Assembly: GCA_900110635.1 (NCBI GenBank)
Contig: FOEK01000028.1
Location: 1-34,231, forward strand
DNA from: Lachnospiraceae bacterium NE2001
Lineage (GTDB): Bacteria > Bacillota > Clostridia > Lachnospirales > Lachnospiraceae
DNA length: 34,231 bases
Reading direction: 5' to 3'
Positions within the stretch are counted from its first letter, which is position 1, and each line of letters begins with the position of its first letter. Below, in pieces: positions 1 through 34,231 of this stretch. Position numbers and translations under genes: made by a program. A model generated the notes under the pieces. That model saw nothing but the letters and a program-made list of their open reading frames with translations, made no database searches and was not told the DNA's origin.

Positions 1-225
1 AGTTCGTTCTACATACCATTTTTCTTTTCTTTCAAAACTATTCTTAATTATCGAATCAAACTCTTCAAGGGTTTCTTTTATTATTTCCTGCCCTAGTTTA
101 GTTAGTTGATCTGTGACCTTCTTTACATATGAGGCTATATCATTTGGATTTTCTGCAAACTCTGCTGATAATTCTAAAAAATTTTTGATGCAAACCTCAT
201 TAAAATACTTTACACTATTGACCAT
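1..225 (-). mobile_element. ISLre2-type transposase, N-terminal fragment cut by the window edge
   Basis: The minus strand has an open frame from an ATG at 223-225 to the window edge, 75 codons with no stop. GGAGG at 236-240 is the ribosome binding site. The translation has the helical N-terminus and the charged LEEFDSIIKNSFERKEKWY-type segment that I associate with ISLre2 (UPF0236) transposases, where a Trp-Tyr-Val motif precedes the first beta strands of the catalytic region. Family knowledge: these are roughly 450-residue transposases that mobilise the surrounding element. The rest of the gene lies outside the window, so intactness cannot be judged. The assignment rests on a short N-terminal stretch recognised by eye. 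Confidence 0.7.
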
Positions 226-479
226 AGGGAACGTTCCTCCTTGTTTGTGTTGGTTTGGTCGCTAAACACTTTATCACAAGGTGGGTGTTCCCTTCTATAT
301 TTCTTTTATTTAATTTTCCGAATAAAACTTTACGCTAGCATAAGATTATACTGCATAATTATAATATTATTGAAGGCTTCTGTTTTTGTATGTTATTCTA
401 AACACGTGAAATCACGCGAAAATAGTACATATATGATATGATCCTGTAAAATTATCTATAAAAAGAGAGGGATACAATA
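226..479. other. Spacer holding the probable IS end and the promoter region of the next operon
   Basis: No convincing gene is present. On the minus strand the sequence GGGAACACCC followed by TTGTGATAAAGTG (about 267-292) is the kind of sequence expected at the outer end of an element whose transposase starts at 225, so the IS end probably lies near 292-294. This is inference, because the other end is not in the window. The rest is very AT-rich. It includes the palindromic motif at 403-421 and leads to the AGAGAGGG ribosome binding site before 480. A 66-codon frame at 241-441 has no ribosome binding site and looks like noise. Confidence 0.4.
403..421 (+). repeat. Palindromic 19-base motif, copy 1
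   Basis: CACGTGAAATCACGCGAAA contains the inverted repeat CGTGA-AA-TCACG (405-416). A copy with one change in 19 bases lies at 5238-5256, beyond the four-gene block 480-5163. Both copies are in intergenic DNA upstream of a plus-strand gene, 59 bases before the ATG at 480 and 87 bases before the ATG at 5343. It could be an operator for a shared regulator or a small dispersed repeat. No regulator gene is evident nearby. Confidence 0.6.
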
Positions 480-1553
480 ATGAAAGATATAAATTATGAT
501 GTGATGTTGTATAGAAGAAATGAATTAGAAAAAAATCTTGATGAAATAAGGGCCACAATCAGTGGGAGAACTTGTCAGTTTCGAGATTATATTGAAACCG
601 ATGGTAAAATTGATGCAAAGAAAACAGAGAGGTTTATTCAGGATATAATAAAAGCATACCAGGAGTTTCTTGATAATGATGAGAAGTTTGAAAATGATAA
701 AACGTGTGTTACAAAAGGTAAACTGAAAAAACTTCTTCATCATTATCTATATATTACTATAGTTGGGCCTAAGAATGAATATGAATATACTTTGAATACA
801 TTTTTACCATATTGCTTTTTTAATAATAAAAACAAGTATTTTGATGATTTACTATCTTTATCTAATGAATTGATAACTTATAAGAATCTTAAGGATCTAT
901 ATTTCGATGAACAGTATTATATTAAAGAAGAATCCGGTTATGAGGCTGGTTCGTATATAGATTATCTGAATAATCTTTTTCAGTCAGTAACTGAGAAAAC
1001 AATTCTTGAAACCTACAAATTACCAAAAGAAATATGGGATGAAAACAATATAATAAAACTAAACAACGAGGATACAGTAGCTTCTGAAAATGATGTTTAT
1101 AACGAGAACTCTGACAGAGATATTTTCAAAGATAATATTCTTGCACCACTAGCTGATGAAGAATCTGAAGAATTGCCTTTGGATAATGAAGATGTAATTG
1201 AATTGCCAGAACCGTCTCCTGAATACTATGAAGAACAGGAAAAAATACTTCTAGCTGAATTTGCTGAGGTACAGGAAACAGAATCTGAAACATTAGAAGA
1301 ATGGAAAGCTTCTGTCCCTGATCCTATTAAATTCTGCGATATTTATATTGAATTTAGAAATCTGTTTTTTGACAATGCTTTATCATCATTTACAAAGAAT
1401 TGGAAAGATAACGTCACAAATATGATAGATGCTTTTCTATATAAAGAGGGATTATCACTTTATTCGCTTGGTGATGATTATGGTATGATTGCAAAGCACA
1501 TTCATATTACAGCAAAAAAAATCAATATTATCCGCCATAAAAAGGAGCAGTAG
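480..1553 (+). CDS. Hypothetical acidic protein, first gene of a coupled pair
   Basis: 357 residues starting at an ATG behind AGAGAGGG. I do not recognise the family. There is no signal peptide or membrane segment. The N-terminal half (about 1-190) is mostly charged helix. A low-complexity acidic stretch rich in Glu and Asp (about 195-275) acts as a linker to a compact C-terminal domain of about 80 residues (FCDIYIEFRNLFF onward, ending in a basic tail). The stop at 1551-1553 is two bases before the ATG of the next gene, whose ribosome binding site lies inside this gene, so the two are almost certainly translated together. The AT-rich codon use and the neighbouring transposase suggest accessory DNA. 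No function is assigned. Confidence 0.8.
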   Translation: MKDINYDVMLYRRNELEKNLDEIRATISGRTCQFRDYIETDGKIDAKKTERFIQDIIKAYQEFLDNDEKFENDKTCVTKGKLKKLLHHYLYITIVGPKNEYEYTLNTFLPYCFFNNKNKYFDDLLSLSNELITYKNLKDLYFDEQYYIKEESGYEAGSYIDYLNNLFQSVTEKTILETYKLPKEIWDENNIIKLNNEDTVASENDVYNENSDRDIFKDNILAPLADEESEELPLDNEDVIELPEPSPEYYEEQEKILLAEFAEVQETESETLEEWKASVPDPIKFCDIYIEFRNLFFDNALSSFTKNWKDNVTNMIDAFLYKEGLSLYSLGDDYGMIAKHIHITAKKINIIRHKKEQ

Positions 1554-1555
1554 CT

Positions 1556-2809
1556 ATGGGTGATATTACTACAAAAAAAGAATTGCTTCAGGCGATACTC
1601 GATGATTATAAAGAAAAAAAGAGTATTGATCAGGATTATAAGGTTAAATTAAAAGAAAAAACTAAAAAGAATAAGTATTATGTGGATGACGAAGATTCAG
1701 ATTTATTGGGTTATTACACAAAGAGTTTTATCTGGTCTTACCTAGAAGAAAAGTATGATAGTGAAGCCCAGATTATAAAAAATCTGATTAGAAATAGTGA
1801 TAGTTATCTAAGTATTTATGACGTCGAAAAATATATGAAATCTAAAGAGAGTAGTAAGCGTCCGGTTTTTAATAAGTATTCAAGGCTTCTGGCGCTTACA
1901 GATATACTTAGTGAGGAGTTCAAATTATTCAATAAAAAGTCATCTAAAAGCATAAAAGATATGACAATCAAACAGCTGATTGATAAGGATATATTTAATG
2001 ATGATCTGGTTAGAAGAATTGAAGAGTATGAGAATATTTCTGGAAAATATTTGAAAAAGGAAACGATTTCAAATGTGAGCAGCATTTTAAATGATATCTT
2101 AGAAAAAAAGAGTACAAAAATGCTCAAAACAGCTGTAAGAGATTATTTTAATGGATATGGTATCAGAATGAATGATACTGTAGTTGATGTTCCATATAGT
2201 CTCAGAGATGATATATATCTGCTTAGGAGATTCGAAAAATATATTGATGACAATAATGCATATAAAACATTAGATTCAAATATAGTTTCATCAAAAACTG
2301 ATTATGATGAGGATTATATCTTGGAGGTTGAAAAACTATATAAATATCTAAATGAGAAGAAGATGAGTGACACTATTCTTCCTATAGCCTTAAGTCCTAC
2401 AAATCTTGAAGGAATCTTTATTTTAGGTGATTCTTTCTTGGGTGCTAAAGGGGAATATTGTAGAATCTTTAGGATTCATCTTGATGACACACCATTAAGT
2501 GTAAAGGATGGAGTAGTGGTGCTTGAAGAAGAATCTTTTCTATTTAAAGAATATGAAACTATTAAAGATGCATTTACAGATTTTGATGATGATATGATTG
2601 TTGTAACTCTGTATCATGAATGGAATGATCAATTAAGTCAGGATGAACTAGAGCAGGTTCCGGATAGTTTGAAGAAGTATTTTATATATGAAAGCTTCAG
2701 TGAAAATCTTGAAGAAGGTATTGATAAAATAAATAGAGAACGAGAGAATAAGGCGAAGAGAAAATCAACTCAACAAAAGTTTTCAAAAAATAGTCGCCCC
2801 AATATATAG
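1556..2809 (+). CDS. Hypothetical protein, second gene of a coupled pair
   Basis: 417 residues starting at ATG 1556. AAGGAG sits in the last codons of the upstream gene. I do not recognise the family. The protein is soluble, Lys/Asp/Glu-rich and largely helical up to about residue 270. From about residue 275 (the TILPIALSPTNLEGIFILG segment) it has alternating hydrophobic strands that look like a separate alpha/beta or beta-rich domain. The C-terminus is basic (KRKSTQQKF) and could bind nucleic acid or a partner. The two-base gap to the preceding gene suggests that the two products act together or form a complex. Two-gene cassettes of this kind beside IS elements are often defence or toxin-antitoxin-like modules, but nothing in the sequence proves that here. 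Confidence 0.8.
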   Translation: MGDITTKKELLQAILDDYKEKKSIDQDYKVKLKEKTKKNKYYVDDEDSDLLGYYTKSFIWSYLEEKYDSEAQIIKNLIRNSDSYLSIYDVEKYMKSKESSKRPVFNKYSRLLALTDILSEEFKLFNKKSSKSIKDMTIKQLIDKDIFNDDLVRRIEEYENISGKYLKKETISNVSSILNDILEKKSTKMLKTAVRDYFNGYGIRMNDTVVDVPYSLRDDIYLLRRFEKYIDDNNAYKTLDSNIVSSKTDYDEDYILEVEKLYKYLNEKKMSDTILPIALSPTNLEGIFILGDSFLGAKGEYCRIFRIHLDDTPLSVKDGVVVLEEESFLFKEYETIKDAFTDFDDDMIVVTLYHEWNDQLSQDELEQVPDSLKKYFIYESFSENLEEGIDKINRERENKAKRKSTQQKFSKNSRPNI

Positions 2810-2982
2810 TTATGTTATATATAAAATTGGTCACTTTTGAAAATACTGCATATTATAGTTTTTATAAAAAGGATTATGGGTCTAAAATATGGCAGAAAAG
2901 AGGTGATAGAAAACCACTTACGCAACAATAGATAAGATAGTATTGATATTTAAATGATTTATATTATGGAGGGGTTACATTT

Positions 2983-4173
2983 ATGACAAAGAAAGAACTT
3001 GTAGACAACTTAAAAGATTATATTGGAAAGGCAATTGATTTTAAGGATGGATATGGTGTTAAACAGATTTCATATGGTTTTGCTAATCGTTCAGTAGGTA
3101 AAGAAACTGGTAAAATGTTTAGAGATGCTTTTACTTCTTGGTCTAACTTGAACTATGAACCGGATAATCAAGGCGCATATACAGGACCAAGGAAGGAAGA
3201 TTATGAAAACACTCAATTTGTTAAATACTATATGATGAGATATGGATTGGCTTATGCATTTGAGTATTGGGTGATGTATGATGCTATTTTAAGAGATCCA
3301 GAACGTGATAATAAATCTCAACTTGCTGTTTCTACATTTGGCTGTGGAAACATGATTGATGCGTGGTCATTAGCTTATGCAAGAGCAAATATTCGTGAGG
3401 AAGGTAAGGATATTGATCTTCCTGAGAACCTTATTTATCGTGGCACAGATGGCGTTAAATGGGGGAGCTTAGTTATTGATAATGTCAAGAAGTTGAAAGG
3501 TGAGTTTTCTGAACCCCCTACAGAGAATTATTTGGGTATATCTATAGAAAACACAACTGAAGATCAATTTCAGAGTTTGTGGATGGATTCGAATGTCTTT
3601 ATGTTTGGAAAAATAATGAACGAACTACCAGATACGACTTTTCAAGAATTGATAGATAATCTAAAAGGTATGAGTTTTAATCAAAATGAGATATATTTAT
3701 GTATCTCTCATAGTGCTGCTGATATTATTTCTATAAACAAGACGCAAAAATCTCACAAAAGAATAAATGATTTAGTACAAGCCATAAATTATCTAAATAA
3801 TTATAATGTTAGTGATAGAATATTAAGCCAGTCATCTATGGCGCAAGAAAGCACAAAAAATGGTGATGGAGAATTCATTGGTATCGAAAGTTTTAATTAT
3901 GAAGAAAATCCTGTAGATTATGGTTGGTATAAGTTTGTTGCATCTGAACAATATTATGATTTCTACAATGATGAAACGAATGATATTGCTGTCAATATTG
4001 AAGTATTGAATCCTGATTTCCAAAGACCCGAAGAATGGGACTGGAATGAGAAAGAGAAGAGAGATTTCAAATTTGGTTTGAAAAAAGTTGATGCTCCTAA
4101 AAAAGAATTCCGTGAACCAATGAAAAGATCAGGAAGCTTTAGAATGCAGATTATAAAATTAACAAAAAAGTGA
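2983..4173 (+). CDS. Hypothetical protein with methyltransferase-like features
   Basis: 396 residues starting at ATG 2983, with GGAGGGG about nine bases upstream. The middle of the protein has features reminiscent of a class I SAM-dependent methyltransferase: a hydrophobic strand running into a glycine-rich turn (LAVSTFGCGNMIDAWSLA, about 113-130), a possible acidic strand-end (YRGTDGV, about 152), and NVFMFGKIMNELP (about 205-217), resembling the strand-4 region of some Rossmann-fold methyltransferases. The canonical GxGxG is only partly present, so cofactor binding is uncertain. The C-terminus is basic and Arg/Lys-rich. The DUF1848 gene begins 15 bases after the stop, so the two are probably cotranscribed. 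This is a remote fold guess, not a family assignment. The 173-base spacer upstream separates it from the 480-2809 pair. Confidence 0.7.
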   Translation: MTKKELVDNLKDYIGKAIDFKDGYGVKQISYGFANRSVGKETGKMFRDAFTSWSNLNYEPDNQGAYTGPRKEDYENTQFVKYYMMRYGLAYAFEYWVMYDAILRDPERDNKSQLAVSTFGCGNMIDAWSLAYARANIREEGKDIDLPENLIYRGTDGVKWGSLVIDNVKKLKGEFSEPPTENYLGISIENTTEDQFQSLWMDSNVFMFGKIMNELPDTTFQELIDNLKGMSFNQNEIYLCISHSAADIISINKTQKSHKRINDLVQAINYLNNYNVSDRILSQSSMAQESTKNGDGEFIGIESFNYEENPVDYGWYKFVASEQYYDFYNDETNDIAVNIEVLNPDFQRPEEWDWNEKEKRDFKFGLKKVDAPKKEFREPMKRSGSFRMQIIKLTKK

Positions 4174-4188
4174 TAAGGAGAGTCATAT

Positions 4189-5163
4189 ATGATTATAAGT
4201 GCAAGCCGCAGAACGGATATACCAGCATACTTTTCTGAGTGGTTTATGAACCGCATTTATGCAGGCTATGCAGTGGTTCGGAATCCACTTAATGCAAATC
4301 AGTTATCAAAGGTTTACCTTACACCTGATCTGGTTGATTGTATAGTCTTTTGGACGAAGAATCCTGTGCCTATCATTCCAAGGCTTGATGAATTGAAAGA
4401 TTTTTGCTATTACTTTCAGTTTACTCTGACAGGTTATGACAAGGATATTGAACGTAATCTCCCTGATAAGAAAGAGGTTCTGCTTCCTGCTTTTAAAGAG
4501 CTTGCAGACAAGATTGGACCGGAGCGAGTGATCTGGAGATATGATCCGATTCTTATAAATGATCGTTATTCTAGTGACTGGCATCTTGAAACAGTGAAAT
4601 GGCTGTCGGATAATCTTAAGGGATATACGGAAAAATGTGTATTCAGCTATGTTGATTATTATAAGAAGATTGATAAAAATCTGAATAGTATAGGTATTAA
4701 ATATCCTACTGATGCTGAAAAAAAGGATATTGCTATCGGAATAAGAGATATAGTTAGTGCAAATGGTATGGTAGCAACAACCTGTGCAGAGAATATTGAA
4801 TTGGATGGTCTTGGAATAAACCATAATGCGTGCATAGATAAGGCTTTAGTTGAGAGATTAACTGGCGGAAAGATTAAGAATACAAAGAAGAATCTAAAAG
4901 ATGCGGCGCAAAGACCGGAGTGCGGATGTATGCCTAGTAAAGAAATTGGCGCACATAATACCTGCAGCAATGGGTGTATATATTGTTATGCTAACTTTAG
5001 CCCTGATAGCGTTAAAAAATCAATGGCAAGGTATGATCCAAAGTCAGAGATACTTTGTGATGTTATAGGGCCCGATGAGGTTGTGAAGGATGCTGCTGAT
5101 CAAAATAAACTTGTACAGATTGACGGACAGATGTCTATGTTTGATTTTATCGGTGATGACTGA
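4189..5163 (+). CDS. DUF1848 family iron-sulfur protein
   Basis: 324 residues. The N-terminus MIISASRRTDIPA and the segment DCIVFWTKNPVPIIPRLDEL are hallmarks of the DUF1848 family, which normally has about 300 residues. The C-terminal part carries a cysteine cluster: C245, C247, then C259-x3-C263-x2-C266 followed by YANF. CX3CX2C is the spacing used by radical SAM enzymes to hold a 4Fe-4S cluster, although here it sits near the C-terminus. The biochemical role of the family is not known to me. The start is well supported by AAGGAG in the short gap after the methyltransferase-like gene. A terminator follows. Family call is confident; function is open. Confidence 0.93.
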   Translation: MIISASRRTDIPAYFSEWFMNRIYAGYAVVRNPLNANQLSKVYLTPDLVDCIVFWTKNPVPIIPRLDELKDFCYYFQFTLTGYDKDIERNLPDKKEVLLPAFKELADKIGPERVIWRYDPILINDRYSSDWHLETVKWLSDNLKGYTEKCVFSYVDYYKKIDKNLNSIGIKYPTDAEKKDIAIGIRDIVSANGMVATTCAENIELDGLGINHNACIDKALVERLTGGKIKNTKKNLKDAAQRPECGCMPSKEIGAHNTCSNGCIYCYANFSPDSVKKSMARYDPKSEILCDVIGPDEVVKDAADQNKLVQIDGQMSMFDFIGDD

Positions 5164-5188
5164 TATTTATAAGTAAATAATAATTTGA

Positions 5189-5228
5189 AATAATCCGTTG
5201 CTTCCAAGGCACCGGATTATTTATTTTT
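5189..5228 (+). terminator. Intrinsic terminator after the DUF1848 gene
   Basis: AATAATCCG (5189-5197) pairs with CGGATTATT (5213-5221), and TTATTTTT follows. It closes the unit ending with the gene at 4189-5163. Confidence 0.75.
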
Positions 5229-5237
5229 GCTAAATGG

Positions 5238-5256
5238 CACGTTAAATCACGCGAAA
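5238..5256 (+). repeat. Palindromic 19-base motif, copy 2
   Basis: CACGTTAAATCACGCGAAA differs from the 403-421 copy at one position, and that change breaks one arm of the inverted repeat. It lies just after the terminator of the four-gene block and upstream of the small acidic gene at 5343. Confidence 0.6.
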
Positions 5257-5342
5257 TAATTTGTAGGGTTTTATAATGCACTTAGTTGATGGATATCAAC
5301 AAAAAAAATTTTATAAATTATAAAGAATGGGAGGCAATTAAT

Positions 5343-5648
5343 ATGGGAATTGATTGGGAAGATGCTTTTGGATTTGATCATTTTGATCCGGCAGATTTTG
5401 ATGATGCTTACAATTACATGGTTGGTGCTTATGGCGATATCTATGCTGATGAGTACTGGGAAGACACTGAGTGTTTTTGTATCAACAGACATCCTCGAAA
5501 TCATTTTGAGGATGATGAAGAGTGTATTGATATTGCGGATCTTTCTCCAGAAGAGCAAGTTGCCATTAAGCCTGGAAGTTATTTGATAGAAAGTGATGGT
5601 ACCATAATAGATTTGGACGAGTTTTTGGGTAAGAAACCTTGGGAGTAA
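5343..5648 (+). CDS. Small acidic hypothetical protein
   Basis: 101 residues from ATG 5343. GGGAGG eight bases upstream supports this start over an in-frame ATG at 5286 that has no ribosome binding site. The protein is strongly acidic (DWEDAFGFDHFDPADFDDA near the N-terminus) and aromatic-rich, with two cysteines in ECFCINRH (about 45) and one in EECIDI. There is no membrane segment. I do not recognise the family. It stands alone between two terminators, so it is probably a monocistronic gene. The acidity could suit a DNA mimic or an adaptor protein, but nothing shows this directly. Confidence 0.7.
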   Translation: MGIDWEDAFGFDHFDPADFDDAYNYMVGAYGDIYADEYWEDTECFCINRHPRNHFEDDEECIDIADLSPEEQVAIKPGSYLIESDGTIIDLDEFLGKKPWE

Positions 5649-5652
5649 ATGT

Positions 5653-5680
5653 GTGGCGGATGTAAAAATCCGCCACTTTA
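5653..5680 (+). terminator. Intrinsic terminator after the small acidic gene
   Basis: GTGGCGGAT (5653-5661) and ATCCGCCAC (5668-5676) form a perfect 9-base stem. It begins four bases after the stop codon and is followed by TTTAAAAT. Confidence 0.8.
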
Positions 5681-5724
5681 AAATAGCATTTTAATATTTG
5701 AATATTCTATGTCTAGAAAAATTG

Positions 5725-5733
5725 TGATACTAT
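5725..5733 (+). promoter_or_regulatory. Possible extended -10 promoter before the SEC-C gene
   Basis: TGATACTAT fits an extended -10 (TGn followed by TACTAT). No good -35 is present. A start near 5740 would give a leader of about 110 bases that contains the hairpin at 5790-5811. Confidence 0.3.
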
Positions 5734-5789
5734 TAACATAGCCTTCTTTCAAATAATAGTCATCAAATTAAACATAATGAATAGAGGTT

Positions 5790-5815
5790 GGGGAAGGCAA
5801 ATGCCTTCCCCTTTT
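5790..5815 (+). terminator. Terminator-like hairpin in the leader of the SEC-C gene, possible attenuator
   Basis: GGGGAAGGCA (5790-5799) and TGCCTTCCCC (5802-5811) are perfectly complementary, and TTTT follows directly. It is a textbook intrinsic terminator shape 40 bases before the likely ATG at 5852. The preceding gene already has its own terminator at 5653-5680, so this one could attenuate the downstream gene. Confidence 0.65.
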
Positions 5816-5851
5816 ATGAAAAAAAACGTAAAAAAGTTATGGGGTTACGAT

Positions 5852-7375
5852 ATGCCAGAATATATAAAAGAAACCAAAGAAGAAATATTCAAGTTTCTAA
5901 CTAAGCAGAAAACAGAGGAAATCAGGCCTCTCTTTGAGCTTATGTCAATATTTCTGATCTCAAATGCTGATCTTAATATTATATATGAAGGAGAACTGGA
6001 TGAATATCTAGAGATGATCGAGGAATCAATAGGAAAAGCTGTTGTATTTAGTCTGGCTGAAAATATATCTGAAGAGGAATTATTATTATACAAGGAAATA
6101 CGAGAGATTGAGAGCTTGAGAAAGAATGTTCCGAAGAAAAATATGGTGGAGCTGATGTCAAAAGTTCTGTCAAATGATGTTTTCTTCGAGGCTATCTGCA
6201 TCTGTTCGCTTTTCAGAGGTGAACTCCTTGAACAATTCTTTCAGAATATGGGATGCGAGAACAGATACAGACTGTTATCTGAAGATGAGATCTTTAAAAA
6301 GAGAAGAGAATACTGCCAGCTTATTTACGGTTATGCAAAGGGTGTTACGAACTTATATGGTGTCGTTCACGTGTCAGAACTTCTTGAAATAATCCTTCGT
6401 TTTGAGAAGCAGTTTTACTATGATCCATATGAGAGCAGGAAAGGGTCAGTATATGAAGATACATTATATTACAACCCGTATTATCTCTGTCCTGAGACAC
6501 TGATTACGATAATCGACAGGGGAAGACCTGACATCAATGCCACCCTCGATGGACTGATACTCCACGGATGCTTTGTAGAAGAATATATGAATGAGAGTCG
6601 CAGATTCTATGAACATATGGATGCGAATAAAGATAATTCAAATGCTGCATTTGAAGACTTTTTCAATAATCTAGCAGATGGCTCTTACAGAAGGCTATTT
6701 GCAGTGGCAAAAGAAAAAGAAAAATATGTTCCGTCAGTATCACAACTCTTCAAATTTGCTGATGATGAGTATTTTGGGACCAGCAAGAGTACTGAAGAGG
6801 TAAAACAGTATCTGGTGGATCACTTCTCTAAAGAACTTGAAAACACAGCTAAAAGAGAATCTGAAACTACTGAGGAGCTTCTGGATGATATTATATATAG
6901 TCTTCAGAAGGAATATGCCAGAAGAGATGTGAACTGGGACGATGTGAAGCTTCAGGACCACGTTTATTATTGTTTTGAACTGCTTAGAATAAATGGTATC
7001 GATTTCGATATGGAAGAGGCAGATGAGTTTATTGAAGTACTGTTTCGATTCTTAAATAGTCAGCGTACCTGGTTCAATCACGGACATAGTGCTGAGGAGA
7101 TGTTTGATTTGTGTCACAGTAATCCCTTCTCTGCACCCGTTACCATTGCTCCCGACAGTACAGAGATGGCTCTTCTCTTATCTAAAAACAGGGAGGAAAT
7201 CGAGAGGAGAGGGTTTAAGATAGACTTTGATGCAACTGCGGACGAGGTCCCAGTATTCCCAGAAAAAGGTGGTAAGGTGATTCCATTCACAACTGCAACT
7301 AGAAAAGTGTATCCGAAAGATCCTTGTCCGTGCGGTTCGGGAAAGATGTATAAGGACTGTTGCGGAAAATCTTAG
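5852..7375 (+). CDS. SEC-C motif protein, unknown function
   Basis: 507 residues from ATG 5852. The frame is open back to an ATG at 5777, but that extension would translate through a terminator-like hairpin, so I prefer the later start; its ribosome binding site is only GGGG. The body is mostly helical, acidic and soluble, with no domain I can name. The last 21 residues are a SEC-C zinc motif: PCPCGSGKMYKDCCG, matching CxCxSG...CC as at the C-terminus of SecA. In family terms this tail binds zinc and often mediates binding to ribosomes or proteins, and it is found on many otherwise uncharacterised proteins. The gene is followed by a small membrane-anchored protein 60 bases downstream. Confidence 0.85.
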   Translation: MPEYIKETKEEIFKFLTKQKTEEIRPLFELMSIFLISNADLNIIYEGELDEYLEMIEESIGKAVVFSLAENISEEELLLYKEIREIESLRKNVPKKNMVELMSKVLSNDVFFEAICICSLFRGELLEQFFQNMGCENRYRLLSEDEIFKKRREYCQLIYGYAKGVTNLYGVVHVSELLEIILRFEKQFYYDPYESRKGSVYEDTLYYNPYYLCPETLITIIDRGRPDINATLDGLILHGCFVEEYMNESRRFYEHMDANKDNSNAAFEDFFNNLADGSYRRLFAVAKEKEKYVPSVSQLFKFADDEYFGTSKSTEEVKQYLVDHFSKELENTAKRESETTEELLDDIIYSLQKEYARRDVNWDDVKLQDHVYYCFELLRINGIDFDMEEADEFIEVLFRFLNSQRTWFNHGHSAEEMFDLCHSNPFSAPVTIAPDSTEMALLLSKNREEIERRGFKIDFDATADEVPVFPEKGGKVIPFTTATRKVYPKDPCPCGSGKMYKDCCGKS

Positions 7376-7435
7376 GTTTGATGAGCGGGCAAAGATATGA
7401 AGGTATACTAGTAATAGAGAAAAGAAGATATAGTT

Positions 7436-7840
7436 ATGGAAGAGAAGAAAAATAAAAGTTTACCTTTGTTTGTTAAGATTTTAATAGGGATTTCAATACT
7501 ATTTGCTGTTTTAGCAGTTGGTATTGTGTTACTTGTGGTCTGTTTCATAGTAGGGTTAAAAACAGAGTTAAAGAATAACACTTATGATATAACTGTTAGG
7601 GTAGACGAGGTTCAGCGTGATCCAGATGATGGAATGTATGAAATAGATCATGTTACAATAATCTCTGCAGAAAAGAAGAAAGAATCAGACAATAAGCCGG
7701 TCGTTGGAGATAAACTTGTTCTTCGCCATTATCTAATGCACACGTCACAGGATGAGGTTGGTGATACTATTGACCTGAAGATAAAGGATGGCGAGATAGT
7801 AAATGTTTTTACAACCTGGTATCAGGTTTATAATGAATAA
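7436..7840 (+). CDS. Small membrane-anchored hypothetical protein
   Basis: 134 residues. A basic N-terminus (MEEKKNKS) is followed by one long hydrophobic segment at about 12-40, then a soluble domain of about 90 residues with alternating strands (YDITVRVDEV and YEIDHVTIIS), which looks like a small beta-barrel or OB-like fold exposed outside the cell. There is no lipobox and no clear signal-peptidase site, so it is probably a single-pass anchored protein. Family not recognised. The ribosome binding site is weak (AGAAG). It may share a transcript with the SEC-C gene. Confidence 0.75.
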   Translation: MEEKKNKSLPLFVKILIGISILFAVLAVGIVLLVVCFIVGLKTELKNNTYDITVRVDEVQRDPDDGMYEIDHVTIISAEKKKESDNKPVVGDKLVLRHYLMHTSQDEVGDTIDLKIKDGEIVNVFTTWYQVYNE

Positions 7841-7890
7841 CCATTTATATAATATATAACCATTTATATAATAATAATAATAATTATTAT
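7838..7890 (+). repeat. AT-only tandem repeat and palindrome
   Basis: ATAACCATTTATATAAT occurs twice in a row just after the stop codon, then runs into alternating AAT/ATT units that form the palindrome ATAATAATTATTAT. It may be replication slippage. A weak hairpin (TCACCT 7895-7900 with AGGTGA 7910-7915) follows. Confidence 0.6.
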
Positions 7891-7924
7891 GATTTCACCT
7901 GAAAAATTGAGGTGATGATAAGGC

Positions 7925-7953
7925 TTTAGATTATAATGGGGTAATGGTATAAT
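7925..7953 (+). promoter_or_regulatory. Candidate promoter of the diguanylate cyclase gene
   Basis: TATAAT at 7948-7953 lies 17 bases after TTTAGA (7925-7930). A second TATAAT lies at 7932-7937. Both precede the ATG at 7996. Confidence 0.4.
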
Positions 7954-7995
7954 AGAGGAGGGTCTTAAGTTGGTGTTTGTTGAGGAGGTAGCAGT

Positions 7996-9417
7996 ATGGA
8001 TTTTCAGTCTTGGATTGAGGGGATTGATGGACTTGCAAGTCTGTATTCATTTGATGTATTAGAGGATGGATCCTTCAGTGAGATTCGTCTTATGGCAGTA
8101 AATAAGCAGAATGTGGGAATGCTGCAAATGAATCCGAATGCTCCGGAGTTTTATCCTGGAATACCTTACCGAAATTACTGGATGGATCTCAACTTTGAGA
8201 GCTTCGTATACAAGTGCGCGAGTACTTCCCAGCCTTTATATTCGTACGTGAATGCACGTGGTGTATGGTTGAAAGGCTTCTATATTCCAATCAAGGATTT
8301 TGATGTTTTAGAAGAAGCTAGCGGTGATAAGCAGAGAACGGTTTATTGCTTATATATAATAACGTATTCGGATAAAGTGGAAACTGATTCAATGTCCCAG
8401 AAATCTTCTGATGTAGCAAATGCTGTAATGGAGATAAGCATTAAAATACATGAGACTCCAGATTTTGTTCAATCCATGGCAGCAGCGGCAGCGGAGATTA
8501 AAAAAATATGTGGAGCTGAGAAGTGTTCTCTTTATACAGTTGATAAGAACAGAAGAAGTTGTTCCTTTATTGGCGTAGATGGTATTCAGGATGAAAATCT
8601 TGATGCATTTGCTGCTGAAATGGGCAGAGAACCCTATGAGGTGGCTGAGACGTGGGAAAGAGATCTGGCTCTAAGTGATTGTCTTCTTCTTGAGGATCTC
8701 AAGGTTATTGAAGAACGGGATCCTGAATGGTATCATTCGCTTATTCTGCATGATATCCATAACATTATACTTTATGCAGTTCGTTCAAATCAGACGCTAG
8801 TTGGTTTTATCTGGGTTGCAAACTATGATGTCTCTGCTACAGATAAGATTAAGGAGACTTTGGAGATTTGCAGTTTTCTACTTGCAGCAGTGATCTATAA
8901 TAATCAGCTGCTGGCGCGTCTGGAAGTTAAGAGCATGGTGGATGAACTGACCCAGCTGAGTAGCAGAAATGCTCTGAATGATCGAGTAGAAAAGTATTCA
9001 TCTTCGGATTCTGCTTCACTGAGTACCCTAGGTGTTGTATTTGCAGATCTAAATGGTCTTAAGACTGTAAATGATGAGAAGGGGCATGAAGCAGGAGACA
9101 AGCTGCTTGTCAGGGCAGCGTCGCTTCTGAAAATCGGATTTGGAGATTGGGAGATATACCGTGCCGGCGGAGATGAGTTTGTTATTCTCTGTCCTGGTGT
9201 TTCCGAGGAAGTGATAGAAAAACAGCTAAGTGATATGCGTAATCTTCTGACAAATACAACTGATGTGAGCTTTGCATTTGGAACAGCCTTCTGCACGGAT
9301 ATTCAAGATGTTCAACAGGCAATACAGACTGCGGATGAAGAGATGTACAAGGATAAGGAACTATATTATCTTAATCATCCCGAGAAGGATCGAAGAACTC
9401 ATAAGAGAAATATTTGA
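7996..9417 (+). CDS. Diguanylate cyclase with GAF-like sensor
   Basis: 473 residues from ATG 7996, behind GAGGAGG at 7982-7988. There are no membrane segments. Residues 1-130 form an unrecognised N-terminal region. Residues about 145-305 look like a GAF domain (IHETPDFVQSMAAAAAEIKK, then a core of strands). Residues about 312-470 form a GGDEF domain with the usual VDELTQLSSRNAL entry, FADLNGLKTVNDEKGHEAGD and an intact GGDEF active site at 391-395. The RxxD inhibitory site usually found upstream is absent (Phe and Trp occupy those positions), so product feedback is unlikely. It should make c-di-GMP in the cytoplasm in response to a signal bound by the GAF-like domain. It is a separate unit with its own terminator. 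Confidence 0.92.
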   Translation: MDFQSWIEGIDGLASLYSFDVLEDGSFSEIRLMAVNKQNVGMLQMNPNAPEFYPGIPYRNYWMDLNFESFVYKCASTSQPLYSYVNARGVWLKGFYIPIKDFDVLEEASGDKQRTVYCLYIITYSDKVETDSMSQKSSDVANAVMEISIKIHETPDFVQSMAAAAAEIKKICGAEKCSLYTVDKNRRSCSFIGVDGIQDENLDAFAAEMGREPYEVAETWERDLALSDCLLLEDLKVIEERDPEWYHSLILHDIHNIILYAVRSNQTLVGFIWVANYDVSATDKIKETLEICSFLLAAVIYNNQLLARLEVKSMVDELTQLSSRNALNDRVEKYSSSDSASLSTLGVVFADLNGLKTVNDEKGHEAGDKLLVRAASLLKIGFGDWEIYRAGGDEFVILCPGVSEEVIEKQLSDMRNLLTNTTDVSFAFGTAFCTDIQDVQQAIQTADEEMYKDKELYYLNHPEKDRRTHKRNI

Positions 9418-9437
9418 GGATGTATTTTGTATAGTCG

Positions 9438-9468
9438 AAAAAGGTCAGTGTTACTGGCCTTTTTTTTG
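9438..9468 (+). terminator. Intrinsic terminator after the diguanylate cyclase
   Basis: AAAAGGTCAGT and ACTGGCCTTTT pair around GTT with one G-T pair, and a run of eight T begins inside the right arm. Confidence 0.85.
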
Positions 9469-9493
9469 TGCTTATATCTAATGAAAAATATAG

Positions 9494-9519
9494 AAAAAAA
9501 TACTTGAAAAAAATACTTG
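9494..9519 (+). repeat. Perfect 13-base tandem repeat
   Basis: AAAAAAATACTTG occurs twice without a gap in the promoter region of the serine hydrolase gene. The second copy supplies the TTGAAA of a candidate -35 box. Confidence 0.7.
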
Positions 9520-9545
9520 AAAACAATTTTTAATTCACTTAACAT
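9517..9545 (+). promoter_or_regulatory. Candidate promoter of the serine hydrolase gene
   Basis: TTGAAA (9517-9522), a 17-base spacer, then TAACAT (9540-9545), 40 bases before the start codon. The -35 lies partly within the second tandem repeat unit. Confidence 0.4.
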
Positions 9546-9584
9546 CTTTTTCAGGACGTCCAAATCTTTATAAAGAGGAGGCAA

Positions 9585-10580
9585 ATGATGAATAAAGAAG
9601 AGTTATATAGATCCATTTCAAGAAGCGAGGGAAACGAAAGCAATATCTGTCAGATATATGCCATCAAAGATGGAGAAAATGTCTATGATGCCTGCTGGCA
9701 TGGGTTTAAAACAGAGGATGCGATGAACGTTAATTCTGTGACAAAAGGCATAGTAGGTTTGCTTGCAGGAATAGCTCTGGACAAAGGCTGTATTAAGAGC
9801 TTAGATCAGAAGGTGATGGATTTCTTTCCGGATTACACTGTAAAGCGAGGTGAGAAAACTATCTATGATGTAACGATAAGGCATCTGCTTACTATGACAG
9901 CTCCTTACAAAGGAAGATCAGAACCGTGGAAAAAGGTGTGTACTTCTGAGGACTGGACACTTACGACCCTTGATTATCTCGGTGGTCGAAAGGGCATCAC
10001 AGGAGAGTTCAGGTACGCAACACTTGGTATTCAGATCCTTGTAGGAATAATAGAGAGAGCGGCTGGAGAGAAGTGTATAGATTTTGCAAATAAGAACCTG
10101 TTTGAACCACTGCAGCTTCCGGAACGTATATTGCATGGAGATAGTTCAAAGGAAGATCAGTTTGATTTCTTTATGAATAAGAATCCAAGGAAATATGAGT
10201 GGTACTGTGATCCTCAGGATACTGTTACAGCAGGCTGGGGGTTATGTATGTCGGCGAAGGATATGGCGGTGATAGGCGCCCTTGTGTTGGATGTTGGTGA
10301 GTTTAATGGAAAAAGGATTATATCTGAAGAATATCTAAAAGATATGACTGCACCGCACATTAAGCTTGGCGAGAGATTTGGCTTCATGAATTACGGATAT
10401 TTATGGTATAAGCCTTTTGATGACAGAGAAGTCTATGCAGCAATCGGTGACAGCGGCAATATTATCTACACAAACAAAGAAAAAAACATATCGGTAGGAA
10501 TAACAGGTACCTTTAAGCCGAGGATTTTTGACAGGGTTGATTTCATAGAACAAAAAGTTTTGCCAGCACTTGATATGTAA
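9585..10580 (+). CDS. Beta-lactamase-fold serine hydrolase (class C/PBP4*-like)
   Basis: 331 residues. AGAGGAGG precedes a double ATG (9585 or 9588). The protein has the penicillin-binding/class C beta-lactamase fold: SxxK as S51-V-T-K54 in NVNSVTKGIVGLLAG, then TIRHLLTMTAP, and a Tyr motif Y144-A-T in place of the usual YxN. Near the C-terminus AIGDSGNIIY stands where the KTG/HxG triad usually lies. No signal peptide is visible, so a cytoplasmic esterase or peptidase is more likely than a secreted beta-lactamase. Substrate unknown. It is monocistronic or loosely linked, with the signalling operon starting 115 bases downstream. Confidence 0.88.
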   Translation: MMNKEELYRSISRSEGNESNICQIYAIKDGENVYDACWHGFKTEDAMNVNSVTKGIVGLLAGIALDKGCIKSLDQKVMDFFPDYTVKRGEKTIYDVTIRHLLTMTAPYKGRSEPWKKVCTSEDWTLTTLDYLGGRKGITGEFRYATLGIQILVGIIERAAGEKCIDFANKNLFEPLQLPERILHGDSSKEDQFDFFMNKNPRKYEWYCDPQDTVTAGWGLCMSAKDMAVIGALVLDVGEFNGKRIISEEYLKDMTAPHIKLGERFGFMNYGYLWYKPFDDREVYAAIGDSGNIIYTNKEKNISVGITGTFKPRIFDRVDFIEQKVLPALDM

Positions 10581-10602
10581 AGGAAAAAGTAACATCTTTT
10601 GG

Positions 10603-10631
10603 TTTCATGTATACGTATATTTTGGTATAAT
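10603..10631 (+). promoter_or_regulatory. Candidate promoter of the signalling operon
   Basis: TATAAT at 10626-10631 lies 17 bases after TTTCAT (10603-10608). The spacer contains the palindrome ATACGTAT. The Hpt gene begins 65 bases downstream. Confidence 0.45.
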
Positions 10632-10695
10632 AAAACTAGTTTTTTATTCAGTTTTTAGAGGGGGAATAAGACTGAAATAAAAGAAAGGACGAGGG

Positions 10696-11070
10696 ATGAC
10701 AGTTCAGGAGTTATATCAGAAAATTGGCGGTAATTACGAACAGGCTATCAGTGTGCTGCGCGTAGAAAAACTGGTGGATAAGCATATAAGGAAGTTCAGG
10801 TCAAATGGTGTTGTTGACCAGCTTCTTGCCGCAGGGGAAAGTATGGATCCGAATGCTCTCTTTGAAGCAGCTCACGCAGTAAAGGGAGTTTCGGCGAATC
10901 TTGGACTAACTAAGCTTTCAGATATGGCTTCTGAGATAACTGAAGAGTACCGTCCTGGAAATGTCAGAAAGCTTTCTGACGACGAAATAAGAGCGAGACT
11001 TCAGTCTGTAAAAGAGATTTATGAACGTATAGTTGAAGGGGTTTTAGAATATGAGGAGTCTTGCAATTAG
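10696..11070 (+). CDS. Stand-alone Hpt phosphotransfer protein
   Basis: 124 residues, all helical and soluble. The histidine phosphotransfer signature is AAHAVKGVSANLG with H60 as the phospho-acceptor and K63-G64 behind it, followed by the second helix KLSDMASEITEEYR. Hpt proteins shuttle phosphoryl groups between receiver domains in a multistep phosphorelay. It is the first gene of an operon whose later products carry three receiver domains (one in 11110-14007, two in 17419-20097), so it is well placed to take phosphate from them. The gap to the next gene is 39 bases. No other output domain is present. Confidence 0.92.
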   Translation: MTVQELYQKIGGNYEQAISVLRVEKLVDKHIRKFRSNGVVDQLLAAGESMDPNALFEAAHAVKGVSANLGLTKLSDMASEITEEYRPGNVRKLSDDEIRARLQSVKEIYERIVEGVLEYEESCN

Positions 11071-11109
11071 TTATTTGATGTAAAATGTTAACACAGGAGA
11101 GGTTACAGA

Positions 11110-14007
11110 ATGGGGATTACATCAAGCAAAGAAGGCATCTCTTCTGATAATAAAAAATATCTGGGAATTCCTGGTGCCTGGGCACTGGCCTTTGGTTGTA
11201 GCGTTGGCTGGGGCTCTTTTGTAATGCCAGGAACAACATTTCTTCCAATAGCAGGTCCTGTAGGATCTGCAATCGGTCTAACCCTTGGTGGGATTGTCAT
11301 GCTGCTTCTCGCAGTAAATTATCATTACCTTATGAATAAGTATCCGGATAGTGGTGGTGCTTATACATATACAAAGCTTGCTTTTGGATATGATCATGGC
11401 TTTGTAAGTGCGTGGTTTCTTATTCTTACCTATATGGCTATTATATGGGCAAATGCCACAGCTCTTCCTCTTATTATGAAAACGGTTGTTGGTGATACCT
11501 TCCAGGTGGGCTTTCTTTATGAAGTAGCGGGTTATTCTATATACGTTGGTGAGATATTCCTTGCACTGGGAGCTCTGGTTCTTGCGGCCCTTGTTTGTCT
11601 TTATAGAAAGCCTGCTGAGTGGACACAGATTATTATGGCGGCTATTCTTTTTGGCGGCGTTATTATATGCTTTGCAGCGGCTTTAGGAAAGTTTGGAACG
11701 GGAGGCTATTCGCCAGCATTTGCAGGGGATAAAAGTACTACTGCAGGAGTATTTACTATATTTGCCCTTGTACCATGGGCTTTTGTAGGCTTTGAATCCA
11801 TATCTCATAGTGCTGCCGAGGCTAGGTTTTCACTAAAAAAATCCTTTGGTATATTAGCAGCTGCTGTTATAACAGCGACTGTAGCTTATGTGTTGCTTAC
11901 TTTGATGGCTGTAAAGGCGCTTCCGGATGGGTGCAAATCGTGGGAGGATTATATTGGTAATCTTGGGGATTATTCAGGCATTTCCTCCGTACCAACATTT
12001 CACGGTGCATACGCTGCACTGGGAGAGGTGGGTAGGCTTATTCTTGGTGCTGCAGCAATGGGGGCAATTTTCACAGGACTAGTTGGAAACTATATAGCGC
12101 TTAGTCGATTGATATATTCTATAGCAGAGGATGGGCTCTTTCCAGAGTGGTTTTGCGTTAAGAGAGAGATGGTTCCTAGAAATGCTATTCTTGCTATATT
12201 TATTATATCGGCTATATTTCCTTTTCTTGGCCGTACAACGATCAGCTGGATAGTTGATGTTACAACTATTGGGGCAACTATAGCTTATGTGCTGGCATCA
12301 GCCTCTGCATATAAGACAGCGAAGGATGAGAAGAACGAGAGGTTTATGTTTTTCGGACTTGTGGGTGTAGTTGTGTCAGTTCTTTTTGCTTTGGCATTTC
12401 TTATACCAAATATCTTCGCCATCACCACGCTGTCTACCCAGTCCTATCTTATACTTTCAATATGGAGTATCTGCGGACTTCTGTATTTTCGAGTGTTTCT
12501 AAATGCTGATCATCAGAGGCGTTTGGGAAGATCCATCGTTACATGGGTAGTTCTCTTGGGACTTATCATATATACCTCCAGCATCTGGATGCACCAGACT
12601 ATTGGAGCGGCTCTGACAAAGTATCAGAATGACAGTGATAAAATAGCCAGTTCTGTTCATACGGCAAGTCATATACAGCTTTTGATGATTATATTTTCAC
12701 TTATTATTCTTCTTAACATATATGGGATGATGCAGAGAAGAGAGAAGGCTATCGAGGTCGAGAAGCTCCGTGCTGAAAAGACCAGTCAGGCCAAGTCAAG
12801 CTTTTTGTCCAATATGAGCCACGAGATAAGAACACCTATGAATGCCATCATAGGTTTGCAGAAGCTTGCACTGAAGGATCCAGAACTGAAGCCCGAGACC
12901 AGGTCCAGTCTTGAAAAGATTGGCGCCAGCGCAGATCATCTTCTTGGACTGATAAATGATATCCTGGATATGAGCCGCATAGAGTCTGGCAGGATGATGG
13001 TGAAAAAGGATAGGTTTGCATTTCGTAATTTCTTAGATAAGACCAATACAATAATTGAGGGTCAGTGTCAGGAAAAGAGAATAAAGTATTCCTGCAACAT
13101 TATTGGTGATGTGGAGGATTATTACGTTGGTGATGATCTGAAGCTAAGTCAGGTTTTGATCAATATACTTGGTAATGCCGTAAAGTTCACAAATCCTCGT
13201 GGCAGCATATCTCTCGTGGTTGAACAGCTGGATGAAAAAGACGGAATATGTCAGATGCGCTTCATAATGTCTGATACGGGAATTGGCATGGACCCCGAAT
13301 ATATCCCTAAGATATTCGAGACATTTTCACAGGAGGAAGTAAGCAATACCAGTAAATATGGTGGTAGTGGCTTGGGAATGGCTATTACAAAGAATCTGGT
13401 CGAGATGATGGAAGGCGAGATTCTGGTTGAGAGTGTGAAGGGTGAAGGATCAACCTTTACTGTTACTGTTCCACTTGCTCTTACAGCAGAGCCTGAATCA
13501 GCAGAATCAGAGAGCGTTGAATCTAAAACTGGCACAACAGCTATGGAATCTGGTAAAATGTTAGAAGAGCCTCTAAGTGAAGAAAGAATAACAGAAATTA
13601 TTTCTGGCAAGAGAATCCTGATGGCTGAGGATGTTGATCAGAATGCTGAGATTCTTACAGATCTTCTTGAACTAGAGGATGTTATCGCAGCTCGTGCAAG
13701 AAATGGCGAGGAAGCAGTAATGATGTTCTCAAAGAGTGAGCCGGGATTTTATGCAGCTATTCTTATGGATGTACGTATGCCTGTTATGGATGGCCTTGAG
13801 GCTACCCGCACCATACGTAATCTAGGACATCCTGACGCACAGATTATTCCGATTATTGCTATGACTGCAAATGTTTTCGATGAGGATGTGGAGCACTCTC
13901 GTGCGGCTGGTATGGATGCACATCTTTCAAAGCCTGTGGATCCGGATATATTATATGAAACTATGGCAAGACTTATATTAGAACGAACTGCCGGGGAGGT
14001 GGATTAA
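11110..14007 (+). CDS. APC-type permease fused to hybrid histidine kinase
   Basis: 965 residues behind AGGAGAGG. Residues about 15-480 are an APC-superfamily amino acid permease with about 12 hydrophobic segments; the TM1 glycine motif FGCSVGWGSFVMPG matches the substrate-binding unwound helix. Two more hydrophobic segments follow (about 480-540). A short coiled linker leads to HisKA with H571 in SNMSHEIRTPMNAIIG. The ATPase domain is complete: N-box N685/N689, G1 DTGIGM at 722-727, G2 YGGSGLGM at 750-757. A C-terminal receiver starts near 834 with phospho-acceptor D887 in ILMDVRMPVMDG. This is analogous in layout to the Pseudomonas sensor CbrA (SLC5 transporter plus kinase), but with an APC permease. 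It is probably an amino-acid-coupled sensor at the membrane. The next gene begins at the following base. Confidence 0.93.
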   Translation: MGITSSKEGISSDNKKYLGIPGAWALAFGCSVGWGSFVMPGTTFLPIAGPVGSAIGLTLGGIVMLLLAVNYHYLMNKYPDSGGAYTYTKLAFGYDHGFVSAWFLILTYMAIIWANATALPLIMKTVVGDTFQVGFLYEVAGYSIYVGEIFLALGALVLAALVCLYRKPAEWTQIIMAAILFGGVIICFAAALGKFGTGGYSPAFAGDKSTTAGVFTIFALVPWAFVGFESISHSAAEARFSLKKSFGILAAAVITATVAYVLLTLMAVKALPDGCKSWEDYIGNLGDYSGISSVPTFHGAYAALGEVGRLILGAAAMGAIFTGLVGNYIALSRLIYSIAEDGLFPEWFCVKREMVPRNAILAIFIISAIFPFLGRTTISWIVDVTTIGATIAYVLASASAYKTAKDEKNERFMFFGLVGVVVSVLFALAFLIPNIFAITTLSTQSYLILSIWSICGLLYFRVFLNADHQRRLGRSIVTWVVLLGLIIYTSSIWMHQTIGAALTKYQNDSDKIASSVHTASHIQLLMIIFSLIILLNIYGMMQRREKAIEVEKLRAEKTSQAKSSFLSNMSHEIRTPMNAIIGLQKLALKDPELKPETRSSLEKIGASADHLLGLINDILDMSRIESGRMMVKKDRFAFRNFLDKTNTIIEGQCQEKRIKYSCNIIGDVEDYYVGDDLKLSQVLINILGNAVKFTNPRGSISLVVEQLDEKDGICQMRFIMSDTGIGMDPEYIPKIFETFSQEEVSNTSKYGGSGLGMAITKNLVEMMEGEILVESVKGEGSTFTVTVPLALTAEPESAESESVESKTGTTAMESGKMLEEPLSEERITEIISGKRILMAEDVDQNAEILTDLLELEDVIAARARNGEEAVMMFSKSEPGFYAAILMDVRMPVMDGLEATRTIRNLGHPDAQIIPIIAMTANVFDEDVEHSRAAGMDAHLSKPVDPDILYETMARLILERTAGEVD

Positions 14008-17000
14008 TTGGGATATAAAATGAATACTAAAAAGTTAATAGTGGTCCTCCTGCTTCTGGCAATGGTGATAAGCGCTTTAGCTTCATTTACAGTTCAGGCG
14101 GAGGAAAAAGAGCATAAGGTGGTTCGTGTTGGATGGTACGACTCATCCTTTAATTATTATGACGAGTTTGGAAGACGCTGTGGTATAGACTTTGAATACC
14201 TGCAGAAGATATCTGCGTATACTGGATGGACCTACGAATATGTAGAAGACAGCTGGCCTAACCTTCTTGATATGCTAGAGAATGGAGAGATAGATATTCT
14301 TAGTGATGTTTCTTATAAAGAGGAACGTGAAGAATATATGCTGTATCCTGAACTTCCAATGGGTACAGAATCCTATTATATCTTTGTAAGTGCTGATAAT
14401 AGAGAGATAAAAACTGATGATTATACTTCTTTAAATGGGAAACGAATTGGTGTAAATAAGGATAGTCTTCAGCAGGATTTCCTGGAAGCCTGGATAGAAA
14501 AGTATGATATAGATGTAGAAGTTGTTCTTCTTTCTGTTAGTGAGAATGAATCCATGGATATGGTTTTTAATGGAGAGCTTGATGGATATGCATCAATCTT
14601 TGATTTTGATACAGAGAAGGAGGTTATTCCATATTGCCGAATTGGAGGGGCAGATTATTATTACGCTGTAAATAAAGATCGTTCAGATCTTTTGACAGAA
14701 CTGAATATGGCTCTTTCTCAGATACAGGATGAGGATCCATATTTTAATCAGAAGATTACTGACGATCGTCTCTATGGCGATAGTACCAATACGTATCTTT
14801 CTATAACCCAGGAGGACTGGCTGAAGGAGCACGGTCCAATACGTGTAGGATATAGAGATGATTATCTGCCGTTTTGTGATGAGGATGACGAAACAGGTGA
14901 ACTAACGGGAGCTCTTAAGAATTATCTTACTCACGCTGAAATAACTCTGGATAGTAAGTATATTGAGTTTGAGACTATATCTTATGATTCAACAAAGCAG
15001 GCGATAGAAGCTCTTGAAGCAGGTGAGGTTGACTGTATATTCCCTGTTTATTTCAATGCTTATGATGCCGACCAGCAGGGACTCAGGCTTTCAGATGCAG
15101 CTATGAAAACTGAAATGGTTGCTATAATGCGTCAATCAGATGATAGTAGACTGTCCGAGGATAGCGATATGACGATAGCCGTTAATGAAGGAATGATGAA
15201 TATTGAAAACTTCATTATGGACAATTTCCCATATACTAATAGAAAATCTTATCAGGGTCTTGATAAATGCTATAAGGCTGTAGCAGATAAAGACGCTGAT
15301 GGAGTGCTTGTCAGCAGCTACAGAATTCTTCCTGCTGAGGATACACTTGATAAGTATAAGCTCTGCTCTGTACCAACGGGAGAGTCTATGCCATTTTCCT
15401 TTGGTGTAAAAAAATGGGATACTGATCTATACTTCCTTCTGAACAAAACAGTTAAAATAACTGATAACGAAGATATGGATGCAGCTCTTGCCTCATATAT
15501 GAAGGTAGATCAGAAGGTTTCCTATATGAAGTTTTTGAAGGAAAACTGGCTTATAGTTATTTGTATTCTTATTTTAATATTTGCTATTGTTATTTTCCTT
15601 CTTGTTCAGAAGATGAAGGCAGAACGTACAGCAGCAAAGCAGAGAAGGCTTCTTATGGAGGCTGAAGAGATTGCTGATCTGAAGCAGACTATTACCTCTC
15701 TTCTTGATAATATGCCTGGTATGAACTTCACAAAGGATGCCGAAACCGGTGAATACCTTGCCTGCAATCAGGCCTTTGCGGAGTATGCTCATAAAAAGGA
15801 TCCTTCGGAGGTGGTAGGTCTTACACCTAAGGATTTATTTGATGAAAAAACAGCAAAGCGATTCATAGAGGATGATAAAATGGCTCTTTCTATGGATGAA
15901 CCATATATCTTTTTCGATGATATGAAGGATGCGGATGGAACTGTACGTCAGATAAAGACGACAAAGCTTAAATATTCAGATGCAAATGGCCGACTCTGCG
16001 TTCTTGGTATGTTCCTGGATGTTACAGATAACTTCCGTATATCCAGAGATGATGCAAAGACAAAGGATTCTTACGAGAAAGCAAAAAACAGTAGTTTTAT
16101 ATTCTCACATATTGCCCAGGCTCTGGCATATGGATATTTGAATCTATATTACATAGATGTAAATACAGAGGAGTTTATAGAATATCGCACTAATGAGAAT
16201 GGTGGTGGACTTACTGAACTAAGACGTGGCTGGCATTTCTTTGAGGCGTGCCTTGATGAGATAGAGGAATATGTTTATCCAGAGGATAAGGAAGCAATAG
16301 TAAAAGCTATGGATCGTAAGACTCTTGTGGCAGCACTCGATCAGAATGATCCATTTATGATGACCCTGAGAATAATCAGAGATGGCGAACCAAGGTATGT
16401 AAGTTTAAATGCTACCCGTATGAGAGATGATGACCGCTATATTATCCTTAGTCTAACTGATATAGATGAAGAGATGAAACAGCGTAATGCGGCGCAGAAG
16501 ATACTTGAGGAGCAGGGGGCTTACAATAGGATCACTGCTCTTGCCGGTGATTTCTTTGGCATATATGTTGTAGTTCCGGAAACCGGACAGTATCGTGAGC
16601 TCAGTGCAACGGCAGGCTTTGATGCATTCGAGCTTCCTGGTGAGGGAGATAATTTCTTTGAGGCAGCAAGGAAGCAGGCTCTTGCAATAGTTTATCCAGA
16701 GGATCAGAATCGATTCCTTTCTATGCTCTCAAGAGAAAATGTTCTTAAAGAGATAGAGCAGAGTGGTATCTATACACTTAGCTATCGTCTGGTAACAGAT
16801 GGAGAACCTCGTTATGTTCAGCTGAAGGCGGCTATGGTTGAGGAGGCAGAAGGCACTCGTCTTATAATCGGAATAAATGATATAGATGCCCAGGTTCGTC
16901 AGGAAGAGGAGTATGGCAGACGACTGGCTCAGGCTCGTATAGAGGCCAATATCGATGCTCTTACTGGTGTTAAGAACAGAAATGCATATCGTGTTTATGA

Positions 17001-17412
17001 GGAGCGAATAAATGCTCAGATAGAAGTAAATCGTGCACCTGATTTCGCGATTACTATACTTGATGTAAATGACCTGAAGAAGGTAAATGATACTCAGGGA
17101 CATAAGGCTGGTGATCAGTATTTACGAGATGCCTGTCGTATTATATGTACTACATTTAAACGAAGTCCTGTATTCAGAGTGGGTGGAGATGAGTTCTGCG
17201 TTCTGTCTCAGGGGGATGATTATGCACATATCGATGAGCTCGTTGAACAGATGAATGCTCATAATGACGAAGCAATAGAAAATGGTGGAATCGTTATAGC
17301 AATCGGTATGGCAAGGTATGAAAGAGAAGATAAGGTGGCTCCGGTTTATGAGCGGGCTGACCAGACAATGTATGAGAACAAGAGCAGTCTTAAGGCTAGA
17401 AAAAAGGGATAA
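14008..17412 (+). CDS. Membrane diguanylate cyclase with two periplasmic solute-binding domains
   Basis: 1134 residues from a TTG at 14008, eight bases after GGGGAGG; an ATG at 14020 is the alternative. A signal peptide or anchor covers about 8-32 (up to VQA). Two family-3 solute-binding (Venus flytrap) domains follow, about 38-260 (VVRVGWYDSSFNYYDEFG) and about 272-500 (GPIRVGYRDDYLPFCDE), as in BvgS/EvgS sensors. A membrane segment spans 514-534. Inside are a PAS domain (about 562-680), two further PAS-like units (about 690-830 and 835-960), and GGDEF with active site GGDEF at 1059-1063 and ILDVNDLKKVNDTQGHKAGD. No RxxD inhibitory site is present. Predicted role: periplasmic amino acids or similar solutes control c-di-GMP synthesis. 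It is directly adjacent to the genes on both sides. Confidence 0.92.
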   Translation: MGYKMNTKKLIVVLLLLAMVISALASFTVQAEEKEHKVVRVGWYDSSFNYYDEFGRRCGIDFEYLQKISAYTGWTYEYVEDSWPNLLDMLENGEIDILSDVSYKEEREEYMLYPELPMGTESYYIFVSADNREIKTDDYTSLNGKRIGVNKDSLQQDFLEAWIEKYDIDVEVVLLSVSENESMDMVFNGELDGYASIFDFDTEKEVIPYCRIGGADYYYAVNKDRSDLLTELNMALSQIQDEDPYFNQKITDDRLYGDSTNTYLSITQEDWLKEHGPIRVGYRDDYLPFCDEDDETGELTGALKNYLTHAEITLDSKYIEFETISYDSTKQAIEALEAGEVDCIFPVYFNAYDADQQGLRLSDAAMKTEMVAIMRQSDDSRLSEDSDMTIAVNEGMMNIENFIMDNFPYTNRKSYQGLDKCYKAVADKDADGVLVSSYRILPAEDTLDKYKLCSVPTGESMPFSFGVKKWDTDLYFLLNKTVKITDNEDMDAALASYMKVDQKVSYMKFLKENWLIVICILILIFAIVIFLLVQKMKAERTAAKQRRLLMEAEEIADLKQTITSLLDNMPGMNFTKDAETGEYLACNQAFAEYAHKKDPSEVVGLTPKDLFDEKTAKRFIEDDKMALSMDEPYIFFDDMKDADGTVRQIKTTKLKYSDANGRLCVLGMFLDVTDNFRISRDDAKTKDSYEKAKNSSFIFSHIAQALAYGYLNLYYIDVNTEEFIEYRTNENGGGLTELRRGWHFFEACLDEIEEYVYPEDKEAIVKAMDRKTLVAALDQNDPFMMTLRIIRDGEPRYVSLNATRMRDDDRYIILSLTDIDEEMKQRNAAQKILEEQGAYNRITALAGDFFGIYVVVPETGQYRELSATAGFDAFELPGEGDNFFEAARKQALAIVYPEDQNRFLSMLSRENVLKEIEQSGIYTLSYRLVTDGEPRYVQLKAAMVEEAEGTRLIIGINDIDAQVRQEEEYGRRLAQARIEANIDALTGVKNRNAYRVYEERINAQIEVNRAPDFAITILDVNDLKKVNDTQGHKAGDQYLRDACRIICTTFKRSPVFRVGGDEFCVLSQGDDYAHIDELVEQMNAHNDEAIENGGIVIAIGMARYEREDKVAPVYERADQTMYENKSSLKARKKG

Positions 17413-17418
17413 CAGGGT

Positions 17419-20097
17419 ATGTATTATTCGACAATCGGCATACTGGCCGTTTTGACATTATTCATAGTGAACTGGGACATACTTAGAGGTTTCAATGTCA
17501 CCTATGATAAGCCTGCATGGAATGTGTACAGGCGTTTCCTTTATGCTGTCCTGATTTATTATATTACTGATATTTTGTGGGGCATACTGGAAAGTAAGAA
17601 GCTGGTAACATCCCTATTCATTGATACGACTATATATTTTGTTGCCATGGCAGTGGGTATATCCTTCTGGGCTGAGTTTACGGTTGCATATCTGGAAGAA
17701 AAAACAGGGTTTGGCAGGTTTCTTATATATGCAGGACGAACAATTGCAGTCACTATTGCTGTACTGGTTATAGTTAATATCTTTAAACCTGTGCTTTTTA
17801 TCGTTGATGAGGACTGTGTATATAAGGATCTTCCTCTTCGTGATTTTATGCTGGTATGTCAGATATGCCTGCTTATTATCATTTCAATATATGCCTTTAT
17901 TTCCTTGTTTAAGATTGAGGATGATGCTTCAAAACGAGTAAGATATAGGATACTTGCCTCCTTTGGATTAGTCACAGCTCTTTGTCTCTTTATTCAGTTA
18001 TGGTTCCCGTATCTGCCAATCTATTCTATTGCATATATGCTGGGAACCTGTCTCCTGCATTCATTTGTTGCAAATGATGAAAAGGAGGATAATAAACGTC
18101 GTCAGGAACTGGCAAAGAAGATTGAGGAGCTTAAAGAGAGATTTTCTGCGCTGCTTGACAATATGCCAGGTATGGCTTTTACCAAGGATGCTAAAACAGG
18201 TGTGTATCTGGCCTGCAATCAGGGATTTGCTGAGTATGCACAGAAGAACAGTCCTGATGAAGTAGTTGGACTTAAGGCTGTTGATATATTTGATGCTGAT
18301 ACAGCAGCTCACATTGTTCGGGACGATAAGGTGGCTCTGTCTCTTAGCAAGCCATACATCTTTTTTGAGGATATATATGATGCGGCTGGTAATCAGAAAC
18401 AGCTTCAGACAACAAAACTGAAGTATACAGATACCTCTGGAAGACTGTGTGTTCTTGGTATGTGTCAGGATGTTACAGATATGGTGAGCGTGCAGCATGA
18501 ACAAGCTATGACCAAGGAGGCTTATGAGAATGCAATAAGCTCAGGTCTCATGTTTACCAATATAGCTCAGACACTGGCCCGTGACTATATAGATATGTAT
18601 TATATCGATGGTGACACAGAGGAGTTTATTGAGTACCAGAAGGATGAGGAAGGTGGTGCTTTGACAGAGGTTCGCAGGGGATGGCATTTCTTTAGTGACT
18701 GCAAGCTGGAACTGTCTGAAATGGTATGCGAGGAAGATCGCGAAGCTTTCTTGCAGGCGTTGCATCGAAAGACATTGATGAAGGTTCTGGAGAATAAGAA
18801 TACATTTTCTTTGACATATAGAGTAAAGACTGTAGACGAAGGTGTCTATGTCAACATGAAGATATCTAAGATGGATGATGAGAAATATATCATTATGGGT
18901 ATTACAAATGTTGATGCAGAGATGCGAGAGACCATGGCTAAGAATGAAGCTCTGGCAAATGCACTAAGCTCTATTGAGAAGGTCAATAAGGATAAGGTGG
19001 CATTTCTATCCAGCATGACTCATGAGATTCGTACCCCTATAAATGTGATAATTGGTCTTGAAACACTTGCAATGAAAAATGCTCAGATGGACGATAAGAG
19101 CCGAGAGTATATGGAAAAGATTGGAGAAAGTGCAAATCAGCTCTTGGGAATAATAAATGATGTATTGATCGTTGGACGGTCTGATACAGGACGAGTTGAT
19201 GATCTGGATGCCGTAAAGTCCAAGGATAATGAAGAGCTTGTTGATTACTTAGAAAAGAACACGTCCAGTTCTCTTGATCTTAATGCACTGAATGTCCTGG
19301 TTATTGATGATAATCCTATTGAGGCGGAGTACGCTCTTATGGTGCTGAAGGAGGTTGGGATTAGAGCTGATGCCTGTACAAGTGGTCAGGAGGCTCTCCA
19401 AAAGATGGAGGTACAGAAAGGAAAGCAAAAACTGTATAATCTGGTGCTGATGGACTGGAGTATGGAGGGAATGAGTGGCCTGGAAACAGCGACTGAGATA
19501 AGAAGGCTTTATTCTGGAAAGTGTACGGTTGTTGCTCATACAGCTAACAACTGGGAGGATATTCGTGAGGAGGCACAAGGCACAGGCGTATATAATTACC
19601 TTGCGAAACCTCTCTTTGAGGCAAATATTCTGGCCAATATAGAACAGATCGCACGCCAGTGTGATATGAATATATTTAAAGAGAAGAAGCGTGCTAAGCT
19701 GTCTGGACGTCGCATCCTTCTAGCTGAGGATGTTGAGATAAACGCTGAAATTCTCACTGATACTCTCGAGATAGAAAACATCAAGGTTGATCACGTTGCC
19801 AACGGCTTGGAGGCAGTGAAAATGTTTGAACAGAGTACTGCTGGAATATATGGTGCAATCCTTATGGATGTACGTATGCCAGTGATGGATGGCCTTGAGG
19901 CGTCTAGGGCAATCCGGGCTCTTGACCGGGAGGATGCAAAGCGTATCCCGATCATAGCACTTACGGCAAATGCTTTCGATGATGACGTACAGCGGTCCTT
20001 GCAGGCTGGCATGAACGCCCACCTTACCAAGCCTGTGGATATGGAAAATCTACTAAGAATTCTCGGCGAACTAATATATGAAGCAGAGGTCTCCTGA
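17419..20097 (+). CDS. 7TM-PAS-HisKA-REC-REC protein lacking the kinase ATPase domain
   Basis: 892 residues. About seven membrane helices (1-220) form an MASE-like sensory head. A PAS domain (about 238-355) and a second PAS-like unit (about 365-500) closely match those of the preceding gene. HisKA follows with H535 in SSMTHEIRTPINVIIG. Only about 90 residues separate H535 from the first receiver and no N, G1 or G2 box is visible, so the catalytic ATPase domain is missing. REC1 (about 623-745) has D679 in LVLMDWSMEG; REC2 (about 763-885) has D817 in ILMDVRMPVMDG, very like the receiver of the 11110-14007 protein. It cannot phosphorylate itself and probably relays phosphate from another kinase. 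It is the last gene of the operon; the terminator overlaps the stop codon. Confidence 0.92.
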   Translation: MYYSTIGILAVLTLFIVNWDILRGFNVTYDKPAWNVYRRFLYAVLIYYITDILWGILESKKLVTSLFIDTTIYFVAMAVGISFWAEFTVAYLEEKTGFGRFLIYAGRTIAVTIAVLVIVNIFKPVLFIVDEDCVYKDLPLRDFMLVCQICLLIIISIYAFISLFKIEDDASKRVRYRILASFGLVTALCLFIQLWFPYLPIYSIAYMLGTCLLHSFVANDEKEDNKRRQELAKKIEELKERFSALLDNMPGMAFTKDAKTGVYLACNQGFAEYAQKNSPDEVVGLKAVDIFDADTAAHIVRDDKVALSLSKPYIFFEDIYDAAGNQKQLQTTKLKYTDTSGRLCVLGMCQDVTDMVSVQHEQAMTKEAYENAISSGLMFTNIAQTLARDYIDMYYIDGDTEEFIEYQKDEEGGALTEVRRGWHFFSDCKLELSEMVCEEDREAFLQALHRKTLMKVLENKNTFSLTYRVKTVDEGVYVNMKISKMDDEKYIIMGITNVDAEMRETMAKNEALANALSSIEKVNKDKVAFLSSMTHEIRTPINVIIGLETLAMKNAQMDDKSREYMEKIGESANQLLGIINDVLIVGRSDTGRVDDLDAVKSKDNEELVDYLEKNTSSSLDLNALNVLVIDDNPIEAEYALMVLKEVGIRADACTSGQEALQKMEVQKGKQKLYNLVLMDWSMEGMSGLETATEIRRLYSGKCTVVAHTANNWEDIREEAQGTGVYNYLAKPLFEANILANIEQIARQCDMNIFKEKKRAKLSGRRILLAEDVEINAEILTDTLEIENIKVDHVANGLEAVKMFEQSTAGIYGAILMDVRMPVMDGLEASRAIRALDREDAKRIPIIALTANAFDDDVQRSLQAGMNAHLTKPVDMENLLRILGELIYEAEVS

Positions 20098-20114
20098 TGG
20101 AGGCCTCTTTTTTT
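20085..20114 (+). terminator. Intrinsic terminator of the signalling operon
   Basis: AGAGGTCTCC pairs with GGAGGCCTCT around TGAT and is followed by a T run to 20114. The stem includes the stop codon of the preceding gene. Confidence 0.88.
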
Positions 20115-20141
20115 GATCTTCATTTAAGGTTTGGAATATAG

Positions 20142-20179
20142 AAAGTTGCATTCAATGTATAAAGTTGCATCCTATGCAT
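20142..20179 (+). repeat. Two 19-base tandem repeats, operator-like
   Basis: AAAGTTGCAT begins two consecutive 19-base units (20142-20160 and 20161-20179) with 16 of 19 bases alike. The second unit contains TGCAT-CCT-ATGCA. They lie 61-98 bases before the tautomerase ATG, a reasonable place for a regulator site. Confidence 0.5.
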
Positions 20180-20239
20180 AGTGTAGTGTATACTTACATA
20201 GTGTTGTAGCAAATATTATATATGAGTAGGAGGTGCGTT

Positions 20240-20581
20240 ATGCCATTTGTTGATTCAAAGATAACACTGAAGATTAGTGACGAGAAGAAAGAAGCCCTGA
20301 AGGCTAAAATCGGAGAGGCTATTTCTATCATAGGAAAGCCAGAGAGCTACCTGATGGTAGGCTTCGAGGATGACTATACACTTTACTTCGCAGGAAATAA
20401 ACTTGAGAAGGGTGCCTATGTTTCAATCGATGTATTTGGCTCCGTAAACAGTTCACAGGCAGACCAGATGACAGCTCGAATCTGCGAAATCTACGAAGAA
20501 GAACTGGGAATCCCAGGCAACAATATCTATGTAGAATACCGTGGAACCAGAGACTGGGGCTGGAACGGAAGGAACTTCTAA
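20240..20581 (+). CDS. MIF/phenylpyruvate tautomerase-like protein
   Basis: 113 residues from ATG 20240. AGGAGG six bases upstream and the family requirement for proline right after Met decide this start over ATG 20222. MPFVDSKITLKIS gives the catalytic N-terminal Pro once Met is removed. IIGKPESYLMVGFEDD matches the central MIF motif, and the length agrees with the family (about 115). Members are small trimeric tautomerases; the bacterial substrate is usually unknown. Its stop codon overlaps the ATG of the HAD gene by one base (TAATG), so the two are translationally coupled. Confidence 0.9.
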   Translation: MPFVDSKITLKISDEKKEALKAKIGEAISIIGKPESYLMVGFEDDYTLYFAGNKLEKGAYVSIDVFGSVNSSQADQMTARICEIYEEELGIPGNNIYVEYRGTRDWGWNGRNF

Positions 20582-21174
20582 TGAGTATTAAAAATATTGT
20601 ATTTGATGTAGGCGATGTGCTGGTGGATTTCCGATACAGAGATCTGATGAGAGATCTTGGGTTTGACGAGAATGCCGTGGAGTTTCTATCAAAGAATATG
20701 GTTGAGACGGAGTTCTGGCATGAACTGGACCTGGGAATCAAGACAAATGCTGATGGTGTGGAGAAGTTTACGAAAGAGTTTCCTCAGTATAAGGATGAGG
20801 TTCTAAAGTTCTGGAATAATTTGCAGGGTATTGTAAAAGAGTATGACTACGCGGCACCACTTATAAAGTCCCTGAAAGAAGCAGGTTACAAGGTGTACAT
20901 ATTATCAAACTATCCGGAAGAGACCTATGAGATGCACTGGCCAACTTTTAAGTTCCTGGAGTACACGGATGGTCGTATAGTTTCTGCCTTCGAGAAGATG
21001 ACAAAGCCCGACGAAAGAATCTACCGACTTCTTGAAGAACGCTTCGGTATCAAACTCGAAGAGTGTATCTTTATCGATGATCGGCCAGTAAACATAGAGG
21101 CAGCGTCCAAGCTGGGGATGACAGCACATCTGTTCACCGGCTACGACGACCTTATCGATTTCCTGAATATATAA
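20581..21174 (+). CDS. HAD-family phosphatase, YihX-like
   Basis: 197 residues. HAD motif I is FDVGDVLVDF, with Gly in place of the second Asp as in YihX-type sugar-phosphate phosphatases. Motif II is ILSNYPEE, motif III Lys lies in MTKPDERIY, and motif IV is CIFIDDRPVN followed by AASKLGMTAH, a typical HAD subfamily IA ending. The usual length for this group is about 200. It probably dephosphorylates a small phosphorylated metabolite in the cytoplasm. It is coupled to the tautomerase gene by a one-base overlap, and a hairpin repeat follows the stop. Confidence 0.9.
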   Translation: MSIKNIVFDVGDVLVDFRYRDLMRDLGFDENAVEFLSKNMVETEFWHELDLGIKTNADGVEKFTKEFPQYKDEVLKFWNNLQGIVKEYDYAAPLIKSLKEAGYKVYILSNYPEETYEMHWPTFKFLEYTDGRIVSAFEKMTKPDERIYRLLEERFGIKLEECIFIDDRPVNIEAASKLGMTAHLFTGYDDLIDFLNI

Positions 21175-21175
21175 A

Positions 21176-21230
21176 ATGTGCAATGGGGTCCGTCCCCATT
21201 GCACATAGGTCCGTCCCCAATTGCACATTT
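21176..21230. repeat. Palindromic GGTCCGTCCCC intergenic repeat, terminator-like
   Basis: TGTGCAATGGGG (21177-21188) and CCCCATTGCACA (21194-21205) form a 12-base stem. A second GGTCCGTCCCCAATTGCACAT unit follows at 21208-21228. GGGGACGG-type palindromes like this recur between genes in many clostridia. It sits between two convergent genes and may end both transcripts. Confidence 0.7.
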
Positions 21231-21239
21231 ATTCGTACA

Positions 21240-22169
21240 TTAGATTAGACCCAGGAGATATGTGAAGGCGGACATTAGTAGTGTGATTGTAAACATTGAA
21301 GCAAGGGTGGAGATGGCGATGGCTCCTGACAGGAGCTCGGTATCTTCACCCATTTTTTCGCACTGGATCAGTGGGAGATTGCCGATTGGCATTGCGGCCA
21401 TTAGGCAGAGTCCCATAATTGTTATAGCAGAGAAACCTGCAGCTTTTAGTGCAAAGAAGAGCACAACTGGAACTAACAGCATTCGTACAAGAACATATAT
21501 CCAGATTCGTGGATTCTTTATTCCACTTGTTATCTTTGATCTGGCTATGCCTACACCCAGCAGAGTCATGGAAAGAAATACAGTGGCATTTCCCAGGTAA
21601 CTGATGCTGTTTGCGATAATTGGTGGAAGTTTTATATCAAACCAGAAAACCACCAGACTGACAACGGCCATAATAGTACCAGGACTCAGTATCTTCTTCA
21701 GGTTCAGCTTCTCCTTGCCGTTACTTAGTACGAGTATTCCGTGGGTGTAGAAGAGCAGACAGTACATTACGTTACAGATGATAACGTAAAGTATGGCATT
21801 TTCAGGCAGTATAGCTCTGGCAACGGGGATTCCGATGAATCCTACGTTGGTGTACACGGTCATCATATTGTAGAAACGGCTGTCCTCGCCGCCTCGTATG
21901 ATCATAGGGAAAATAAAACCAAGTATTACCAGACCAAAGTAAAATGCTACTCCAAGCACCATTGCTATAAGAAGGTCGTGGTGAGTAGCTGTGACATTTC
22001 CAGAAAGCAGCGAGGCAAGAATTAACGCTGGATTACAGACGTCCATTACGATGGTGGACATCCTTTGTGATGTGTGGTCGTCGATGACTTCTCGTTTATA
22101 AAGAAAGATTCCGATGGAAACAAGGATGGCAATAACGCCCATCTGTTGAAGTACTATGCTAATGTTCAT
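21240..22169 (-). CDS. AEC family (auxin efflux carrier-like) transporter
   Basis: 309 residues with about ten hydrophobic helices. The start MNISIVLQQMGVIAILVSIGIFLYKR and the motif VMDVCNPALILASL are typical of the AEC (Mem_trans) family, as are the C-terminal segments GLCLMAAMPIGNLPLI and AIAISTLASMFTI. Members export or take up small organic anions such as malate and other carboxylates; the substrate here is not visible. AGAGG precedes the ATG. It is transcribed alone, convergent with the HAD gene, from a promoter with an inverted repeat just downstream. Confidence 0.92.
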   Translation of the reverse strand: MNISIVLQQMGVIAILVSIGIFLYKREVIDDHTSQRMSTIVMDVCNPALILASLLSGNVTATHHDLLIAMVLGVAFYFGLVILGFIFPMIIRGGEDSRFYNMMTVYTNVGFIGIPVARAILPENAILYVIICNVMYCLLFYTHGILVLSNGKEKLNLKKILSPGTIMAVVSLVVFWFDIKLPPIIANSISYLGNATVFLSMTLLGVGIARSKITSGIKNPRIWIYVLVRMLLVPVVLFFALKAAGFSAITIMGLCLMAAMPIGNLPLIQCEKMGEDTELLSGAIAISTLASMFTITLLMSAFTYLLGLI

Positions 22170-22204
22170 GATATTATCCTCTTAATAAAACCTGGGACTT
22201 CTCC

Positions 22205-22224
22205 TGACAGATATTATTCTGTCA
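22205..22224. promoter_or_regulatory. Inverted-repeat operator candidate for the AEC gene
   Basis: TGACAGA-TATTAT-TCTGTCA is a perfect 7-base inverted repeat. Relative to the minus-strand promoter at 22235-22262 it covers about +5 to +24, where a repressor would block transcription. Confidence 0.5.
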
Positions 22225-22234
22225 ACAGTTGCAC

Positions 22235-22262
22235 ATTATAGCACGTTTTTTTTATCTTACAA
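22235..22262 (-). promoter_or_regulatory. Candidate promoter of the AEC gene
   Basis: On the minus strand TTGTAA (22262-22257), a 16-base spacer and TATAAT (22240-22235). The rest of the 22170-22429 spacer is AT-rich with two GAGAATTA direct repeats and no gene. Confidence 0.55.
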
Positions 22263-22429
22263 TAAGTATTTCCCCATATTGGAGAATTAGTATATATAAT
22301 TCGCGATATATGAGAATTAACCTCTTATATTTATCTCATATCTGTCTGTTTGAAACCCACCCGCTTTGATATCATTTAGCCGAATTAGTGATGGGGTTTT
22401 ATATAGATTTGAAAGTGAGGTGAGAGGAA

Positions 22430-22657
22430 ATGTTAACACTATTCTTTGTTTTGCTGATGCTTGTCGTTGTAGGCGAGGTCCTCTACATGACGATAAAGCT
22501 GGCGTGGAAGGTTACAAAGATTGTCTTTGCTATAATACTTCTACCAGTTGTGATGATAGGACTTGCAGCTGCAGGTTTTATGACACTGGCTATCGTTATA
22601 CTACTTATCGCAGGTGTTCTTGCTTTATTTGGTAGTCTAGTGGCGGGGGCCAGATAA
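22430..22657 (+). CDS. Small hydrophobic membrane protein
   Basis: 75 residues, behind GAGGTGAGAGG. Almost the whole chain is hydrophobic: one helix at about 3-25, a short basic loop (KLAWKVTK), and one or two more helices to about 71. It has the look of a small integral membrane protein, but I do not recognise a family. It is divergent from the AEC gene and followed by a TGTGACAAAG hairpin. Confidence 0.75.
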   Translation: MLTLFFVLLMLVVVGEVLYMTIKLAWKVTKIVFAIILLPVVMIGLAAAGFMTLAIVILLIAGVLALFGSLVAGAR

Positions 22658-22716
22658 AAACAAAAGCTCATAACTATATAACTCCTTTAAGAGAGGCTCT
22701 CCTGGAAAAGAGTAAT

Positions 22717-22756
22717 GAAATGTGACAAAGCTGTTTCGACAACTTTGTCATATTTT
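22717..22756 (+). terminator. TGTGACAAAG hairpin, copy 1
   Basis: TGACAAAG (22723-22730) pairs with CTTTGTCA (22743-22750), flanked by A-rich and T-rich arms. It probably ends the small membrane protein gene. Related hairpins are at 23504-23544 and 25349-25385. Confidence 0.7.
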
Positions 22757-22769
22757 ATATTTGTCTTGC

Positions 22770-22798
22770 TTGAACTAAGGGGTGTAACTCGGTATAAT
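22770..22798 (+). promoter_or_regulatory. Promoter of upp
   Basis: TTGAAC (22770-22775), an exact 17-base spacer, and a perfect TATAAT (22793-22798), 46 bases before the ATG. Confidence 0.8.
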
Positions 22799-22843
22799 CT
22801 AATGGAAGGTTATAAACTGTTTTAATCAGAAAAGGAGAAGGTT

Positions 22844-23485
22844 ATGTACAATGATTACCCAAATGTAAAAGTGATGGAACATCCACTTATTAAGCACAAG
22901 ATATCGCTTTTAAGAGACAAGAACACAGGTACAAATGAGTTCCGTAAGCTGGTTGAAGAAATTGCGGTGATGGAGGCTTTTGAAGCATTCAGAGATCTTC
23001 CATTAAGAGATGTGGAAGTGGAGACACCTATTGAAAAATGTATGTCTCCAATGATAGATGGAAAGAAGCTGGCTATCGTACCTATACTTAGAGCAGGCCT
23101 TGGAATGGTAAATGGTATAACAGCTCTTGTTCCTACAGCAAAGGTTGGACACGTTGGTCTTTACAGAGACCCAGAGACTCACGAACCACACGATTATTAC
23201 TGCAAGCTTCCTGATCCAATAGATCAGAGACTGATCGTGGTGCTTGACCCTATGCTTGCTACAGGTGGTTCTGCTGTTGCAGCTGTTGATTTTATAAAGA
23301 AGAGTGGTGGAAAGCATATAAAGTTTATGTGTATCATAGCTGCTCCGGAAGGACTGAAGAGGCTGGCAGAGACTCATCCTGATATTGAGATATATGTAGG
23401 AAATGTTGATAGATGCCTGAATGATGATGCTTATATCTGCCCAGGACTGGGAGATGCAGGAGACCGCATCTTCGGAACAAAATAA
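22844..23485 (+). CDS. upp: Uracil phosphoribosyltransferase
   Basis: 213 residues, close to the usual 208-209, behind AAGGAG. It converts uracil and PRPP to UMP in pyrimidine salvage. It has the N-terminal [15 protein letters not shown], the [11 protein letters not shown] segment, the PRPP-binding loop [14 protein letters not shown] and the uracil-binding C-terminus [17 protein letters not shown]. It stands alone with its own promoter and is bracketed by two copies of the same hairpin. No PyrR-like leader or uracil permease gene is seen beside it. Confidence 0.97.
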
Positions 23486-23503
23486 TCGGTATAGAAATTA
23501 TAA

Positions 23504-23544
23504 AAAATGTGACAAAGCCGTTTTGAACAGCTTTGTCACATTTT
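23504..23544. terminator. TGTGACAAAG hairpin, copy 2, bidirectional terminator
   Basis: AAAATGTGACAAAGC (23504-23518) and GCTTTGTCACATTTT (23530-23544) form a perfect 15-base stem between the convergent genes upp and the DUF975 gene. T-rich tails lie on both strands. Confidence 0.88.
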
Positions 23545-23558
23545 ATTTTGTCTTATAA

Positions 23559-24842
23559 CTAGATTCCAAATGGTGTATCGTCGTTGTTAGGTGTTACAGT
23601 TGAATCTGGATTGTAGTAGTCACCACTTGGTAAAGCTCCGCTTGGAGTAGCACTGCCAGGAGTAGCATTTCCATCATCCTCAGCTGGTTTACTTGCTAAG
23701 CTGTAGGTATTAGTGCTGTTGCCTGGATTGCTTGTTGGTGGTACATAAGGCTCAGATGGAGCATAGCTGCTAGGAGTGCCATAAGGATCAGGTCCGCCAT
23801 AAGGATCTGAAGGAGCACCAGGCTGACCGTATGGATCTGAAGGATTATATGGCTGTCCGCCATAGTTGCCGCCAGCGCCACCTGCAAGTCCGCCAGCACC
23901 GCCGTATCCGCCAGCACTGCCACCATAGCCACCAGCACCGCCGCCGTAACCGCCGGCACCACCGAAGCCACCCATTCCTGCAAATGAAGGGATATGATAA
24001 GGGGAAACATTTGGTCCAAAGTATCCGCTTCTTCTGTCAAGGAAGAACTCAGCGTAGGTAGCATACATATAAGGACTTACATAGAATATACTGAGTATTC
24101 CGCAGGTAAGAGCAGCAAGAAGTGCCCAGCCGATAAATGAAAGCTCAAGTATAAAGGTATCCATCTTGTAGCCATCCATCATACGCTTGCTCTGTTCAAG
24201 AGCTTCTTTATAACCTATATTTGGATCCTCGCTTAGTATATAGTCAACCATGTAGTATTCGTAGGATTTAATAAGACCAGGTATGATCAGAAGGAGTGAC
24301 CATAGGAAGACAAACAGATCTTTCATAAAGAGTACCTTTACTATATTTCCGTATTGTCCCTTCTTAAAGGCGTATCCTACCTCACCAAACTTTGGCTTCT
24401 CAAATGAGTTGATGCAGAAGTATCTGCGGCATCCAACCCTGAGAGGATTCTTAACAAATACTGAGAGAGCAATGCCAAATGCCATAGCAACCAGTGCTAT
24501 ACCAATAATGATCGGGGCCATAGCTCCCAGCATTCCATAGACCATCTGATCCGTAATACCATTATCTCCGTGATCATCAGTCAGATCATCAAGGTCATCG
24601 AGATCGTCAAAATCGTAATCATAATCGTATTCATCATAATCGTCGGAATCATAATCAAAATCGTCAAGATCATAGTTATAAGTGTTCTGAGTATTATTCA
24701 GTCTTTTGGTGTAATTGTTTGAAAGATTCAAACTGTTGGTACCGGCGGTCCAGGTGAGAATCAGTGCAACACCTACGCATGGCCAGTAGTTATTCTTAAA
24801 GGCGGCCATACCCTTTTGTTTTAAATAGGCTCTGTCTATCAT
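23559..24842 (-). CDS. DUF975 membrane protein with Asp-rich loop and Gly/Tyr/Pro-rich tail
   Basis: 427 residues. The family core is DUF975: an N-terminal YLKQKGMAAFKNNYWPCVGVALI helix, then membrane segments at about 105-130, 175-195 and 235-260, with RVGCRRYFCINSF and SYEYYMVDYILSEDP between them. Two low-complexity additions stand out: an Asp/Tyr-rich stretch between the first two helices (about 55-92, mostly D, Y, E), and a C-terminal tail of about 135 residues made of GGYGG repeats followed by DPYG/PYGxP repeats and a Ser/Thr/Pro-rich end. Function of DUF975 is unknown to me. The tail could be a cytoplasmic interaction or phase-separating region, and the Asp loop a cation-binding site; both are guesses. 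It is monocistronic. Confidence 0.88.
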   Translation of the reverse strand: MIDRAYLKQKGMAAFKNNYWPCVGVALILTWTAGTNSLNLSNNYTKRLNNTQNTYNYDLDDFDYDSDDYDEYDYDYDFDDLDDLDDLTDDHGDNGITDQMVYGMLGAMAPIIIGIALVAMAFGIALSVFVKNPLRVGCRRYFCINSFEKPKFGEVGYAFKKGQYGNIVKVLFMKDLFVFLWSLLLIIPGLIKSYEYYMVDYILSEDPNIGYKEALEQSKRMMDGYKMDTFILELSFIGWALLAALTCGILSIFYVSPYMYATYAEFFLDRRSGYFGPNVSPYHIPSFAGMGGFGGAGGYGGGAGGYGGSAGGYGGAGGLAGGAGGNYGGQPYNPSDPYGQPGAPSDPYGGPDPYGTPSSYAPSEPYVPPTSNPGNSTNTYSLASKPAEDDGNATPGSATPSGALPSGDYYNPDSTVTPNNDDTPFGI

Positions 24843-24872
24843 TTATTTACCTCCACAAAAATATACCACTGA

Positions 24873-24901
24873 ATTATACGATAAATACCTTGAAATGTCT
24901 A
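24873..24901 (-). promoter_or_regulatory. Promoter of the DUF975 gene
   Basis: On the minus strand TAGACA (24901-24896), a 17-base spacer and TATAAT (24878-24873), 31 bases before the ATG. Confidence 0.75.
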
Positions 24902-25000
24902 GAATTTGTCGGGAATTTTGGTATTGTAAAATGCCTTCTTTTGCTTTAAGATATTTATTGTAACATTGACTGTTTTAGTTATATATAAGGAGATATTTTT

Positions 25001-25348
25001 ATGAGCAACGAACTGTTTGATCTGAATAAAGCCATAAGCAAATTTTCAGAAAAAAAGGGTTATACTGAAGGTGTAAAATACTATTATAAGATACTTAAGG
25101 GAAATCGTGCTGTAAGAAATTCTGAGTATTATGAAATTGTTAAGAAGTTTGGAACTGCACTTGATGATTTTGTGGATAAGGAGTCAACCACAGCACTTGT
25201 GGATCTGTCCAATATACTGAAAGAGTTTTACCCTGAGGGAACTCTTCCTGATATCTTCGTATCTGAAGGGCTATCGACAGCATTTAACTGTATCTCTGAA
25301 TATCTTATGCACCTTGGTTCACTTTATAATCTGGATTATTATGCATAA
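25001..25348 (+). CDS. Small hypothetical protein
   Basis: 115 residues, behind AAGGAG. Soluble and helical, with a Lys/Tyr-rich first half (GVKYYYKILKGNRAVRN) and a more hydrophobic second half. No motif or family recognised. It ends just before a TGTGACAA hairpin, and the lipid kinase gene follows in the same direction, so the two may be partly cotranscribed. Confidence 0.75.
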   Translation: MSNELFDLNKAISKFSEKKGYTEGVKYYYKILKGNRAVRNSEYYEIVKKFGTALDDFVDKESTTALVDLSNILKEFYPEGTLPDIFVSEGLSTAFNCISEYLMHLGSLYNLDYYA

Positions 25349-25385
25349 ATGTGACAAGTAAGTAACAAGTTAGCATTTGTCACAT
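25349..25385. terminator. TGTGACAA hairpin, copy 3
   Basis: ATGTGACAA (25349-25357) pairs with TTGTCACAT (25377-25385) around a loop of 19 bases. No T run follows on the plus strand, so it may only weaken read-through. Confidence 0.55.
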
Positions 25386-25398
25386 ACAGGAGAGGGGT

Positions 25399-26337
25399 AT
25401 GTATTACTTTATAGTTAATTATACAGGTGGCAGTGGAAAAGCTAAGAAAACCTGGGATAGAGTTCACCTTTTGCTAAAACAGAAGGGGATTGAATATAAG
25501 GCGTTTGTTACCAAGTATGGTGGACACGCGTCTGAACTTGCCAAGAGAATCTCAGAACTTGAGGAAGAAGATATCAGACTTATCGTGGTTGGCGGAGACG
25601 GAACTATAAATGAGGTCTTGAATGGTATCACAGATTTTGATAGAATCCGTTTTGGAGTTATTCCAACTGGTTCGGGAAATGATTTCGCTCGAGGTATGGG
25701 AATTCCTAAGAATACTGATGAGGCGCTGGACAAGATTCTTGCTTCTTCAAGAGGTATGAACATAGATCTTGGCGAGGTAACTACTGAGAATGGTTACAAG
25801 AGAATCTTCGGTATCAGCTCAGGTATTGGTCTTGATGCTATAGTATGTAAGAAGATGCTTAATTCAAAGACCAAGAACGTACTTAATAAGATAAAGCTGG
25901 GACATATAGCTTATATTATCCTTACGATTACGACGCTTTTCTCTATGGAAACCTACAAGGTTAAGGTGTGGATGAAGCTTCGTGATGAGGAGGGAGGAGA
26001 GCAGTCCCTTAGTTTTAAGGATCTGATCTTCCTTTCAGCTATGAACTTTCAGGCTGAGGGAGGCGGCGTTCCTATGAATCCGAATGCTAAGGCTGATGAT
26101 GGCCTGCTTTCCATATGTGCGGTAAATGGTATCCCTAAGTGGAGAACTTTCCTTCTTCTTCCTGTTCTTATGAAAGCAAAACACGAAGGAAAGAAGGGAT
26201 TTATGCTTCAGGATGTTGAGTACCTTGTGTTCGATGCAGATCGTCCTATGGTTCTTCACGGCGATGGAGAATATCTTGGTGATGAGAAGCATATCGAGAT
26301 GAGAGTGCTTAGAAATATTTTAAATGTAATGGTTTGA
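25399..26337 (+). CDS. YegS/DagK-family lipid kinase
   Basis: 312 residues, the family's usual length. MYYFIVNYTGGSGKAKK is the N-terminal nucleotide-binding strand and loop, VVGGDGTINEVLNGI is the diacylglycerol kinase catalytic GGDGT motif, and IPTGSGNDFARGMGIP is the second conserved loop. The C-terminal half carries NFQAEGGGVPMNPNAKADDG and VLHGDGEYLGD, as in DgkB/YegS. It probably phosphorylates diacylglycerol or a related lipid at the membrane face, returning it to phospholipid synthesis. AGGAG lies before the ATG. A terminator-like hairpin follows at 26393. Confidence 0.93.
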   Translation: MYYFIVNYTGGSGKAKKTWDRVHLLLKQKGIEYKAFVTKYGGHASELAKRISELEEEDIRLIVVGGDGTINEVLNGITDFDRIRFGVIPTGSGNDFARGMGIPKNTDEALDKILASSRGMNIDLGEVTTENGYKRIFGISSGIGLDAIVCKKMLNSKTKNVLNKIKLGHIAYIILTITTLFSMETYKVKVWMKLRDEEGGEQSLSFKDLIFLSAMNFQAEGGGVPMNPNAKADDGLLSICAVNGIPKWRTFLLLPVLMKAKHEGKKGFMLQDVEYLVFDADRPMVLHGDGEYLGDEKHIEMRVLRNILNVMV

Positions 26338-26392
26338 TTTTTTACATAGATTTTACTTAGGAATAACATATAATTTATAAAAAAGTACTAGG

Positions 26393-26429
26393 ATGGATTC
26401 TGATGCGTAAATCATCCGAATCCATTTTT
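26393..26429 (+). terminator. Terminator after the lipid kinase gene, close to the next start
   Basis: ATGGATTC (26393-26400) pairs with GAATCCAT (26418-26425), and TTTTT overlaps the end. It lies only 20 bases before the TTG start of the Na/Pi gene, while a TATAAT at about 26370 lies upstream of it, so it could also work as an attenuator for that gene. Confidence 0.65.
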
Positions 26430-26449
26430 GTTAATTTAGGAGAAATGAT

Positions 26450-28474
26450 TTGATAAACTTTCTGGAATTGTTTGGTGGTGTGGGTCTTTTCTTGTTTGGC
26501 ATGAATCTTATGGGAAAGTCGCTTGAAAAGCTCGCTGGTGGCGGTCTTGAGAAGATACTACAAACTCTGACGACTAGTAAAAGAAAAGGTGTTGGAAATA
26601 TTAAAGGCTGGGGACTTGGACTTTGTGTTACTGGTATAATCCAGAGTTCAGCTGCAACAACTATAATGCTTATTGGTTTTGTAAATGCTGGAATTATGAG
26701 TCTGGCTCAGGCAATACCAGTAGTTTATGGAGCAAATGTTGGTAGTACAGTAACTGCACAAATATTAAGATTGGGTGATCTTGGTTCTGGAAGTTTGGTT
26801 CTCCAATTATTAAAACCATCTTCATTTGCACCGATGCTTGTTGCTGTTGGTACTCTGATATATTTATTTACAAAAAAGCAAAAGCTTAAAGATGTTGCTG
26901 GAATACTAGTGGGTCTCGGAACCCTTTTTTATGGAATGACTATGATGGAGGAAGTCTTTGCTCCTCTTAAAGAGTCAGAACAGTTCCAGAGTTTCTTCTT
27001 ATCGTTTAGTAATCCTTTTATAGGTATCTTAACAGGTCTATTGTTAACTGCACTGATTCAAAGTTCCAGTGCCTCTGTTGGTATACTTCAGGCACTTTCA
27101 GCTACAGGTGGTGTTACCTATGGCATTGCTATTCCTATTATCATCGGTCAAAATATTGGTAAATGTATGACAATTATTATTGGTGGAATAGGAGCAAATA
27201 AAAAAGCAAAGAGAGTGGCTCTTAGTTATCTTCTTTTCAATATAGTTGGCGCAATCATTTTTACCATTATTATATATTCAATATATTACACAGTGGGTAT
27301 TCCGTTTTTTGCTAAGACAGTTAACCGAGGCGATATCGCAAATATCCATCTTGCTTTTAATCTTATCATAAGTGTAGTTCTTCTGCCATTTTCAAAGCAG
27401 ATGGCTGATCTGACCGGAAAACTTCTTAGAGATTCAGATGAAAATCCAAGTGATGTAGAATTTAAGAAACTTGATGATATGCTTCTTAAAACCCCTGGTA
27501 TTGCTTTGGCTCAGTGTAGAAATCTTATGAATATGATGAGCGAAAAACTGCTTCGCAATTATGAATTATCAATTTCTCTTTTATCTGAATATGATAAGAC
27601 TGCATTTAATGAGTTAAATGAAAATGAAGATTTTATAGATAAGTGTGAGACCATTCTCACGGCCTATATGGTAAAGATAGATAGAAGCAGACTCACCATA
27701 GACAATAAGAATATGCTTACTGAAATGCTAAGTACAGTGGGGGATTACGAGAGAATAGGTGATTATTCTATGAATATAGCCTTTACTGCTCAGGAGTGTT
27801 ATGAAGGGAAGATAAAGTTTTCTGAAAAAGGAAAGAATGAGATCGATACTATTACTGATGCTGTAAGGCATTTGCTTAAAATGACATTTGATGCAACGAA
27901 TAGCGAGAATATTAATGAGGCATATAAGGTTTATCCGCTATCAAAAACAGTAAATATGATGAAAGATTTGATAGAACAGCATCATGTTGAGAGGCTGAGA
28001 GATGGTGATTGTGGTGTTATAGGTGGTCTGGCTTTATATGATCTTACTAGTAGTCTTGATAGAATATCGCTTCATACAAAGATTATTTCAAAATATATTA
28101 TGAAACGACTTACAAGAAATGATGAGATTGATGCAAGTCACGGAGATTTGATAGATAAGCAAAGCGAACAATATCAATCTCTGGAATCATATTATAGAAA
28201 TAAGTATTATTTGCCAATTAGTCAGCTTGATAAAGTAGAAGAAGTTCAAAATGAGAAAAATGAAAAAGAAATTAGTATAGATAAGAAATCAGATAAAAAG
28301 AAATCAGATAAAAAGAAAGAAAAGTCTGCTGACAAAAAGAAACCGGAGATTAATAAGAAGGATAGTGGCAAAAAGAAGCAAGTTAAAAAGGATAGCGGCA
28401 AAAAAAATGATGCAAAGAAGAATAAAGGGAATAAAGAAAAAGTTGATAAGACTAAGAACGGTGATAAGAGGTAA
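26450..28474 (+). CDS. Na+/phosphate cotransporter, NptA type, with PhoU-like domain
   Basis: 674 residues from a TTG start. AGGAG at 26438-26442 fits it, whereas the nearby ATG at 26445 stops after two codons. Two inverted-repeat Na_Pi_cotrans units hold the signature QSSA motifs: IIQSSAATTIMLIGF (about 65) and LIQSSSASVGILQAL (about 204). About eight hydrophobic helices lie within residues 1-325. Residues about 345-565 are helical and PhoU-like, with GDYERIGDYSMNIA as the metal-binding type motif. An unusual Lys-rich tail of about 60 residues (repeated KKSDKKKSDKKK) ends the protein. It imports inorganic phosphate with sodium. It is followed at once by a broken response-regulator gene. Confidence 0.93.
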   Translation: MINFLELFGGVGLFLFGMNLMGKSLEKLAGGGLEKILQTLTTSKRKGVGNIKGWGLGLCVTGIIQSSAATTIMLIGFVNAGIMSLAQAIPVVYGANVGSTVTAQILRLGDLGSGSLVLQLLKPSSFAPMLVAVGTLIYLFTKKQKLKDVAGILVGLGTLFYGMTMMEEVFAPLKESEQFQSFFLSFSNPFIGILTGLLLTALIQSSSASVGILQALSATGGVTYGIAIPIIIGQNIGKCMTIIIGGIGANKKAKRVALSYLLFNIVGAIIFTIIIYSIYYTVGIPFFAKTVNRGDIANIHLAFNLIISVVLLPFSKQMADLTGKLLRDSDENPSDVEFKKLDDMLLKTPGIALAQCRNLMNMMSEKLLRNYELSISLLSEYDKTAFNELNENEDFIDKCETILTAYMVKIDRSRLTIDNKNMLTEMLSTVGDYERIGDYSMNIAFTAQECYEGKIKFSEKGKNEIDTITDAVRHLLKMTFDATNSENINEAYKVYPLSKTVNMMKDLIEQHHVERLRDGDCGVIGGLALYDLTSSLDRISLHTKIISKYIMKRLTRNDEIDASHGDLIDKQSEQYQSLESYYRNKYYLPISQLDKVEEVQNEKNEKEISIDKKSDKKKSDKKKEKSADKKKPEINKKDSGKKKQVKKDSGKKNDAKKNKGNKEKVDKTKNGDKR

Positions 28475-28476
28475 TA

Positions 28477-28665
28477 ATGGCAAATATATATATTGTTGAA
28501 GACGATGTAAATATATTAGAGATAGAATCTTATTCCTTGAAGAGTAGCGGTCATATTGTGGAAGGATATGAAAGGGCTGAATCATTTTTTTAAAGAATTG
28601 ATGAACAATTACCTGATCTGGTGTTACTAGATATTATGCTTCCAGATGTGGATGGATTGGAACTA
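28477..28665 (+). pseudogene. Response-regulator remnant (OmpR/PhoB-type receiver)
   Basis: ATG 28477 has AGAGG five bases upstream and starts two bases after the transporter stop. The reading MANIYIVEDDVN...YSLKSSGH is a receiver N-terminus. An in-frame TAA at 28591-28593 interrupts it at codon 39; the same frame then continues with LPDLVLLDIMLPDVDGLEL, containing the phospho-acceptor Asp (codon 52). After codon 63 homology ends abruptly, and the rest of the receiver and the DNA-binding domain are absent. It looks like the first gene of a phosphate-type two-component pair that was mutated and then mostly deleted. This remnant occupies most of the 28475-28786 interval. Confidence 0.85.
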
Positions 28666-28688
28666 CAATCAGTATATTATTTAAATAA

Positions 28689-28727
28689 AAGTCAATGGGG
28701 GGATTGCCTCATTGACTTATTTTTTTA
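28689..28727 (+). terminator. Terminator after the response-regulator remnant
   Basis: AAGTCAATG (28689-28697) pairs with CATTGACTT (28710-28718); a G/C-rich inner stem and a run of seven T complete it. It closes the transporter transcript. Confidence 0.88.
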
Positions 28728-28752
28728 TTGTGTTATATTAGAGATGACTAAC

Positions 28753-28784
28753 TACATTTTTAAAGTTTAAATGTATTACATTTT
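28753..28784. promoter_or_regulatory. Three TACATTT half-sites before the copper ATPase gene
   Basis: TACATTTT (28753-28760), AAATGTA (28769-28775) and TACATTTT (28777-28784) are alternating inverted half-sites; the last two form the near-perfect palindrome AAATGTA-T-TACATTT. TACA/TGTA half-sites are used by CopY/BlaI-type repressors, although the spacing here is not the standard cop box. Confidence 0.4.
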
Positions 28785-28786
28785 AG

Positions 28787-31378
28787 ATGGTTTTTGATAT
28801 GAGAAAGTTTGAGGTAAATGGTATGAGTTGCGCCGCTTGTCAGGCGCGTGTGGAGAAGGCTGTGTCGGGCGTCAAGGGTGTGGATTCTTGTGCTGTCAGC
28901 CTTCTTACTAATTCGATGGGCGTGGAAGGCTCTGCCAGTGATGATGATATAATAAAAGCAGTGGAAGCGGCTGGGTATGGCGCCTCGGTTATGGAAAGGG
29001 CTCTGGAGGATAAAGAGTCTCCCAAACTTGTGAGACGTCTTGTCAGCTCTATCGGCATCTTACTTCTTTTGATGTATCTATCCATGGGACATATGATGCT
29101 GGGATGGCCTGTCCCATCTGGTTTACATAATCATGTAACTCTGGCTATAGTTGAGATGATTCTTGCCATAGCTGTAATGGTTATAAATAATAAGTTTTTT
29201 GTAAGTGGCTTCAGGTCACTATTTCATCTTGCTCCAAATATGGACACCCTCGTAGCCCTCGGCAGTACGGCTTCATTTGGCTATAGTCTTGTGGAGCTTT
29301 TTATTATGATTAGGGCTTCATCCAGAGGTGACTCTGATACGGTTATGAGCTATGCAATGAATCTGTATTTTGAGTCTGCCGCTATGATACCAACACTTAT
29401 AACTATTGGAAAACTTCTTGAGGCAAAGGCTAAGGGAAGAACCACAAACGCTCTTAAGAGTCTTCTTGCTCTGTCACCTAAGGAAGCCCGGGTATTACGG
29501 GATGGACAGGAAATCAACGTTCCGGTTGAGGATGTAAAGGTTGGTGATATTTATATCCTGAAAGCTGGCGATGCTGTTCCTGTTGATGGAGTAGTGCTGG
29601 AAGGCACTTCGGCTATTGACGAGTCTGCACTTACAGGAGAGAGTATTCCTGTTGATAAACAGCAGGGAGATAAAGTTTCTGCTGGCACGATCAATACAAA
29701 TGGTTTCTTAAAATGTACCGCCACCAGAGTGGGGGAGGATACAACCCTGTCACAGATAATTCAGATGGTTGGTGACGCGGCAGCAACAAAGGCTCCACTT
29801 GCCCGTATTGCTGATAAAGTGTCGGCTATATTTGTTCCAACTGTAATGGGTCTTGCACTACTTACATTTATAGTATGGGTTATTATAGGACAGACACCAG
29901 GTTTTGCCATAGCCAGAGCAATATCCGTGCTTGTTATCAGCTGTCCTTGTGCTTTGGGACTAGCAACCCCTGTTGCTATAATGGTTGGAAATGGAGTCGG
30001 AGCAAAGAATGGTATATTATACAAAACTGCAGAAGCTCTGGAAGGTGCAGGACGTGTTAATGCTGTGATTCTAGATAAGACAGGAACTATTACAAAGGGC
30101 GAACCTGGAGTTACTGATGTTATTCCAGCTGATGGAGTTAGTAGCGAAGAACTACTAACTATTGCTTATAGTCTGGAAAAAATGTCAGAGCATCCGCTGG
30201 CCAGAGCTGTTGTTGATTATGTTAGTGATATTTCAACTATTGAACTGACAAACTTTGAAACAATGGCTGGGGCTGGTATAAAGGCTGTCGTAAGCACTTC
30301 TTTTTCTGGTGATGGCTGGAACGTTGAAGAAGGAAAGCTGTTAGAAGGTGGAAGCCTAAAATATATGAAGGACAGACTTCATAACTCTGATACCATTGAC
30401 ACAGCCAATAAGCTATCTTTAGATGGAAAGACTCCGCTTCTTTTTATGGAAGGAGAACGTTTTCTTGGTATTATAGCTGTGGCAGATCAGGTGAAAGAGG
30501 ATAGTGCTGAGGCGATAAATGAGCTGAAGCAGATGGGTATCTATACAGTTATGTTAACTGGAGATAATGAGGTAACAGCAAATGCTATTGCTAAAAAAGT
30601 CTTTGTTGATAAGGTGATTGCAGGGGTTATGCCTAGTCAGAAGGAACAGGTGGTTGCTTCTTTACAGAAAATTATGTCAACTAATTTGAAAGCGGATTCC
30701 TCCGGTGCTTTAAAGTCAGATCCGAAATCATACAGGGTTGCCATGGTTGGTGATGGAATAAATGATGCAGTTGCACTTACCAGGGCAGATACAGGCTTTG
30801 CTATAGGAGCAGGAACTGACGTTGCTGTTGAAGCAGCTGATGTGGTGCTTATGAAGAACAGCATTAAAGATGCTGCGGCTGCCATAAGGCTCAGCAGGAA
30901 AACCATCACAAACATACACCAGAATCTGTTTTGGGCATTTTTCTATAATGCTCTTTGTATACCGCTTGCTATGGGGGTATATGGTATAGCTATGAAACCA
31001 ATGTATGGCGCAGCAGCTATGGCTTGCTCAAGTGTATTTGTCTGTCTAAATGCACTTCGACTAAATCTTGTAAGGCTTTATGATTCAAGTAAAGATAAGC
31101 CTCTCAAGAAGAATAATTATCAAATAGATAAATGTCAAATAATAGATAAAAATGAAGGAGATAATGAGATGAAGAAGACTATTAAAATCGAAGGAATGAT
31201 GTGTCCACATTGTGAGGCTACTGTAAAGAAGGCGCTTGAAGCACTTGATGGTGTAACCAGTGCCGAGGCCAGCCACGAAAAGGGAATCGCTGAGGTGGTT
31301 CTCGAGAAGGAGGTGTCAGATGACATTTTAACAAAGGCTGTTACAGATAAGGATTATACAGTTGTTGGTATTGAATAG
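28787..31378 (+). CDS. copA: Copper-exporting P1B-type ATPase with a C-terminal CopZ-like domain
   Basis: 863 residues; ATG 28787 or 28799, neither with a strong ribosome binding site. The N-terminal HMA metal-binding domain carries GMSCAAC at 12-18. Then come the membrane helices, the actuator TGES loop (ALTGESIPV), the copper channel motif CPC at 386-388 (SCPCALGLATP), the phosphorylated Asp D430 in DKTGTI, SEHPLA for nucleotide binding and MVGDGINDA. The ATPase would normally end near residue 775 (RLYDSSKDKPL). Here the frame continues through a polar linker into a second HMA domain (GMMCPHCEATVKKAL, about 802-816) resembling the free chaperone CopZ. A strong internal ribosome binding site and ATG precede that domain. 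It exports Cu(I) at the inner membrane. Confidence 0.92.
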   Translation: MVFDMRKFEVNGMSCAACQARVEKAVSGVKGVDSCAVSLLTNSMGVEGSASDDDIIKAVEAAGYGASVMERALEDKESPKLVRRLVSSIGILLLLMYLSMGHMMLGWPVPSGLHNHVTLAIVEMILAIAVMVINNKFFVSGFRSLFHLAPNMDTLVALGSTASFGYSLVELFIMIRASSRGDSDTVMSYAMNLYFESAAMIPTLITIGKLLEAKAKGRTTNALKSLLALSPKEARVLRDGQEINVPVEDVKVGDIYILKAGDAVPVDGVVLEGTSAIDESALTGESIPVDKQQGDKVSAGTINTNGFLKCTATRVGEDTTLSQIIQMVGDAAATKAPLARIADKVSAIFVPTVMGLALLTFIVWVIIGQTPGFAIARAISVLVISCPCALGLATPVAIMVGNGVGAKNGILYKTAEALEGAGRVNAVILDKTGTITKGEPGVTDVIPADGVSSEELLTIAYSLEKMSEHPLARAVVDYVSDISTIELTNFETMAGAGIKAVVSTSFSGDGWNVEEGKLLEGGSLKYMKDRLHNSDTIDTANKLSLDGKTPLLFMEGERFLGIIAVADQVKEDSAEAINELKQMGIYTVMLTGDNEVTANAIAKKVFVDKVIAGVMPSQKEQVVASLQKIMSTNLKADSSGALKSDPKSYRVAMVGDGINDAVALTRADTGFAIGAGTDVAVEAADVVLMKNSIKDAAAAIRLSRKTITNIHQNLFWAFFYNALCIPLAMGVYGIAMKPMYGAAAMACSSVFVCLNALRLNLVRLYDSSKDKPLKKNNYQIDKCQIIDKNEGDNEMKKTIKIEGMMCPHCEATVKKALEALDGVTSAEASHEKGIAEVVLEKEVSDDILTKAVTDKDYTVVGIE
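31169..31378 (+). CDS. copZ: Possible internally started CopZ-like copper chaperone
   Basis: Inside the copA frame, GAAGGAG (31154-31160) lies eight bases before an in-frame ATG at 31169, a better start signal than that of copA itself. The resulting 69-residue product has exactly the length and GMMCPHC motif of CopZ, the cytoplasmic Cu(I) chaperone. The linker just before it (YQIDKCQIIDKNEGDNE) looks like former intergenic DNA. The sequence therefore allows both a fused domain and a free chaperone. Separate production is inference. Confidence 0.5.
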   Translation: MKKTIKIEGMMCPHCEATVKKALEALDGVTSAEASHEKGIAEVVLEKEVSDDILTKAVTDKDYTVVGIE

Positions 31379-31522
31379 AGCGGTTTACATAAATGAAATC
31401 AAATACAAATAAAAGAAATTAAGGCATATAATTTCGTTAAAAATGACGGAAATTTTAAGTTGCACCAAACGCTACTTTTATAGTATCGTTATGGGGTACA
31501 AAAGCTTGGGGAGGACAGCAAT

Positions 31523-32707
31523 ATGGTTACTAATATTTCAGATTCAATTAAGTATGTAGGGGTTGATGATCACGAGCTTGATCTGTTTGAGGGACAGTAC
31601 ATTGTTCCTGACGGAATGGCATATAATTCATACGTTATCGTAGATGAGAAGACAGCTGTTATGGACACTGTTGATGGAAACTTCACTGATGAGTGGATTG
31701 CAAATGTTAAAGAAGCTCTTGGTGACAGAGGCCTGGATTACATTGTCGTACAGCATATGGAGCCTGATCATTCAGGAAGCTTTGGAAAGGCTATAGAGGT
31801 CTTCCCAAATGCAAAGATCGTTGGTAATGCTAAGACATTTGTCTTTATTGGTCAGTTCTTTGATGGACTGGATATAGAGGATAGAAAAGTAGTTGTAACT
31901 GAGGGCGATACGCTGTCTCTTGGTTCACATACTTTGAAGTTTATCCTTGCGCCAATGATCCATTGGCCAGAGGTTATGATGACCTATGAAGAGAGCGAGA
32001 AGGTGTTCTTCTCAGCAGACGCATTTGGCAAGTTTGGTGCACTGGACTATGATGATCCAGAGGGCTGGGCTTGTGAAGCTAGACGTTACTATTTTGGAAT
32101 TGTTGGAAAGTACGGAGTTCCTGTTCAGGGGCTTCTTAAGAAGGCAGCTAGCCTGGAGATAGAGAAGATCCTGCCTCTTCACGGACCAGTTCTTCCAATG
32201 CCTGGTGACGAGCTTAGCTACTATATAGATACCTATAATACCTGGAGCAGCTATGAGCCAGAGACTCACGGAGTATTCGTGGCTTATGCTTCGATTCACG
32301 GAAATACAGCAAAGGCAGCGAACAAGCTGGCAGAGATGCTGGAAGCACGCGGCGAGAAGGTCGCTATCTCTGATATTTGCAGAGAGGATATGGCAGAGTG
32401 TGTAGAGGATGCATTTAGATATGACCGTATGGTTATCTGCTCCTCCAGCTACGATGGTGGCATCTTCCTTCCAATGTTTGATTTCCTGAATCATTTAACA
32501 GTTAAGACATATCAGAACCGCAAAGTATTCATTATGGAAAATGGATCCTGGGCTCCAAGTGCAGCTAGAACTGCAAAGGGTATCATCGAGGGATGGAAGA
32601 ACGTAACACTTCTTGACCCGGTTGTGACAATAAAGAGCACTATGAAGGATAGCGATATCCCTAATATAGAAGCACTGGCTGACGCTATTGTTGAGGCTGG
32701 TAAATAA
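31523..32707 (+). CDS. Flavodiiron protein (FprA family A-type flavoprotein)
   Basis: 394 residues, the family length, behind GGGGAGG. The N-terminal metallo-beta-lactamase-like domain (about 1-250) carries the diiron ligands H78-x-E80-x-D82-H83 in VQHMEPDHSGS, H147 in MIHWPE, D166 in FSADAFG, and a late His in LPLHGPVLP. The C-terminal flavodoxin domain (about 252-392) binds FMN (VAYASIHGNTAKAANKL). These proteins reduce O2 to water or NO to N2O and protect anaerobes. The genes for its rubredoxin-type electron donors are not seen nearby. A possible promoter (TTGCAC at about 31461) is weak. Confidence 0.96.
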   Translation: MVTNISDSIKYVGVDDHELDLFEGQYIVPDGMAYNSYVIVDEKTAVMDTVDGNFTDEWIANVKEALGDRGLDYIVVQHMEPDHSGSFGKAIEVFPNAKIVGNAKTFVFIGQFFDGLDIEDRKVVVTEGDTLSLGSHTLKFILAPMIHWPEVMMTYEESEKVFFSADAFGKFGALDYDDPEGWACEARRYYFGIVGKYGVPVQGLLKKAASLEIEKILPLHGPVLPMPGDELSYYIDTYNTWSSYEPETHGVFVAYASIHGNTAKAANKLAEMLEARGEKVAISDICREDMAECVEDAFRYDRMVICSSSYDGGIFLPMFDFLNHLTVKTYQNRKVFIMENGSWAPSAARTAKGIIEGWKNVTLLDPVVTIKSTMKDSDIPNIEALADAIVEAGK

Positions 32708-32710
32708 TTA

Positions 32711-32731
32711 TATTGCATTTTACCTGCAATA
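32711..32731. other. Small hairpin between the flavodiiron and PurF-like genes
   Basis: TATTGCA and TGCAATA form a perfect 7-base stem around TTTTACC. No T run follows on the plus strand, so it is not a clear terminator and the two genes may be cotranscribed. Confidence 0.5.
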
Positions 32732-32746
32732 AAAAAGGAGTTAACA

Positions 32747-34165
32747 ATGGGTGGATTTTTTGCAACAGCATTAAAGAGTGATTCTGTTTTTGATCTTTTT
32801 TATGGAACAGATTATCATTCACATCTTGGAACAAGACGTGCAGGACTTGTAGTTCATGGCAGAAATGGATTCAACAGGGCTATTCACAATATCGAGAATG
32901 CACCATTTAGAAGTAAGTTCGGTAAGGACGTGCACGAGATGGAGGGAAATCTTGGTATCGGATGTATCTCAGATTATGATCCTCAGCCGCTGCTTGTTCG
33001 TTCACATCACGGAACCTACGCTATAGCTTGTGTAGGTAAGATAAATAACTCAGATGAGCTTCTTGCTGATGTATTTAGGAACGGCGGATCACATTTCCAG
33101 ATGATGAGTACTGGCGAGGTTAATAAGACTGAGCTTACAGCTGCACTTATTAATCAGAAGGATAATATCATCGAGGGTATCAAGTTTGCACAGGAATCAA
33201 TTGATGGTTCTATGACTATACTTCTGCTGACTCAGGATGCTGTATATCTTGCGCGCGACAAGTTTGGTCGTACTCCACTTGTTATTGGTTATAAAGAAGG
33301 AGAGGGCTTCTGCGCTGCATTTGAATCCTTCTCATATTTGAATCTCGGTTATAAGGATTTTAAGGAAATGGGTCCTGGCGAGATTGATGTTATGACTCCA
33401 GAGGCTGTTACTGTTATGGAGAAGCCGGGAGAGAAGCTTAGAATATGTACATTCCTTTGGGTTTATTACGGATATCCTTCATCAAGATATGAGGGTGTCT
33501 CAGTTGAGGAAATGAGATATAAGTGTGGTGAGGCACTTGCTAAGAGAGATGGTTACACCAAGGCTGAGATCGACTCAGTTGCTGGAGTACCTGATTCTGG
33601 AACAGCACATGCTATGGGATATGCAAATGAATCTGGCGTACCATTTTCCCGACCTTTTGTAAAGTACACACCAACCTGGCCACGTTCATTTATGCCAACA
33701 CATCAGAACAAGCGTAATCTGATCGCTAAAATGAAACTTATTCCAGTACATGAGCTGATTGATGGCAAGAAGCTTCTTCTTATCGACGATTCAATCGTTA
33801 GAGGAACACAGCTTCGCGAGACCACAGAATTCCTGTACGAGAGTGGAGCATCAGAGGTTCATATCAGACCTGCTTGTCCACCACTTCTCTTTGGATGTAA
33901 ATATATCAACTTCTCCAGATCCAACTCAGAGATGGAGCTTATCGCAAGACGTGTGATCGCTGAGGAAGAGGGAGAAGAAGTAGAACGTACAATCCTGGAT
34001 GATTATGCAAATCCAGATTCAGACAGATATCACCTGATGCTGGAGAAGATCAGACAGAAGCTGAACTTCACATCACTTAAGTTCAATCGTCTGGACGATA
34101 TGATCGCTGCAACCGGAATGGATAAAGACCAGCTTTGCACATACTGCTGGGACGGCCGCGAATAA
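32747..34165 (+). CDS. Amidophosphoribosyltransferase-like protein without the catalytic Cys
   Basis: 472 residues, behind AAGGAG. The whole chain aligns with PurF: an N-terminal Ntn-hydrolase glutaminase domain (HSHLGTRRAGLVVHG, then RDKFGRTPLVIG) and a C-terminal phosphoribosyltransferase domain with the PRPP loop LLLIDDSIVRGTQL (about 343-356). Four cysteines equivalent to the 4Fe-4S ligands of Bacillus PurF are present (C234, C384, C464, C467). However, the protein begins MGGFFA where PurF begins with Cys after propeptide or Met removal, so the glutaminase nucleophile is gone. It resembles the MGGFF-type PurF paralogs that I recall from Lachnospiraceae. It may use free ammonia or serve another role. 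It is probably not the cell's main purF, though no other copy can be checked here. Confidence 0.88.
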   Translation: MGGFFATALKSDSVFDLFYGTDYHSHLGTRRAGLVVHGRNGFNRAIHNIENAPFRSKFGKDVHEMEGNLGIGCISDYDPQPLLVRSHHGTYAIACVGKINNSDELLADVFRNGGSHFQMMSTGEVNKTELTAALINQKDNIIEGIKFAQESIDGSMTILLLTQDAVYLARDKFGRTPLVIGYKEGEGFCAAFESFSYLNLGYKDFKEMGPGEIDVMTPEAVTVMEKPGEKLRICTFLWVYYGYPSSRYEGVSVEEMRYKCGEALAKRDGYTKAEIDSVAGVPDSGTAHAMGYANESGVPFSRPFVKYTPTWPRSFMPTHQNKRNLIAKMKLIPVHELIDGKKLLLIDDSIVRGTQLRETTEFLYESGASEVHIRPACPPLLFGCKYINFSRSNSEMELIARRVIAEEEGEEVERTILDDYANPDSDRYHLMLEKIRQKLNFTSLKFNRLDDMIAATGMDKDQLCTYCWDGRE

Positions 34166-34172
34166 AAGAACA

Positions 34173-34210
34173 AAAGCCGATTCTCTATTTTGAGAATCGG
34201 CTTTATTTTT
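34173..34210 (+). terminator. Terminator after the PurF-like gene
   Basis: AAAGCCGATTCTC (34173-34185) and GAGAATCGGCTTT (34192-34204) form a perfect 13-base stem, followed by ATTTTT. Confidence 0.92.
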
Positions 34211-34231
34211 ACTTGTGGTAGGGTTCATGGT

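Follow-up and report, generated by a model that had tools for sequence, protein, structure and literature searches.

A four-gene signalling operon of a Lachnospiraceae bacterium, apparently derived from a widespread gene set tying an amino-acid-permease-like receptor to c-di-GMP

The described systems closest to the receptor reported here are CbrA and other SLC5-STAC transceptor kinases, in which, according to the accessible portions of the papers, a transporter-type domain is fused to a histidine kinase for nutrient sensing (PMC13022988, PMC7096432, PMC9100948); the accessible text of the CbrA paper terms such a transporter-kinase fusion a rare example (PMC13022988). The Amt-type ammonium sensor kinase of Kuenenia is also a transporter-histidine kinase fusion, based on a different transporter family, and the accessible part of its report mentions no relay cassette (PMC5764959). 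In the available text on RetS of Pseudomonas aeruginosa, a HisKA domain with a degenerate ATPase is followed by two receiver (REC) domains, of which REC2 takes phosphate from the partner kinase GacS, and an HExxT motif is assigned to phosphatase activity (PMC5992135). No described APC-kinase or APC-GGDEF fusion was recognised among open-licence PubMed Central titles and abstract starts. Two further comparisons are relevant: EvgS, like BvgS, is a tandem Venus-flytrap sensor, and relays are generally known in which a hybrid kinase serves an Hpt protein and then a receiver-bearing c-di-GMP enzyme.

The window analysed here (the whole stretch of DNA, 34,231 nucleotides, from Lachnospiraceae bacterium NE2001) comes from a relative of the rumen species Eubacterium ruminantium and contains a four-gene signalling operon. 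The ORF list showed four collinear genes on the + strand with intergenic gaps of 39, 0 and 6 bases, which encode in order, according to Pfam and AlphaFold, an Hpt protein, an APC-HisKA-HATPase-REC protein, an SBP-SBP-PAS-GGDEF protein and a 7TM-PAS-HisKA-REC-REC protein. The first-pass annotation had described a compact four-gene unit with a terminal terminator, and both the layout and a terminator-like stem at its end were recovered. Pfam also confirmed the domain content it had listed (free Hpt, APC permease-hybrid kinase, dual-SBP cyclase, HisKA-REC-REC); these architectures were right, but the annotation had missed that genes 3 and 4 also carry PAS regions and that gene 4 has seven helices at its N-terminus. 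The annotated unit begins at 10603 and the Hpt gene itself at 10696. The features are as follows.

10626..10631, + strand: TATAAT, a weak possible -10 element 5' of the operon, seen by eye and unlisted by the consensus scan
10696..11070, + strand: gene 1, free Hpt protein, 124 aa, phospho-acceptor H60 (PF01627, 7.2e-9; HAVKG motif)
11110..14007, + strand: gene 2, APC permease-like receptor fused to HisKA-HATPase-REC, 965 aa (Pfam, AlphaFold, fold match)
11155..12597, + strand: gene 2 APC domain, aa 16-496, TM1 helix interrupted at the conserved GWG (profile, alignments, model)
12772..12996, + strand: gene 2 HisKA/DHp, aa 555-629, H571 (profile, motif)
13123..13476, + strand: gene 2 HATPase, aa 672-789, G2 box GGSGLG (profile, motif)
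13612..13968, + strand: gene 2 REC, aa 835-953, D887 (profile, motif)
14008..17412, + strand: gene 3, two SBP_bac_3 domains, PAS regions and GGDEF, predicted diguanylate cyclase, 1134 aa (TTG start, ATG at 14020; Pfam)
16942..17394, + strand: gene 3 GGDEF domain, GGDEF motif intact (profile, motif)
17419..20097, + strand: gene 4, 7TM-PAS-PAS-HisKA-REC-REC without HATPase, 892 aa (Pfam, profile, AlphaFold)
17419..18084, + strand: gene 4 N-terminal region, aa 1-222, seven long helices, interpreted as membrane-spanning (AlphaFold)
18976..19197, + strand: gene 4 HisKA/DHp, aa 520-593, H535 (profile, motif, model)
19294..19644, + strand: gene 4 REC1, aa 626-742, D679 (profile, motif)
19711..20064, + strand: gene 4 REC2, aa 765-882, D817, 62% identical to the gene 2 REC (profile, alignment, motif)
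20085..20108, + strand: terminator-like stem and T-run spanning the gene 4 stop codon (stem scan)

Between 9300 and 22500 there were 18 terminator-like sites against 6.9 expected from shuffles, so a single stem says little about termination. Contig C41 of the same assembly opens with the window sequence from 11360 onward and was considered as a second copy of the operon; 20000 of 20000 compared bases were identical, and it is therefore read as a contig overlap.

Gene 2 matched AA_permease_2 (1.5e-21), HisKA, HATPase_c and Response_reg, and its AlphaFold model resembled AdiC and GkApcT in structure comparison. Its transporter part thus differs from that of CbrA: AA_permease_2 and AA_permease were the sole transporter matches in Pfam, with no SLC5/SSS domain. 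A STAC four-helix bundle was seen neither in the model nor as a Pfam match (Pfam may hold no STAC model); between transporter and kinase the model places helices 443-466 and 477-504, followed by a single helix, 509-587, that runs into the DHp. Also unlike CbrA, gene 2 includes a REC and is accompanied by a free Hpt, and its relatives are tied to c-di-GMP enzymes. The parts of a hybrid-kinase/Hpt relay are complete, with HisKA-HATPase-REC plus a free Hpt bearing HxxKG (HAVKG in the window), and the kinase motif patterns were intact in all 15 window-type APC-kinase fusions (APC-HKs); an N-box pattern, matched by 70 of 110 APC-HKs, was too strict for use. Across 32 APC fusions, the residues of GWG in TM1 and of PWxxxGFE in TM6 were conserved in 90% or more of the sequences, or in all. 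In alignment, L180 of gene 2 takes the place of the GkApcT TM5 lysine, a residue with a role in proton coupling; L180 too is at least 90% kept in the 32 fusions. Judged from the modelled fold, the ligand is likely an amino acid or amine.

Pfam analysis of gene 3 gave two SBP_bac_3 stretches, PAS_4, a weak PAS_3 below its cut-off and GGDEF (7e-23), and no REC. The tandem binding domains are of the BvgS type, the BvgS periplasmic region (4q0c) being the second-best PDB match (4.2e-9); gene 3 shares tandem SBP_bac_3-type domains with BvgS and EvgS, but its output is GGDEF and not a kinase relay. The GGDEF motif was present in 29 of 29 copies, and the protein is predicted to be a diguanylate cyclase; an RxxD I-site was absent at the distance from the motif that is usual for such sites.

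Gene 4 matched PAS_4, HisKA and two Response_reg domains and gave no Pfam match to HATPase_c; in the AlphaFold model, the HisKA is followed by a low-confidence linker where relatives carry the HATPase. In its HisKA, its non-functional or absent ATPase and its two RECs it may be compared with RetS, as a protein that works like it and not as a member of its group. RetS has a seven-helix membrane part and a 7TMR-DISM sensor; in gene 4 Pfam found no 7TMR-DISM and the modelled helices begin at residue 2. Gene 4 further differs from RetS in its two PAS regions and in the ATPase, which is wholly gone in eight genus copies with both RECs. Judging by REC class, gene 4 may bind or drain a partner kinase. 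The acceptor His was retained in 29 of 33 copies (including the 5'-cut L184; lost in L165, L167, L169 and L172). The HATPase was present in 22 of the 33, so that the HisKA without ATPase, proposed as part of the set, is true of gene 4 in the window but a minority state in the family. Only one of the 22 had a canonical G2 box, and that copy has lost the His; none of 32 assessable members combined both. GSSGLG in place of GGSGLG may leave ATP binding intact. REC motif patterns were intact in every REC-bearing copy. In two ATPase-less pairs, HisKA dN/dS was 0.12 and 0.09, indicating purifying selection; between the window and L118, HisKA dN was 0.204 for gene 4 versus 0.017 for gene 2, gene 4 being less constrained. 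Five duplicates (L117, L193, L194, L195, L218) were left out of the motif, His/HATPase and dN/dS counts. The most fitting reading is that the ATPase was lost secondarily, probably more than once, and on these sequence grounds gene 4 is apparently a RetS-like receiver protein that has lost the kinase engine and kept the switches. A tie between ATPase loss and presence of the APC kinase was considered and rejected (5/8 versus 10/20, Fisher p 0.69, counts compiled by hand).

Within the genus, the APC kinase was found in 20 of 61 genomes, with the Hpt directly 5' of it in all 19 that could be assessed. The four-gene order of the window was kept in 13 of 19 assessable loci (one rearranged, five without it; compiled by hand), and in 15 loci the distance from gene 2 to gene 3 ranged from -86 to +43 bases, with a median of 1; the four architectures, which the first-pass annotation had proposed as one system, are therefore conserved neighbours in the genus and not rarely adjacent. 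Contig FNUU01000004.1 of Eubacterium ruminantium FB3002 likewise shows the window order. Of 32 genomes with gene 4, 29 had gene 3 as well; in the remaining three, gene 4 sits at the edge of a contig. Nine genus genomes (four 96-100% complete, five 65-80%) hold genes 3 and 4 without an APC-HK match, and ATPase-less copies of gene 4 also occur without APC-HK (L168, L172). Since genes 3 and 4 persist in genomes without Hpt and APC-HK, they are separable and the unit has two modules; the main partner of gene 4 may accordingly be another kinase. At four loci with a decayed APC-HK no intact Hpt was found (no profile match in L146, L148 and L149; degenerate in L166). A family-wide search of 299 genomes, with three candidates per genome, gave among the matches listed mostly general REC-REC kinases, a weak indication that gene 4 is absent outside the genus.

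The relatives of gene 2 revealed a second arrangement. Among 117 non-redundant APC-HK loci, 42 had Hpt plus REC-GGDEF(-EAL), 15 were of the window type, 16 had Hpt only, 5 REC-GGDEF only and 39 neither, whereas 656 genes more than four places from APC-HK held one Hpt and no REC-GGDEF. For these counts APC ORFs below 400 aa and six near-identical copies were dropped (151 to 145); the relatives are the best 80 of at least 588, so the sample leans to close kin. The exact order HK-REC > REC-GGDEF-EAL > Hpt > APC-HK was found in 30 of the 42 loci, and the record titles of such cassettes name several gut Firmicutes and Actinobacteria as hosts. In the 51 REC-GGDEF-EAL proteins (one identical pair included), the EAL motif was intact in 50 and the GGDEF motif in none; judging by these motifs, the cassette relay should end on a c-di-GMP phosphodiesterase. 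The cassette matches the known order of hybrid kinase, Hpt and receiver-bearing c-di-GMP enzyme, but its receptor has the APC permease fold, its GGDEF is degenerate beside an intact EAL motif, and the window form has no receiver-bearing enzyme. In a tree of the APC domain (135 of 145 rows kept; APC-only and short rows dropped), the window-type clade (25 rows, SH-aLRT 99) was nested in a clade of 59 rows (100), made up of 29 cassette, 15 window, 14 Hpt-only and one row with neither, in which the cassette is the usual context. An intermediate locus (L131, genome G402) has the order SBP-cyclase > gene 4 > cassette-type HK-REC > Hpt > APC-HK, its HK-REC being 56% identical to the cassette HK-REC of L203. 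Single-chain fusions also exist, as APC-GGDEF and APC-GGDEF-REC-GGDEF-EAL. From these sequence comparisons, the window operon appears to be a form particular to the genus that derives from a widespread phosphorelay cassette with an APC receptor.

The window Hpt was 48-64% identical to seven cassette Hpts and 31% to the other free Hpt of the genome, on contig C59, which adjoins the one close stand-alone REC-GGDEF-EAL (L185). Some distant APC-HKs are followed on their 3' side by Hpts of the REC-GGDEF-EAL > Hpt type, and these were 29-38% like the window Hpt. Besides its likeness to the gene 2 REC, REC2 of gene 4 was 65% identical to two cassette APC-HK RECs and 54-58% to two cassette HK-RECs, while REC1 was 26-36% identical to the gene 2 REC and the same cassette RECs. 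Receivers resembling REC2 are also present elsewhere in this genome, in the hybrid kinases on C42 (60% to the gene 2 REC) and C59 (57% to the gene 2 REC, with the last REC of that kinase 64% identical to REC2), so the class match of REC2 with the relay is not exclusive. The HisKA domains of genes 2 and 4 were 49-69% identical within ten genomes, and same-genome pairs were no more alike than cross-genome pairs. Concerted evolution through gene conversion as a sign of contact was rejected for genes 3/4 in PAS_A (same-genome identity 57.2 versus 56.5; 132/5000 permutations as high) and PAS_B (45.5 versus 45.1; 735/5000) and for genes 2/4 in REC2 (60.9 versus 61.3; 2365/3000). Seven HK-REC-Hpt proteins near some gene 4 copies, or, for two of them, elsewhere in the genome of the window, were considered as natural partners; their RECs were 26-38% identical to the window RECs and their Hpts 22-30% to the window Hpt, so class does not favour this partnership.

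On top of the observed architecture, conservation and nested tree position, we infer the steps of sensing and relay. The APC-fold receptor would control its own kinase through the long helix into the DHp, and phosphate would pass from H571 to D887 of gene 2 and on to H60 of the Hpt, which in the cassette form would then serve the receiver of the REC-GGDEF-EAL phosphodiesterase. The window locus lacks this enzyme and the companion HK-REC, and genes 3 and 4 stand there. Gene 3 would make c-di-GMP under the control of the tandem binding domains and PAS domains in its own chain. Gene 4, which without an ATPase domain cannot phosphorylate itself, may use REC2, whose class is that of the relay receivers, to pass phosphate to and from the Hpt or the APC kinase, and thereby drain, store or gate the relay as RetS does with GacS, its DHp perhaps kept as a dimer or phosphatase scaffold. 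We give an even chance to this overall reading, in which the APC relay is coupled to c-di-GMP synthesis by co-expression and the shared receiver protein gene 4, not by direct phosphorylation of the cyclase. Against it stand the genomes with genes 3 and 4 but no APC-HK, the REC2-like receivers of the C42 and C59 kinases, the weaker constraint on the gene 4 HisKA, the lack of association between ATPase loss and APC-HK, the failure to find concerted evolution, the dissimilar Hpts of distant APC-HKs, the loci with neither partner, and GSSGLG, which may still permit ATP binding.

A rival explanation is that of two independent neighbouring modules that share transcription at most, with Hpt and APC-HK serving a regulator elsewhere, such as the C59 REC-GGDEF-EAL, and genes 3 and 4 forming a c-di-GMP pair of their own. 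Gene 3 accompanies gene 4 almost throughout, both outlive APC-HK, and the genome has that one close stand-alone REC-GGDEF-EAL; but it adjoins its own Hpt and not the dissimilar one of the window, and the conserved order and tight gap between genes 2 and 3 speak for one unit. We rate this explanation as rather less likely. The gene 4 HisKA might instead be a working phospho-acceptor, paired with the APC-HK DHp, phosphorylated in trans and feeding its two RECs. The His is widely retained in a domain under purifying selection in ATPase-less pairs, similar to that of gene 2, and set in a DHp hairpin modelled intact with modest confidence, yet four copies persist without it, ATPase-less copies occur without APC-HK, and HisKA pairs are no closer within than between genomes, so we consider it unlikely. 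The first-pass annotation had gone further, to a single amino-acid-driven relay directly switching the gene 3 cyclase. Its idea of a relay with c-di-GMP output finds a counterpart in the relatives, where Hpt and APC-HK lie beside a receiver-bearing c-di-GMP enzyme, and fits the operon structure. In the window, the cyclase has no receiver, so the relay cannot reach it by ordinary phosphotransfer; it has binding and PAS domains of its own, genes 3 and 4 are separable, and gene 3 is not the presumably relay-controlled enzyme of the cassette, which has a REC and an intact EAL motif. Direct switching is thus very improbable.

The operon apparently arose from a widespread gene set that ties an amino-acid-permease-like receptor to the messenger c-di-GMP. 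We suggest, tentatively, that ruminant-gut bacteria may have made APC permeases into an entire class of c-di-GMP receptors with at least three wirings (a relay to REC-GGDEF-EAL, direct APC-GGDEF or APC-GGDEF-REC-GGDEF-EAL fusions, and the cyclase plus pseudokinase of the window), that the lineage of the window may have switched its output from breaking down to making c-di-GMP, and that the receivers of its ATPase-free kinase may act as the phosphate valve of the relay. Copies of gene 4 range naturally from a damaged to a deleted ATPase, which makes them suited to asking what role is served by a kinase unable to phosphorylate itself. Fusions of an APC-type transporter with a kinase turn up repeatedly among many gut genomes, and c-di-GMP enzymes lie next to them far more often than the local background would predict; this neighbourhood gives a connection between amino-acid-type sensing and c-di-GMP signalling that can be tested.

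Re-reading of the open reading frames agreed with the four genes and intergenic gaps of the first-pass annotation, and Pfam recovered every domain named there:

10696-11070, gene 1, free Hpt protein
11110-14007, gene 2, APC-HisKA-HATPase-REC hybrid kinase (APC-HK)
14008-17412, gene 3, SBP-SBP-PAS-GGDEF cyclase
17419-20097, gene 4, 7TM-PAS-HisKA-REC-REC protein without HATPase

Omitted from it were the PAS regions of gene 3, which sit between the binding domains and GGDEF, and the N-terminus of gene 4, where seven long helices are followed by two PAS folds. In match searches, the binding domains of gene 3 hit glutamine-type binding proteins as well as BvgS, in the latter its tandem domains. In gene 2, the APC part is predicted with a broken first helix and reached target TM scores of 0.83 for AdiC and 0.79 for the CAT homologue GkApcT, with histidine kinases ranking top when the whole model was searched; the sequence match to GkApcT was 1.7e-9. 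Residues 509-587 are predicted to form one helix linking the membrane part to DHp. A further GGDEF protein, with a weak N-terminal GAF match, lies 1.3 kb ahead of the operon (window 7996-9417). The first 20 kb of window 11360-34231 are, so far as compared, identical to the opening stretch of contig C41 from this assembly, likely a contig overlap.

The proposal of a single four-gene system, examined as conserved co-occurrence, held in part: genes 3 and 4 lay downstream of Hpt and APC-HK in 13 of 19 assessable genus genomes (contig-cut G437 left out), but they also occur alone. Among 61 genomes of the genus, whose gene orders were tabulated by hand, 26 had an APC-domain match at 1e-20, and a window-type APC-HK was counted in 20 of these (at least 64% identity; some contig-cut), with Hpt directly 5' in 19 of the 19 having flanking sequence (G444 has no flank there). 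The whole order was found on a single contig in nine genomes (the window's own, G000, and G400, G436, G424, G441, G432, G398, G433 and G442, a frame break splitting gene 3 in G441) and was compatible across contig ends in four (G439, G434, G426 and G431; in G439 gene 2 > gene 3 was observed, and the contig bearing gene 4 was compared without its beginning). The genes were together but rearranged in G402 (1/19), and adjacency of genes 3-4 to APC-HK was missing in five (G455, G444, G428, G443 and G430). Gene 4 occurred in 32 genus genomes (at least 50% identity over the first 224 residues) and gene 3 in 29 of them, the remaining three having gene 4 at a contig end; the gap between the two was -1 to 30 bases (median 7, 28 loci). 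No APC-HK match accompanied genes 3-4 in four genomes that are 96-100% complete (G409, G412, G399 and G435) or in five that are only 65-80% complete (G413, G405, G427, G414 and G445). APC-HK remnants lay near genes 3-4 in G397, G401, G452 and G421, the last with gene 3 as fragments only and no gene 4 of window type seen; no intact Hpt was found beside these remnants. The operon therefore comprises two modules, Hpt with APC-HK and gene 3 with gene 4.

The relatives of the first module were traced through 145 non-redundant APC loci, 117 of them APC-HK. Hpt together with REC-GGDEF(-EAL) stood at 42 of the 117, the window type at 15, Hpt only at 16 (5 contig-cut; in 3 more Hpt-only loci, L211, L217 and L229, a GGDEF or EAL piece adjoins Hpt), REC-GGDEF only at 5 (Hpt on the opposite strand in L105 and L269) and neither partner at 39 (5 contig-cut). 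Background genes more than four places off (n=656) included 1 Hpt, 0 REC-GGDEF and 4 with any GGDEF. The commonest order, exact in 30 of the 42, was a cassette of HK-REC > REC-GGDEF-EAL > Hpt > APC-HK-REC(-REC). By submitters' record titles, cassettes occur in Lachnospiraceae, other Clostridia, Atopobiaceae, Coriobacteriaceae and Erysipelotrichaceae, and partnerless APC-HKs in Selenomonadaceae and Oscillospiraceae, among others. In a quick, midpoint-rooted APC-domain tree, supported by SH-aLRT without bootstrap, the 25 window-type rows (15 window, 9 Hpt-only and 1 with neither partner) formed a clade (SH-aLRT 99) nested in a 59-row clade with 29 cassette loci (100), itself nested in a 68-row clade with 37 (89). 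The two arrangements are joined by L131, the G402 locus, ordered SBP-cyclase > gene 4 > HK-REC > Hpt > APC-HK, whose HK-REC is 56% identical to one cassette HK-REC; a receiver of that HK-REC kind is also retained 5' of Hpt in L135 and L196 (63-66%).

Among 51 collected REC-GGDEF-EAL proteins, the GG(D/E)EF motif pattern was found in none and EAL(I/V)R in 50, so that, judged by motifs, cassette output should be c-di-GMP breakdown. Single-chain APC-GGDEF and APC-GGDEF-REC-GGDEF-EAL fusions were also found. At L203:1182-6299, a complete cassette (HK-REC > REC-GGDEF-EAL > Hpt > APC-HK) is immediately preceded by two further proteins, an APC-GGDEF fusion and an EAL-GGDEF protein. An 899-aa protein at L112:7029-9728 (minus strand) joins an APC permease to an iron-containing alcohol dehydrogenase, and APC frames of 883-907 aa in several other genomes may represent this fusion too. 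In the window's genome, a single close REC-GGDEF-EAL lies on contig C59, accompanied by its own Hpt (31% to the window Hpt, 56% to that of locus L102), and 44 of 61 genus genomes match this enzyme at 1e-120 or better, fusions counted. In G408 and G416 a C59-type copy (69 and 76%) coexists with a cassette REC-GGDEF-EAL (51%), which makes the C59 enzyme a separate paralogue. This locus (L185:12440-17615), with REC-GGDEF-EAL, the second free Hpt and an adjacent HK-REC-REC gene on the opposite strand, is likely a second relay.

On the tree of the gene 4 sensory part, the ATPase state changed five times, at least two changes being forced by well-supported branches, with gain and loss not distinguishable by the tree itself. 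Repeated loss is the simpler reading, because the ATPases of copies L120, L134, L170 and L198 are degenerate. Only 1 of 22 HATPase-bearing copies has a canonical G2 box (L169, with Tyr replacing His), and His and canonical G2 occurred together in 0 of 32 copies (contig-cut L181 excluded); identical patterns in the APC-HK family gave His 109/110, G1 109/110 and G2 103/110. By pattern match, the acidic, Asp and Lys positions are kept in both gene 4 receivers wherever present. Simple counting, with dS near saturation, gave HisKA dN/dS of 0.12 (window-L118) and 0.09 (L129-L166) for ATPase-less pairs; the gene 2 HisKA is much more constrained (0.01). The gene 4 linker is unconstrained in window-L118 (dN 0.93, dS 1.0), and the HisKA-REC1 remainder varies among copies, though the linker there evolves freely. 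Motif losses, intact receivers and a constrained HisKA thus point, at the sequence level, to a protein that has been maintained with its kinase function lost or weakened. REC2, unlike REC1, falls in the relay-receiver class of APC-HKs and cassette HK-REC, a class also present on other hybrid kinases of the window's genome. In L165:4473-8922 and L167:2253-6717, gene 4 homologues stop after a His-less HisKA, with a separate HK-REC-Hpt gene directly next.

In two-component logic, a hybrid kinase passes phosphate to its own REC and from there to Hpt. Phosphate would likely run from the gene 2 kinase through its REC to the gene 1 Hpt, and the cassette layout would place Hpt beside a receiver-bearing c-di-GMP enzyme. 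The window enzyme, gene 3, is a cyclase without a receiver; the direct form of the relay with c-di-GMP output proposed earlier was accordingly not sustained, and any relay-cyclase link must be indirect. A precedent for gene 4 is RetS, which has a degenerate ATPase and two RECs, its REC2 receiving phosphate from GacS and its HisKA working as a phosphatase (PMC5992135). By this analogy, gene 4 could plausibly act as the phosphate valve of the gene 2-gene 1 relay.

No description of an APC-kinase relay or APC-GGDEF receptor was recognised in the literature searched. The parts of the operon are of known kinds, and their combination and spread are apparently undescribed within that literature.
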